DNA of 49,025 bases from Bacteroidota bacterium (lineage in GTDB: Bacteria; Bacteroidota; Ignavibacteria; UBA10030; BY39). Below the pieces are notes generated by a model. It was not told where the DNA came from and searched no databases. It saw only the letters and a program-made list of their open reading frames with translations. The translations under genes and the position numbers were made by a program. Where the stretch lies: NCBI GenBank assembly GCA_030017895.1, contig JASEGV010000015.1, positions 1 through 49,025 of the forward strand. Direction: 5' to 3'. Shown in pieces: positions 1-49,025 of this stretch (position 1 is the stretch's first letter; each line of letters begins with the position of its first letter).

Positions 1-61
1 ACGACGATAAAATCTATAACACTAAACTTATATTTGAATTTTTGGAACTGCCCTAAATGAA

Positions 62-676
62 TTGGATGTAATCAAAGCAGAAGTACAACTTCTTCAAGCC
101 CAACTCGACAAGACTGAAATCCGAACTCCATTCGATGGAATCATCGGACTCCGGTATGTTAGCGAAGGCAGTTACATTTCTCCTTCTACCCTTATTACAA
201 CATTTCAAGATATTGGCACAGTAAAAATTGACTTTACTTTCCCGGAAAAATATTCGGGAGAGATAAAGTCAGGGAATAAAATCACGTTCAATGTCCAGGG
301 CACTTCGAGAAAATTTACAGGAACAGTTTACGCAATTTCTCCAAAAGTCGATATTAACACACGAACATTACGGGTCAGAGCCACATGCCCAAATCACGAT
401 GGATATCTTCTGCCGGGAAGATTCGCAAACGTGGAAGTTCAGCTAAAAGAAAAAGAAACCCTTGCCATTCCTTCGTATGCTGTTATTCCCGAAATGAAAA
501 AACATAAAGTATTCATCTATAAAAATGGAACAGCCGAAGAGAATACAGTCGAAATCGGGACGCGAACAGATGAACATGTAGAAATAACCAACGGCTTAAA
601 ATCAGGTGACACACTGATTACTTCTGCTATCCTGCAATTACGGTCTGGCATGGCTGTTAAACTTTCCAAAGAATAA
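62..676 (+). CDS. RND efflux periplasmic adaptor, 5'-incomplete and probably frameshifted
   Basis: Adaptor (membrane fusion) subunit of a tripartite RND exporter, linking the inner-membrane permease to an outer-membrane channel. The visible part begins in the end of the coiled-coil hairpin (ELDVIKAEVQLLQAQL), runs into the lipoyl half-motif KTEIRTPFDGIIG, then the beta-barrel and membrane-proximal domains (IPSYAVIPE, GLKSGDTLI). The TTG at 62 is only the first permissible codon: family-like sequence (GTALNEL) continues upstream in the same frame to 38, where a stop at 35-37 blocks it. Another frame at positions 3-44 carries more hairpin-like sequence (KIYNTKLI), so the gene runs off the left edge and contains a one-base slip in the T run at 39-43. 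The permease gene follows 23 bases later. Confidence 0.85.
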   Translation: MDVIKAEVQLLQAQLDKTEIRTPFDGIIGLRYVSEGSYISPSTLITTFQDIGTVKIDFTFPEKYSGEIKSGNKITFNVQGTSRKFTGTVYAISPKVDINTRTLRVRATCPNHDGYLLPGRFANVEVQLKEKETLAIPSYAVIPEMKKHKVFIYKNGTAEENTVEIGTRTDEHVEITNGLKSGDTLITSAILQLRSGMAVKLSKE

Positions 677-699
677 AATATTAGAAGAAAGGATATTGG

Positions 700-3600
700 T
701 TGAGTTTATCTGCGGTATGTATTAGACGCCCCGTGTTGACGATTGTAATGTCTCTTATTATTATTTTATTCGGAGTGATAGGTTACACTTTTCTTGGCGT
801 ACGCGAATATCCAAATGTAGACCCTGCAATAATAACCGTTAATACATCATATACGGGTGCGAATGCAGATGTAATCGAATCGCAGATCACCGAGCGTCTT
901 GAAGATGCAATAAGCGGCGTACCGGGAATTCGCACAATCAACTCTACAAGTCGTGACGGTCGAAGCTCAATTACAATCGAATTTGAGTTAGCAGTTGATT
1001 TAGAAACAGCCGCAAATGATGTACGAGATAAAGTAGCAGGAGCCGCTCGCAATTTACCGCCCGATGTTGATCCACCAGTCGTCTCAAAAGCCGATGCCGA
1101 TGCAAGTCCGATAGTTATATTGAGCGTCGGTAGCAACACTCGGAACCTATTACAATTAAGTGATATTGCCGACCGCATATTTAAGGAACGTCTGCAAACT
1201 ATTCCCGGAGTAAGTGAAGTACGGATTTTTGGAGAGAAACGCTATTCAATGCGTTTGTGGCTGAATCAAGCGAAACTCGCTGCCTATCAGCTAACACCTT
1301 TAGACGTTCGCAGTGCGTTGAATGCAGAAAACCTCGAGCTGCCTGCCGGTCGTATTGAAGGAAACGATGTCGAGCTTACAGTAAGAACACTCAGCCGGCT
1401 TGAGACTCCTGAACAATTCAACAACCTAATAATCCGTGAGCATAACGGACAGATAATTCGCTTTCGAGATATAGGATCTGCCGAGCTTGGTCCGGAAAAT
1501 GAGCGGTCTGTAACAAAAGGATTAACGGGACCACGAGTTGCAATTGCGATAGTGCCACAGCCCGGATCGAATCACATTGCGATAGCTAATGAATTTTTCA
1601 GACGCGTAGAACAAATCAAAAAAGATTTACCTGAAGACATTGAGCTTGCCAAAGCCTTCGATACTACAGAATACATTCGGACATCTCTGGAAGAGGTCCA
1701 AGAAACTATCATTATTGCATTTGTACTGGTTGTCTTGATCATTTTCCTTTTCTTCCGGTCTTGGAGAACAACATTAATTCCTGTATTTGCAATTCCTCTC
1801 TCATTAGTCGGAACATTTTTTATAATGTATCTTGCAGATTTTTCTATCAACATTCTTACCTTATTGGGTTTGATATTAGCGATAGGTATTGTTGTAGATG
1901 ACGCCATCGTTGTACTGGAAAATATTTATGCCAAGATCGAACAAGGAATGGACCCGATTGACGCGGGATTGAAAGGTTCAAAGGAAGTCTTCTTCGCTGT
2001 GCTTTCAACAACAATGACACTCATTGCAGTCTTTATGCCTATTGTTTTTTTGCAAGGATTCACAGGTCGACTTTTTAAGGAATTTGGTATCGTGATTGGC
2101 GGCTCCGTTGCGATTTCAGCATTCGTTGCACTTACACTTACTGCGATGCTAAGCTCTCACATCATCAAGCCACACAGTACACATAACTGGTTTTATAATA
2201 AGACCGAACCGTTCTTCAATAAACTAATAGATTTATATCGTAACTCTTTAAATTCTTTCTTACAGCGCCGTTGGCTGGCATTTATAGTAATTCTCGTATC
2301 GGCAGGAATGTTATCGCTTTTTATTATCGTAATTCAGAAAGAGCTTGCACCTTTAGAAGACCGCAGTCGATTGCGCATCAGCTCTACCGCTCCTGAAGGT
2401 ACATCCTTTGAAAGAATGGATAATTACATGAATAGTTTAATCGATGTGGTTAAACAAAGAGTCCCGGAGGTAACGAATGTCATGGCAAACACTTCGGGAT
2501 TTGCAGGTGGCGCTAATTCAGGCTCGATGACTATAACATTAAATTCACCTGTTGATCGTAACCGAACTCAGAATGATCTCGCAGAAGATTTATCACGCAG
2601 TGTACGGCAGATGAACGATGCACGCACAATTGTTACTCAAGAACAAACTATCAGTGTTGGCACCGGTATGGGGCGTTTCGGATTACCTGTGCAATATGTT
2701 CTTCAAGCACCTAATTTAGAAAAGTTAAGAGATGTGTTGCCTCGTTTTATTGACGAAGTGAACAATCATCCGGCATTCAGTGTATCCGATATAAATTTGA
2801 AATTTAATAAGCCAGAGCTGGTTATATCCATCAACCGAGATAGAATTCGCTCGCTCGGTGTTTCTGTCAGCGATGTTGCTCAAACACTTCAATTGACATT
2901 AGGCGGACAGCGGTATGGTTATTTCATCAAGGATGGAAAGCAGTATCAAGTAATCGGACAGCTTACGCGTGAAAACCGCGATGAGCCAATGGATTTAAAA
3001 TCAATCTTCGTGCGCAGTCGTAATGGCGAGCTTATACAGCTTGACAACTTAGTTGACATCTCAGAACAAGCAAATCCACCGCAGCTCTACCGGTTCAACC
3101 GTTACAAATCTGCCACAATTTCTGCCGGCTTATCACCCGGATATTCACTCGGCGATGGTATTAATGCAATGGATGAAATTTCTAATAAAATTTTAGATGA
3201 ATCGTTTGCGACTTCACTTGCGGGTGCGGCGCGAGACTTTGCAGAAAGCTCATCGAGTTTAATTTTTGTATTTCTTCTGGCGCTCACACTTACTTATTTG
3301 ATTCTTGCTGCTCAATTCGAGAGTTTCCGTGATCCACTCATCATAATGTTCACAGTGCCGCTCGCAATCGCAGGCGCTTTACTAACACTGTGGTATTTCA
3401 ATCAAACCATCAATATTTTCAGCGAGATCGGCATGATTATGCTTATCGGGCTTGTTACTAAGAACGGTATTCTGATAGTAGAATTTGCGAACCAACGAAA
3501 GGCAACGGGTCTCTCCGTGATGGATGCTGTGAAAAGTTCTGCGGTCGCACGTTTCCGACCAATACTTATGACAAGTCTATCAACGATATTCGGTATTCTG

Positions 3601-3756
3601 CCAATAGCGTTAGGACTCGGTTCAGGAGCCGAGAGCCGTGTTTCAATGGGTATCGCCGTCATTGGTGGTCTGATATTTTCAGGTGTGCTTACTTTATACA
3701 TAATACCTGCGATGTATTCGTATCTGTCAAGAGAGTCTCGAACCCCGTCCTATTAA
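700..3756 (+). CDS. RND multidrug/solute efflux permease (AcrB/HAE1 family)
   Basis: Inner-membrane proton-driven pump of the AcrB type, 1018 residues, close to the usual length of about 1040. The first transmembrane helix is at residues 10-30 after the typical SLSAVCIRRPV start. Helix 4 carries the paired proton-relay aspartates (GIVVDDAIVV, D400/D401) and helix 10 the matching lysine (GLVTKNGILIVEF, K921). Two large periplasmic porter/docking loops lie between helices 1-2 and 7-8. The start is TTG at 700, with AGAAGAAAGG ending about 7 bases upstream. It forms an operon with the adaptor gene before it. No outer-membrane TolC partner is visible in the window. The substrate cannot be told from sequence. 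Confidence 0.96.
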   Translation: MSLSAVCIRRPVLTIVMSLIIILFGVIGYTFLGVREYPNVDPAIITVNTSYTGANADVIESQITERLEDAISGVPGIRTINSTSRDGRSSITIEFELAVDLETAANDVRDKVAGAARNLPPDVDPPVVSKADADASPIVILSVGSNTRNLLQLSDIADRIFKERLQTIPGVSEVRIFGEKRYSMRLWLNQAKLAAYQLTPLDVRSALNAENLELPAGRIEGNDVELTVRTLSRLETPEQFNNLIIREHNGQIIRFRDIGSAELGPENERSVTKGLTGPRVAIAIVPQPGSNHIAIANEFFRRVEQIKKDLPEDIELAKAFDTTEYIRTSLEEVQETIIIAFVLVVLIIFLFFRSWRTTLIPVFAIPLSLVGTFFIMYLADFSINILTLLGLILAIGIVVDDAIVVLENIYAKIEQGMDPIDAGLKGSKEVFFAVLSTTMTLIAVFMPIVFLQGFTGRLFKEFGIVIGGSVAISAFVALTLTAMLSSHIIKPHSTHNWFYNKTEPFFNKLIDLYRNSLNSFLQRRWLAFIVILVSAGMLSLFIIVIQKELAPLEDRSRLRISSTAPEGTSFERMDNYMNSLIDVVKQRVPEVTNVMANTSGFAGGANSGSMTITLNSPVDRNRTQNDLAEDLSRSVRQMNDARTIVTQEQTISVGTGMGRFGLPVQYVLQAPNLEKLRDVLPRFIDEVNNHPAFSVSDINLKFNKPELVISINRDRIRSLGVSVSDVAQTLQLTLGGQRYGYFIKDGKQYQVIGQLTRENRDEPMDLKSIFVRSRNGELIQLDNLVDISEQANPPQLYRFNRYKSATISAGLSPGYSLGDGINAMDEISNKILDESFATSLAGAARDFAESSSSLIFVFLLALTLTYLILAAQFESFRDPLIIMFTVPLAIAGALLTLWYFNQTINIFSEIGMIMLIGLVTKNGILIVEFANQRKATGLSVMDAVKSSAVARFRPILMTSLSTIFGILPIALGLGSGAESRVSMGIAVIGGLIFSGVLTLYIIPAMYSYLSRESRTPSY

Positions 3757-4014
3757 ACTAACATTACCTTGTTGTGTTCGCCACCTTGGTGGAAAAGGGC
3801 GAGTCGGTGTGCGGCTGTGGATGAGAATGTCGCATATTTCATCTCCGGGGTTGAGGAACTGGTTAGCTTGTTTTGGCGAGCGTTATTTGGAGACGCAAGA
3901 ACCGTCCGACTTGGAATAAGATCCACAACTGCGTGTAGTTGCAGGATGGAGAAATGCCGTTACGGAATTTATGCTTGAGGATGCGGCAGGAATAAAAAAA
4001 ATTATCGGTTGATA
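3757..4014. other. Gene-free gap with degenerate coding-like sequence
   Basis: These 258 bases lie between the efflux permease and the convergent secreted protein. Two overlapping plus-strand frames look weakly protein-like. One spans 3769-3978. The other reads GERYLETQEPSDLE, a stop at 3917-3919, then LRVVAGWRNAVTEFMLED up to a stop at 4010. Neither has a convincing ribosome binding site or a family I recognise. It may be the decayed tail of a lost gene. No clear hairpin terminator is visible. Confidence 0.3.
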
Positions 4015-5970
4015 TTAATCAGCAATCAAATTAATAGTTCCTTGTTGATTTACCTTTATCCAATATCCTTTACCAGGCTTCAAAGTATCGGCAATAAAAT
4101 ATCCGTTCGAGTATCCAAAATATTTTGATGTCGTAATACTGGCGGGATTTGTAACTATCTTACTAACCAGTATTGGCTTACTTATCGAACCAATCATATT
4201 CCAACCAGGTGAAACTGGGAGTAGAAGTGAGTTCAATGGATTTGCTGTAAACACAACAGTTTGGTCTCTATCAAATTTTAACCAGTAACCTTTTCCCGGC
4301 TTTAAAATATTTTCTACAGTATAACCGATTCCCGGAGTGTATATAAACGCATTCGTTACAGAGGTAGGGAATAAAACATTTTTTTCAGTCGAAATATCAA
4401 CAGGTACTGAAACCATATTCCACTTGTTAGAGATATTTATTGATAGTGTTTCAGTCGATTTATAATCAACGTTAAGTTTAAAAAATTTTAATTTTGTTCC
4501 CGAAACCGGACGTGCTTCGGTTGCCAATGTTGCATAGTTAGCTCCCGGAATTCTATCTTCATGAAAAACCATAAACACCCAGTTACTATCGTTGCCTTCT
4601 GTATTTATAATTGGATTGATGGTCGAAAGCGATACATATCTCTCATCGATATCATTCGTATTAGTAATATTTTTGGGAATTGTCCAAGTAGTACCGTCAT
4701 CATCGCTGTATGTTAAAATTATATCGCTGTAATTGAAGCCGTCCAAATCGGTTATTCCCTGCAGAAACGCATCAGCAGCGATGTATATTCGGCTGCCGGA
4801 ACTGTTTTTTCCGATTGATGAAAAATTAAACGCAAAGTTATGGTTGGTTTGTATGTTTTGAACACCGGTTGTTTTCATCAATCTTGGAAAAACAAAACTG
4901 TCGATAACTGCGGTTGAAGTTAGTGTATTCGATTTCCAAAGCCGGACTTGGTTTGCTAACATGTAGTCATTGTTTACATAGTTGCTGCGAGTATATGTAA
5001 CATACAATGTTGTTCCGATGTACATTGCATCAAATCCTGTCCAACAAGGACCCGCCGAACCGTTCTCGGCATCGATTGCAATTTTAGTTCCCCACGTAAC
5101 ACCGTTATCTGAGGACAAACGGGTTAGAAGCGAATCGGGATTTGTACTTGACCGCCAGATTACGGCAACGCTTCCGTTATCGCCCGAAGCGATTGCAACT
5201 CTTCCGCTATGCTTCGCCGAAGTTTCAAGGCGAGTCCAGTTGTTCCAAGTTCGATCCTGATTAAAAATGATTACCGATAACCCACTTAACAAACTTGAAG
5301 AGGGAAATGAACCCGCTAAAACAATATTGCCGTTTGTTGTTTGAGCTATCGAGGGCCAAAGCACATCGTCGCTATTTGGTTGGTGAAGAGGAGAGAGGTA
5401 TGTAGAAAAATTTTTCCCCCCTTCATATCCATCAAGATAAAGCGCACTTTGCAGTGGTAAACTCGTTCCCGGAGAACCGTGACTTGTAATTGCAGCAAAG
5501 TAATTTAATTCGGAATCAGAAGCGAGTATCAACGAAGGATAACCCGAACGTATTATTGGTACAACTGCCGGCGTTCCCCAACTTTGGCCACCATCGTAGC
5601 TGAAATTGTAAGCAACACGTCGCGACATCGAGATAGCGGTGGCACTACTCGAATCAGTCGAAATCATTGATGTAACATGAATGTTGTTTGGGTCGTTCGG
5701 ATTTATCTCGATGTAATTAATAGCCCCGCCATTGCTTTGTAAATCCCAATACCCATAAATTTTTGTATCAATGCCAGTTGGATTAGCTGCCGCTCGGATT
5801 TGATATGTTTGTTCTGATTTTCTAAGCGGTAAACTATCATTTATGCTGAAATCAAAGATTTCTTGATAAAATTTAGGACTTACTGCAACCTGCCTATTTT
5901 CAACAGTCTGAGAGAAAACAGGTATACTAAATAGAAAAAAAAGGAAGAATTTTGATACAAATTTTAACAT
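4015..5970 (-). CDS. Secreted Asp-box (BNR/sialidase-like) beta-propeller protein
   Basis: Exported protein of unknown substrate, 651 residues from the ATG at 5970 (an in-frame TTG at 5979 is less likely). A signal peptide (KFVSKFFLFFLFSIPVFS) precedes the mature chain. Three Asp-box motifs of the S-x-D-x-G-x-x-W type are visible (FSYDGGQSW, LSSDNGVTW, YSDDDGTTW), as in sialidase-like propellers. These boxes are structural, so enzyme activity is not implied. The last 140 residues hold two copies of a repeat with WNM near its start and PGKGYW near its end (NILKPGKGYWLKF and TLKPGKGYWIKV), a module seen in surface proteins of this phylum. No type IX sorting tail is present. The gene is monocistronic and divergent from 6120. 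Confidence 0.8.
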   Translation of the reverse strand: MLKFVSKFFLFFLFSIPVFSQTVENRQVAVSPKFYQEIFDFSINDSLPLRKSEQTYQIRAAANPTGIDTKIYGYWDLQSNGGAINYIEINPNDPNNIHVTSMISTDSSSATAISMSRRVAYNFSYDGGQSWGTPAVVPIIRSGYPSLILASDSELNYFAAITSHGSPGTSLPLQSALYLDGYEGGKNFSTYLSPLHQPNSDDVLWPSIAQTTNGNIVLAGSFPSSSLLSGLSVIIFNQDRTWNNWTRLETSAKHSGRVAIASGDNGSVAVIWRSSTNPDSLLTRLSSDNGVTWGTKIAIDAENGSAGPCWTGFDAMYIGTTLYVTYTRSNYVNNDYMLANQVRLWKSNTLTSTAVIDSFVFPRLMKTTGVQNIQTNHNFAFNFSSIGKNSSGSRIYIAADAFLQGITDLDGFNYSDIILTYSDDDGTTWTIPKNITNTNDIDERYVSLSTINPIINTEGNDSNWVFMVFHEDRIPGANYATLATEARPVSGTKLKFFKLNVDYKSTETLSINISNKWNMVSVPVDISTEKNVLFPTSVTNAFIYTPGIGYTVENILKPGKGYWLKFDRDQTVVFTANPLNSLLLPVSPGWNMIGSISKPILVSKIVTNPASITTSKYFGYSNGYFIADTLKPGKGYWIKVNQQGTINLIAD

Positions 5971-6067
5971 TAGCCGCAACTACGATTATATATTTCTAAT
6001 TTTGGTTATAAAGTAAGCTAAAAATTGTATAAAAACAAAAACTACACCGCAGCAATTAAAAGGTTTA

Positions 6068-6100
6068 TTGTAGAAAGTAAAAAATATTTTCATATATTTG
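6068..6100 (+). promoter_or_regulatory. Possible Bacteroidota-type promoter for the 6120 gene
   Basis: TATATTTG at 6093-6100 fits the TAnnTTTG -7 element used by the primary sigma factor in Bacteroidota, and TTG at 6068-6070 sits 22 bases upstream as a candidate -33 element. It is correctly placed before the gene starting at 6120. A match this short is common in AT-rich DNA. Confidence 0.3.
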
Positions 6101-6119
6101 TTGAAACAATGGAGATTTT

Positions 6120-7043
6120 ATGCACATATTTTTAACAGGATCAACCGGTTATGTAGGGAATAGAATTTTGTTGGCACTCATTAATTCTAAAAATCAGGTA
6201 AGTGTTTTAGTTCGTAATGAATCTGTAAACAAAATTCCGGATAAGTTAAAACCGAATTTGAGAATAATAAAGGGTGATGTAAGAAACAATGAAAGTTATG
6301 CCGGAGAGCTATCTGGTTGCGATGCAGTAATTTATCTGCCCGGTCTTATTCGCGAGTTCCCTAAACGAGGAATTACATTTCAACAAATTCACTTTGATGG
6401 TGTAAAGAATATGATTGATTCCTCAAAGCGGGAAGGAGTGAAGCGTTTTTTATTAATGAGCGCCAACGGTGTGAAACCAAATGCTTCAACGGAATATCTT
6501 CGAACAAAATATGATGCTGAAGAATACTTGAAACAAAGCGGACTGAATTGGACTATCTTCAGGCCATCAGTAATATTTGGCGATGAGAACGAAGGCAGGT
6601 ATAATTTTATTTCTGTTATTGTTGATTTGTTGAATCAACTGCCGCTGTTCGTTCCGGTAATCGGAAATGGCGAATACAGGTTTCAACCAATCTCCATTTA
6701 TAATGTCGCAGATGCTTTTGTAAAAAGTTTGGAAATAGAACAAACAATCGGCAGAACATATTCCTTGTGTGGTAAAGAGGTTTTTACTTATAATCAATTA
6801 GTAAATATAATTCTGAAAATAGTAAATCGAAAAAAAATGAAACTCCATATTCCAGTTTGGAATATGAAGCTACTCGCAAAATTGTTTGATAAATTTGATT
6901 GGTTTCCTGTAACGCACGATCAGATTATGATGCTTCTTGAAGAAAATATTTGTCGAGACGAAGTAGATATTTTTGTGAAGATGAATATTAAACCAATCTA
7001 TTTGGAAGATGGGATAAAAGTATTTCACAAAAAATTTTTGTAA
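6120..7043 (+). CDS. NAD(P)-dependent epimerase/dehydrogenase, NDUFA9-like atypical SDR
   Basis: Rossmann-fold nucleotide-binding protein of the extended/atypical SDR group, 307 residues. The N-terminus MHIFLTGSTGYVGNRIL carries the TGxxGxxG dinucleotide loop. NIRxP-type sequences typical of NDUFA9/YlbE-like proteins follow (LNWTIFRPSVIFG, RFQPISIYNVADAF). The classical Tyr-x-x-x-Lys is altered (YLRTKYDAEEYL keeps a Y...K spacing). Relatives include complex I assembly subunits and sugar-nucleotide epimerases, so the substrate is uncertain. The ATG is preceded by GGAG at 6111-6114. It heads a cluster with the DedA-like, RsuA-like and Nudix genes. Confidence 0.85.
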   Translation: MHIFLTGSTGYVGNRILLALINSKNQVSVLVRNESVNKIPDKLKPNLRIIKGDVRNNESYAGELSGCDAVIYLPGLIREFPKRGITFQQIHFDGVKNMIDSSKREGVKRFLLMSANGVKPNASTEYLRTKYDAEEYLKQSGLNWTIFRPSVIFGDENEGRYNFISVIVDLLNQLPLFVPVIGNGEYRFQPISIYNVADAFVKSLEIEQTIGRTYSLCGKEVFTYNQLVNIILKIVNRKKMKLHIPVWNMKLLAKLFDKFDWFPVTHDQIMMLLEENICRDEVDIFVKMNIKPIYLEDGIKVFHKKFL

Positions 7044-7079
7044 ATTAACACGTAAAAAATATATGAAAGGAAAATTCTT

Positions 7080-7685
7080 CTGATACAAGCACTGATAAAT
7101 TGGCTTCGCCGCCTCAAAGAGTGGGTCGAACACTTTGCCACAAAACCTTATGCACTCCACGCATTGTTTTGGATTGCATTTATCGAGGCATCATTCTTTC
7201 CGATTCCACCGGATGTACTGTTAATTGCCTTAGCAGTAGCCACACCTCGGAAGGCATTTAAATTTGCACTTATTTGCACTGCCGGTTCTGTAATAGGCGC
7301 CTATTTAGGCTATCTCATTGGGTACGGATTTTTTGAAGTCATCGGCAAACCGATACTCAGTTTTTATGGAGCGCTTGATAAATTCGACTCCGTCCTTCAA
7401 ACTTATCGCGAGCATGGTTTCTTAGCACTTTTTATAGCCGGATTTACACCAATCCCTTACAAAGTTTTCACAATCGCAGCAGGTTTTAATCAAACAATTG
7501 ATTTACTCACACTCACTCTCGGTTCGCTTGTTGGCCGTGCTTCAAGGTTTTTCCTTGTCGGTGGTTTATTGTACCTCTTCGGTGCTCGGATAAAAATATT
7601 TATTGATAAGTATTTCGATAAATTATCATTAGCATTTGTTATTCTTTTCATACTCGGAATTGTTACTATAAAGTGGCTTATCTAA
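7080..7685 (+). CDS. DedA/VTT (YqaA-type) membrane protein with apparent CTG start
   Basis: Polytopic inner-membrane protein of the SNARE-associated/DedA superfamily, thought to act in lipid translocation or membrane homeostasis. Family signatures are EASFFPIPPDVLLI and a second amphipathic re-entrant segment (FIAGFTPIPYKVFTIAAG). The first ordinary start codon in frame is a TTG at 7164, which would remove the conserved segment KPYALHALFWIAFIEASFF. In-frame sequence extends upstream (IQALINWLRRLKEWVEHF) to a CTG at 7080, 8 bases after AAAGGA (7066-7071), with a stop at 7053 before it. I chose the CTG. A six-codon ATG frame at 7063-7083 ends over this start, so a one-base slip there is the alternative. 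Confidence 0.8.
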   Translation: MIQALINWLRRLKEWVEHFATKPYALHALFWIAFIEASFFPIPPDVLLIALAVATPRKAFKFALICTAGSVIGAYLGYLIGYGFFEVIGKPILSFYGALDKFDSVLQTYREHGFLALFIAGFTPIPYKVFTIAAGFNQTIDLLTLTLGSLVGRASRFFLVGGLLYLFGARIKIFIDKYFDKLSLAFVILFILGIVTIKWLI

Positions 7686-7697
7686 ACTACTCATCCG

Positions 7698-8426
7698 ATG
7701 GAGCCGAGTAAAGAAAATATCGTGAGTTTGCCGCGGGCAATTTCAAAATTAGGTGCTGCATCTCGTAAGCAAGCAGAAGAATTAATTCGGTCAGGTCGTG
7801 TTTCAGTAAATGGAACAGTTTCAAAAAATATTTCTATCAGAATTGATTTACGAAAAGATAAAATTAAGTTGGATAGTGTGGATATACAAAAGAAGAAATT
7901 CTCCTATCTTATTTTGAATAAACCGAAAGGTTATGTAACAACCCGTTCCGATGAATTAAATCGTAAAACAATTTACGATTTAATTAAAAATATCCGAAAA
8001 TGGGTTTTTCCTGTAGGAAGATTGGATAAGGATACAACCGGGTTGCTACTCTTAACAAATGATAATAAATTGGGGGAGGTTCTTACAAATCCGAAATCAG
8101 GGATTCATAAAACGTATGTTGCAAAGATTAACAAACCGGTTGACCGTATAGCTTTAGAAAAATTAAGAGGTGGTGTTTTTATTGGAGAAGGATTGAAAAC
8201 ACTCCACGCAAAAGTAAACATAATAAACGGTTCAAGAACAGAAATTATGCTGACTATAGTTGAAGGTAAAAACCGGCAAGTCAGAAGAATGTTCGAATCT
8301 CTGAATTACAAAGTGATAGAACTGAAACGCATCCAAATCGGACCGATAATATTAGGCAGTTTAGATTCAGGGTGCTTCAGGCATCTTACAAAGCCGGAAG
8401 TTGAAAAATTATTGGAACATAAATGA
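7698..8426 (+). CDS. Pseudouridine synthase, RsuA/RluB/E/F family
   Basis: rRNA uridine isomerase of the RsuA family, 242 residues. An N-terminal S4 RNA-binding domain (LPRAISKLGAASRKQAEELI) is followed by the catalytic domain with the motif VGRLDKDTTGLLLLTND, whose aspartate (D in GRLDKD) is the catalytic residue, and by EGKNRQVRRMFE near the C-terminus. The start is the ATG at 7698, 12 bases after the DedA-like gene. It overlaps the Nudix gene by four bases (ATGA), which suggests coupled translation. A second member of the family, more like RluB, lies at 17314, so this one probably modifies a different rRNA or tRNA site. Confidence 0.9.
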   Translation: MEPSKENIVSLPRAISKLGAASRKQAEELIRSGRVSVNGTVSKNISIRIDLRKDKIKLDSVDIQKKKFSYLILNKPKGYVTTRSDELNRKTIYDLIKNIRKWVFPVGRLDKDTTGLLLLTNDNKLGEVLTNPKSGIHKTYVAKINKPVDRIALEKLRGGVFIGEGLKTLHAKVNIINGSRTEIMLTIVEGKNRQVRRMFESLNYKVIELKRIQIGPIILGSLDSGCFRHLTKPEVEKLLEHK

Positions 8427-8878
8427 CCCAAGTAGCTTCGTTATATATTGAAGTCTGTGTGTTTAAATTTGAAAAAGGGAAGCCAGAATATCTGATTCTT
8501 CAAAGGTCGGACACCGAAATAATTTATCCTGGAATATTTCAATTTATAACAGGGACAATCGAAGAAGGGGAAACTGCCATAGCTGCCGCAAAACGCGAAA
8601 TGATAGAGGAAATTAACATTTCTCATAAAAATTTTTGGGTTATCCCATTCATAAATCCATTCTATGTATATACCAGGGATGTAGTAAATTTATCACCAAT
8701 GTTTCTTGCAGAAGTTGAAAACGATAAAATCCCTCTACTGTCTCCCGAACACCAAACGTATGAATGGTGTGATTATGAGACGGCCTTGAAACGGCTAAAT
8801 TGGCATGGGCAGAGAGAGGCATTAAAAATTGTGAATAATTTTCTTACAGAAAAGGAGAGCAGGTTTACAACTTGCTGA
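8423..8878 (+). CDS. Nudix hydrolase
   Basis: Hydrolase of nucleoside diphosphate-linked compounds, 151 residues. The Nudix box GTIEEGETAIAAAKREMIEE matches Gx5Ex7REUxEE. Only the final glycine position is changed (INISHK instead of UxG). The length and the N-terminal strand VASLYIEVCVFKF resemble dihydroneopterin-triphosphate pyrophosphatase (NudB) and related small Nudix enzymes, but the substrate cannot be fixed from the box alone. Translation is coupled to the preceding pseudouridine synthase by the ATGA overlap. It converges with the response regulator, 17 bases apart, and I see no hairpin terminator between them. Confidence 0.88.
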   Translation: MTQVASLYIEVCVFKFEKGKPEYLILQRSDTEIIYPGIFQFITGTIEEGETAIAAAKREMIEEINISHKNFWVIPFINPFYVYTRDVVNLSPMFLAEVENDKIPLLSPEHQTYEWCDYETALKRLNWHGQREALKIVNNFLTEKESRFTTC

Positions 8879-8895
8879 TTGGAAATTAACGAAAC

Positions 8896-9594
8896 TTACA
8901 ATTTACCAGACACATTTTCTTTAATTTCGAATTTTTTGTTATCAGGAAATTTTTTTAATAAATCCTCGGCTGTTTGCGAAATCGAAATTGTTGCCGCATC
9001 TAATATTTGAACGAACTGTTTTATAACTCCCAAATTGAGGGACTGCGGGATATTACTTTCTGACTCTTTGATTACTGTTTTCAACATAGTTAGAGCGTTA
9101 CAGGCAGTCAGTCCATAGGCCAATAACGAATTCCTGTAAGTATTAAGAATTTCAATAAAGGTGTTCCAATTTTCAATCACTAATCGATTATTTTCTCTTT
9201 CTTTGCGAAATAAGTAACGCTCGTGAATTCCATTCAAAATTATTGGCAAATGTTCTAAGTCAAGTTGATCTTTTTTCATATAATCGTATGCCCCTAATTT
9301 CATTGCTTCGACTGCAATATTTTCAGAGCCGGCTGCTGTTAGCATTAAGGTAGGCGTTTCGTTTTTTTGCTCACACATCGTTTGAAGCACGTTCAAACCG
9401 CTAATGCCTTGCATTTTGTAATCGAGTATGATTACATCGAACTGAAGTCGATTCAATAATCCAACGGCATCTTCACCCGATTCGCATTCTGTACATTCAA
9501 ACTTGTTGGTCGATTCAAGATATTTCCGTAGAATATTTCTTAAAGGTTCCTCGTCATCGACGAGTAGGATTCTTAGTACGTTTAAATCTACCAT
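8896..9594 (-). CDS. Response regulator with receiver domain and helical C-terminus
   Basis: Two-component signalling protein, 232 residues. Residues 7-125 form a receiver domain: the acidic pair D13/D14 (LLVDDEEP), the phospho-acceptor D58 (DVIILDYKMQG), the switch threonine in LMLTAAGS and the lysine in DYMKKDQ. The remaining ~110 residues are predicted helical (NTFIEILNTYRNSLLAYGL and later) and contain no recognisable helix-turn-helix, GGDEF or phosphatase signature. That stretch may be a degenerate histidine-phosphotransfer-like or dimerisation bundle. No histidine kinase lies nearby, so this is an orphan regulator. The minus-strand start is ATG at 9594, with GGAG just upstream (ATTCTCC on the plus strand at 9596-9602). 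Confidence 0.88.
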   Translation of the reverse strand: MVDLNVLRILLVDDEEPLRNILRKYLESTNKFECTECESGEDAVGLLNRLQFDVIILDYKMQGISGLNVLQTMCEQKNETPTLMLTAAGSENIAVEAMKLGAYDYMKKDQLDLEHLPIILNGIHERYLFRKERENNRLVIENWNTFIEILNTYRNSLLAYGLTACNALTMLKTVIKESESNIPQSLNLGVIKQFVQILDAATISISQTAEDLLKKFPDNKKFEIKENVSGKL

Positions 9595-9754
9595 TCATTC
9601 TCCTTTTGTTCAAAAAATAGTAATGGAAAAAATTCTACTGAATATAGCAAACGACTATTAGATTTGCAAATCGTGTATATAGTTGTGTTGATTTGCTATA
9701 AATTCCAACTTTTCGTATCATTATCAGTCAAATTAATAAAACACAGGAATCAAA

Positions 9755-10675
9755 TTGAGTTTACTCGTAGTCGGTTCATTAGCCCTCGATACAATCGAAA
9801 CGCCGTTCGGAAAAGCTGAAGATGTTCTCGGCGGTTCGGCAGTTTATATCTCGGTATCAGCAAGCTATTTTGTTGAACCTGTCAGGTTAGTTGGTGTTGT
9901 TGGCAGCGACTTCCCAAAATCAGCGATCGAATTTTTAGAAAACAAAAATATCGATTTGGAAGGATTGCAAAAAATCGATGCCGGAAAAACTTTTCGTTGG
10001 GGTGGAAAGTATCATTACGATTTAAATGTTCGGGACACTCTTTATACCCATCTGAACGTATTCGAACATTTTAAACCGGTCATTCCTGAGTCTTATAAAA
10101 AAAGTTCGTATGTTTGTCTCGGAAATATCGACCCTGTACTTCAGCAATGTGTAATTGAACAAATTCAAAATCCGCGGCTCGTTATTGGTGATACTATGAA
10201 TTTCTGGATAAACGGCAAGCGTAAAGAATTACTAAAAGCAATTGAATTGATGAACGTCCTCGTACTAAACGATTCCGAAGCCCGTTTACTTTCAAACGAG
10301 CCTAATCTTATCAGGGCAGCGAAAATTATTATGAAGATGGGTCCCCGAATCGTGATTATTAAAAAAGGGGAACACGGCGCCCTGCTAATTACCGAAAAAA
10401 CAATTTTTTCAGCTCCAGCTTATCCGCTTGAAAATATAAACGATCCAACAGGAGCAGGGGATGCTTTTGCAGGTGGATTTATCGGATGGATTGCAAAAAC
10501 AGACGACCTGTCTGAAGAAAATTTAAAACGTGCAGTAGTATATGGCAGCACTTTAGCCTCTTTCTGCGTTGAAAAGTTCAGCATCGAACGAATCAAAGAT
10601 TTAAACCATCTCGAAATCAAAGATCGGTTTTTAGAGTTCCGTGCTCTCTCGCATTTTGAAGAAGATAGCTTATGA
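9755..10675 (+). CDS. PfkB-family sugar/nucleoside kinase
   Basis: Ribokinase-fold kinase, 306 residues, starting at TTG 9755 after CAGGAA. The N-terminal LLVVGSLALDTIETPFG and GGSAVYISVSASYF form the substrate-binding part. NDPTGAGDAFAGGFIGW holds the anion hole and catalytic aspartate (GAGD). The gene overlaps mtnA by ATGA, so the two proteins are probably made together. Since MtnA uses methylthioribose-1-phosphate, a role of this kinase in methylthioribose or a related pentose salvage step is a reasonable inference. Sequence does not prove it, and adenosine-kinase-like members of the family are also possible. Confidence 0.88.
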   Translation: MSLLVVGSLALDTIETPFGKAEDVLGGSAVYISVSASYFVEPVRLVGVVGSDFPKSAIEFLENKNIDLEGLQKIDAGKTFRWGGKYHYDLNVRDTLYTHLNVFEHFKPVIPESYKKSSYVCLGNIDPVLQQCVIEQIQNPRLVIGDTMNFWINGKRKELLKAIELMNVLVLNDSEARLLSNEPNLIRAAKIIMKMGPRIVIIKKGEHGALLITEKTIFSAPAYPLENINDPTGAGDAFAGGFIGWIAKTDDLSEENLKRAVVYGSTLASFCVEKFSIERIKDLNHLEIKDRFLEFRALSHFEEDSL

Positions 10676-11700
10676 AGTCATTAGAATGGTTAGGAGGTAA
10701 ATTACGATTCATTGACCAAACCAAATTACCAGCAGAAGAAATTTACATAGTTACAGATGATCATCGAATAGTAGGCGATGCGATACACAAATTAAGTATC
10801 CGTGGAGCTCCCGCATTGGGCGTTGCTGCCGCTTACGGTGCGGCACTTGCAGCATTTGAAAACTCAAACGAAAATTCCGCTTCTTTTAAAACCAATTTAA
10901 CATCCGCAATAAACGAATTAAAATCGACACGTCCCACCGCTGTAAATCTATCTTGGTCGTTAGAGCGAATCAACAAAGTTCTGGATACTTTTATCATTTC
11001 CGGTGTTGAGTTAACAGTTGCAAAAATTATAGATGAGGCAATAAATATTCACGACGAAGATATTGCTATGTGTAATGCCATAGGAATTAACGGGGCAGAA
11101 ATTATTCCGCAAGATGCTACCATACTTACGCACTGCAACACCGGTGCGTTGGCAACAGGCGGCGATGGAACTGCCCAAAATGTTATAGTAACTGCCCACA
11201 CATCAGGCAAAAATATTAAAGTGTATGCCGGCGAAACTCGTCCCCTTTTACAAGGAGCCCGATTAACCGTTTGGGAATTGATGAAATTAGGCATTGATGT
11301 AACTTTGATAACCGACAGCACAGCCGCATTTCTTATGCAGCAGAAAAAAATTGACTTGGTGATTACGGGAGCCGACAGAATTACGATGCAAGGTTTTGTT
11401 GCAAATAAAGTTGGCACTTACAATCTTGCAGTGAATGCAAAGATGCACGGGATTCCGTTTTACATTGCTGCACCAACATCGACAATCGATACCAAAATCG
11501 AATTCGGTGATGAAATAATAATTGAGGAAAGAAGCGAAAACGAGATAACTGAATATTTTGGAAAGAGAACAGCACCGGTAGGAGTAAAAGTATATTCGCC
11601 CGCATTCGATATCACTCCACCCGATTTAATTACAGGTATAATTACCGACAGGAAAATATTCTTACCTCCTTATTCGCACTCGTTATCCGAACTGAAATGA
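10672..11700 (+). CDS. mtnA: S-methyl-5-thioribose-1-phosphate isomerase
   Basis: Aldose-ketose isomerase of methionine salvage, converting methylthioribose-1-phosphate to methylthioribulose-1-phosphate. At 342 residues it is full length. Family signatures are IRGAPALGVAAAYG, the catalytic cysteine in ILTHCNTGALATGG, the catalytic aspartate region VITGADRITMQG, and PFYIAAPTSTID. It is related to eIF2B subunits, but the cysteine/aspartate pair supports the isomerase assignment. It lies between a PfkB kinase and recO with four-base overlaps on both sides, so the three genes form one operon. No later methionine-salvage gene (mtnB, C, D) is in the window. Confidence 0.95.
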   Translation: MKSLEWLGGKLRFIDQTKLPAEEIYIVTDDHRIVGDAIHKLSIRGAPALGVAAAYGAALAAFENSNENSASFKTNLTSAINELKSTRPTAVNLSWSLERINKVLDTFIISGVELTVAKIIDEAINIHDEDIAMCNAIGINGAEIIPQDATILTHCNTGALATGGDGTAQNVIVTAHTSGKNIKVYAGETRPLLQGARLTVWELMKLGIDVTLITDSTAAFLMQQKKIDLVITGADRITMQGFVANKVGTYNLAVNAKMHGIPFYIAAPTSTIDTKIEFGDEIIIEERSENEITEYFGKRTAPVGVKVYSPAFDITPPDLITGIITDRKIFLPPYSHSLSELK

Positions 11701-12470
11701 TTGTAAAAACAGAAGCCATAGTCCTGAAGGCGAGCAAATACAGAGAGACAAGTAAGTTAGTTACTTTTTATACGAAACGATACGGCAAAATAAACGGGAT
11801 AATAAAAGGTGCACGACAGTTCAAAAATAAATTCGGTTCATCACTCGAACCGCTCTCTTATGTAATGATCGTATTTTATAAAAAGGAATCTACTCAACTT
11901 CACTTGGTTACTCAATGCGATTTGTTAAAAGCGTTCAAAAGTATTTCACAGGATTTAGATAAATTAGAAACGGCATTAAAAATTATTGAGCTTGTTTATA
12001 AAGTGATGCACGATGAAGAAGAAAACGAGAAGCTCTTTAGTTTATTGAATAACATTCTTTTGGCAATCGAAACTAATAACCGGAACTTCGCTAATCTATT
12101 TTATCTTTTTGAAATTAAATTAGGCGAAATATTAGGATATCAATATAATTTTTCGATTTGTGGTAAATGCGGAGTTGATATTTACAATAACGGAGACGAA
12201 ATGCTCCAAATCGTTTTCGACTATTCAAAAGGAAGTTTGATGTGTGTTGATTGTGTCAAATATTCAGTTCATCCTCATAAATTGTCTGTAAGAATTTTAA
12301 AAATATTAAATCGGATTGAAAAAACAGAACAAGTCGATTCGGTAACTAATATGATAATAAGTAAACAGGATGGAAATGAGATAGGGAAATTTTTATTCGA
12401 CTATTTACGTTATCATATCAGCAGTTTGAAAGAACTAAAAAGTGAAAAAGTTTTCAGCCAGCTTTTTTAA
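11697..12470 (+). CDS. recO: DNA repair protein RecO
   Basis: Recombination mediator that helps load RecA on gaps with RecF/RecR. It is 257 residues long. The N-terminal OB fold begins IVKTEAIVLKASKYRETSKL with the typical GKINGIIKGARQ strand. The helical middle is followed by a zinc-binding pair (CGKCG near residue 160 and CVDC near 183), as in many RecO proteins. The start ATG overlaps the mtnA stop (ATGA). The gap to the next gene is 81 bases with no hairpin, so read-through into the protease gene is possible. Confidence 0.93.
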   Translation: MIVKTEAIVLKASKYRETSKLVTFYTKRYGKINGIIKGARQFKNKFGSSLEPLSYVMIVFYKKESTQLHLVTQCDLLKAFKSISQDLDKLETALKIIELVYKVMHDEEENEKLFSLLNNILLAIETNNRNFANLFYLFEIKLGEILGYQYNFSICGKCGVDIYNNGDEMLQIVFDYSKGSLMCVDCVKYSVHPHKLSVRILKILNRIEKTEQVDSVTNMIISKQDGNEIGKFLFDYLRYHISSLKELKSEKVFSQLF

Positions 12471-12551
12471 TCGGTTTTGAAACAAAATCAAACCATCTTC
12501 AGTATAATGCACTAAAAATGAATCAAATAACTAATTAATAGGATCATATAT

Positions 12552-14081
12552 ATGAATAAAAAATCAATATTATCAGCAATATTTTTAATCACCGTTGGTA
12601 TTATTTTCGGAGTAATACTTGTTACGAGCTTGAATACAGGCATCAATTTTAGTTTTGCGGGGGATGAACAGGTTAAGTTAGGGGCAGCTTCGCCAATTAA
12701 GAAAGAAGCTGTCGAAATTAAATCGCTAAGCCAACCTTTCATTGATGTAGCCAAAGCAATAACTCCGACCGTCGTAAGTATCAATGTTGTTGAGAAAGTA
12801 GAAAAACGAAGTCAGGAATTTAAAGAGTTCTTCCATTTCTTCGGTCCCGATTTTAAGTTTCCCGAACCTCAACCACAGATGGGATCTGGTTCGGGTGTAA
12901 TTATTAATTCCGACGGTTACATCCTTACAAACAACCACGTTGTAACCGGTGCACGAGAAGACGGGATCGAAGTTACACTCAACGACAAACGCGTTTTTAA
13001 AAAAGTAAAAGTAGTTGGAACCGATCCGACAACCGATTTGGCGGTAATCAAAATTGATGGGAAAGATTTACCAACTGCCTCGCTCGGTAATTCCGAAGAA
13101 TTACAAGTGGGCGAATGGGTGCTTGCAATCGGAAACCCCCTAGGACTTCGATCAACAGTAACGGCTGGAATAGTTAGTGCAATCGGTCGTGGCGGCATAG
13201 GTGTCATCAGTGGCGATTACAGCATCGAAAGTTTCATACAAACCGATGCAGCAATTAATCCCGGAAACAGCGGCGGTCCGTTAGTGAATCTTTATGGTGA
13301 GGTTGTAGGTTTGAACACTGCCATCGCCACAACAAACGCTCGCTATCAAGGATATGGTTTTGCTGTGCCGATAAATATTGCAAAGTATGTTGCACAGGAT
13401 ATTATTCAGTACGGAAAAGTTCGGCGTGGTTACTTGGGTGTTCAAATCGGACAAATTGATGAAACGATGTCGAAGGCGCTGAAGTTAGGAAAATTAACAG
13501 GTGTTCTGATACAAGGAACGGTTAAAGATGGCGCAGCCGAAAAAGCTGGTTTGAAACAAGGCGATGTAATACTCGAAATCGACGGACGCGAGATGGCGGC
13601 TCCTAACGAAGTTCAAAGCTATATCGCAACGAAGCATCCGAATGATGTAGTAGCAATAAAACTGAATCGCGATGGAAAAATTATTGAGAAAAAAGTAAAA
13701 CTTGCTTCAAGAACTGATGATAAAGAATTAATTACCGCTAAAGAAGCGAAGAAAGAAAAAGAATCAGATGAAACAATCTCCACGAAACCATATTCGTTCG
13801 AAAAGTTAGGTCTTTCAATTCAAAATCTAACGTCCCAACAAAAAAAAGAACTGAAATTGGATAACGGGGTGATAGTCAGTGATGTAAAAACATTAACCGA
13901 AGCGTTCAAACGAGGACTGCAAAAGAATGATGTAATTTTAGAAATTAACCGGAAAACTGTTTCATCGGTGAATGAAATACGCAAAATAATCGAGAATACA
14001 AGTCCCGGCGAATCGGTTTTATTGAGAGTTCGAAAATCGGAAGAAAACTCAATCTTCTTAGCTTTAGAAATACCGAAATAG
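12552..14081 (+). CDS. degP: Do/HtrA-family periplasmic serine protease
   Basis: Envelope quality-control protease, 509 residues. An N-terminal hydrophobic segment (ILSAIFLITVGIIFGVILV) serves as signal or anchor. The trypsin-like domain shows the triad H129 (TNNHVV), D162 (TTDLAVI) and S240 (NPGNSGGPL). Two PDZ domains follow: residues about 290-385 (RRGYLGVQIG, GLKQGDVILEIDG) and about 415-505 (LGLSIQNLT, GLQKNDVILEINR). The acidic/lysine-rich linker near 395-410 separates them. Two PDZ domains fit DegP/DegQ rather than DegS. It has a good ATG. A mobile repeat and a terminator lie downstream. The exact DegP or DegQ identity is not resolved. Confidence 0.94.
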   Translation: MNKKSILSAIFLITVGIIFGVILVTSLNTGINFSFAGDEQVKLGAASPIKKEAVEIKSLSQPFIDVAKAITPTVVSINVVEKVEKRSQEFKEFFHFFGPDFKFPEPQPQMGSGSGVIINSDGYILTNNHVVTGAREDGIEVTLNDKRVFKKVKVVGTDPTTDLAVIKIDGKDLPTASLGNSEELQVGEWVLAIGNPLGLRSTVTAGIVSAIGRGGIGVISGDYSIESFIQTDAAINPGNSGGPLVNLYGEVVGLNTAIATTNARYQGYGFAVPINIAKYVAQDIIQYGKVRRGYLGVQIGQIDETMSKALKLGKLTGVLIQGTVKDGAAEKAGLKQGDVILEIDGREMAAPNEVQSYIATKHPNDVVAIKLNRDGKIIEKKVKLASRTDDKELITAKEAKKEKESDETISTKPYSFEKLGLSIQNLTSQQKKELKLDNGVIVSDVKTLTEAFKRGLQKNDVILEINRKTVSSVNEIRKIIENTSPGESVLLRVRKSEENSIFLALEIPK

Positions 14082-14091
14082 TTTAAATAAC

Positions 14092-14186
14092 TGAAGTTAC
14101 GCAAGAATCTGAAACCTCAAATTCAGGTTATTTTTAGATGTTTCGCTTCGCTCAACATGACAAAAAGTCAATTCTGCGTAACTTCA
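14092..14186 (+). repeat. MITE-like element, copy 1 (short form)
   Basis: This 95-base element has perfect 12-base terminal inverted repeats (TGAAGTTACGCA at 14092-14103, its complement at 14175-14186). The body is the reverse complement of the element at 42421-42551, with one mismatch seen and a 36-base segment missing next to its left terminus. It lies 10 bases after the HtrA stop codon. No coding capacity. Confidence 0.88.
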
Positions 14187-14214
14187 CTAAATAATTAAGA
14201 ATACCCTAAATTTG

Positions 14215-14251
14215 AAAGGAAACCTTGTATTTTGGGTTTCCTTTTATTTTT
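14215..14251 (+). terminator. Rho-independent terminator
   Basis: AAAGGAAACC (14215-14224) pairs perfectly with GGTTTCCTTT (14235-14244) across a 10-base loop and is followed by TATTTTTG. It closes the recO/HtrA transcription unit. The rest of the gap up to the HNH gene (14252-14389) is AT-rich and shows nothing else I can identify. Confidence 0.8.
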
Positions 14252-14389
14252 GATAGTAAAACTTGATTATCTTCCCATTTTAACATATATTTTTTATGAA
14301 ATAAATCATTTTAACCATAACCAATTAAAAACAAAAGGAAGTATTTAGTCTTCAGCAAGTTTACAATTTCAAAAAGGTCAAATGGTATC

Positions 14390-14893
14390 CTGAGTTCAAG
14401 GGTACTTGTTCTGAATCAGAATTATGAACCGATCAGCATTTGCAATGCTAAGAAGGCAATATTGTTATTATACCTTGGTAAAGCCGAATTAGTTGAAGCC
14501 AAAAACGGCAAGGTAGTACGATCGGCAAAAACCCAAATTTCCGTTCCGAGCATTGTGAGGTTAGATATTTACATCCGCATTCCGTTTCAAAAAATTATTC
14601 TATCGCGGAAAAATATTTTGCGCCGCGATGGGCATCAATGCCAATATTGCGGTTCGCATGGTGGTAATCTCACTCTGGATCATATCATTCCAAAATCGCA
14701 AGGAGGCGAAGATACGTGGGAAAATTTAATAACTGCCTGTGTATCATGTAACAACAAAAAAGACGATAGAAAACCTGAAGATGTTAATATGAAGCTTCTC
14801 CGACAACCGAGAAAACCGAATCACATCACATTTATTCGACACAGCGTAAATAAAATTGATGAACGATGGAAGCCATACCTCTTTTTAAATTAA
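14390..14893 (+). CDS. HNH endonuclease, apparent CTG start
   Basis: HNH-family nuclease of the widespread small type that begins with a conserved (V)LVLNQNYEPIS segment. The HNH core is LTLDHIIPKSQGG...ENLITACVSCNNKK, with zinc pairs CQYC and CVSC. The first ordinary start in frame (TTG at 14462) would remove the conserved N-terminal segment, which is clearly encoded upstream (RVLVLNQNYEPISICNAKKA). Between the stop at 14318 and 14462 there is no ATG, GTG or TTG. CTG at 14390 gives 167 residues and sits 12 bases after AAAAAGG. The function of this solitary family is poorly known and it is not obviously a restriction enzyme. It precedes trpS by 21 bases. Confidence 0.82.
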   Translation: MSSRVLVLNQNYEPISICNAKKAILLLYLGKAELVEAKNGKVVRSAKTQISVPSIVRLDIYIRIPFQKIILSRKNILRRDGHQCQYCGSHGGNLTLDHIIPKSQGGEDTWENLITACVSCNNKKDDRKPEDVNMKLLRQPRKPNHITFIRHSVNKIDERWKPYLFLN

Positions 14894-14914
14894 TTACGAC
14901 TCAACATTCTATTC

Positions 14915-15898
14915 ATGAATAATAAAAAGCGAATACTCAGCGGGATGCGACCTACGGGTAAACTACATCTTGGGCATCTAGTGGGTGCCTTAGAAAATTG
15001 GGTTACCCTGCAAAACGATTTTAACAACTATCATTTGATTGCCGATTATCACGCACTCACAACAGATCTGAATTCTACAAACATTTATCAAAATTCAATT
15101 GAGATGTTAATCGACTGGCTGGCAGTAGGGCTTGATCCTGAAAAAAGTCCGATGTTCCGTCAATCTAAGATTAAAGAGCACTGCGAGTTACACCTAATTT
15201 TTTCAATGCTCATAACATCAGCTCGTTTAGAACGCAATCCGACAGTCAAAGATCAAGTTCGTGATTTGAATATCGAGAATATTTCTTACGGTCATCTCGG
15301 TTATCCTGTCCTTCAGGCAGCAGATATACTTTTATACAAAGGTGAATTCGTTCCTGTAGGTGATGATCAGGTACCACATGTTGAGATTACGCGAGAGATA
15401 GCCCGCCGTTTTAATCAGCAGTACGGCGAAGTGTTTCCTGAAGCTGAACCCCGCCTGACTGTTTTCTCACGGCTACCCGGTTTAGACGGCGACCAGAAGA
15501 TGAGCAAGTCGGCAGGCAACACAATTTTAATTTCCGACGATGCGGCAACAGTACAGAAAAAGATGCGCTCGGCTGTAACGGATCCGCAAAAACTTCGCAA
15601 GGGAGACCCTGGAAGACCAGAAATATGTTTGGTATTTACATACCATAAAAAATTCAATCCTTCCGAAGTTCCGGAAATCGAATCTGGATGTCGCAGCGGG
15701 GCGTTAGGTTGCGTAGATTGTAAAATGAAATGTTCAAATAAAATAAATGAACATCTATCTCCATTTATTGAGAAGAGAAAATATTTTGAAGTTAACCCGG
15801 AATTAGTTCTTGAAATATTGACCGACGGCGAAAATAAAGCTCGTTTTGTTGCACAAGAAACAATGAACGAAGTTCGTTCCGTAATGAAGTTTGGGTAA
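14915..15898 (+). CDS. trpS: Tryptophanyl-tRNA synthetase with Fe-S-type cysteines
   Basis: Class I synthetase charging tRNA-Trp, 327 residues. The HIGH-type motif is HLGH at residues 18-21 (TGKLHLGHLVGAL) and KMSKS is at 195-199. The anticodon-binding side carries C238, C259, C266 and C269 in the order C-x20-C-x6-C-x2-C, plus C273. This is very similar to the cysteine pattern that holds a [4Fe-4S] cluster in Thermotoga maritima TrpRS (C-x22-C-x6-C-x2-C). Cluster binding here is inferred. The stop codon shares one base with the scpA start (TAATG), so trpS, scpA, scpB and rluB form one operon. Confidence 0.96.
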   Translation: MNNKKRILSGMRPTGKLHLGHLVGALENWVTLQNDFNNYHLIADYHALTTDLNSTNIYQNSIEMLIDWLAVGLDPEKSPMFRQSKIKEHCELHLIFSMLITSARLERNPTVKDQVRDLNIENISYGHLGYPVLQAADILLYKGEFVPVGDDQVPHVEITREIARRFNQQYGEVFPEAEPRLTVFSRLPGLDGDQKMSKSAGNTILISDDAATVQKKMRSAVTDPQKLRKGDPGRPEICLVFTYHKKFNPSEVPEIESGCRSGALGCVDCKMKCSNKINEHLSPFIEKRKYFEVNPELVLEILTDGENKARFVAQETMNEVRSVMKFG

Positions 15899-16629
15899 TG
15901 TCTTATAAAATTAAATTGCTCCAATTCGAAGGACCGCTCGATCTGCTCTTGTTCTTTATCAAGCGGGATGAATTAGATATTAAAGATATTCCAATTTCAA
16001 AAATCACAAAAGAGTTTTTAGATTATTTAAATATTCTTCAAGAACTTGATCTTGAAATAGCAGGCGATTTTATCGTGATGGCTGCCGAGCTGATGCAGAT
16101 TAAAGTAAAAATGCTTCTTCCGAAAGAACCCGGCAACGAAGATGAGCAGGACCCGCGTGCGGAATTAATAAGAAGATTATTGGAATACAAACGTTACAAA
16201 GAGATTACGGAAAAATTTTCAGACTTAGAAATAGAGCAACGGAAATTATATTTCCGCAAAACATTCCATCAAGATGAGAAAAAAATTCCTCCCGAAGACC
16301 AAGAGGAAGGTTTAAAAGATATCACAATGTATAAACTTATCTCGGCATTCAAACGTGCAATGGAGCGTGCCCCACGGAGGATTTACCACGATGTCGAGTT
16401 GATGAATGTTACCATTGATGAACAGATGAGCTATATAGTCGATTTTTTTCGTGCTCGCGACGAAGGAACATTCCTTGAACTTGTAGCGTATATGACTGAG
16501 AAAATTCGTATAATTGTTACAATTATTGCTCTTCTCGAATTGATGAAAGCTCAAATTGTAGCCATCAAATATGTAGAAAGTTTAGAAGACGATTTCATAA
16601 TTTATAAAGTAAAAGAATGGATCAATTAG
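15898..16629 (+). CDS. scpA: Segregation and condensation protein A
   Basis: Kleisin subunit of the SMC-ScpAB condensin that compacts and segregates the chromosome, 243 residues. The N-terminal kleisin helix FEGPLDLLLFFIKRDELDIKDIPI is diagnostic, followed by AADFIVMAAELMQIK-like sequence (here GDFIVMAAELMQIKVKMLLP). The C-terminal winged helix (TFLELVAYMTEKIRIIVT..LLELMKAQIV) binds the SMC head. The TAATG start overlap with trpS and the 13-base overlap with scpB give tight coupling. Smc itself is not in the window. Confidence 0.95.
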   Translation: MSYKIKLLQFEGPLDLLLFFIKRDELDIKDIPISKITKEFLDYLNILQELDLEIAGDFIVMAAELMQIKVKMLLPKEPGNEDEQDPRAELIRRLLEYKRYKEITEKFSDLEIEQRKLYFRKTFHQDEKKIPPEDQEEGLKDITMYKLISAFKRAMERAPRRIYHDVELMNVTIDEQMSYIVDFFRARDEGTFLELVAYMTEKIRIIVTIIALLELMKAQIVAIKYVESLEDDFIIYKVKEWIN

Positions 16630-17312
16630 ATAAACAAAAAGTAGTTGAAGCTCTGATATTTGCATCTGATGAACCGTTGTCTTTGAGAGAAATCGTGAAC
16701 ATTCTAAAAATGTCTGAAGAAAGCCATTTAAGAATTAGAATGAATGAAGACGATGTTCTCTCTGTGATCAGGCAGTTGAATAGCGAATACGTAACATCAA
16801 ACAGACCATTCCGGATAATTCAGTCGGCGGGTGGATTTCAGTTTGCAACACTCCCTGATTTTGCTACTTGGTTGGGATTAATGGTTAAAGAAAAAGCGAA
16901 ACGAAAACTTTCGCAATCTGCTTTGGAAACTTTGGCGGTCATCGCTTACAAACAACCGGTAACTAAACCGGAGATTGAAGCTATACGTGGTGTGAACGTT
17001 GACTATATGATCAGCGCTCTGCTCGAACGCGATTTAATTACAATCGTTGGAAGGTCGGCATCGCCCGGCAGACCGCTGTTATACGGAACAACTTTAACAT
17101 TTTTAAAACATTTCGGTATAAATGATTTGATTGATTTACCCAAACCAAGAGAAATTGATGAAATTTTAAGCGACACTACTTTTGAAGTAGAAAAAGAATT
17201 GATGAAGCGATTAGGCAAAGATTTAACTGAACAGGAAGAACAAATCTCCGGTTCCGATGAATCACCAAGCGATGAAAATGGAACACAAATGGAAATTAAA
17301 AATGAGAATTGA
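16617..17312 (+). CDS. scpB: Segregation and condensation protein B
   Basis: Winged-helix partner of ScpA in the SMC complex, 231 residues. Two winged-helix domains are visible: VVEALIFASDEPLSLREIV at the start, and ALETLAVIAYKQPVTKPEIEAIRGVNVDYM in the second domain, the most conserved ScpB stretch. RPLLYGTTLTFLKHFG closes the core. The last ~45 residues are acidic and disordered-looking (EEQISGSDESPSDENGT). The start lies inside the end of scpA. Confidence 0.95.
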   Translation: MDQLDKQKVVEALIFASDEPLSLREIVNILKMSEESHLRIRMNEDDVLSVIRQLNSEYVTSNRPFRIIQSAGGFQFATLPDFATWLGLMVKEKAKRKLSQSALETLAVIAYKQPVTKPEIEAIRGVNVDYMISALLERDLITIVGRSASPGRPLLYGTTLTFLKHFGINDLIDLPKPREIDEILSDTTFEVEKELMKRLGKDLTEQEEQISGSDESPSDENGTQMEIKNEN

Positions 17313-17313
17313 A

Positions 17314-18021
17314 ATGAAACTTGTTAGGTTGAATAAGTTTATAGCCGATTGCGGTCTCGCCTCGCGCCGTAAAGCTGATACATTGATAGAAGAGGGGAGA
17401 GTAAAAGTAAACGATAAAATTAAAACCGAATTAGGTTTCAAAATTAATCCCTCACGCGATAAAGTTTTTGTCGATGGCAAACAAGCCGTAAAATTAGACA
17501 AACCTGTATATATCGTTTTCAACAAACCAAAAGATTGTATCACAACAACCAAAGACGAAAAGGGGAGAACAAGTGTTTTGGATTATGTAAAAGTCCGCGA
17601 TCGTATTTATCCGATCGGTAGGCTCGATCGTGACACAACGGGTGTTTTGCTCTTAACTACTGATGGCGAGTTTGCTAATCATTTGATGCATCCAAAACAC
17701 GAGATTAAAAAATCATACAAAGTTACACTCAATGAACCGATGACTCCCCAAATCGCTGCTATACTCAGTAAAGGAGTAAAGATCTCCGGCAGGCAAACAG
17801 AAGCTGCCGAAGTGATTATTATTCCAGGAACGAAAAACAAAGAAGTTGGTATCATCATTCACGAGGGAAGAAACCGTCAGGTTCGTAGAATGTTTGAAGC
17901 TCATAATTATGAAATTAAAAAATTAGAGCGCATTGCCTACGGTGATGTTTCAATCGAAGGATTAAAACGTGGCGAATGGCGATATATGACTAAAAAAGAG
18001 ATCGAAAGTTTTTATAAATAG
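17314..18021 (+). CDS. rluB: 23S rRNA pseudouridine synthase RluB
   Basis: RsuA-family enzyme, 235 residues from the ATG at 17314, directly after the scpB stop. The S4 domain reads VRLNKFIADCGLASRRKADTLI. The catalytic motif is GRLDRDTTGVLLLTTDG (catalytic D in RLDRD), with EGRNRQVRRMFEAHNY near the C-terminus. Further in-frame ATGs exist upstream inside scpB (17257, 17302), but 17314 gives the normal RluB N-terminus. The scpA-scpB-rluB order is common in bacteria and supports the specific RluB call (U2605 of 23S rRNA in E. coli numbering). Confidence 0.92.
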   Translation: MKLVRLNKFIADCGLASRRKADTLIEEGRVKVNDKIKTELGFKINPSRDKVFVDGKQAVKLDKPVYIVFNKPKDCITTTKDEKGRTSVLDYVKVRDRIYPIGRLDRDTTGVLLLTTDGEFANHLMHPKHEIKKSYKVTLNEPMTPQIAAILSKGVKISGRQTEAAEVIIIPGTKNKEVGIIIHEGRNRQVRRMFEAHNYEIKKLERIAYGDVSIEGLKRGEWRYMTKKEIESFYK

Positions 18022-18030
18022 GAGAAAATT

Positions 18031-19455
18031 ATGCAACTAATTAAATTGTTTGTGTTTAGTTTACTAATCTTTGTTATAAGTTCAGTAGCTTATTCAAATT
18101 TTGATAAGTTATTCTTCAATAAAACTATGCGTGTTGATTATTTCCATACAGGCTCGAAGACGCAAGAGATTTTTAACATCGACCAAATTTATGAAGAAGG
18201 CGAGTGGCCCGGAAGCAAAATTAACTTGATCGATACACTGAATTATGGTGAATATTTAGTAAAAGTATTTGATGTTGCAACCAATAATTTAATTTTCTCA
18301 CGCGGTTATTCTACAATCTTCAACGAATGGCAGTCAACCGATGAGGCTGCGCCCGGTGTTTTTAAAACTTACCACGAAACAGTCCGACTTCCAATGCCAA
18401 AGCGGAAAATCCAATTTACAATCAACAGGCGGGATAAACAGATGATGTTTAAAGAAGTTTATTCAATTACGATTGATCCCGAAAATCCAACCGTTGTTAA
18501 TAAAAATAATCGTAAATATGACTTCAAAGTTTCGCAAGTTATGAACAACGGACCTTCGGATAAAAAGGTTGATGTGTTGATAATCGGGGATGGCTATACA
18601 AAAAATGATCTTGATAAATTTCGCAGAGATGTTAAAAAAGTAAACGACCACATGTTCAGCGTTAGTCCATTCAAAGAACGAAAAAAAGATTTTAATGTTT
18701 GGACGGTAGAAGTTGTTTCAGCAGATTCGGGTATCGACAAACCCGATGCAAATGTTTACAAAAATAACATTCTCGGCACTACTTATAATTATTTTAATTC
18801 GCCACGTTATATTTTAACCGAGGAGAATAAAACATTACGAGATATTGCAGCAGCCGTGCCTTACGATTTCATAAATATTCTTGTGAACGATAACCGTTAC
18901 GGCGGCGGCGGAATTTACAACCTTTACACAACTACATATACGATTCCCGACGCTGCCGATAAAGACTGGCAAATAGATTATGTTTATGTTCACGAATTCG
19001 GACATAGTTTCGGTGGGCTTGGCGATGAATACTACAGTTCGCAAGTTTCATATACCGATTTCTACACAAAAGGTATAGAACCCTGGGAACCGAATGTTAC
19101 TGCTCAAACTAAAAAAGAAAAATTAAAATGGAAAAATCTTGTTGATGCCGATACACCAATTCCAACTCCGTGGGAAAAAGCTGAGTTCGACAGTCTCGAA
19201 AGCCTCCGCCAAAAATTAGATCGCTTAGCACCCGACTATTACCAGAAGCGTGAACCTTTGATTCAACAGACTCAAAATATTTTGAAATCTACAAAATATG
19301 CAAATAAGGTCGGTACCTTTGAAGGGGCTGGATATATTTCAGAAGGACTGTTCCGTCCGCAAGCCGACTGCCGTATGTTCACATTGAGTTTAGCCGACTT
19401 CGATGCAGTTTGCCGCGCATCAATCATCAGGATGATAGATTTTTATTCAAAATAA
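18031..19455 (+). CDS. Secreted M64-family metallopeptidase
   Basis: Exported zinc peptidase of the IgA-peptidase M64 family, 474 residues. A signal peptide spans residues 1-22 (KLFVFSLLIFVISSVAYS). An N-terminal beta domain (to about 165) precedes the catalytic domain, which opens with KVDVLIIGDGYTKNDLDKF and carries the zinc motif HEFGHSFGGLGDEYY (HExxH with the downstream DE). Serving as an IgA protease is unlikely in an environmental bacterium, so a general protein- or peptide-degrading role is more probable. It starts 9 bases after rluB with GGAG upstream. The M14 carboxypeptidase follows 15 bases later, suggesting a peptide-degradation pair. Confidence 0.9.
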   Translation: MQLIKLFVFSLLIFVISSVAYSNFDKLFFNKTMRVDYFHTGSKTQEIFNIDQIYEEGEWPGSKINLIDTLNYGEYLVKVFDVATNNLIFSRGYSTIFNEWQSTDEAAPGVFKTYHETVRLPMPKRKIQFTINRRDKQMMFKEVYSITIDPENPTVVNKNNRKYDFKVSQVMNNGPSDKKVDVLIIGDGYTKNDLDKFRRDVKKVNDHMFSVSPFKERKKDFNVWTVEVVSADSGIDKPDANVYKNNILGTTYNYFNSPRYILTEENKTLRDIAAAVPYDFINILVNDNRYGGGGIYNLYTTTYTIPDAADKDWQIDYVYVHEFGHSFGGLGDEYYSSQVSYTDFYTKGIEPWEPNVTAQTKKEKLKWKNLVDADTPIPTPWEKAEFDSLESLRQKLDRLAPDYYQKREPLIQQTQNILKSTKYANKVGTFEGAGYISEGLFRPQADCRMFTLSLADFDAVCRASIIRMIDFYSK

Positions 19456-19470
19456 TTTTGTTAGGTATTT

Positions 19471-21249
19471 ATGGTCAAAATACTATTTGGTCTTATTTTA
19501 TTTTTTTCGTTTGGATTTTCACAACAAGATATTCCGAACGTATGGCTTACAAAAGCTGAAAGGAGTAACTTTATTGAAACAGCCCGCTACGAAGAAACCC
19601 TGGGTTTCTGCCGCCAGTTAGAAAAAGCTTCATCCTGGATAAAGATAATCTCTATCGGTAAAAGTGGCGAGGGGCGTGAAATTCCTTTGTTGATCGTTTC
19701 AAAAGAAAATATTTTTAATCCTGAAAAAGTTTATAAATCTTCCAAGACCGTTGTCTTGATCCAAAACGGAATTCACTCAGGAGAAATCGAAGGCAAAGAT
19801 GCATCGCTGATGCTTCTGCGTGATATTGTCATTACAAAAAAATATCCTCACCTGCTCGATAATACAATTCTTCTGATACTTCCCATTTATAATGTCGATG
19901 GGCACGAAAGATTTAACTCTTATAACAGGATCAATCAAAACGGACCGGCACAAATGGGATGGAGAACTAATGCTACGAACTTAAATTTAAACCGCAATTA
20001 TATGAAAGCCGATGCACCGGAAACACGCGCCTTCCTGAAAATGTTCAATACCTGGCTTCCCGATTTTTTTATTGATGTTCACACAACCAACGGCGCCGAT
20101 TATCAATATGCACTTAGTTATTCAATCGATAATTCTGAAAATATGCAGCAAGGTGTTCGCACTTGGATCAACGAAAATATTATTAAGAATGTTTTCACAA
20201 ATATGGAATCATCGGGTTATCCGCTTGTGCCTTATGTCTGGTTCCGCAATAATATGGACTTGGAAAAGGGGATTCAAGGGGGAGTTGCTCCGCCACGATT
20301 TTCAAACGGTTATCCACCCCTTCAAAACCGTCCTGCATTACTCATCGAAACACACATGATGAAAGACTACAAAACGCGTGTCGAGGGAGTGTATCATTTT
20401 ATATTAACAATTTTAGAAAACTTTCACACCGATAATGGACAACTTAAAAAAGCAGTTCGGAATGCTGATGCGCAAACTATAAACGGAGTAATCTCACCGT
20501 TCCCAATCCGTTTTGAAACGAATTCGGAAGCTGACTCGATTAATTTTTTGGGTTATCAGGCAATCGTTGAATCGAGTGAGGTTTCTGGGACGAATTGGAT
20601 CCGCTGGACTAACGAACCTCTCGATATAAAAATTCCTTGGTTCAATAAAACAAAAGTTACTGCTGCGATTGAACCACCTTTGGCTTATTTAATTCCACAG
20701 CAATGGATTAATGTAATAGATGTATTGCGGTATCACGGTATCGATGTCGAACGATTAAAACAACCGGTCGAAGTTGATGCTGAAGTTTATCGCTTATCAG
20801 ATGCTAAGTGGCAAGAGAAATCATACGAAGGTAGGCACCCTGTAAGTTATAATGTTGAGAAATTTACAGAGAAACGGAAATTTCCAGTGGGAACTTTTGT
20901 TGTTCGACTTAATCAAAGGCTTGCCAAAGTTGCAATTCACTTACTTGAACCGGAAGCTCCTGATGCTTTAGCATTTTGGGGATTCTTCGATGCAATTTTT
21001 GAACAGAAAGAATACGCCGAAGCGTATGTCCTTGAAAAATTAGCCCGCGAAATGTTAGTCGAAAATGCAGAATTGAAAAAAGAATTTGAGTCGAAGATTG
21101 CGAGTGATACAACATTCGCAAAAAGCCCGCAAGCAAGGTTAAACTTCTTTTACGAGCGTTCGCCGTACTGGGATACTCAGATGAACCTGTATCCTGTTGC
21201 GCGGGTTGTTTCGGATGTGAAGTTTGTAACGGAACCGGTTAAGAAATGA
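19471..21249 (+). CDS. Secreted M14-family zinc carboxypeptidase
   Basis: Exported metallocarboxypeptidase-like enzyme, 592 residues with a signal peptide (KILFGLILFFSFGFS). Zinc ligands are in NGIHSGEIEGKDA (H and E of HxxE) and DVHTTNGADY (third ligand H). LNLNRNYMKADAPETRAF contains the substrate-binding Asn-Arg, and ALLIETHMMKDY the general-base glutamate. The C-terminal ~200 residues form an additional domain of unknown role. Its position directly behind the M64 peptidase suggests joint breakdown of extracellular peptides. Confidence 0.9.
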   Translation: MVKILFGLILFFSFGFSQQDIPNVWLTKAERSNFIETARYEETLGFCRQLEKASSWIKIISIGKSGEGREIPLLIVSKENIFNPEKVYKSSKTVVLIQNGIHSGEIEGKDASLMLLRDIVITKKYPHLLDNTILLILPIYNVDGHERFNSYNRINQNGPAQMGWRTNATNLNLNRNYMKADAPETRAFLKMFNTWLPDFFIDVHTTNGADYQYALSYSIDNSENMQQGVRTWINENIIKNVFTNMESSGYPLVPYVWFRNNMDLEKGIQGGVAPPRFSNGYPPLQNRPALLIETHMMKDYKTRVEGVYHFILTILENFHTDNGQLKKAVRNADAQTINGVISPFPIRFETNSEADSINFLGYQAIVESSEVSGTNWIRWTNEPLDIKIPWFNKTKVTAAIEPPLAYLIPQQWINVIDVLRYHGIDVERLKQPVEVDAEVYRLSDAKWQEKSYEGRHPVSYNVEKFTEKRKFPVGTFVVRLNQRLAKVAIHLLEPEAPDALAFWGFFDAIFEQKEYAEAYVLEKLAREMLVENAELKKEFESKIASDTTFAKSPQARLNFFYERSPYWDTQMNLYPVARVVSDVKFVTEPVKK

Positions 21250-21285
21250 ATCGGTGGAATGGGGAAGGGGAGAAGTCGGAATGAA

Positions 21286-21369
21286 GGAATGATGTCAGCC
21301 GGAGGCTGATGTGCCTATGGCACAGATTGTTGGAGTGATGGAATGATGTAAGCTGGAGGCTGATGTGCC
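21286..21369 (+). repeat. Two 30-base direct repeats, each with a short hairpin
   Basis: Near-identical 30-base units at 21286-21315 and 21340-21369 begin GGAATGATGT, centre on CAGCC-GGA-GGCTG (the second copy has AGCTGGAGGCT) and end GATGTGCC. A second small hairpin GTGCC-TAT-GGCAC spans 21311-21323. A similar CAGCC-AGA-GGCTG hairpin recurs at 23597-23609 on the far side of the DUF4209 gene. Confidence 0.6.
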
Positions 21370-21410
21370 AATATATAGTCTATTACGTTATAGAAATCAA
21401 AATAATATTT

Positions 21411-21641
21411 TGTGCCATATAACGGCGTTGCCGATAAGCGGCGCCCCAGAACAAGAATGCCACTTAGAAAACAACTGCCGAAGATTAAGCAAACTGTGCT
21501 TAACTTTCATCGTAAGCGCAGTTTGCAACAATGTTATTTAATTGAACTACCTTGAACAAGTTAGCCGAAACGGAACGACTAACACTGAAATTTGTTAAAT
21601 GCCGAATGCGAAAACGCTGTCGGCTTGAGGCACTTGTTAGC
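21411..21641. repeat. attC-like palindromic intergenic region
   Basis: Gene-free DNA with stacked secondary structure. A 14-base stem is at 21489-21502/21513-21526 (GCAAACTGTGCTTA with one wobble). A hairpin at 21601-21624 has arms GCCGA and TCGGC closed by GCG/CGC around AAAA. GTTAGCCGAAA at 21560-21570 and GTTAGC at 21635-21640 resemble the GTTRRRY core of integron attC sites. TTAATTGAAC (21538-21547) and GTTAGCCGAAA both recur in the palindrome at 48391-48528. It follows the stop codon of the minus-strand gene, as an attC follows its cassette gene. No integrase is present, so the attC identity is tentative. Confidence 0.45.
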
Positions 21642-22556
21642 TCACGTCTCATTCTTTTTAGTAAAATCATACATCCCAATTTTTAATAAACATATAAACA
21701 AGAGGTGCAAGTTATCAACTGAATATTCAGAAGAATGCATTAAGCCGTGTGCGACTTTATGCCTTAAATTATAGCCCTTCTTTTCAACTAATAGAAATTT
21801 GAACAGCAACAAATCGTCTGGATTAAATATTTTTTCTATTTCTTCTTCCCTAAGTAACATATTGATATCTTTTTCTTTTACTATCAATTTATCATTTTTA
21901 TCTTTTGTTTGTGTGAATGTTGTAATTCCATTAAACGAACATAAATCTCTTACAAGTCCTTCAATTTTTAAAGTCAGTGAATCGGTTGGCATTACTAAAT
22001 CCGGATAGTAATTAACATTATGAATGATATTCTTTAATTGAACAAAATATTCGATTAAGCTTCCAGTTATTTGGGATAACCAATTGAAACTATAAACCTT
22101 GCCCATAATTTTTTTTGTGAAGGTTTTACCAAACCAAGAATTCTTTTCAAAATAATCTAAAACAGAATTAATATTTAACTTGTTTTCTCTAACACACGTA
22201 TAAATTATATAGTGAATGAGATAAATATACTGCATACTTAAAGCGTGTCCATAATTCTCAAGAAGATGGAAATATACTTTCTCGTTTTCAGAAGAAAAAT
22301 GTTGGATAGGATTTCCAGATTGGTCGTGAATCGTTTTTGTTAATAAATGTAAGAATGGAGTTAATTCTGCTTGTGATTTGACGGCTTCTTCTAGTTCTTT
22401 TTTATTGGGAAGAATATCCTTAGCGTGCATCAGGGTCTTCAATATTTCCTCGGAATCTGTCTTTGCGATTTCTTCCGCTACCTTTTGGCAATGATCAATA
22501 TATTTTTCAAGACCAATCTTTTGGGAATATTCTTGTAAGCCAACATCTGCTTTCAA
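21642..22556 (-). CDS. C-terminal half of an interrupted DUF4209 (HEPN-like) protein
   Basis: This is the 3' part of a gene whose 5' part is at 22605-23492 in the same frame. The sequence is open from just after the TAA at 22605-22607, with codons for IKDSSKIKELEEKFIA before the TTG at 22556. The stretch LRHKVAHGL near the C-terminus matches the RNxxxHG signature of DUF4209 and has the Rx4H spacing of HEPN ribonuclease domains. The protein is otherwise helical. DUF4209 genes have no settled function. The HEPN-like motif and the neighbouring restriction genes suggest defence or stress RNA cleavage, which is an inference. Restart at the TTG could yield a separate 304-residue product. Confidence 0.65.
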   Translation of the reverse strand: MKADVGLQEYSQKIGLEKYIDHCQKVAEEIAKTDSEEILKTLMHAKDILPNKKELEEAVKSQAELTPFLHLLTKTIHDQSGNPIQHFSSENEKVYFHLLENYGHALSMQYIYLIHYIIYTCVRENKLNINSVLDYFEKNSWFGKTFTKKIMGKVYSFNWLSQITGSLIEYFVQLKNIIHNVNYYPDLVMPTDSLTLKIEGLVRDLCSFNGITTFTQTKDKNDKLIVKEKDINMLLREEEIEKIFNPDDLLLFKFLLVEKKGYNLRHKVAHGLMHSSEYSVDNLHLLFICLLKIGMYDFTKKNET

Positions 22557-22604
22557 TGCAATAAACTTTTCTTCTAGCTCTTTTATTTTAGAAGAATCTT
22601 TAAT

Positions 22605-23492
22605 TTATTTGTAACAATCTAAAGCTTGTTGACAATAACTAATGCCAGCTAAGTCTTCTTTAGTTTCTGCTAATAGCTTCTCGTAAACAATTGCCTCGTT
22701 TTTCTTCCAATTGTATTTGGTAAGCCCTAGCTTCTTTGATAAAGCATATCCAATCTCAAGCATTTGAATTGCTGGATGATATTCGTTATCATTTTCAAGT
22801 ATGCTCGATATATCCCACATTATTTCAATCATTTCATCAAGTGATGTATCCTTGAATATTTTGTAGTTATCATTGATAAGGCGAAGAAGGTTGTATTGCA
22901 GAAAATGGTTTTTAGTTTTGACTGATTTGTAATTTTTGATATGCTCAATTACAAGTGAAATCACTTCATTTGTTTTGTATTTAATTTGAACAGATAAGGG
23001 GAACAAATTCCTAAGATAGTATAAGATTTTGTGCGGCGAATCTTTTAACTCCCCAGATTTTACTTCTTGATTTAGTTCTTCTATTATTGCGAAATAATCA
23101 TCTATTGCTGATTGCGCATATTTTTGATTTTTGTGAGGAGATAACCATAATAAATGGGAATAGCGAACACGCAAATAGATATTATTAGTTTCAGCAAACT
23201 TGTTTTTAATATGTTCAAAAGAATCTCCGGTAAAATTGTTTAAGGATGGATATTCCACAGGATTGCCATCTTTGTCAGAACCACTCCACATATTATGGAG
23301 TTCGTTATCACGAATTGTAAAATTAAAAATGTCCATTTCGAGTTGCGCTAATTTAACAGCATCCATATCCTTTGTTTTATATTTCTCATCTCTATACTTC
23401 TGCCAAATGTCGCTTACTGAAGTAGGATATTTATCTACAAAGGATAAGGTTTCTAAATATTTATAAACTTCTTCATTGGTATTGAAATTCAT
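22605..23492 (-). CDS. N-terminal half of the interrupted DUF4209 protein (DUF7380-like)
   Basis: 295 codons from ATG 23492 to a TAA at 22605-22607. The helical, TPR-like sequence (AIDDYFAIIEELNQEV, HPAIQMLEIGYALSKKLGL, GISYCQQALDCYK) looks like the N-terminal region that normally precedes DUF4209 in one ~600-residue chain. The frame continues without a shift past the stop into the downstream half, so one nonsense change (for example CAA to TAA) explains the split. Joined, the gene would be 616 codons. Either a recent pseudogene or a product made by read-through. It is preceded by a palindromic gap at 23493-23636. Confidence 0.6.
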   Translation of the reverse strand: MNFNTNEEVYKYLETLSFVDKYPTSVSDIWQKYRDEKYKTKDMDAVKLAQLEMDIFNFTIRDNELHNMWSGSDKDGNPVEYPSLNNFTGDSFEHIKNKFAETNNIYLRVRYSHLLWLSPHKNQKYAQSAIDDYFAIIEELNQEVKSGELKDSPHKILYYLRNLFPLSVQIKYKTNEVISLVIEHIKNYKSVKTKNHFLQYNLLRLINDNYKIFKDTSLDEMIEIMWDISSILENDNEYHPAIQMLEIGYALSKKLGLTKYNWKKNEAIVYEKLLAETKEDLAGISYCQQALDCYK

Positions 23493-23509
23493 ATTTGCAC
23501 CAATTAGTG

Positions 23510-23609
23510 AGCTAACTATTAATTATCCCGCCATAAATCTGCATATCACTTACGCCGGTGGCGGACAAGCCGGCGGTTTGTGTGTTATAATCTATTCAGC
23601 CAGAGGCTG
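23510..23609. repeat. Palindromic attC-like gap between minus-strand accessory genes
   Basis: Between the GIY-YIG endonuclease stop and the DUF4209 start. It holds GCTAAC (23511-23516), CCCGCCAT (23527-23534, also present at 48495-48502), an inverted pair CGCCGG/CCGGCG (23553-23558/23570-23575), GTGTTATAA (23582-23590) and the hairpin CAGCC-AGA-GGCTG (23597-23609). The composition is strikingly GC-rich compared with the flanking AT-rich genes. Confidence 0.4.
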
Positions 23610-23636
23610 ACAAGTAAAAACTTTGTTTTCGCGTTA

Positions 23637-24536
23637 TCACTTCACAATGCGAAATTCTGTTACATCAATCTCATTACTCTTATACCTCAATTTTATTTTA
23701 TCCTCTTCAAATGCAACGAATATATCAATTGTATTTCTAGAAAACGCATCAGAATCATTTATCACTTTTTTTACTTCTCTGAAGGGAATCAATAAGATGC
23801 TGCCTCTTGGCATAAGTAGTGAACCATTTTCTTCTTTGAGGGTTTTCTTCAAAACATCTCTAAAAGTTACTTGCCAACCTTTTTGCTTTTTACTTCCAGG
23901 TCTAATAAAAACTTTCTCGCCATTGATGGTTGCTTCATATGATTTGAATTCTTGAATATTATATTTATACTTCTCCAAAATTTTTCTCAGGTCATCTAAC
24001 ATTACTTCTTCTTGACCTCTTTTTGCAATTAGCTTTTGAATTAATCCTTTCCTTAACAAGAAAAAGTTTAACTCAGAAATTAATTTTGTTACGATAACTT
24101 TCTGTAAAGAATTCAGAGTCTGCTTTGACCCTTGGGATACAACTTTATATTTGTTTGCCTTAAATAGGGCGATCAAATAAAATTCTAATTCAAGTCTAAC
24201 AACGTTATCATTAAAATCAGACTGGTTCGCGGGTCGACCATCATTGATTATTACAACTCTATCCCAATTTTTAATTTTATCATCCGGCGTGTTATTGTGA
24301 GTTTTTAATCTAATATAAAGACTTTTTGCTTCTCCTACATAAACTTTATTAGTTTTTGATTCAATAAGCAAATAAATACCGGGATAATCAATTTTTCCAA
24401 GTTCCGCGTTGAAAGTTTCTAAAGATTTGATAGAACGAGGGAAATCCCACGAACGAATTTGCTCGGTAGTTCTTGACCTAATTATGTTTTCACCATTCCG
24501 AGGATCTTCATAAAAACCGATCTGTTTTTCTTCCAC
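23637..24536 (-). CDS. GIY-YIG nuclease, probable restriction endonuclease
   Basis: 299-residue nuclease with the GIY-YIG core at residues 50-135: GIYLLIES...KVYVGEAKSLYIRLKTH supplies the GIY and YIG-equivalent strands and the arginine, and VVRLELEFYLIALF supplies the metal-binding glutamate. The C-terminal ~140 residues form a separate domain, likely for DNA recognition (KKQKGWQVTFRDVL). The start is GTG at 24536, two bases after the methyltransferase stop on the same strand, so the two are co-translated. A GIY-YIG enzyme paired with a DNA methyltransferase is the layout of type II systems such as Eco29kI, and the cleavage role follows from that context. Confidence 0.82.
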   Translation of the reverse strand: MEEKQIGFYEDPRNGENIIRSRTTEQIRSWDFPRSIKSLETFNAELGKIDYPGIYLLIESKTNKVYVGEAKSLYIRLKTHNNTPDDKIKNWDRVVIINDGRPANQSDFNDNVVRLELEFYLIALFKANKYKVVSQGSKQTLNSLQKVIVTKLISELNFFLLRKGLIQKLIAKRGQEEVMLDDLRKILEKYKYNIQEFKSYEATINGEKVFIRPGSKKQKGWQVTFRDVLKKTLKEENGSLLMPRGSILLIPFREVKKVINDSDAFSRNTIDIFVAFEEDKIKLRYKSNEIDVTEFRIVK

Positions 24537-24538
24537 TT

Positions 24539-25891
24539 TTATTTCCTTAATGTGATTATGGTTTCTCTGAGCTTATAACTTCTAATTTGTCCAGAACGCC
24601 TATTTCTCGCTTTTTCGATTTTCTCAATTGTGAGTCCTAAATCTTGACCAATTTTTGCAATCATTAAATCAGTAGGAACATAAACATCTGCAATAAGGCT
24701 GTCGCCAACTACTAAAATAAACCTTCCATTATTATTTATTTTATCTACAACTTTCTTAAAAACTTTATACATATCATCAAAATATTTATGCACGATAAAA
24801 GGCATATCCTGACGACGATATTTCCCTCTTCGGTCAATATTCCGTTTAATATTACGTTTGATATTTTCTATCCATTCATTAGTATAAGTAGGCTGGTATT
24901 CTTTAATCATTCCCTTTGAAACATTATCACAAACCACCATCTCATCTTTTACTTTTTTAAGTTGTGCCTGATTAGTAGCAAAACCTAACCAACCCATTTC
25001 TATTTTGTAATTGATAACATAATCTAACCCATTCATATAAGGTGGAGATGTAATAACCAAATCAAATTTATTGTTATGTTCATATTCCATTGCGTTAGCA
25101 AGAATTACATCCGCTCTTGTCGTAATAAAATCCGAGTATTCATTATGAATGATTCTCAAATCCTCAGCAATTTGATGAATCTTTTGGTTCATTAGAACAA
25201 ATGGGGCTGCGGGGTCGATTTTTTTATTTTTTGAATATCCCAAGCAAGGACTTCGCTTGAGATTACTAACATCAATTAGAATGGATGAAAAAGCCACTTT
25301 TAATAAATCAACAATAATAGGATTTATATTTTTTGAAAGATTTTCGATGCCACCTTTCAGCAATTCCAATTTTTTTAAAACACCTTTTGAAAAATGTTTT
25401 TCAGATTTTAAAAATTTTGGAGCAGGTGATAATTTACTAGTATCTAATTTGTTAAATACTTTTAATAATTCTGTGGAAGACACTTCCCAAGAATTAAGCT
25501 TTGTTTCAGCAATAAACTTTAAAAGAGGATTAAGCTCGGTACCAAACGACCTGTACCCATTTAATTTTGATTGAACTTGAACTGTACCACAGCCAGTGAA
25601 CGGATCTAAAATTATTGGATTTTTGTAATCTTGACTGTACTGATCAAAAATAGTTTGAACAAAAGATGCAGAAAAACCTTGTACGTAAGGTGCCCAACGA
25701 TGTATAGCCTCATTTACATTTGGGCTAAATTGAATCGGTTGTTTTTTATTAAGTATAGATATACCCAACTCTTCTAAATAACGAATAGAATCTAAGTCAC
25801 AATTGCCCATCTTTTTGGGTGAATTGAGTATATTCAGCTGGCGTGCAGTTATATGTTTTGCATTTATCGGAAATAAATTTTGTTGTTGCAT
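24539..25891 (-). CDS. Site-specific DNA methyltransferase
   Basis: 450-residue amino-methyltransferase. Motif I is ILDPFTGCGTVQVQ (SAM binding) and motif IV is VITSPPYMNGLDYV. The SPPY form is typical of N4-cytosine methylation, though N6-adenine is not excluded. Motif I precedes motif IV by about 150 residues, so the order is not the beta-class order. The N-terminal ~100 residues (FSPNVNEAIHRWAPYVQGFS) resemble this family's recognition/positioning segment. It is the first gene of the restriction pair; the ATG at 25891 has no strong ribosome binding site. Making the methyltransferase first would protect host DNA before the nuclease appears. Confidence 0.88.
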   Translation of the reverse strand: MQQQNLFPINAKHITARQLNILNSPKKMGNCDLDSIRYLEELGISILNKKQPIQFSPNVNEAIHRWAPYVQGFSASFVQTIFDQYSQDYKNPIILDPFTGCGTVQVQSKLNGYRSFGTELNPLLKFIAETKLNSWEVSSTELLKVFNKLDTSKLSPAPKFLKSEKHFSKGVLKKLELLKGGIENLSKNINPIIVDLLKVAFSSILIDVSNLKRSPCLGYSKNKKIDPAAPFVLMNQKIHQIAEDLRIIHNEYSDFITTRADVILANAMEYEHNNKFDLVITSPPYMNGLDYVINYKIEMGWLGFATNQAQLKKVKDEMVVCDNVSKGMIKEYQPTYTNEWIENIKRNIKRNIDRRGKYRRQDMPFIVHKYFDDMYKVFKKVVDKINNNGRFILVVGDSLIADVYVPTDLMIAKIGQDLGLTIEKIEKARNRRSGQIRSYKLRETIITLRK

Positions 25892-26022
25892 ATTATGTTA
25901 AACTATTTTAAAAAAAGATACAGAACAAACCATTATTAGTATATATCGTAGCTGCCCTCAATATATTATTTAATACCTTCAAATTCAAATTATTTTGACT
26001 TTACTATTTATTCCTAGGTACA

Positions 26023-26535
26023 TTACTCACTGTTGTCTGTCCTTTTGCCTATTTTTATTTCGGTTGTATCGGGCGTTTCGACATGCTCAACGCCCGGTAA
26101 GGTTGCTGAGTTTGCAGGGCATGGCACTTCGACGCGCTCAGTGCCCTTCTCTCTGTCGGTTGCTGAGCTGTTAAACTGAGCTTGTCGAAGTTTTGTCGAA
26201 GCAACCATATCTTTGACTGCCAAAGCAACCGCAGCAACCGGTTTACCAAACTGAGTATAATTCCTTGACAAGAGAGGCAAATCTCTGGAGCATCCTTCTA
26301 TCAAAGCTTTTTTCTTATTGTGGTTCCATCCCTGCACTTGTTTCTCGCGATAGAATGCTTCATCTATTCTTGAATATTCTTCATAATAAACAAGTTTGAC
26401 AGGTAATCTTCTCTTAGTATAGTTCGCACCGAGAACGTTTTGATGTTCACAAAGTCTTCTCTCTAAATCTTTCGTGCTTCCAGTATAATAACTTCCATCA
26501 GCACATTCAAGTATGTACATAAACGCAGAATTCAT
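26023..26535 (-). CDS. Small GIY-YIG nuclease (YhbQ/UPF0213 type) with repeat-derived C-terminus
   Basis: Residues 1-85 form a compact GIY-YIG domain: MYILECADGSYYTGSTKDLERRLCEH, YTKRRLPVKLVYYEEY and the glutamate in EAFYREKQVQGW, the normal length of the family. The following ~85 residues (AVALAVKDMVASTKLRQAQF and beyond) do not look like a domain. They are read from palindromic repeat units on the DNA at 26071-26205. This type of solitary GIY-YIG nuclease often lies beside interspersed repeats in related genomes; that is from general experience and not tested here. It is not part of the restriction pair next door, which it precedes by 131 bases. Confidence 0.8.
   Translation of the reverse strand: MNSAFMYILECADGSYYTGSTKDLERRLCEHQNVLGANYTKRRLPVKLVYYEEYSRIDEAFYREKQVQGWNHNKKKALIEGCSRDLPLLSRNYTQFGKPVAAVALAVKDMVASTKLRQAQFNSSATDREKGTERVEVPCPANSATLPGVEHVETPDTTEIKIGKRTDNSE
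26071..26205. repeat. Cluster of TCGACAAGCTCA-type palindromic repeats
   Basis: Three related units overlap the 3' part of the GIY-YIG gene. GGGCGTT (26071-26077) pairs with AACGCCC (26089-26095) around TCGACATGCTC. GGCACT (26123-26128) pairs with AGTGCC (26140-26145) around TCGACGCGCTC. A third, inverted unit contains TGAGCTTGTCGAAG with a following TTGTCGAAGC. They look like REP-type dispersed elements. Confidence 0.65.
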
Positions 26536-26692
26536 AATGAATTAGTATTCTTTATTCCCTGAATAAATATATTATTTAATAGTTTTAAATTCAAATTATT
26601 GCTTCTCTCATCGGCTTTTGCTAAATTTGAAGCGTTAATCGTTTATCGTGAATCATAAATCTTAAATCATAAATCTTATCAAGGAGTTTGTT

Positions 26693-28879
26693 ATCAACAA
26701 AAATATTATCACTCGAATATTTATAGTTCTTGTCTTGCTTTCGCAAGTAACCTTCGGTCAAGAAAAAGGTAAAGAACTCACGCTTGAAGACATATTCAAC
26801 TCCACTAAATTTGCTCAGAAATCTCTTCGTAGTATCACATGGATGCAAGATGGTAAAGCATTTCTTTTCTTACAGACCGATACAGCAAAAAAACAAACAG
26901 ACATTTGGAAATATGATGTAGCTACCGGTCAACGATCGCTTTTTGTTGATGCATCTAAATTAATTCTGAATGATTCCGATAAAGCATTCAAAATTTCTAA
27001 CTACATTTTATCACCCGACGTTAAGAAGATACTATTTACCGGCGTAGTTCCAGCGCGTGCAATGAAATCGGGGGGTAACTTCTACTTTTATGACTTACAA
27101 GCCGAAATATTTCAACAGCTTACAGATACACGAACCGAGCAAATGAATGTAAAATTTTCTCCGGATGGAAAGAAGGTTGGCTTCGTTCGCGATAATAATA
27201 TTTTTATTATCGACATTGGGACGAAAGTCGAAACACAGCTTACATTCGACGGCGAAAAGCATATAATGAACGGCCGCTTCGACTGGGTATATGAGGAAGA
27301 GTGGAGTATAATCGACGGCTGGCTGTGGTCGCCTGATAGCAAGAACATCGCCTTTTGGCAGCTTGATGAGAGGAGAGTGCCTGCATACCAACTCACCGAC
27401 TTCAATCCGCAGCATCCAAAAATCGAAACAATGCGCTACCCAAAAGCCGGCGACCCGAATTCCATTGTGAAAATTGGTGTAGTTTCAGTCGAATCTAAAA
27501 CTACAAAGTGGATGGACATCGGTGACGATGACGATATTTATATTCCAAGAATTTATTGGACTGCAAAACCGGGTAAACTTGCAATTTTCCGTGTGAACCG
27601 GCTGCAAAATAAATTAGATGTATTAGAAGCCGACATTAAGACCGGGTCAAGTTCGATAATCTTAACCGATGAATCAAAAACGTGGTTAGATGTCGAGCAA
27701 TCGAATTATATATTCCTTAAAGACGGTCGATTATTGTGGGCATCAGAAAAAAATGGTTATCAGCATATTTATATAACCACTTTTGATAAACAAACCAAGC
27801 AGATTACAAAAGGAAGCTGGGAAGTAGATAAGATTTTAAAAGTTGATGAAGCCAAAAGTGTGGTCTATTTTACTGCTACGGAAAAATCCCCACTCGAACG
27901 CCATCTATACAAAATAAAATTAGATGGAACCGGCTTCAAACGTATCTCCACCGAAGATGGAACCCACAGTATAAATTTCTCGCCTGACTATTCGGTGTAC
28001 ATTGATACTTATTCCGATGCTTACACACTGCCCAAAATTCGTCTTCATAAAAACGATGGAAAGTTAATCAGAATAATCGAGGAGAATATTGTTACTGCTT
28101 TCGATGAATACAAATTAAGCAGGAGGGAGTTTTTTGATTTCAGAACTTCCGACGGCATTTCATTAAACGGCTGGATGATGAAACCGGTTGATTTCGACCC
28201 AACAAAAAAATATCCAGTTTTAATGTACGTTTATGGTGGACCTGGTTCACAAACAGTTACCAACAGTTGGGATAGAAACAATTTGTGGTACACACTTTTA
28301 ACTCAAAAGGGTTACATCATTGTTAGTATCGATGGCAGAGGTACAGGCGCTCGTGGTACTGAGTTTAAAGAAATGGTTTATAAAAATTTAGGAAAGTGGG
28401 AAACGCACGACCAAATCGAGGGCGCGAAATATTTGGCATCACTTCCATTTGTGGATGCGTCACGCATCGGGATTTGGGGATGGAGTTACGGAGGTTATAT
28501 GGCGGCAATGAGTATTTTGCTTGGTAACGAAGTTTTCAAAACTGCGGTTGCAGTCGCTTCAGTAACCGATTGGAAATTTTACGATACGATTTACACCGAA
28601 CGTTATATGCAGACTCCGCAGCTTAATCCCGAAGGATACAAACGGGGTTCAACACTCACGTATGCGGATCAATTAAAAGGAAACCTCTTGTTAATTCACG
28701 GCACTTCCGACGATAACGTCCACTGGCAAAACACAATAACTTTGGTCAATGAATTGCAAAAGAAGAATAAACAATTCCAAACTGCATTTTATCCGGGTGG
28801 AACTCACGGCGTAGCAGGGGGAATTGGACGGCTTCAATTATACACGATAATTACAAATTATATTTTGGAAAAACTTTAA
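26693..28879 (+). CDS. Secreted S9B dipeptidyl-peptidase IV-like serine peptidase, apparent ATC start
   Basis: Exported prolyl-oligopeptidase-family enzyme. An N-terminal beta-propeller (ITWMQDGKAFLFLQ, VKFSPDGKKVGFVRDNN, WSPDSKNIAFWQLDE) is followed by an alpha/beta-hydrolase domain with the nucleophile GWSYGGYMAA, the aspartate in HGTSDDNVH and the histidine in GGTHGV. The DPP4 double-glutamate motif appears as DWVYEEEWSI. The first ordinary start in frame (TTG 26735) lies inside the signal peptide. Upstream in-frame sequence NKNIITRIFIVLVLL completes a normal signal peptide and leads to an ATC at 26693, six bases after AAGGAG (26681-26686). An ATG-to-ATC change or non-AUG initiation is implied. 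Confidence 0.9.
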   Translation: MNKNIITRIFIVLVLLSQVTFGQEKGKELTLEDIFNSTKFAQKSLRSITWMQDGKAFLFLQTDTAKKQTDIWKYDVATGQRSLFVDASKLILNDSDKAFKISNYILSPDVKKILFTGVVPARAMKSGGNFYFYDLQAEIFQQLTDTRTEQMNVKFSPDGKKVGFVRDNNIFIIDIGTKVETQLTFDGEKHIMNGRFDWVYEEEWSIIDGWLWSPDSKNIAFWQLDERRVPAYQLTDFNPQHPKIETMRYPKAGDPNSIVKIGVVSVESKTTKWMDIGDDDDIYIPRIYWTAKPGKLAIFRVNRLQNKLDVLEADIKTGSSSIILTDESKTWLDVEQSNYIFLKDGRLLWASEKNGYQHIYITTFDKQTKQITKGSWEVDKILKVDEAKSVVYFTATEKSPLERHLYKIKLDGTGFKRISTEDGTHSINFSPDYSVYIDTYSDAYTLPKIRLHKNDGKLIRIIEENIVTAFDEYKLSRREFFDFRTSDGISLNGWMMKPVDFDPTKKYPVLMYVYGGPGSQTVTNSWDRNNLWYTLLTQKGYIIVSIDGRGTGARGTEFKEMVYKNLGKWETHDQIEGAKYLASLPFVDASRIGIWGWSYGGYMAAMSILLGNEVFKTAVAVASVTDWKFYDTIYTERYMQTPQLNPEGYKRGSTLTYADQLKGNLLLIHGTSDDNVHWQNTITLVNELQKKNKQFQTAFYPGGTHGVAGGIGRLQLYTIITNYILEKL

Positions 28880-28881
28880 TT

Positions 28882-30240
28882 ATGATAGTTATGAAATTTG
28901 GCGGTACTTCTGTTGAAGATGGCGCAGCAATTCGCCGCTTGATCGAAATAGTAAAACGAGAGCTTCCGAAACAAATCATAGTCGTTGTTTCGGCTTGTTC
29001 GGGTGTTACGAATGAATTGATTCGATGCGCCCACACAGTTAAAAATGGCTCAGAATCAGATGCGATGGATATTCTGGATACATTGCACAAACGGCACACT
29101 CAAATAATCGGGGAATTAATAAAAGGAAATCGACTCGCCACTCTGACAAAACAGATAGATGAATATTTCAGTGAAATAAAAAACATAGTAAGGGGTGTAA
29201 ACCTCCTCGGCGAATTGACTCCACGAACTCTCGACCTTCTCACGAGCTACGGTGAACGTCTTTCGTCATTGATTATCCACTCGGCTTTAGAAGAATCTGG
29301 AATATCTTCTAACTTATTCGACGCACGAAAGGTAATGATCACCGACTCATCTTTCGGTTCAGCAAAACCTTTGTTTGATAAGATAGAAGAACGGATTAAA
29401 ATATATCTCATTCCGGTTTTAAAAAAAAATCATGTTGTTATTACACAAGGTTTCATAGGTGCAACGGAGGAGGGAATTACGACAACAATCGGGCGTGGTG
29501 GTTCAGATTACAGCGCCTCAATATTCGGGTCAATCTTATCGGCAGAAACCATACAAATTTGGACTGACGTTGACGGAATGATGAGCGCCGACCCGCGCAT
29601 AGTTTCGGAATCGAAATTAATCACCACTTTAAGTTTTAATGAAGCTTCAGAGCTTGCTTATTTTGGCGCTAAGGTACTCCATCCAAACACAATTTTACCG
29701 GCTGTCCAAAAAAATATTCCAGTGAAAATTCTGAACTCCCGTCGGCCAGAGATACAAGGGACGTTAATTCTACAGTCAACCGAATCTGAAAATAAATCCG
29801 TTGTTAAATCCATCGCATCAAAGAAGGGAATTATAGTTATCAATGTAGCCTCTTCGAGGATGTTTCTGGCGCACGGTTTTCTCGCAAAGTTGTTTTCTAT
29901 TTTCGCCGACCATCAAAAAAGCGTAGATGTGGTATCAACCTCCGAGGTGAGTGTCTCTTTAACCATCGATAATGATAAAGACCTTGACCAAATCAGAAAA
30001 GACTTGGAGGATATCGGTGAAATAAGAATCGAGAGAAAAAAGGGAATTGTTTGTATTGTCGGTGAAGGGATGAAGAAAACACCCGGAATCGCTGCAAAAG
30101 CTTTTAATGCTCTCGCAAAAGCAGATATAAATATCGAAATGATTTCGGAAGGTGCCTCCGAAATTAATCTAACTCTCGTCGTTGATGAAGAAGATGTAGA
30201 TAAGGTGGTTCGCGTTTTACATAATGAATATTTTAGTTAA
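28882..30240 (+). CDS. lysC: Aspartate kinase
   Basis: First step of the aspartate pathway to lysine, threonine and methionine, phosphorylating L-aspartate. It is 452 residues and monofunctional. The N-terminal kinase signature is VMKFGGTSVEDG. The nucleotide-binding part includes TTIGRGGSDYSASIFG and the substrate segment WTDVDGMMSADPR. Two C-terminal ACT regulatory domains (about 300-450; VEGEGMKKTPGIAAK-like sequence here GEGMKKTPGIAAKAF) allow feedback control by amino acids. The length fits the AK III type. It starts two bases after the peptidase gene and is followed 18 bases later by lysA, forming a lysine-synthesis pair. Confidence 0.95.
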   Translation: MIVMKFGGTSVEDGAAIRRLIEIVKRELPKQIIVVVSACSGVTNELIRCAHTVKNGSESDAMDILDTLHKRHTQIIGELIKGNRLATLTKQIDEYFSEIKNIVRGVNLLGELTPRTLDLLTSYGERLSSLIIHSALEESGISSNLFDARKVMITDSSFGSAKPLFDKIEERIKIYLIPVLKKNHVVITQGFIGATEEGITTTIGRGGSDYSASIFGSILSAETIQIWTDVDGMMSADPRIVSESKLITTLSFNEASELAYFGAKVLHPNTILPAVQKNIPVKILNSRRPEIQGTLILQSTESENKSVVKSIASKKGIIVINVASSRMFLAHGFLAKLFSIFADHQKSVDVVSTSEVSVSLTIDNDKDLDQIRKDLEDIGEIRIERKKGIVCIVGEGMKKTPGIAAKAFNALAKADINIEMISEGASEINLTLVVDEEDVDKVVRVLHNEYFS

Positions 30241-30258
30241 ATTAACATAACAAAAACA

Positions 30259-31527
30259 TTGTACGAATTCAAATATAAAAATAATGAACTATGGTGCGAC
30301 GATATATCATTGATTGAAGTTGCTGAAAAATTCGGAACGCCTCTTTATGTTTACAGTAAGAGATCTATAATAGATCATTGCCGCGAAATCGAAAAAGTAT
30401 TCGGTGAAGTTGATCATCTTTCGTGTTATTCAGTAAAAGCAAATTCAAATCTAAATATTTTAGAAATCATAGCGGCGGAGGGAATAGGGGCAGATGCCGG
30501 TTCAATTGGTGAGTTGTATGTCGCATTAAAAGCCGGATTTCCACACGATAAAATTACATTTAGCGGAGTCGGCAAGCGTGATGATGAAATAGAATTTGCA
30601 CTTCAAAACGATATTTCATTATTTATCGTAGAATCAGAAGAAGAACTTTACATCATAAATACTATTGCTGCAAAGTTAAGTAAGCTGGCTCGCATTCAGA
30701 TACGTATAAATTTTGATATATCAGCATCCACACATCCATATATTTCGACGGGTGAAAAACATAATAAGTTTGGGATTGATCAAATGTATGCGGAAGAAAT
30801 ATTTCAGAAAGCAATGGAATTGAAAAATATAGAAGTTTTAGGAATTCATACGCATATCGGATCACAAATAACAAACCCGGATATTTTCATTGAATCAGCC
30901 AAAGCTGTTGTAGATTTAATTAAAGTTTTACGAAACAAAAGTATTCCAGTACAACAACTGAATTTTGGTGGTGGGTTCGGTGTACAATATCACGATTTCG
31001 TTAAGCACAAATTGTTACCGACCGACGATGAACAGATAGATTCAAAACTTACTACTGTAAAATTACTTGAATCCGCACTACCCGTGCTTAAGGAATCGAA
31101 GACAAAAATATTTATCCAACCCGGTCGGTCAATTATTGCACACTCAGGAGTTCTGCTCACAAAAGTATTATACAGGAAAACAACATCCGAAAAAACATTC
31201 ATCATAGTTGATGCCGGAATGAACGATTTAATCCGTCCAAGTTTATACAAATCGTATCATCAAATTTCACCTATCACAATTAAAAATTCAGAATATGAAA
31301 TTGTTGATGTAGTAGGACCTTTATGTGAGAGTGGCGATTATTTTGCATTAAACCGCCATTTGACTTTTGTAGAAAGAGGCGATTATCTCTCAATATTCTG
31401 CACAGGCGCTTATGGATACGTTCTTTCATCAAATTATAACGGTAGAATGAAACCTGCAGAAGTAATAGTCGATGGTGATAAATACTCCTTAATTAGGAAT
31501 CGTCAGTCGTTTAAAGACATTGAATGA
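30259..31527 (+). CDS. lysA: Diaminopimelate decarboxylase
   Basis: PLP enzyme converting meso-diaminopimelate to lysine, 422 residues, fold-type III. The PLP lysine lies in CYSVKANSNLNIL. HTHIGSQITNP and LNFGGGFGVQY form the phosphate-binding glycine region, and GPLCESGDYFA carries the catalytic cysteine from the partner subunit. The start is TTG at 30259. It overlaps the next gene by ATGA at 31524. Related carboxynorspermidine decarboxylases are less similar at the CESGD site, so the lysine assignment is favoured, supported by the neighbouring lysC. Confidence 0.94.
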   Translation: MYEFKYKNNELWCDDISLIEVAEKFGTPLYVYSKRSIIDHCREIEKVFGEVDHLSCYSVKANSNLNILEIIAAEGIGADAGSIGELYVALKAGFPHDKITFSGVGKRDDEIEFALQNDISLFIVESEEELYIINTIAAKLSKLARIQIRINFDISASTHPYISTGEKHNKFGIDQMYAEEIFQKAMELKNIEVLGIHTHIGSQITNPDIFIESAKAVVDLIKVLRNKSIPVQQLNFGGGFGVQYHDFVKHKLLPTDDEQIDSKLTTVKLLESALPVLKESKTKIFIQPGRSIIAHSGVLLTKVLYRKTTSEKTFIIVDAGMNDLIRPSLYKSYHQISPITIKNSEYEIVDVVGPLCESGDYFALNRHLTFVERGDYLSIFCTGAYGYVLSSNYNGRMKPAEVIVDGDKYSLIRNRQSFKDIE

Positions 31528-32774
31528 AGCTCACATCTGAAAATAGTTGGTTGCTTGTAATTTTATTGGCAGCACTAATTTTAAGATTGCTCTTTGCTTT
31601 TAACACACCGAACTGGCAGGCACCTGATGAGTATCCGCACTACTTTGTGATTAAACATTTAGCTGTAACGGGTGAATACCCAATCAGTAATCCGAAGTTT
31701 CCTTATTACGAAGCATATCAACCACCCTTATATTATTTTATAGGGGCTGGTATTTATTTACTCGTTAAGCATTTGGATTCTCCATCACCTGATTTGTTTC
31801 AGGAATTCGATCCCGACACACTTACCACTCCCAAGAATCCAGTACTGATTATCCTGCGATTATTTTCTGTTCTACTTGGGATGCTTACAATACTCATCAT
31901 TTATAAAACAGCTTTTCTGGTTTTCAATATTGAAACAAAATCTGCTTTACTTGTATTAGCTATGGTTAGTACCCTGCCAACATTTATAGTAAATAATGCT
32001 TCGGTTACAAACGATGCGTTGGCAAATTTAGTTGGTGCTATCATTATTTGGCAAATCTTTTTACCTGAAACATCTAAAAGAAATATTTTAATTGGCGTCT
32101 TACTTGGGTTAGGGATACTAACAAAAGCAAACCTGTATCCTCTTTCATTACTAATTGTATTTTCGGTTTTGATTCAAAAACGAAATATGATGGAAACTAT
32201 TAAAAGTGTTTACCCGATTTTCTTGATTGCATCAGCACTCTCATTATGGTTTTTCATTTGGAATTATACAAGATATGGAAGTATCATTGCGATATCTCCG
32301 GGTGTCTCTAAAATTTTATCAATCGATGAAATAACGCTTGTCGATTTATGGCAAACAGTTAGAAATATTAATTGGAGTTTTTGGGCGGCGGCAGGACGTA
32401 TTTATCAAATCAATCTATCGCCTGTATTCTACTTATTAATATTTTTACCCGTTACGTTGGTTGCTTTATTAGGTGTGATAAAAACTTTACTGATTCGTAC
32501 ATACACGACTATCTCTTCAAATAATTTTAACATTATCTTTTTTGCAGGGACATTAATGATGTTATCCTCTTCGTATTTTTCCTTAATGTCAGTCGAGCAC
32601 AGCAGTTGGGGAAAATATGTCTATCCCTCATTATCTTTCTTTATAATTTTGCTAATTTATGGCGTGTATCAAATCGTGGGTAGAACAAAATCACTAATAA
32701 TATTCAGCTCGCTTGCAGGAATTCAAATTATTATATCGTTCTATCTACTGTATCAGTTGATTCAATTCAGTTGA
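31524..32774 (+). CDS. Polytopic GT-C-type glycosyltransferase-like membrane protein
   Basis: 416-residue inner-membrane protein with about ten hydrophobic helices. The first helix is followed by NWQAPDEYPHYFVIKH, the acidic Asp-Glu loop typical of GT-C glycosyltransferases (ArnT/PMT-like and DUF2142 groups) that use polyprenyl-phosphate sugars. QPPLYYFIGAGIYLLV and NNASVTNDALANLVG are further family-like segments. Substrate unknown; surface polysaccharide or protein glycosylation is the usual role. It overlaps lysA by four bases, which may reflect transcription more than shared function, and its 3' end overlaps the convergent lipoprotein gene by 13 bases. Confidence 0.75.
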   Translation: MKLTSENSWLLVILLAALILRLLFAFNTPNWQAPDEYPHYFVIKHLAVTGEYPISNPKFPYYEAYQPPLYYFIGAGIYLLVKHLDSPSPDLFQEFDPDTLTTPKNPVLIILRLFSVLLGMLTILIIYKTAFLVFNIETKSALLVLAMVSTLPTFIVNNASVTNDALANLVGAIIIWQIFLPETSKRNILIGVLLGLGILTKANLYPLSLLIVFSVLIQKRNMMETIKSVYPIFLIASALSLWFFIWNYTRYGSIIAISPGVSKILSIDEITLVDLWQTVRNINWSFWAAAGRIYQINLSPVFYLLIFLPVTLVALLGVIKTLLIRTYTTISSNNFNIIFFAGTLMMLSSSYFSLMSVEHSSWGKYVYPSLSFFIILLIYGVYQIVGRTKSLIIFSSLAGIQIIISFYLLYQLIQFS

Positions 32775-33166
32775 GCTCCCTTTGAAATCCATCTTCTCAA
32801 ACCATTGATTTGATTTTGATTAAGTGGGGGACGATCGGGCGGCATACGAGCTCCCAATTTTCCTTCTACCCGTAAAATCAACGGACTTGCATCCGGATTG
32901 CCCCTGTAAATTACTGGTGTCGATGCACCAGTCATAAAATTATCATAATCGTCTAAACTAAAACCACGGGTCTCCTTTGTATCAGCTCCGTGGCATCCAA
33001 CAAAAGCACAGCTGCAATCGAATAGTGGTTGAACATGAATCAAGTATCGAACTGTTGCTGTATCGGGAAAGACGATATTACAGTCATCCGTTGTTTCGTC
33101 TTTACAAGAAGAAAAAATGACAATAGCAGATAGAATTATGATTAAGAAAGTTACTAATTTATTCAT
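32762..33166 (-). CDS. Lipoprotein with cytochrome-type domain
   Basis: 134-residue exported lipoprotein. The signal peptide ends in a lipobox (VIFSSC), so it is lipid-anchored. The mature part resembles the small domain of planctomycete-type cytochrome c proteins: IHVQPLFDCSCAFVGCHG, then FSLDDYDNFMTGA, GNPDASPLILRVEGK, MPPDRPPLNQNQINGLRRWI. The heme-binding motif is atypical: the spacing before the final CH is C-x4-CH (CAFVGCH) instead of C-x2-CH. The distal methionine of MPP is present. Heme attachment is plausible but unproven. It stands alone, convergent with the GT-C gene. Confidence 0.75.
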   Translation of the reverse strand: MNKLVTFLIIILSAIVIFSSCKDETTDDCNIVFPDTATVRYLIHVQPLFDCSCAFVGCHGADTKETRGFSLDDYDNFMTGASTPVIYRGNPDASPLILRVEGKLGARMPPDRPPLNQNQINGLRRWISKGAQLN

Positions 33167-33265
33167 TTATTGTTAAATAATTTTTGTTTGTATGAATTTA
33201 ACCAAATTGACTTTAAAACACAATCTTTGTATATTGGCAGTGCCAAAATTCGAGAAATTATAATT

Positions 33266-33338
33266 GGGGCCGTAGCTCAGCTGGGAGAGCGCCTGAATGG
33301 CATTCAGGAGGTCGTGAGTTCGATCCTCATCGGCTCCA
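33266..33338 (+). tRNA. tRNA-Ala (anticodon GGC)
   Basis: Full cloverleaf: acceptor GGGGCCG pairs with CGGCTCC (one G-T wobble). The D arm is GCTC...GAGC, the anticodon stem CCTGA/TCAGG with loop ATGGCAT (anticodon GGC, decoding GCC/GCU), and the T arm GTGAG-TTCGATC-CTCAT. The discriminator base is A at 33338. CCA is not encoded. Confidence 0.96.
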
Positions 33339-33342
33339 CTTC

Positions 33343-33393
33343 GAATTCGACACAACTTAACGGTTTATTTTCGTTAAATTGTATGTCGAATTC
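33343..33393 (+). repeat. Long hairpin just downstream of tRNA-Ala
   Basis: GAATTCGACA-CAACTTAACG (33343-33362) pairs with CGTTAAATTG-TA-TGTCGAATTC (33372-33393), leaving a 9-base loop and a two-base bulge. A second perfect hairpin, CCCGTC-GAA-GACGGG, follows at 33399-33413. Neither has a T-tract, so they are not simple terminators. They may guide tRNA 3' processing or be a remnant of a mobile repeat. Confidence 0.7.
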
Positions 33394-33425
33394 AGAATCC
33401 CGTCGAAGACGGGAGAAGAATTAAC

Positions 33426-33462
33426 AAAAGGACTAACTTGATTTATCTTGTTAGTCCTTTTT
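33426..33462 (+). terminator. Rho-independent terminator after tRNA-Ala
   Basis: AAAAGGACTAAC (33426-33437) pairs perfectly with GTTAGTCCTTTT, and the stem runs into a T-tract ending at 33462. It ends the tRNA transcript. Confidence 0.88.
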
Positions 33463-33486
33463 AGTTTGAGGAATGAGATCGAAGAG

Positions 33487-33603
33487 ATGGCATTTTACGT
33501 TTACATACTACAGAGTGAAAAAGACGGGACGTTATATACGGGTCAAACTTTGAATCTGAGAGAAAGATTGCACCTCCATAATTCCGGTAGAATAAAAGCT
33601 TGA
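33487..33603 (+). pseudogene. Remnant of a small GIY-YIG nuclease gene
   Basis: 38 codons from ATG 33487 to TGA 33601 encode MAFYVYILQSEKDGTLYTGQ followed by LNLRERLHLHNSGRIKA. This is the N-terminal half of a solitary GIY-YIG nuclease (VYILQS, YTGQT, LRERL), distinct from the one at 26023. The expected second half is missing: after the stop the frame meets another stop at 33616 and no longer resembles the family. The rest of the gap (33604-33818) is AT-rich with no other recognisable feature. Confidence 0.65.
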
Positions 33604-33818
33604 TGGGATAATGGATAAGCAGTAAAATACTTGTTCACCAGTGTTCTGTCTAAAATTCAAAAAAATAAAAAACCAGAACGACATAAGTCAATTATGCCCC
33701 AAAATTAAAATTCCCTCACGAACAACCCCAATTAAGATATTATAAATTGTTTTGTAAATATTATCTTGTAATTTTCTTGCATATTTAAGTTTCATCTGAT
33801 ATATTTATACAATTGATT

Positions 33819-35561
33819 ATGAATATCTATTTTTACTTGAAAATATTATTAGGTTTAACCTTTTTTATCGTTAATCTGCCCGCACAACCGGCGGGTTCTA
33901 CCCGGATGCCCAAACAGGAGTTCCGTGCAGTATGGTTAACAACAGTTGCAGGATTAGATTGGCCCAAAACAAATGACATTGAAGAACAAAAGCGTTCGCT
34001 CCTCGAAATAATTCAAATTATTAAAGCTGCTAATTACAACACTATATTTTTTCAAGTTCGGGGCAGAGGTGATGCGATGTATAAATCGAACTACGAACCT
34101 TGGTCAGACCGGCTCACAGGAACCTTTGGCAGAGATCCCGGTTGGGATCCTTTGGAATTTGTTCTTAAAAATGCCCATTCGCTTGGGATGGAAGTACATG
34201 CCTGGTTTAATACATTCAGAGTGCGGAATGGTGAAAAAGTTTCGAATGGGGGAAAAAGACACATCGCCGACATTCAACCAAGCTGGGTGAGAAAATTAGA
34301 TGGTGAAATGTGGCTTGACCCGGGAATTCCAGAAGTCAGAAATTATTTAATTAACGTTGCAATGGATTTGGTGAGGAATTATAGTATCGACGGTATCCAT
34401 TTCGATTTTATACGTTATCCGGGGAGCAATTATCCTGACGAAGATACTTATCGTAAATTTGGCCGGGGTGAAGATAAAGATAGCTGGCGTCGTGAAAATG
34501 TAAATAAATTTGTACGTGCTTTTTATGATTCGGCAATGCAAATAAAACCTATGTTAAAGGTTGGTTCAGCGCCTATCGGTGTTTACAAAAATTTACCTAA
34601 CGCAAAGGGTTGGCAATCGTATTCAGCAATTTATCAGGACTCGCGTAAATGGCTGCAAGAGAAAAAACACGATTATATAGCGCCACAGGTTTATTGGTCA
34701 TTGGGAACAGAACCGCGAGATCCTGACTTTGCGGCATTAACAAAAGATTGGTGCGAAAACAAACTCGATAGACATATTTATATCGGAATTGGTGCATACA
34801 AAGAAAAAGTTTTCGATCAACTTCCGTTATTAGTAGATGTTTCACGTCTTTATGGTGCTGATGGAAATTCATTATTCCGGTATGAATTTATCAAAGACAT
34901 AAGTACAATCAGTGGGCGATACAGTTATCCGGCGTTGATTCCACCAATGTCATGGAAAGATAACATCCCACCAAACCCACCGTCGGATTTGATAATAGAT
35001 GAAATATCGGGCGGAGTTTTTCGCTTGCGATGGAAACCACCAGCACCTGCAAAAGATTTAGACCGTGCAAAATACTACGTAATATACCGTTCAACACGGC
35101 ATCCGGTAAATATTAACGAACCATCAAATATCATAGTTATTACCACAACGAATGATACAGTATTCATTGATCGGATACCAAAACCTAAATCATCTAATTA
35201 CTATTACATTGTAACCGCAGTAGATAAAGGTAACAACGAAAGCCAACCTGCGACTGAATTAAAAGTCGAAATTCCCATTGTAGCTACACTTTCCAAAAAA
35301 CTTGCTCCCAAATTTCCCCTTTCGTCTTACCAAAACAATTTGGAATCGATTTTTGTAACGTACGAAGTAGCAGAAGAAGGTAGAGTCAAATTAAAAATAC
35401 TCGATACTTATAAAAAAGATTTGCAAATAATTGTTGATGAAAATAAAAGACCAGGACGTTATGTAGTCGAGGTAAACTCGAAATTCAATGAGTCGCTAAT
35501 TACTCTTCAACTTACATTAGGGACAAAAATCTACAGCAAAAATTTACTTCTTCAACAATAA
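33819..35561 (+). CDS. Secreted YddW-type glycoside-hydrolase-like protein
   Basis: Exported protein of 580 residues from ATG 33819 (a TTG at 33813 is an alternative). The signal peptide is YLKILLGLTFFIVNLPAQ. The TIM-barrel GHL10/YddW domain spans about residues 30-380: EFRAVWLTTVAGLDWP, NTIFFQVRGRGDAMYKSN, GMEVHAWFNTFRV and IDGIHFDFIRYPG. The acidic residues in the last motif are candidate catalytic groups. A fibronectin-III-like module (PPNPPSDLIIDEISGGVFRL) and a C-terminal beta domain follow. E. coli homologue DigH/YddW cleaves glycan strands of denuded peptidoglycan, so a cell-wall role is likely. Confidence 0.88.
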   Translation: MNIYFYLKILLGLTFFIVNLPAQPAGSTRMPKQEFRAVWLTTVAGLDWPKTNDIEEQKRSLLEIIQIIKAANYNTIFFQVRGRGDAMYKSNYEPWSDRLTGTFGRDPGWDPLEFVLKNAHSLGMEVHAWFNTFRVRNGEKVSNGGKRHIADIQPSWVRKLDGEMWLDPGIPEVRNYLINVAMDLVRNYSIDGIHFDFIRYPGSNYPDEDTYRKFGRGEDKDSWRRENVNKFVRAFYDSAMQIKPMLKVGSAPIGVYKNLPNAKGWQSYSAIYQDSRKWLQEKKHDYIAPQVYWSLGTEPRDPDFAALTKDWCENKLDRHIYIGIGAYKEKVFDQLPLLVDVSRLYGADGNSLFRYEFIKDISTISGRYSYPALIPPMSWKDNIPPNPPSDLIIDEISGGVFRLRWKPPAPAKDLDRAKYYVIYRSTRHPVNINEPSNIIVITTTNDTVFIDRIPKPKSSNYYYIVTAVDKGNNESQPATELKVEIPIVATLSKKLAPKFPLSSYQNNLESIFVTYEVAEEGRVKLKILDTYKKDLQIIVDENKRPGRYVVEVNSKFNESLITLQLTLGTKIYSKNLLLQQ

Positions 35562-35627
35562 ACGTTTTGTTGCGAAACAATTAAATTTTTTGTAAATTCA
35601 TTGCAATTAAAACTTTATGAGATTGCA

Positions 35628-37001
35628 ATGAAAACTATAATCGAACCATTTAAAATCAAATCAGTAGAGCCCATTAAATTCACTACAGGTGAGGAGCGTG
35701 AGTCAATTTTAAAAAATGCCGGCTATAATCCTTTTTTAATCCGTGCGGAAGATGTTTTAATTGACCTTTTGACTGATAGTGGAACCTCGGCAATGAGCGC
35801 TAAACAATGGAGCGGTATAATGGATGGTGACGAGTCGTATGCAGGTGCCCGAAGTTTCTACCGCTTTGAAAAGGCTGTTAAAAACCTTACAGGTTTCAAA
35901 CATATAATCCCAACTCATCAAGGCAGAGCTGCCGAGAAAATTCTTTTTACTATCGTAGGAGGTGGAGGGAAATTTATTCCAAACAATACACACTTCGATA
36001 CTACACGGGCAAATGTGGAATTCAGCGGAGCAACCGCAATTGATTTACCTTGTAAAATAGGACGAGATCCGGATACTGTTGCCGACTTTAAGGGAAATAT
36101 GGACATTGATGCCCTCGATAATTTCATTAAAAATCAGGGAGCAGAAAACATTCCTTTAATTATGATTACTGTAACTAACAATTCCAACGGTGGGCAACCT
36201 GTTTCGATGGAAAATATTAGAAAAACAAAGGAAGTGGCAAAGAAATATAACATTCCGCTTTTCATTGATGCTTGCCGCTTTGCTGAAAATGCCTACTTCA
36301 TAAAGACAAGGGAAAAAGGTTACGCGAATATATCAGTCAAAGAGATTGCTCAAGAGATGTTTGCGTTGGCTGATGGCTGCACGATGAGCGCCAAAAAAGA
36401 TGCTCTTGTAAATATGGGTGGCTTTTTAGCTTTAAATGATGATGATTTAGCTATGAAAGCACGCAACATATTGGTTGTAACTGAAGGATTTCCTACATAT
36501 GGCGGTTTGGCGGGAAGAGATTTAGAAGCCATAGCACAAGGTTTAGAGGAAGTTGTGGATGAACACTACCTCACCTATCGCATTCGGTCAGTCGAATATT
36601 TGGGTGAGAAGTTAACCAAACACGGAGTACCGATATTACAACCACCCGGTGGTCATGCGATATATCTGAATGCCAAAAAATTTGCTCCGCACATTTTGCC
36701 TGAACATTATCCAGGACAAAGTATTGTAGGTGAACTTTATATATGTGGTGGCATTCGTAGTGTTGAAATTGGGAGTGTAATGTTCGGAAAATATAATAAC
36801 CAAACTGGTAAATTGATCTCACCGAATATGGAATTAGTCAGGTTAGCCATTCCGCGTCGAGTTTACACACAAAGCCACATCGATTATGTCATCGAAGTAG
36901 TTACCGAGGTTTATCAAAAACGTAATAGTCTAAAGGGTTATCGGATTATTTTCGAGGCTCCAATGCTGCGGCACTTCACGGCAAGGTTTGAACCATTATG
37001 A
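35628..37001 (+). CDS. tnaA: Tryptophanase (beta-eliminating lyase)
   Basis: PLP-dependent lyase splitting tryptophan to indole, pyruvate and ammonia, 457 residues from ATG 35628 (a TTG at 35601 adds nine unlikely residues). Signatures are IDLLTDSGTSAMS, IPTHQGRAAEKI, IDACRFAENAYFIK and the PLP lysine in CTMSAKKDALVNMGG. Much of the chain resembles tyrosine phenol-lyase (AMSAKQWSGIMDGDESYAG, FADGCTMS-type region). However, at the specificity position where TPL has the arginine of SMERG, this protein has SVEIG, like tryptophanase. Tryptophanase is therefore favoured. Its stop overlaps the following YIP1 gene. Confidence 0.85.
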   Translation: MKTIIEPFKIKSVEPIKFTTGEERESILKNAGYNPFLIRAEDVLIDLLTDSGTSAMSAKQWSGIMDGDESYAGARSFYRFEKAVKNLTGFKHIIPTHQGRAAEKILFTIVGGGGKFIPNNTHFDTTRANVEFSGATAIDLPCKIGRDPDTVADFKGNMDIDALDNFIKNQGAENIPLIMITVTNNSNGGQPVSMENIRKTKEVAKKYNIPLFIDACRFAENAYFIKTREKGYANISVKEIAQEMFALADGCTMSAKKDALVNMGGFLALNDDDLAMKARNILVVTEGFPTYGGLAGRDLEAIAQGLEEVVDEHYLTYRIRSVEYLGEKLTKHGVPILQPPGGHAIYLNAKKFAPHILPEHYPGQSIVGELYICGGIRSVEIGSVMFGKYNNQTGKLISPNMELVRLAIPRRVYTQSHIDYVIEVVTEVYQKRNSLKGYRIIFEAPMLRHFTARFEPL

Positions 37002-37720
37002 TAATTTGCCCGGTTTGTAATACCGTAAACCACCATCTCGCAATTATTTGCAAGCAGTGTGGTGGTTACATACAAACAAAAATAGAGAACATCGATCTGT
37101 TCCAGAAGCTTTGGCAACTCATCGAACATCCCGTAAAAGCATTTAAGCATATCGCCATTGCCAAACATAAAAATTATATAATCTTTCTAACCTCTTTGTT
37201 TGGAATGAGTTTTTTATTTCTTCTCTTTGAATACATCAACATCGGTCGTTTCATTGATAAGGGAGTTTCTATTGCTGTTGCCGGGATAGGTGGCGGAATT
37301 GTTTTAGGTTTTTTCACAGTAGTTTCACTAACATCCATAACGCTTGCATTTTCAAAATTATTTAAATCGCCACCTACAAAATTTTGGAATTTATATTCTG
37401 TTATCGCATATTCAACTGTGCCAATCATTTATATTTTCATATTTTTACTGCCAATAAAACTTTTAACATTTGGCATAACCCTTTACACATCAAACCCATC
37501 GCCCGTATTAGTTAATGCTTCGGTTTCGTACATATCATGGTTTTTAGAGACACTGATGTTTGCCTGGTTTATTTTTTTATTTAGTACTGCAAGCAAAGTT
37601 GTGTTCGAGTTTAATTTTTTCAAAGCAATTACAATGACATTAGCTATATTAATAGGCTTAGGAGTAGGGGTCGTGTTAGTTTTAAATTACATTAGTTCAT
37701 CAATAATCTCCTCTCATTAA
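36998..37720 (+). CDS. Zinc-ribbon plus YIP1-like membrane protein
   Basis: 240-residue membrane protein of unknown function. A short N-terminal zinc ribbon (CPVC at 4-7, CKQCGG at 18-23) is followed by about five hydrophobic helices arranged as in YIP1-family proteins (FLTSLFGMSFLFLLFEYI, IGGGIVLGFFTVVSLTSI, and others). The segment LIEHPVKAFKHIA before the first helix is typical of bacterial YIP1 proteins. It overlaps the tryptophanase stop by ATGA and is followed three bases later by the zincin gene. The operon context gives no clear function. Confidence 0.72.
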   Translation: MIICPVCNTVNHHLAIICKQCGGYIQTKIENIDLFQKLWQLIEHPVKAFKHIAIAKHKNYIIFLTSLFGMSFLFLLFEYINIGRFIDKGVSIAVAGIGGGIVLGFFTVVSLTSITLAFSKLFKSPPTKFWNLYSVIAYSTVPIIYIFIFLLPIKLLTFGITLYTSNPSPVLVNASVSYISWFLETLMFAWFIFLFSTASKVVFEFNFFKAITMTLAILIGLGVGVVLVLNYISSSIISSH

Positions 37721-37723
37721 GAA

Positions 37724-38095
37724 ATGCAAAAAAGTGAATTTGACGAAATAGTCTCTCTTTGTTTTGAAAGCCTCCCCGAAATTTTTAAAACTAACATCGA
37801 TAATGTTCAATTTTCGGTAGAAGATTATCCAACCCACGACCAATTATCAAAAATAAAGCATACTTCAAAGTACTCGCTACTCGGTTTATATGAAGGAGTG
37901 CCACGAAAATACAGAGGACCTGGATACGGTATGAGTGCAATGGTGCCCGACAGGATAACTCTTTTTCAGAATAACATTGAATCTGTATCTATGAATGAGA
38001 CAGATTTGAAAAGCAAAATCCGAGAAGTATTGATGCATGAGATTGGTCATTATTTCGGAATGACTGAAGATGAAATTCGTAAAGCCGGTTATTAA
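37724..38095 (+). CDS. Small zincin-like metallopeptidase-family protein
   Basis: 123 residues. The C-terminal motif LMHEIGHYFGMTEDE contains HExxH plus the third-ligand region, matching the minimal zincin family (PF06262-type, DUF1025). The upstream LLGLYEGVPRKYRGPGYG and PDRITLFQNNIE segments are characteristic of the same family. No signal peptide, so it is cytoplasmic. Members are common but their substrates are unknown. Confidence 0.85.
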   Translation: MQKSEFDEIVSLCFESLPEIFKTNIDNVQFSVEDYPTHDQLSKIKHTSKYSLLGLYEGVPRKYRGPGYGMSAMVPDRITLFQNNIESVSMNETDLKSKIREVLMHEIGHYFGMTEDEIRKAGY

Positions 38096-38109
38096 CGAAA
38101 GTTAAGCGT

Positions 38110-39570
38110 GTGATTACAAAATCAAAAATAGGCTTCATAGTTGGTCCAATTATTTTTGTTACAATTTTATTGATGCCTGTTCCCGAAACTTTTCTTCATA
38201 ATGTCAGGCAAATCCCAAACCTAACCGAAATCGAAACTCTTGAATTAGCAACAGGAATGAAAAACGTATTAATTCCTATATTTCAAGTGAAAGGATTGGT
38301 TAACGGTACGTTATTCGATTTTACATTTGCAAATACTATTAAAAATTATGCACATCCCGTAATCGGGTTGTTCTTCGGTTGTTTTTTATTAGCGGCTGCG
38401 ATGCAGAAATATGGTATTGATAAACGGGCGACTTTATGGATTTTAACACGAGGGAAAATAGCAGCTAACCCGAACAGGATTTTATTAGCTATGATGTATT
38501 CGAGTGCGTTCATGTCGATGTGGATTTCAAATACTGCTACCGTAGCGATTCTTCTTCCGATTGCAATGGGGCTTATAGTGCACAGTAAATTGCAAGATTC
38601 GAAGAATGGTTTTGGAGTTGCACTGATGTTAGGAATAGCATGGTCAGCTTCTGTTGGGGGTGTCGGGACGATAATCGGAACGCCGCCAAACGGTATTGCT
38701 ATTTCTATCCTAAAACAAAATGGCTTACATACAATTAATTTTTTAGATTGGATGAAGATTGGTGTACCGTATGTGGTTTTGTTTATTCCTATTCTGTGGT
38801 TTTTATTAATCAAATTATTCCCCGTATCAAACGATACAATCATCGACGTTAAATTTCTGAATAGCCAACAATCTCAAATTGGAAGACTCAAGACCGGCGA
38901 AATTTTAACTGCATCGGTTTTTCTGTTAGCGATATTTTTATGGATTAGCAGACCTTTCTGGGATACTCTTCTTACAAATAACATTTCAGAAATATTAAGT
39001 TGGATTGATGAGTATCTAATTGGACTTTTTGCCGGATTAATTCTTTTTGCAATACCGGTAAATTTCAAAAAGTTAGAATTCGTTCTGAATTGGAAAGACA
39101 CAAAATTTGTTGAATGGGGAACTCTGATTTTGTTCGGTGGCGGACTCGCGCTTTCAGATGCAATGTTTAAAACAGGTTTAGCTTCATGGATTGCAGCATC
39201 GTTTATCGGGTCCTTCGGTTCACCCTCTACTTTTGTTATGTTAATGATTGTAGTTGTATTTATTGTATTTTTAACTGAGGTAACTTCAAACACTGCCGTT
39301 ACATCTATGATGGTTCCGGTATTAATTGCAATTGCATTAAAAACCGGCAACGACCCAATAACGTTTGCGGTAGCTGTTGCTTTTTCGGCTTCGTTAGCTT
39401 TTATGCTTCCGGTTGCAACCCCTCCGAACGCATTAGTATTCAGCACTGGATTTGTAAAGATGACACAAATGGTAAAAGCCGGATTTATCTTAAATATCAT
39501 TGCGTGTTTTTTTACTTTAATAATTTTCTTTATATTTGGACATCTAATATTTAAAATACTAACATTCTAA
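38110..39570 (+). CDS. SLC13/DASS-type sodium-coupled anion transporter
   Basis: 486-residue polytopic permease. Two SNT motifs are visible in the matching inverted-repeat halves: MWISNTATVAILLPIA and EVTSNTAVTSMMVPV, which bind sodium and the carboxylate or sulfate substrate in this family. GVGTIIGTPPNGIAI and MLPVATPPNALVFSTG are the associated re-entrant loops. The start is GTG at 38110, 14 bases after the zincin gene. Substrate (dicarboxylate, citrate, sulfate or phosphate) cannot be decided from the sequence. Confidence 0.9.
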   Translation: MITKSKIGFIVGPIIFVTILLMPVPETFLHNVRQIPNLTEIETLELATGMKNVLIPIFQVKGLVNGTLFDFTFANTIKNYAHPVIGLFFGCFLLAAAMQKYGIDKRATLWILTRGKIAANPNRILLAMMYSSAFMSMWISNTATVAILLPIAMGLIVHSKLQDSKNGFGVALMLGIAWSASVGGVGTIIGTPPNGIAISILKQNGLHTINFLDWMKIGVPYVVLFIPILWFLLIKLFPVSNDTIIDVKFLNSQQSQIGRLKTGEILTASVFLLAIFLWISRPFWDTLLTNNISEILSWIDEYLIGLFAGLILFAIPVNFKKLEFVLNWKDTKFVEWGTLILFGGGLALSDAMFKTGLASWIAASFIGSFGSPSTFVMLMIVVVFIVFLTEVTSNTAVTSMMVPVLIAIALKTGNDPITFAVAVAFSASLAFMLPVATPPNALVFSTGFVKMTQMVKAGFILNIIACFFTLIIFFIFGHLIFKILTF

Positions 39571-39587
39571 CAAAAACAGGAAAAGAT

Positions 39588-39881
39588 ATGGCAAATGTTC
39601 TTTTTATTATCTCTTACGAGATAAAGCCTGATAAGAGAGGCGAATATCTAAATCTTATCAAAAATTTATCAACCAAAATTAAACAGCTCGGCATGGTTTA
39701 CGATGTGTACGAAAAAAAGGGCAAAACCAATTACTTTAACGAGGTCTATTCGTGCAAATCGATGGATGAAATTGATAATTTGGAGGATTCGTTTGATGAA
39801 AAAACACAAGAACTAATATCAGTATTAGCTAAATTGGTAAAAGGGAAGATGACGTATCAAACATTAATCGGGCTTGATTAG
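39588..39881 (+). CDS. Small ferredoxin-like alpha/beta protein of unknown function
   Basis: 97 residues, cytoplasmic. The pattern strand (VLFIISYEIKP), helix (GEYLNLIKNLSTKIKQL), strand (MVYDVYEKKG), strand (YFNEVYSCKS), helix (MDEIDNLEDSFDEKTQELISVLAKLV) fits a dimeric alpha/beta-barrel (ABM-like) fold. No catalytic residues stand out. It has a good ribosome binding site (CAGGAAAAG) before the ATG. It precedes the hemerythrin gene by six bases and is probably co-transcribed with it. Confidence 0.7.
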   Translation: MANVLFIISYEIKPDKRGEYLNLIKNLSTKIKQLGMVYDVYEKKGKTNYFNEVYSCKSMDEIDNLEDSFDEKTQELISVLAKLVKGKMTYQTLIGLD

Positions 39882-39887
39882 AAAAAG

Positions 39888-40367
39888 ATGAAAAAGAAGT
39901 TTAACCCCATTGTTGTGTTCATACAAGAACACTCAAGCTTGTTGTTGATTTTAAAAAAACTAAATGCAGCCGCTCAATCCATCGAGAAGGAGGGAGTAAA
40001 AACAAAATCTATAAAAACCATCAATGATGTAATCAAAGTGTTAGAGGAGGAGATAATCCATCATAATGTGATGGAAGAGGAAGCCTTGTTTCCCGTGCTA
40101 GAGCAATATGTTGAAGGACCAACCGAATTACTGGTCGATGAACATAAGTTGATGCGAAAGAAGTTTTTGAACTTAAAAAAGACACTTGCACAAGCTCAAT
40201 TACCTAAGGCATCAAAATTAATTTCTCAGAAATTAGTTTTAAATATCCGGGAAACTGTTCATGTATACGTGAATCATATACACAAAGAAAACTATATCCT
40301 TTTTCCGCTGCTGAAAAGATTTTTATCGAAAGAAGAATTGGATAAAGTTGCATCAAAGATGAGGTGA
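39888..40367 (+). CDS. Hemerythrin-domain protein
   Basis: 159-residue four-helix protein with di-iron ligands in the expected order: QEHSSLL (first His), IIHHNVMEEEALFP (HH and E), LLVDEHKLMRKKF (His) and VYVNHIHKENYILFPLL (HxxxE). Such proteins sense or bind oxygen or nitric oxide, or store iron. No signal peptide or extra domain, so it acts in the cytoplasm as a single-domain form. Co-transcribed with the small upstream gene. Confidence 0.87.
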   Translation: MKKKFNPIVVFIQEHSSLLLILKKLNAAAQSIEKEGVKTKSIKTINDVIKVLEEEIIHHNVMEEEALFPVLEQYVEGPTELLVDEHKLMRKKFLNLKKTLAQAQLPKASKLISQKLVLNIRETVHVYVNHIHKENYILFPLLKRFLSKEELDKVASKMR

Positions 40368-40520
40368 TGAAATCCATATCAGCGCTGATTTTGATAATAC
40401 TATGTTGTATTGGATAGCCACAAGCGGAATAATTATTTTGACTACCCGTTTGGCTACTGGTGTATCGACAAGAAAAAATATTCACTCAGTTGGTTTTCAG
40501 CAATACACATTCCCGTTATA

Positions 40521-41732
40521 ATGATAAAAATAAAACATAATATTCCTCGAATTGGACATGCGATTTATATTTTATTACTCATCATAGTATTAGCAGTTGC
40601 ATCGTGGGCGCAACAATATAAGGACACTAATGACAATCAAACGATTGATACTACAGGTTTCATAGACAGCACACACCATTGGTACGACATCTACGACGAG
40701 GATAAAGTCATTACTCCTTCACCGCATCAGCCGAGATATAAAATAAACCAAATAGTAGAAATCTCAGATAACATTTTACTGTATCAAAAGTTGAATGGCG
40801 GATGGCCCAAGAACTACGATATGCTCGCCATATTAACCGAAGAGCAAAAATATTCGTTGCAAAAAGTAAAAGAAAAAACGAATACTACTTTCGACAACGG
40901 GGCAACACATTCACAGATACATTATTTGGCTAAAGCATATACGGCTACAAAGATTGGAAGATTTAAAGCGGGTTGTTTGAGAGGAATAGATTTCATACTT
41001 GCGGCGCAATACCCCAACGGTGGCTTTCCCCAGTTTTTTCCAGACACAAGCGGCTACAGAAAATATATTACATTCAACGACGGTGCTATGATCGGTGTAA
41101 TGAAAGTGCTCCATGATATTATCCAAAATAAGCCTTGGTATTCGTTTGTGGATAGTTTCACACGTATTAAGGTATTGCAAGCTTTTGATAAAGGGGTAGA
41201 GTGTATTTTGAAATGTCAGATAATTCAACACAGTAAGTTGGCAGGATGGAGTCAGCAACACGATAACGTGAATTTTCGTCCTCAAGGTGCAAGGACATTT
41301 GAGCCGGCTGCACTGGGTGGAGAGGAAAGTGCTGATATTGTTCGTTTCTTGATGAGTTTAGAAAATCCAAGCCTGGAAATTATTAGCGCGATCCAAACAG
41401 CCGTAAAATGGCTCAAGGAATCACAAATATATGGTATTCGAGTGGAAACAATTGAAGCTCCGGCAATGGTTTATAAATACTCCACATCAAAGATCGACCG
41501 GGTGGTTGTTGAAGATCCAAAAGCAGTGCCCATCTGGGCGCGGCTTTATGAACTGGGAACGAACAAACCTCTGTTCTGTAATAGAGACGGAATACCGGTT
41601 TATTCTTTAGCAGAAGTAGAGAGAGAGCGGAGAAGCGGATATAGCTGGTACACTTACGAACCGGACAGAGTGTTCAAAGAATATCCCAAATGGCAGAAGA
41701 AGTGGGCACCGGATAATAACGAACTGAAATGA
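40521..41732 (+). CDS. Secreted pectate lyase (PL10-like)
   Basis: Exported polysaccharide lyase cleaving polygalacturonate, 403 residues from ATG 40521. Longer open sequence upstream to 40410 does not look like part of the family. The signal peptide is IGHAIYILLLIIVLAVASWA. PL10 features include LYQKLNGGWPKNYDM, TTFDNGATHSQIHYLAKAY, FILAAQYPNGGFPQFFP, ITFNDGAMIGVMKVL, AGWSQQHD and WARLYELGTNKPLFCNRDG. The conserved Asp/Arg residues of these segments are those used for beta-elimination in the family. It indicates use of plant-derived pectin. The decayed esterase gene directly downstream (ATGA overlap) may once have removed side groups. Confidence 0.9.
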   Translation: MIKIKHNIPRIGHAIYILLLIIVLAVASWAQQYKDTNDNQTIDTTGFIDSTHHWYDIYDEDKVITPSPHQPRYKINQIVEISDNILLYQKLNGGWPKNYDMLAILTEEQKYSLQKVKEKTNTTFDNGATHSQIHYLAKAYTATKIGRFKAGCLRGIDFILAAQYPNGGFPQFFPDTSGYRKYITFNDGAMIGVMKVLHDIIQNKPWYSFVDSFTRIKVLQAFDKGVECILKCQIIQHSKLAGWSQQHDNVNFRPQGARTFEPAALGGEESADIVRFLMSLENPSLEIISAIQTAVKWLKESQIYGIRVETIEAPAMVYKYSTSKIDRVVVEDPKAVPIWARLYELGTNKPLFCNRDGIPVYSLAEVERERRSGYSWYTYEPDRVFKEYPKWQKKWAPDNNELK

Positions 41733-42353
41733 TGATAATAAGAACAATAATTTTAATCCTTTATGTTACAGTCGCTGGTGCCCAAGTAACAGTTGTCGAG
41801 GATAGTCTCTTTTCTCCATCCGTTAATTCCACAATGAAATTTTGTATTGTACTTCCTGAGGGATATGCAAAAGGAACGGAACGCTATACAACAATTTATC
41901 TTCTCCACGGATACGATGGGTGGCTACGGCGCAGCAAAATTCGGATTGAAACATGATACTCTTTTTTTCTTCGCGGGATGTTTGAGTCCGGCAATTCACG
42001 CACCTTTCGGGCTTGAAGATTCTGCTATCGTCTCGAGGCGTTCAAAGGAAGCGATTCAAACTATTCGGGATATTTTTGGTGCAACGAGAAACAGTTATTG
42101 GGATGAGAACGATGTATTTGCGCTTACCCCAAAAGCTGACCCAACATCCTCACCATTCTTTTATCTTGCTGTCGGCTCACAGGATGGTTTACCTGAGATT
42201 TTGGAGTTGACTTACAAATTTGCCGTTACATTAAGAAAGCAAGGTATCGAATTTGAATTACACGAAACCGCCGGTGCACACGATTGGAAATTCTGGAATA
42301 AAGAAATTGAAATCGTTCTGCATAGAATCAAACAATTGAGAAAGATGAAGTAG
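41729..42353 (+). pseudogene. Putative secreted esterase gene with internal deletion
   Basis: The 5' part (41729-41956 frame) gives a signal peptide (IIRTIILILYVTVAGAQ) and the start of an esterase-D-type alpha/beta hydrolase (MKFCIVLPEGY, TTIYLLHGYDG). At about 41918 family sequence jumps to another frame and continues at GGYGAAKFGLKHD, the segment after the nucleophile elbow, through VGSQDGLPEI (aspartate) and GAHDWKFW (histidine) to the stop at 42353. About 100 residues are missing between HGYDG and MGGYG, including the serine of the expected SMGGYG (TMGGYG is read). The product cannot be active. It sits directly after the pectate lyase. Confidence 0.8.
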
Positions 42354-42420
42354 AATAATTTGCATAAAAAGGCTATAATTTCGCATAAATCTCAATTTTA
42401 TCGAAATTAATGTTATTCAC

Positions 42421-42551
42421 TGAAGTTACGCAGAATTGACTTTTTGTCATGTTGAGCGAAGCGAAACATCTAAAAATAGCCTGAATTTGAGGTTTCAGAT
42501 TCTTCTCCCGCTCTACGAGCGGGATCAGAATGACTCTTTTGCGTAACTTCA
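42421..42551 (-). repeat. MITE-like element, copy 2 (long form)
   Basis: 131 bases with the same 12-base terminal repeats (42421-42432 and 42540-42551; complementarity extends to 14 bases here with AC/GT). It is inverted relative to the copy at 14092-14186. It contains an extra 36 bases near one end with a perfect hairpin CCCGCTC-TAC-GAGCGGG (42508-42524). It lies 68 bases after the decayed esterase and 99 bases before the next gene. The rest of the gap 42354-42650 shows nothing else. Confidence 0.88.
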
Positions 42552-42650
42552 GTTTATCAGTAAATTTTGATTGACTATCATCTTAATATTCGCTAATTTT
42601 ACAGCAATAAATCTGTCTGCATTTAATCTTTTTTAAAAGGAGTATTGAGT

Positions 42651-44978
42651 ATGAAAAATTTTAAACCTTCCTCACTTTTCTTTTCTTTAATTTTAACAAT
42701 ATTATTTATCCTTCCTTCCCAAACCCAACCGCTTCGCCAATGGGTGGCGCATTATAATGGACCAGCGAATTCATCGGATGTTGTTACTTCAATGGTCGTA
42801 GATGATTCCGGCAGCATCATAGTAACAGGTTGGAGTAACGGAGTAGGTACAGGGGCTGATATAGCGACCATCAAGTACAACGCTGATGGGGTTACACAAT
42901 GGATACAAAGATACAACGGCAGTGGTGCCGGAGAAGATAAACCGGTAAAAGTTGTCGTTGACAGCGCAGAAAATGTTTATGTAACAGGGTGGAGTAATGG
43001 AACCGGTTTGGATATTGTTACCATTAAGTACGACAAAGCAGGTGTACAACAATGGTTAGTAAAATATATTGGAACAGGGGACGACAAACCTTCTTCGATC
43101 CAGGTCGATGATTCGATGAATGTCTATGTTACAGGCTCAACTGTCGTATCAGGTTCAGGGCTTGATATTGTTACTTTAAAATATAACAGTGCTGGTATTC
43201 TGATTTGGTCGAAGACTTATAACGGTCCGGGTAATGGTAACGATTATCCTGTTTATTTAAAGTTGGAAGATTATAATTATTGTTACATCGGTGGTGTTGC
43301 CAAAGAAACCGATAATGACTTCTTAGTTATTAAATATAATTCAAAGACGAGCGATATTGTTTGGACCAGGTTGTTCAAGCGAACGACCGGTGCAGAGGAT
43401 ATTTTAAAAGCAATGGTTTGGAGAGATGCTGATGAATTGTATCTGACCGGGACGACTAATACCGGTACAGGAAATGATATCCTGACAATGAAAGTAAATG
43501 GTATCACTGGAGACACAGTTTGGACGCATGTTTACAACGGAACAGCATCGGGTGATGACGTCCCGTTCGGAATTGCCTTGCATAGCAACTCTCGAGTTTA
43601 CATTACCGGTCGGTCAGTTGCTTTCGGTTCTTATTACGATATCATAACTTTACGATATGACCAGAGTGATGGGGATTTAATTTTTGAAACTCATTACAAC
43701 GGTCCCGCAAATGATGAGGATGTCGGTTATGCTATTTTGGGTGGAGGCTCTCCGCACATTGTTGGCTCAAGTTTCGGTATAAATTCAGGTAGAGATATTG
43801 TGTTTTTAGAAGTGAAAGCCGATGGCGATATCCGTTGGAAATTAAGATACAACGGCATTATGAGCAACGATGACGTTGCAGTGGCATTAGATTATTATAA
43901 AGATACATACTACATCGCGGGGAGTACATTAATGAAGAAAGGAACTCCTGATTTTCTCTTGATAAAGTATGTGAAAGATGATTTGATGAAATACCGGACA
44001 ATTACACAGAATGATTTACTTCTAAAAGGAGTCAGCTTAAAGCCTTATAATTCAACCGGTAATTTTGGTAACCTTCGCGACTCAGCATTCGCAAGAGCAT
44101 TCCCGAAAATAAAGAAATATTATGCCGGTGCACCTGGCGGTATGGTACTCGGTATCGCACGAGCAGATAGCCCGAACATCTGTGGATGGATACGCTTTAA
44201 ATCTGGAAAAGATTTAATGAAATTTGTTCCGCATACAGGTAGTCCTCGTGGTTTTGATATTGCTAAAGGTGTACCGTTCTTCAAAGAGCTTAAGGGTGCA
44301 AAATTGGCTGACCATAACAATAAATTAGCCGGAGAGCTTGCAACACTGAAAATAAATATCGGAGCCAGTGATGCTGAAATTACTCCAATCGGTTTAGGAG
44401 ATCTAATCTTCAACAATGGTGATACAAGTTATCATTATAATGGATATACGGTACGTCAATTAGCTCTGGTCGTAGATAACTTTTTATCATACTATCGAAA
44501 CTACAGCGGCGTCGATTGGGCACGGTTCGATACAATGTTAACTAAGATCAATAGTGCGTTTTCTGGACCTTATGCACAGGTCAGTCAGTCGCCATTTATG
44601 GTTTCGGGTGTGGCACTTTTGGATACGATTCCATTCCTACAAAAAAATCCTTTAGCTATTCAAATGCGTTTAGAATTTAAACCCGAGATGCTCGACGAAA
44701 CTCCAAACGAGTTTGCATTATATCAAAATTATCCCAATCCCTTCAACCCATCGACTACAATTAAATTTACGCTGCCAAGCGCTTCTTTGGTAACAGTGAA
44801 AATTTATGATATTCTAGGACGCGAGGTTGCAACATTACTCGAACAAGAAGAATTAGACGAAGGGGAACAGTCAATCGATTTCTTTGCCGATAATTTATCT
44901 TCTGGAATTTACTTTTGCAGACTTGTAGTGAATAAAGGAGAATTTCAGCAAATTAAAAAAATGATTCTGATGAAATAA
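42651..44978 (+). CDS. Secreted SBBP-repeat beta-propeller protein with type IX sorting domain
   Basis: Cell-surface or secreted protein, 775 residues from ATG 42651, eight bases after AAAGGAG (42636-42642). The signal peptide is SLFFSLILTILFILPS. Residues about 25-440 hold eight or so copies of an SBBP-type repeat (DSGSIIVTGWSNGVGTGADI, DSAENVYVTGWSNGTGLDIV, DSMNVYVTGSTVVSGSGLDI), each predicted to form one propeller blade. A linker domain follows, then the type IX sorting domain: YQNYPNPFNPSTTIKFTLP, VKIYDILGREVATLL, GIYFCRLVVNKGEF. Export through the type IX system is a strong inference from this tail. Single-gene unit. Confidence 0.92.
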   Translation: MKNFKPSSLFFSLILTILFILPSQTQPLRQWVAHYNGPANSSDVVTSMVVDDSGSIIVTGWSNGVGTGADIATIKYNADGVTQWIQRYNGSGAGEDKPVKVVVDSAENVYVTGWSNGTGLDIVTIKYDKAGVQQWLVKYIGTGDDKPSSIQVDDSMNVYVTGSTVVSGSGLDIVTLKYNSAGILIWSKTYNGPGNGNDYPVYLKLEDYNYCYIGGVAKETDNDFLVIKYNSKTSDIVWTRLFKRTTGAEDILKAMVWRDADELYLTGTTNTGTGNDILTMKVNGITGDTVWTHVYNGTASGDDVPFGIALHSNSRVYITGRSVAFGSYYDIITLRYDQSDGDLIFETHYNGPANDEDVGYAILGGGSPHIVGSSFGINSGRDIVFLEVKADGDIRWKLRYNGIMSNDDVAVALDYYKDTYYIAGSTLMKKGTPDFLLIKYVKDDLMKYRTITQNDLLLKGVSLKPYNSTGNFGNLRDSAFARAFPKIKKYYAGAPGGMVLGIARADSPNICGWIRFKSGKDLMKFVPHTGSPRGFDIAKGVPFFKELKGAKLADHNNKLAGELATLKINIGASDAEITPIGLGDLIFNNGDTSYHYNGYTVRQLALVVDNFLSYYRNYSGVDWARFDTMLTKINSAFSGPYAQVSQSPFMVSGVALLDTIPFLQKNPLAIQMRLEFKPEMLDETPNEFALYQNYPNPFNPSTTIKFTLPSASLVTVKIYDILGREVATLLEQEELDEGEQSIDFFADNLSSGIYFCRLVVNKGEFQQIKKMILMK

Positions 44979-44996
44979 TTTTATTAAAATAGCATT

Positions 44997-47900
44997 ATGA
45001 CAGAATCTTACAACCGCATAAAACAATTAACCGAGCAATTCAAATCTCAGGAAGCCGCCTATCTTTCTCCGGGATATCAGGAATCGCAGGTCCGGCAGGA
45101 TTTTATTGATAAGTTATTTACTGCTCTCGGTTGGGATGTTACGCATGAAGTTCAAAAGAATCCTTACGAGCAGGAAGTAAAGATTGAAAATAAAGTTAAC
45201 ACATCCGGCTCGCAGCGGCGGGCTGACTATGCTTTTTTTACAGCACCTAACTTTCGCGATGTTAAATTTTTTGTTGAAGCAAAGAAACCATCAAGAAGCA
45301 TATCGAATCCCAACGACTATTACCAGACAATACGTTACGGATGGAATTCCAAAACACCTATAGCTGTGCTTACAGATTTTGAGGAATTTCATATACTCGA
45401 CTGCCGGTTTAAGCCCGATATAAAAACCGCACTCGACAGAAAGCTTGAGGTTTTCCATTATACCGATTTTGAGGATGAAGAGAAATTCAAAAGAATTTAT
45501 TATCTGTTCAGTCGCGTTGAGGTAGCTAATGGATCGATAGATAAGTATGCCGGTGCCTTGCCTAAGCCGCGTGCAAAGGCAGCAGAAAGAGGAATGTTCA
45601 AAGCCGAATACAAGGCTGTCGATGAGGCTTTCCTTGAAGCATTAGACGGATACCGCGAACAGCTTGCCCGTGCATTCAAAAATAAAAACCAGAATTTAGA
45701 AGGTGAGGAACTAACCGAAGCCGTTCAGCGCACAATTGACCGACTTGTGTTTATAAGATTTTTAGAGGATAAGTCGATTGAGGAACCGGCTATTGTCGCG
45801 ATAAAAGATAAACCCGCCGTGTGGGAAGCATTCGCATCTTTATGCAAACGACTTGAGCCGAAATACAACGGACTTGTTTTTAAGCCGCACAGGATTATTG
45901 ACAGTCCGGAGTTTAACCCTCCCGATAGTAAAATGTTTGCAGATATATGCAGCGAGCTTGCCGACCCAACCTCGCCTTATGATTTCGATAAAATACCGAT
46001 TTCAATTTTAGGCAGTATATACGAACGTTTCTTGGGTAAGGTTGTTAGCACTACCGATAAGCGTGCAAAGGTAATTGAGAAACCTGAAGTGCGCAAAGCC
46101 GGAGGTGTATATTATACGCCTGAATATATTGTACGGTACATTGTGAATGAGACTGTGGGGAAGCTGCTGTATGAAAAAAAGGGTATAGGAATTAGGGGCG
46201 AGGGTATAGGGGTTCAGGGATTAGAGATCATGAAAGGAGAATATGATGGCATTAAAAACTTACAAGGAATTGGAAGTATGGAAGCGGGCGATGTCGTTAG
46301 TGGAAGAAATTTACAAGTTGACGACGTTGCTTCCCAAAGAGGAGCAATACGGATTGAAGAGCCAGATGCAACGAGCAGCGGTCTCAATTCCGGCGAACAT
46401 AGCGGAGGGATACGGGCGGACGAATCGGAAGGAATACCTTCTGTTCCTGTCATACGCACGGGCATCGTTAATGGAATTGGAAACACATTTGGAAATAGCG
46501 CTGCGGGTTATTCCACTGAAGCAGGATCAAACATCACTGGCAATATCGTTGATGGAAGAAGTGGGAAAGATGCTCACGCGCCTAATACAATCCCTCAAAG
46601 CCCACTAAACCCTAATCCCTACACCCTAACCCCTAAGCTTACTCCCAAGCAAGTAGAAGATTTAAAGATAATAGATATTGCCTGCGGTTCAGGCTCGTTC
46701 CTCATTGAAGTGTATAGCCAGTTGTTAGATTACCATACAAAGTATTACAACGAGTTTCCAGAGAAAGCAAAGAAGGGCGATGTTGAAACACGCGAGGGCA
46801 AAATTGTATTATCGCTAAAAAAGCGACAGGAGATTTTAACAAACAATATTTACGGTGTTGATATAGATTTTCAGGCGACTGAAGTTACACAGCTTTCGCT
46901 TTATTTAAAACTGCTTGAAGATGTAACGATGAACGATGCTTTCCAATACAGTTTGCTGAAGGAGAAGATACTTCCCGATTTGAGGAATAATATTGTTTGC
47001 GGCAACTCGCTAATCGGTCGCGAGATACTCGAAGGCAAACTATTTGACGACGAAGCCGAGCATACACTAAAGCCGATGAACTTTGAGGATGCGTTTCCTG
47101 AAATAATGAATCCTTCGACACGCTCAGGAGGCGGCTTCGATGTGGTGGTGGGAAATCCACCATATAGAGTAATTGGAAAAGAGGATGCCGAAAGTCATAT
47201 AACTGGGTATTTACAATCAAAATATTCTTCATTTCAATACAAAGCTGATTTGTATCACCTGTTCATTGAAAGATCAGTCAGCTTACTGAAGGCTAATGGG
47301 ATGTTAGGATACATCACCCCGAATACTTGGTTTACTCTACAGTTCACAAAAAATTTGCGTAGTTTAGTATTGAACAATTCTTTGGTTCAGAAACTTCTTA
47401 TATTTAACCATAAAGTTTTTGGAGACGCAAATGTTGATACAGCCATAACTGTGTTAAGGAAAGGTACGAAAAGGGAAAATACTGACAAAGTTCAGGTTTG
47501 GTCATTTCCAAAGGTCTTCTCTCCTGAACTGATTTCAACAATGACACCACAAAGATTCTCTCAATTAAAATGGCAAAAAGATGAGCCGTATCGATTTGAA
47601 ACGAGAGTATCATTTCAGTTAGAACAATTGCTTTCAAAAATTAAATCTCAGAGTAAAGAACTTGGAGTTATTGCACGTGCTTCACTTGGAACCCAGGCAT
47701 ACAATAGTGGTAAACATACGAAAGAACAGATTGTTAAGCGTGTGTTCCATGCTTCAAAAAAGCTAAGTGACGAGTATCTACCAGAAATCGCTGGAAGTGA
47801 TGTTGGCAGATATAGCTTACAGTGGCAGAAAAAAGAATACATCAGATATGGTCCGTGGTTGCACGATTATAGAACTATGGAATGGCTTAGCGGTCAGAGA

Positions 47901-48380
47901 TTATTGATTAGAGAAATTACGGGAAAAGGTATCTACAAGATTTGTGCAACCTACCTTGAAGATACTTACTGCAATTATAAAACTATTCTAAATGTCATTT
48001 ACCGAGAAGATAGAACATTTTCTATGAAATTCTTGTTGGGCGTTTTGGACTCACGTTTGATTTCTTTTATTTATCCACTTGTATCCAATAAAATTGTGAA
48101 GGATAATTTTCCTCGTTTGTCTGTCGGTGACTTAAGACTTATTCCCATCCGCACAATCAACTTTGAGGATGCGGCGGACAAAGCCCGTCACGATAATATT
48201 ATAAAGCTTGTAGAGCAAATGTTAGATGCAAAAGCTAAGTTAGCCAATGCCAAAACAGAATCGGAAACCAACCGGTTTGAAATGCTTTGTAAAACCTTAG
48301 ACCGCCAGATAGACGAGGCAGTCTATGAGCTATACGGTTTAACGGAGGAAGAGATAAGGATTGTGGAAGTGGGGAAATAA
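44997..48380 (+). CDS. Type IIG-like restriction-modification protein carrying an in-frame IVS-element insertion
   Basis: 1127-residue fused restriction endonuclease and DNA methyltransferase. The N-terminal nuclease domain has a PD-(D/E)xK pattern (D77 in RRADYAFF, E94 and K96 in FFVEAKK). A helical linker leads to the N6-adenine methyltransferase: GGVYYTPEYIVRYIV (about 370-385), motif I ACGSGSF at 562-568, VYGVDID-type motif (YGVDIDFQATEV) and NPPY at 720-723. The target-recognition region fills residues 800-1127. Between LLYEKK and KLTPKQVEDLK, about 150 residues (396-546; GIGIRGEGIGVQG, NSGEHSGGIRADE) are low-complexity and unlike the family, because they are read through a foreign element. 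Without them the enzyme would be about 975 residues. No separate specificity gene is nearby. Confidence 0.9.
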   Translation: MTESYNRIKQLTEQFKSQEAAYLSPGYQESQVRQDFIDKLFTALGWDVTHEVQKNPYEQEVKIENKVNTSGSQRRADYAFFTAPNFRDVKFFVEAKKPSRSISNPNDYYQTIRYGWNSKTPIAVLTDFEEFHILDCRFKPDIKTALDRKLEVFHYTDFEDEEKFKRIYYLFSRVEVANGSIDKYAGALPKPRAKAAERGMFKAEYKAVDEAFLEALDGYREQLARAFKNKNQNLEGEELTEAVQRTIDRLVFIRFLEDKSIEEPAIVAIKDKPAVWEAFASLCKRLEPKYNGLVFKPHRIIDSPEFNPPDSKMFADICSELADPTSPYDFDKIPISILGSIYERFLGKVVSTTDKRAKVIEKPEVRKAGGVYYTPEYIVRYIVNETVGKLLYEKKGIGIRGEGIGVQGLEIMKGEYDGIKNLQGIGSMEAGDVVSGRNLQVDDVASQRGAIRIEEPDATSSGLNSGEHSGGIRADESEGIPSVPVIRTGIVNGIGNTFGNSAAGYSTEAGSNITGNIVDGRSGKDAHAPNTIPQSPLNPNPYTLTPKLTPKQVEDLKIIDIACGSGSFLIEVYSQLLDYHTKYYNEFPEKAKKGDVETREGKIVLSLKKRQEILTNNIYGVDIDFQATEVTQLSLYLKLLEDVTMNDAFQYSLLKEKILPDLRNNIVCGNSLIGREILEGKLFDDEAEHTLKPMNFEDAFPEIMNPSTRSGGGFDVVVGNPPYRVIGKEDAESHITGYLQSKYSSFQYKADLYHLFIERSVSLLKANGMLGYITPNTWFTLQFTKNLRSLVLNNSLVQKLLIFNHKVFGDANVDTAITVLRKGTKRENTDKVQVWSFPKVFSPELISTMTPQRFSQLKWQKDEPYRFETRVSFQLEQLLSKIKSQSKELGVIARASLGTQAYNSGKHTKEQIVKRVFHASKKLSDEYLPEIAGSDVGRYSLQWQKKEYIRYGPWLHDYRTMEWLSGQRLLIREITGKGIYKICATYLEDTYCNYKTILNVIYREDRTFSMKFLLGVLDSRLISFIYPLVSNKIVKDNFPRLSVGDLRLIPIRTINFEDAADKARHDNIIKLVEQMLDAKAKLANAKTESETNRFEMLCKTLDRQIDEAVYELYGLTEEEIRIVEVGK
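46181..46640 (+). mobile_element. IVS-like element inside the restriction-modification gene
   Basis: A discrete insert bounded by imperfect inverted repeats: a G-rich left arm at 46191-46224 (TTAGGGG.. and ..AGGGATTAG) and a C-rich right arm at 46605-46637 (CTAAACCC.. and ..CCCCTAAG). They align over 33-34 positions with about five mismatches and one gap. Extra G-rich sequence extends left to 46181. The arms enclose a complete four-helix-bundle gene with its own ribosome binding site. The insert interrupts the host protein between YYTPE and motif I yet keeps its frame. In RNA the arms would form a long stem, as at the base of 23S rRNA intervening sequences. Exact edges are uncertain by a few bases, and I see no clear target-site duplication. 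Confidence 0.75.
46246..46608 (+). CDS. Four-helix-bundle protein of the 23S rRNA intervening-sequence (S23/IVS) family
   Basis: 120-residue protein encoded inside the restriction-modification gene, shifted by one base from the host frame. The family pattern is complete: TYKELEVWKRAMSLVEEIYK, LPKEEQYGLKSQMQRAAVSI, PANIAEGYGRTNRKEYLLFL, ASLMELETHLEIALRV (PF05635/TIGR02436). AAAGGAG at 46233-46239 lies six bases before the ATG at 46246; an ATG at 46243 is the alternative. The stop TAA (46606) lies within the right inverted repeat. Family members occur in rRNA intervening sequences and as free-standing genes, and are related to the Avd accessory protein of diversity-generating retroelements. They bind nucleic acid, but their role in the element is unresolved. 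Confidence 0.9.
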   Translation: MALKTYKELEVWKRAMSLVEEIYKLTTLLPKEEQYGLKSQMQRAAVSIPANIAEGYGRTNRKEYLLFLSYARASLMELETHLEIALRVIPLKQDQTSLAISLMEEVGKMLTRLIQSLKAH

Positions 48381-48390
48381 AATATTGTGA

Positions 48391-48528
48391 TTTCGGCTAA
48401 CGGTCAGGGCTTGCCGCAGTGGCGGATTAAATGCTCGTCACTGTCGCCCAGCACAAAGTTAATTAATTGAACAAATATTTCTTTACGCACTGCACCCGCC
48501 ATTGTCGGCAAGCTATTGTTGGCGGCCG
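48391..48528. repeat. Long imperfect palindrome, attC-like
   Basis: Left arm 48394-48425 and right arm 48496-48528 share GCTTGCCG-(A)CA-(G/A)-TGGCGG in inverted orientation with a few gaps, separated by a ~70-base loop that holds TTAATTGAAC (48463-48472). The outer end TTTCGGCTAAC (48391-48401) is the complement of GTTAGCCGAAA found at 21560-21570. It lies just after the stop codon of the minus-strand gene at 48552, the same position as the 21.4 kb palindrome takes relative to its gene. Confidence 0.6.
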
Positions 48529-48551
48529 TGCTACTGTCTTCACGAAGTCCG

Positions 48552-49025
48552 TCAGATTAATTGTTTTGAGATGCTCTTACAAAGTTCCCAAATTATTCTT
48601 GCGTCACTTTGTTGTATGAAAACTCCGTAAGTTTTTTGTTTGTAAGGATGAATGAAATTTCTGTAATCTCTCAGAACAACACCTAAATCTTTTTCCGTTT
48701 GAGTTATCCATTTTAGTTCGTGTGCAACATCAATATAATTTCTAAGTGTCCATTCGTTAAGAGGCAACGTTTGTCCTTTCGGATTTCTCGGTGCAAGTTT
48801 GGCAGTAAATACAGGTGCTTGCGTTGGCAGCTTATTGATTTTATTAAGCAAAAGGGTTTCAAGTAGTCCACCCATCATCACTACGGCTGCAAGAGGAGCA
48901 TTGCCTTCTACACATTTGATGCATTCGTCCCATCTTGAAGCCAAAATCTTCTGCATATCTAAATCGGCAACAACTTTTGCAAAGTTGGGAATTGTATCAA
49001 CTGTCTTAGTGGCTGGTTTTGCCAC
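48552..49025 (-). CDS. HEPN-like accessory protein, 5' end outside the window
   Basis: The last 157 codons of a minus-strand gene. The GTG at 49025 could be the start, or the gene may continue beyond the edge. The sequence is helical. LAAVVMMGGLLETLLLNKIN followed by VLRDYRNFIHPYKQ resembles HEPN-type proteins in which RNxxxHP/Rx4-6H forms an RNase or nucleotide-modifying site (candidate R and H in DYRNFIHP). I do not recognise the exact family. The position next to a restriction-modification gene and an attC-like palindrome suggests an accessory or defence role; this is an inference. Confidence 0.55.
   Translation of the reverse strand: MAKPATKTVDTIPNFAKVVADLDMQKILASRWDECIKCVEGNAPLAAVVMMGGLLETLLLNKINKLPTQAPVFTAKLAPRNPKGQTLPLNEWTLRNYIDVAHELKWITQTEKDLGVVLRDYRNFIHPYKQKTYGVFIQQSDARIIWELCKSISKQLI

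What the first reader, a model, noticed from the sequence alone, without database searches (positions are those of the whole stretch)
46181..46640. A complete S23/IVS four-helix-bundle gene nested out of frame inside a type IIG restriction-modification gene
Seen: a full PF05635/TIGR02436-type gene with its own ribosome binding site lies within the coding sequence of a 1127-residue restriction-modification protein, one base out of register. Known: this family is best known from intervening sequences of 23S rRNA genes and as stand-alone genes. Inference: this is an IVS-type mobile element that has colonised a protein gene, entering between the YYTPE segment and SAM motif I. A protein gene as host suggests a wider lifestyle for these elements than rRNA helices.
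Basis: partly seen in the sequence, partly recalled or inferred. Interest (0 to 1): 0.93.

Follow-up and report, generated by a model that had tools for sequence, protein, structure and literature searches.

The report
Mobile gene nested inside methyltransferase gene
A small, apparently mobile bacterial gene family best known from ribosomal RNA genes has inserted itself inside DNA-methyltransferase (phage-defence) genes in several bacterial phyla, and the host gene survives because it reads straight through the insert in a different reading frame.

Summary
An intact PF05635/TIGR02436 gene (S23/IVS four-helix bundle; 46243/46246-46608) lies, with its own Shine-Dalgarno site, in the other frame of an uninterrupted 1127-codon Eco57I-type IIG restriction-modification gene (44997-48380). 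Related host genes lacking it have a 30-residue linker there; here it is 184, so about 153 codons were inserted. The ends are 7-nt tandem repeats, G-rich on the left and complementary (CCCTAnn)4 on the right.

It is not unique. About 30 S23 genes from Bacteroidota, Chloroflexota, Cyanobacteria and Fibrobacterota sit inside larger open frames, always in the same relative frame. 31 of 33 hosts examined are DNA methyltransferases of several families, hit at several positions. One element, 95% alike in protein, occurs at two different sites, with similarity ending at the heptamer arrays. Substitutions show selection on the S23 protein; the host frame only avoids stops. In at least two copies S23 has decayed while the host frame stays open.

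Best reading: a mobile S23 cassette tolerated as a translated hydrophilic linker. How it moves, whether it is active, and why methyltransferases are favoured are unknown. I found no description in the paper library searched.

The parts
44997..48380 (+). Host gene: 1127-codon type IIG restriction-modification enzyme (Eco57I/TaqI-like gamma-class N6-adenine MTase, HSDR_N-like N-terminus, TaqI_C specificity domain), uninterrupted frame
46176..46637 (+). Inserted segment (edges +/- about 6 nt), about 153 host codons, between ..VGKLLYE and LTPKQVEDLKIIDIACGSGSF
   Evidence: linker 184 aa here versus 30 aa in uninterrupted relatives; DNA edges against L109, L126, L106-L108
46181..46222 (+). Left arm: six degenerate G-rich heptads (GGGTATA GGAATTA GGGGCGA GGGTATA GGGGTTC AGGGATT)
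   Evidence: read; pairs with right arm in the predicted fold
46233..46239 (+). Shine-Dalgarno-like AAAGGAG for the nested gene
   Evidence: SD-like motif in 23 of 32 nested S23 loci
46243..46608 (+). Nested S23/IVS four-helix-bundle gene (121 codons; alternative and more likely start ATG at 46246)
   Evidence: nearest solved relative 2GSC, E 8e-24
46610..46637 (+). Right arm: four C-rich heptads CCCTAAT CCCTACA CCCTAAC CCCTAAG, complementary to the left arm
   Evidence: read

Best explanation
The segment 46176-46637 is a mobile S23 (23S-rRNA-IVS-type) cassette: an S23 four-helix-bundle gene bracketed by 7-nt tandem repeats that are complementary between the two ends. It inserted in frame into a permissive linker between the YYTPE segment and SAM motif I of a type IIG restriction-modification gene. 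Host ribosomes read through it in the -1 frame relative to S23, as a stop-free hydrophilic linker of about 153 residues. S23 itself is translated from its internal start. Shown by comparison: the insertion, the uninterrupted alleles, the paired heptamer ends, selection on S23, the conserved openness of the host frame, and the same element at different sites. Inferred: translation of both frames, a working host enzyme, and transposition as the route. The mechanism of movement and the reason for the concentration in methyltransferase genes are not established; I favour retention in permissive linkers of fast-evolving defence genes over target-site recognition.
For: Family membership. Linker 30 versus 184 aa. 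End-to-end stem, RNA fold z = -4.4. Period-7 signal in the flanks of 170 non-redundant S23 loci: lag 7 is the best of lags 2-21 in 95/170 against 7/168 in control segments; flank complementarity z < -3 in 57% against 1% of controls. 31 of 31 embedded S23 loci lie in the -1 frame; the +1 frame is never open. Nested S23 genes have T at codon position 3 before AAN/AGN/GAN codons 0/792 times, against 248/1896 in stand-alone genes (zero follows by definition from being nested, the contrast shows the size of the constraint). Substitutions among nested pairs at S23 positions 1/2/3 are 400/255/1004. L252 versus L051: about 90% identical element, unrelated flanking DNA, edges at the (GGGAGTC)n arrays. 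S23 tree: 15 label changes, at least 5 forced by well-supported branches. In L253 (the paralogue in the same genome) S23 has an internal stop and an 81-nt deletion, but the host frame is open at 1082 codons. L278 carries what looks like an S23 relic in an open host frame. The host-frame insert is hydrophilic: hydrophobic residues 18% against 32% in the rest of the host.
Against: No target-site duplication or recombinase was found for the nested cassettes, and the ends are not multicopy in this genome, so recent activity here is not shown. In this host clade the S23 carriers are interleaved with relatives carrying other repeats, so old insertion followed by replacement and repeated insertion at one hot spot cannot be separated. 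Several nested elements have weak or decayed end pairing. No expression data for either frame.
Confidence: 0.82

Rival explanations
1. The insert is removed or cut at the RNA level, as rRNA IVSs are: the paired arms are cleaved by RNase III or the segment is spliced out, and the host protein is made from processed mRNA or is silenced.
For: Same gene family and end-to-end stem as the Coxiella 23S IVS, which is excised by RNase III (PMC4990558). Strong predicted stem.
Against: The host frame is kept open and in register in every embedded case, including diverged and decayed S23 copies, which removal would not require. RNase III cutting of an rRNA IVS leaves two pieces and would break a message. 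No Rfam intron family matches in 46000-46900.
Confidence: 0.08
2. The cassette is kept because its heptamer arrays are a contingency switch: gain or loss of a 7-nt unit shifts the host frame and turns the methyltransferase off and on.
For: Seven is not a multiple of three. Perfect arrays flank S23 in L252, L051, L029, L034, L241, L249. Hosts are overwhelmingly methyltransferases, a class known to include phase-variable members (e.g. ModA, PMC4525171).
Against: The arms in this window are imperfect repeats, which slip poorly (one search lists no perfect array for it). Most nested copies lack perfect arrays. No copy-number polymorphism was observed. A study of GGGAATC heptamers in Xanthomonas and Nostoc judged a phase-variation role unlikely (PMC4692102).
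Confidence: 0.12
3. S23 is a domesticated partner of the methyltransferase (for example a DNA- or RNA-binding accessory protein), and nesting links the two genes.
For: Strong concentration in methyltransferases (31 of 33 hosts). S23 under purifying selection. Stand-alone S23 genes were reported in cas loci (PMC3936711). Distant similarity to Avd.
Against: S23 is lost or broken in relatives whose host frame is intact (L253, L278), and unrelated repeats occupy the site in the sister species (L109, L126). Insertion positions within methyltransferases vary widely.
Confidence: 0.1
4. The S23-like ORF is a by-product: the host linker happens to encode an S23-like sequence in another frame.
For: The -1 frame of an S23 gene is often nearly open anyway, and for this copy P(open) is 0.25.
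Against: Strong family match, RBS, third-position bias in the S23 frame, uninterrupted relatives, and the same gene outside any host in most genomes.
Confidence: 0.01

Closest known systems
23S rRNA intervening sequences with S23 ORF (Leptospira, Coxiella; PF05635)
   Same: Same protein family; short cassette of about 430-460 nt; complementary ends forming a stem around the ORF (Coxiella IVS: 428 nt, 28-bp terminal stem, PMC4990558)
   Different: Host is a protein gene; the host reading frame runs through the insert; ends are heptamer arrays; no rRNA involved; processing by RNase III untested
Palindromic elements inserted in frame in protein genes (Rickettsia palindromic elements; coding REPs)
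   Same: Small repeats with inverted ends inserted in frame and translated as tolerated extra peptide (general knowledge; literature list)
   Different: Those elements are about 100-150 nt and carry no gene of their own (my knowledge); here a complete conserved gene occupies the other frame
Cyanobacterial/Xanthomonas heptameric repeats (STRR, GGGAATC)
   Same: Period-7 G-rich tandem arrays, some inverted (PMC4692102)
   Different: The main text of that paper does not mention S23 and finds the repeats under-represented in coding regions
Avd of diversity-generating retroelements / bAvd
   Same: Distant sequence similarity and reported structural homology of PF05635 and Avd (PMC10053308)
   Different: Below the curated cut-offs for both models; no reverse transcriptase or template/variable repeat pair was searched for
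Stand-alone S23 genes in cas loci
   Same: Same family near defence genes (PMC3936711)
   Different: Reported as separate genes in the loci, not nested in another gene's frame

Membership tests
PF05635 / TIGR02436 (S23, 23S rRNA IVS protein) | Score above curated cut-off over the full profile | tested here: met
   129 vs 33.8 bits, profile 1-105/106; 124 vs 24 bits, 1-109/109
23S rRNA intervening sequence (as an element) | Located in a helix of a 23S rRNA gene | tested here: not met
   Lies in a restriction-modification gene
23S rRNA intervening sequence (as an element) | Complementary termini forming a stem around the S23 ORF | tested here: met
   Inverted arms and fold; family-wide flank complementarity
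23S rRNA intervening sequence (as an element) | Excision by RNase III | not testable with these tools
   Needs RNA work
Diversity-generating retroelement Avd | Score above NF033474 / PF22296 cut-off | tested here: not met
   34 vs 80 bits; 34.8 vs 40 bits
Type IIG restriction-modification enzyme (host) | Gamma-class N6-adenine MTase with Eco57I core, motif I, NPPY and C-terminal specificity domain, in one chain with a nuclease-like N-terminus | tested here: met
   Eco57I 140.5 bits, TaqI_C 50.9, HSDR_N_2 at threshold; DIACGSGSF and NPPY; nuclease activity itself not testable
Intein or group I/II intron | Splicing domain or catalytic RNA in the insert | tested here: not met
   No intein domain in the host protein scan; no Rfam match at E<=1 in 46000-46900
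In-frame palindromic element (RPE-like) | Inverted-repeat element inserted in frame within a protein gene, with uninterrupted homologues | tested here: met
   translation itself inferred; homology to Rickettsia elements not tested

The most novel reading that the evidence does not exclude
S23 cassettes are a widespread class of dual-frame mobile elements: the protein gene is built so that its -1 frame is close to a stop-free, disordered linker, letting the element live inside protein genes, and above all inside DNA-methyltransferase and other defence genes of several phyla, where it affects or switches the host enzyme.
Probability: 0.3. Interest if true: 0.92.

Novelty: new variant of a known kind. 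Interest (0 to 1): 0.78.

Why it matters
S23 genes have been described for three decades mainly as passengers of 23S rRNA, without a known function. Here the same gene recurs inside protein-coding genes with both frames open, in several phyla, almost always in DNA methyltransferases. That gives the family a new habitat and defined ends (complementary heptamer arrays), supplies natural with/without pairs of restriction enzymes to test, and offers clear cases of a mobile gene coexisting with its host through dual-frame coding. It also warns that annotation pipelines will call either the host or the nested gene and hide the other.

Tried and rejected
Looked for further copies of the element's ends in the own genome: only the two host genes, so no support for recent local amplification. 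Rfam: nothing. Phage records: no S23 match; plasmids: the listed S23 matches are annotated as S23/four-helix-bundle or hypothetical genes, nesting not examined. The 12-copy S23 family in cyanobacterium G865 first looked like the transposition unit of S23, but its copies move as a MITE-like unit with other ends (ACTGAYGTTACGCA, 5-bp duplications read by eye), so it shows hitchhiking rather than S23's own mechanism. L147 looked nested (738-codon frame), but S23 precedes the likely start of an amylase-like gene, so it was not counted. L195 and L201, grouped with nested S23 genes in the tree, are not embedded. L027 is the C-terminal half of CarB on a short contig and L250 an unassigned PilX-like gene: kept as hosts but weak. 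L266 has only about 20 codons after the insert. Host-family counts rest on Pfam for representatives and BLASTP clusters for the rest.

Full report
Observation. The window holds an open frame of 1127 codons (44997-48380) and, within it and one base out of register, a 121-codon frame at 46243-46608. The small product matches PF05635 with 129 bits and TIGR02436 with 124 bits over the whole profile; its nearest solved relative is 2GSC from Xanthomonas. AAAGGAG at 46233-46239 is best spaced for the ATG at 46246. The large product is a type IIG restriction-modification enzyme: Eco57I 140.5 bits, N6_Mtase, TaqI_C, and a weak HSDR_N-type N-terminus; solved relatives are adenine MTases such as TaqI and BrxX/PglX.

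Edges and uninterrupted alleles. Searching the two host flanks in 60 related genomes gave several uninterrupted relatives. The stretch between YYTP and motif I is 30 residues in L106, L107, L108, L113, L114, L017 and L116, and 184 here. The insert is therefore about 153 codons, 46176-46637 within a few bases. The same linker carries unrelated, in-frame repeat-like inserts in other relatives (L109 74 residues, L126 44, L118 64, L119 24; counted over the 30-residue form), so it is a generally permissive site.

Ends. The left arm reads as six G-rich heptads and the right arm as four exact CCCTAnn heptads (46610-46637); they pair in the predicted fold, which is more stable than all shuffles (z -4.4). 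This is a family trait: over 170 non-redundant S23 loci the flanks show a period of 7 (identity 0.38 at lag 7, 0.36 at lag 14, against 0.26 in control segments; lag 7 best in 95/170 against 7/168), and the two flanks are complementary (z below -3 in 57% against 1% of controls).

Recurrence. Of 80 S23 loci fetched from GTDB genomes, twelve lie inside larger frames. A profile of their alternate-frame translation (A1) then separated long open host frames from closed ones in Bacteroidota, Chloroflexota and Cyanobacteria. Among 170 non-redundant loci, 31 are embedded with at least 60 open codons on each side, all 31 in the -1 frame; the +1 frame is never open in 81 loci checked. Counts include near-identical loci from sister species (L176/L188) and the paralogue L004, so independent insertions are fewer. 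The S23 tree needs 15 changes between nested and stand-alone, at least 5 of them across well-supported branches.

Hosts. 31 of 33 host genes are DNA methyltransferases or their close kin: Eco57I-type IIG enzymes of several subfamilies, N6_N4_Mtase, N6_Mtase and DUF1156 anti-phage-type proteins. The DUF1156 hosts are counted as methyltransferases from their DPPY motif and NCBIfam kinship. The other two are a CarB C-terminal half (L027) and a PilX-like gene (L250). Positions differ: before motif I, after motif I, near the C-terminus and near the N-terminus. All nested loci found by the three phylum scans, where the query knew nothing of the host, are in such genes. For the N6_N4 hosts too, uninterrupted relatives exist (G409, G492, G433). 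I did not compute a formal genome-wide expectation; methyltransferases are a small share of genes, so the concentration is hard to ascribe to chance, but shared descent within each host family reduces the number of independent events.

Which frame is conserved. S23-frame identity averages 67% per column against 44% for the host frame. Nucleotide differences in pairs above 70% identity fall 400/255/1004 on S23 codon positions 1/2/3, so S23 is under purifying selection; these pairs are not independent. The host frame is only kept free of stops. In the paralogue L253 of the same genome S23 carries a stop and an 81-nt deletion, with the larger indels in multiples of three and the host frame open. 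L278 appears to be a further relic. The alternate-frame peptide is rich in disorder-promoting residues and poor in hydrophobic ones, which fits a tolerated linker.

Mobility. L252 (Nodosilinea) and L051 (Phormidium) hold S23 elements 95% identical in protein at different places of different host genes; DNA similarity begins and ends at the (GGGAGTC)n arrays. In the window/L026 pair the S23 segment differs at 9% of nucleotides while the neighbouring host segments differ at 17-36%, which fits later exchange of the element or stronger constraint. Against recent activity here: the ends occur only in the two hosts of this genome. The host tree interleaves S23 carriers with carriers of other repeats, so the history at this site is unresolved. 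L030, in Chloroflexota, has an S23 of another clade at the same structural site, which argues for separate insertions there. No target-site duplication or enzyme for movement was identified.

Literature. Searches of the open full-text library found rRNA IVS papers, notably the Coxiella IVS with its 28-bp stem and RNase III excision (PMC4990558), S23 genes in cas loci (PMC3936711) and similarity to Avd (PMC10053308), but no report of S23 nested in protein genes. Most subscription papers and bioRxiv preprints were not searchable, so absence is not proof of novelty.

Verdict. It is a member of a recurrent, apparently undescribed class: S23 cassettes with paired heptamer ends living in frame inside methyltransferase genes. 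Mechanism of movement, expression and effect on the host enzyme remain to be tested.

Noticed in passing
L254-L265 (cyanobacterium G865): At least 12 near-identical S23 copies in one genome, in a MITE-like unit with ends ACTGAYGTTACGCA..TGCGTAACATCAGT and apparent 5-bp duplications (TAATA, TACTA, AATTA read by eye).
   Followed up: partly
L109, L126, L118, L119, L018 (same linker as window 46176-46637): The YYTP-motif I linker of this methyltransferase family carries several unrelated in-frame repeat-like inserts, including in both host copies of the sister species G001.
   Followed up: partly
L002-L010 (own genome, stand-alone S23 genes): Stand-alone S23 genes of this genome also tend to have roughly 7-nt tandem repeats complementary across the ORF, but AT-rich, for example GATTTAT repeats in L010.
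   Followed up: yes
G000:C38 (L253): Second type IIG host in the same genome with the same insert; S23 broken, host frame open.
   Followed up: yes
L278 (G422): N6_N4 methyltransferase with a probable S23 relic at the usual insertion site, host frame open at 1090 codons.
   Followed up: partly
window 42645-44978: Neighbouring 777-codon protein with repeated GxDxxxxKY-type units and a C-terminal sorting-type tail (YQNYPNPFNPSTTIKFTLP...), upstream of the host gene.
   Followed up: no
L030: S23 insertion from a different S23 clade at the same structural site of a Chloroflexota type IIG gene.
   Followed up: yes
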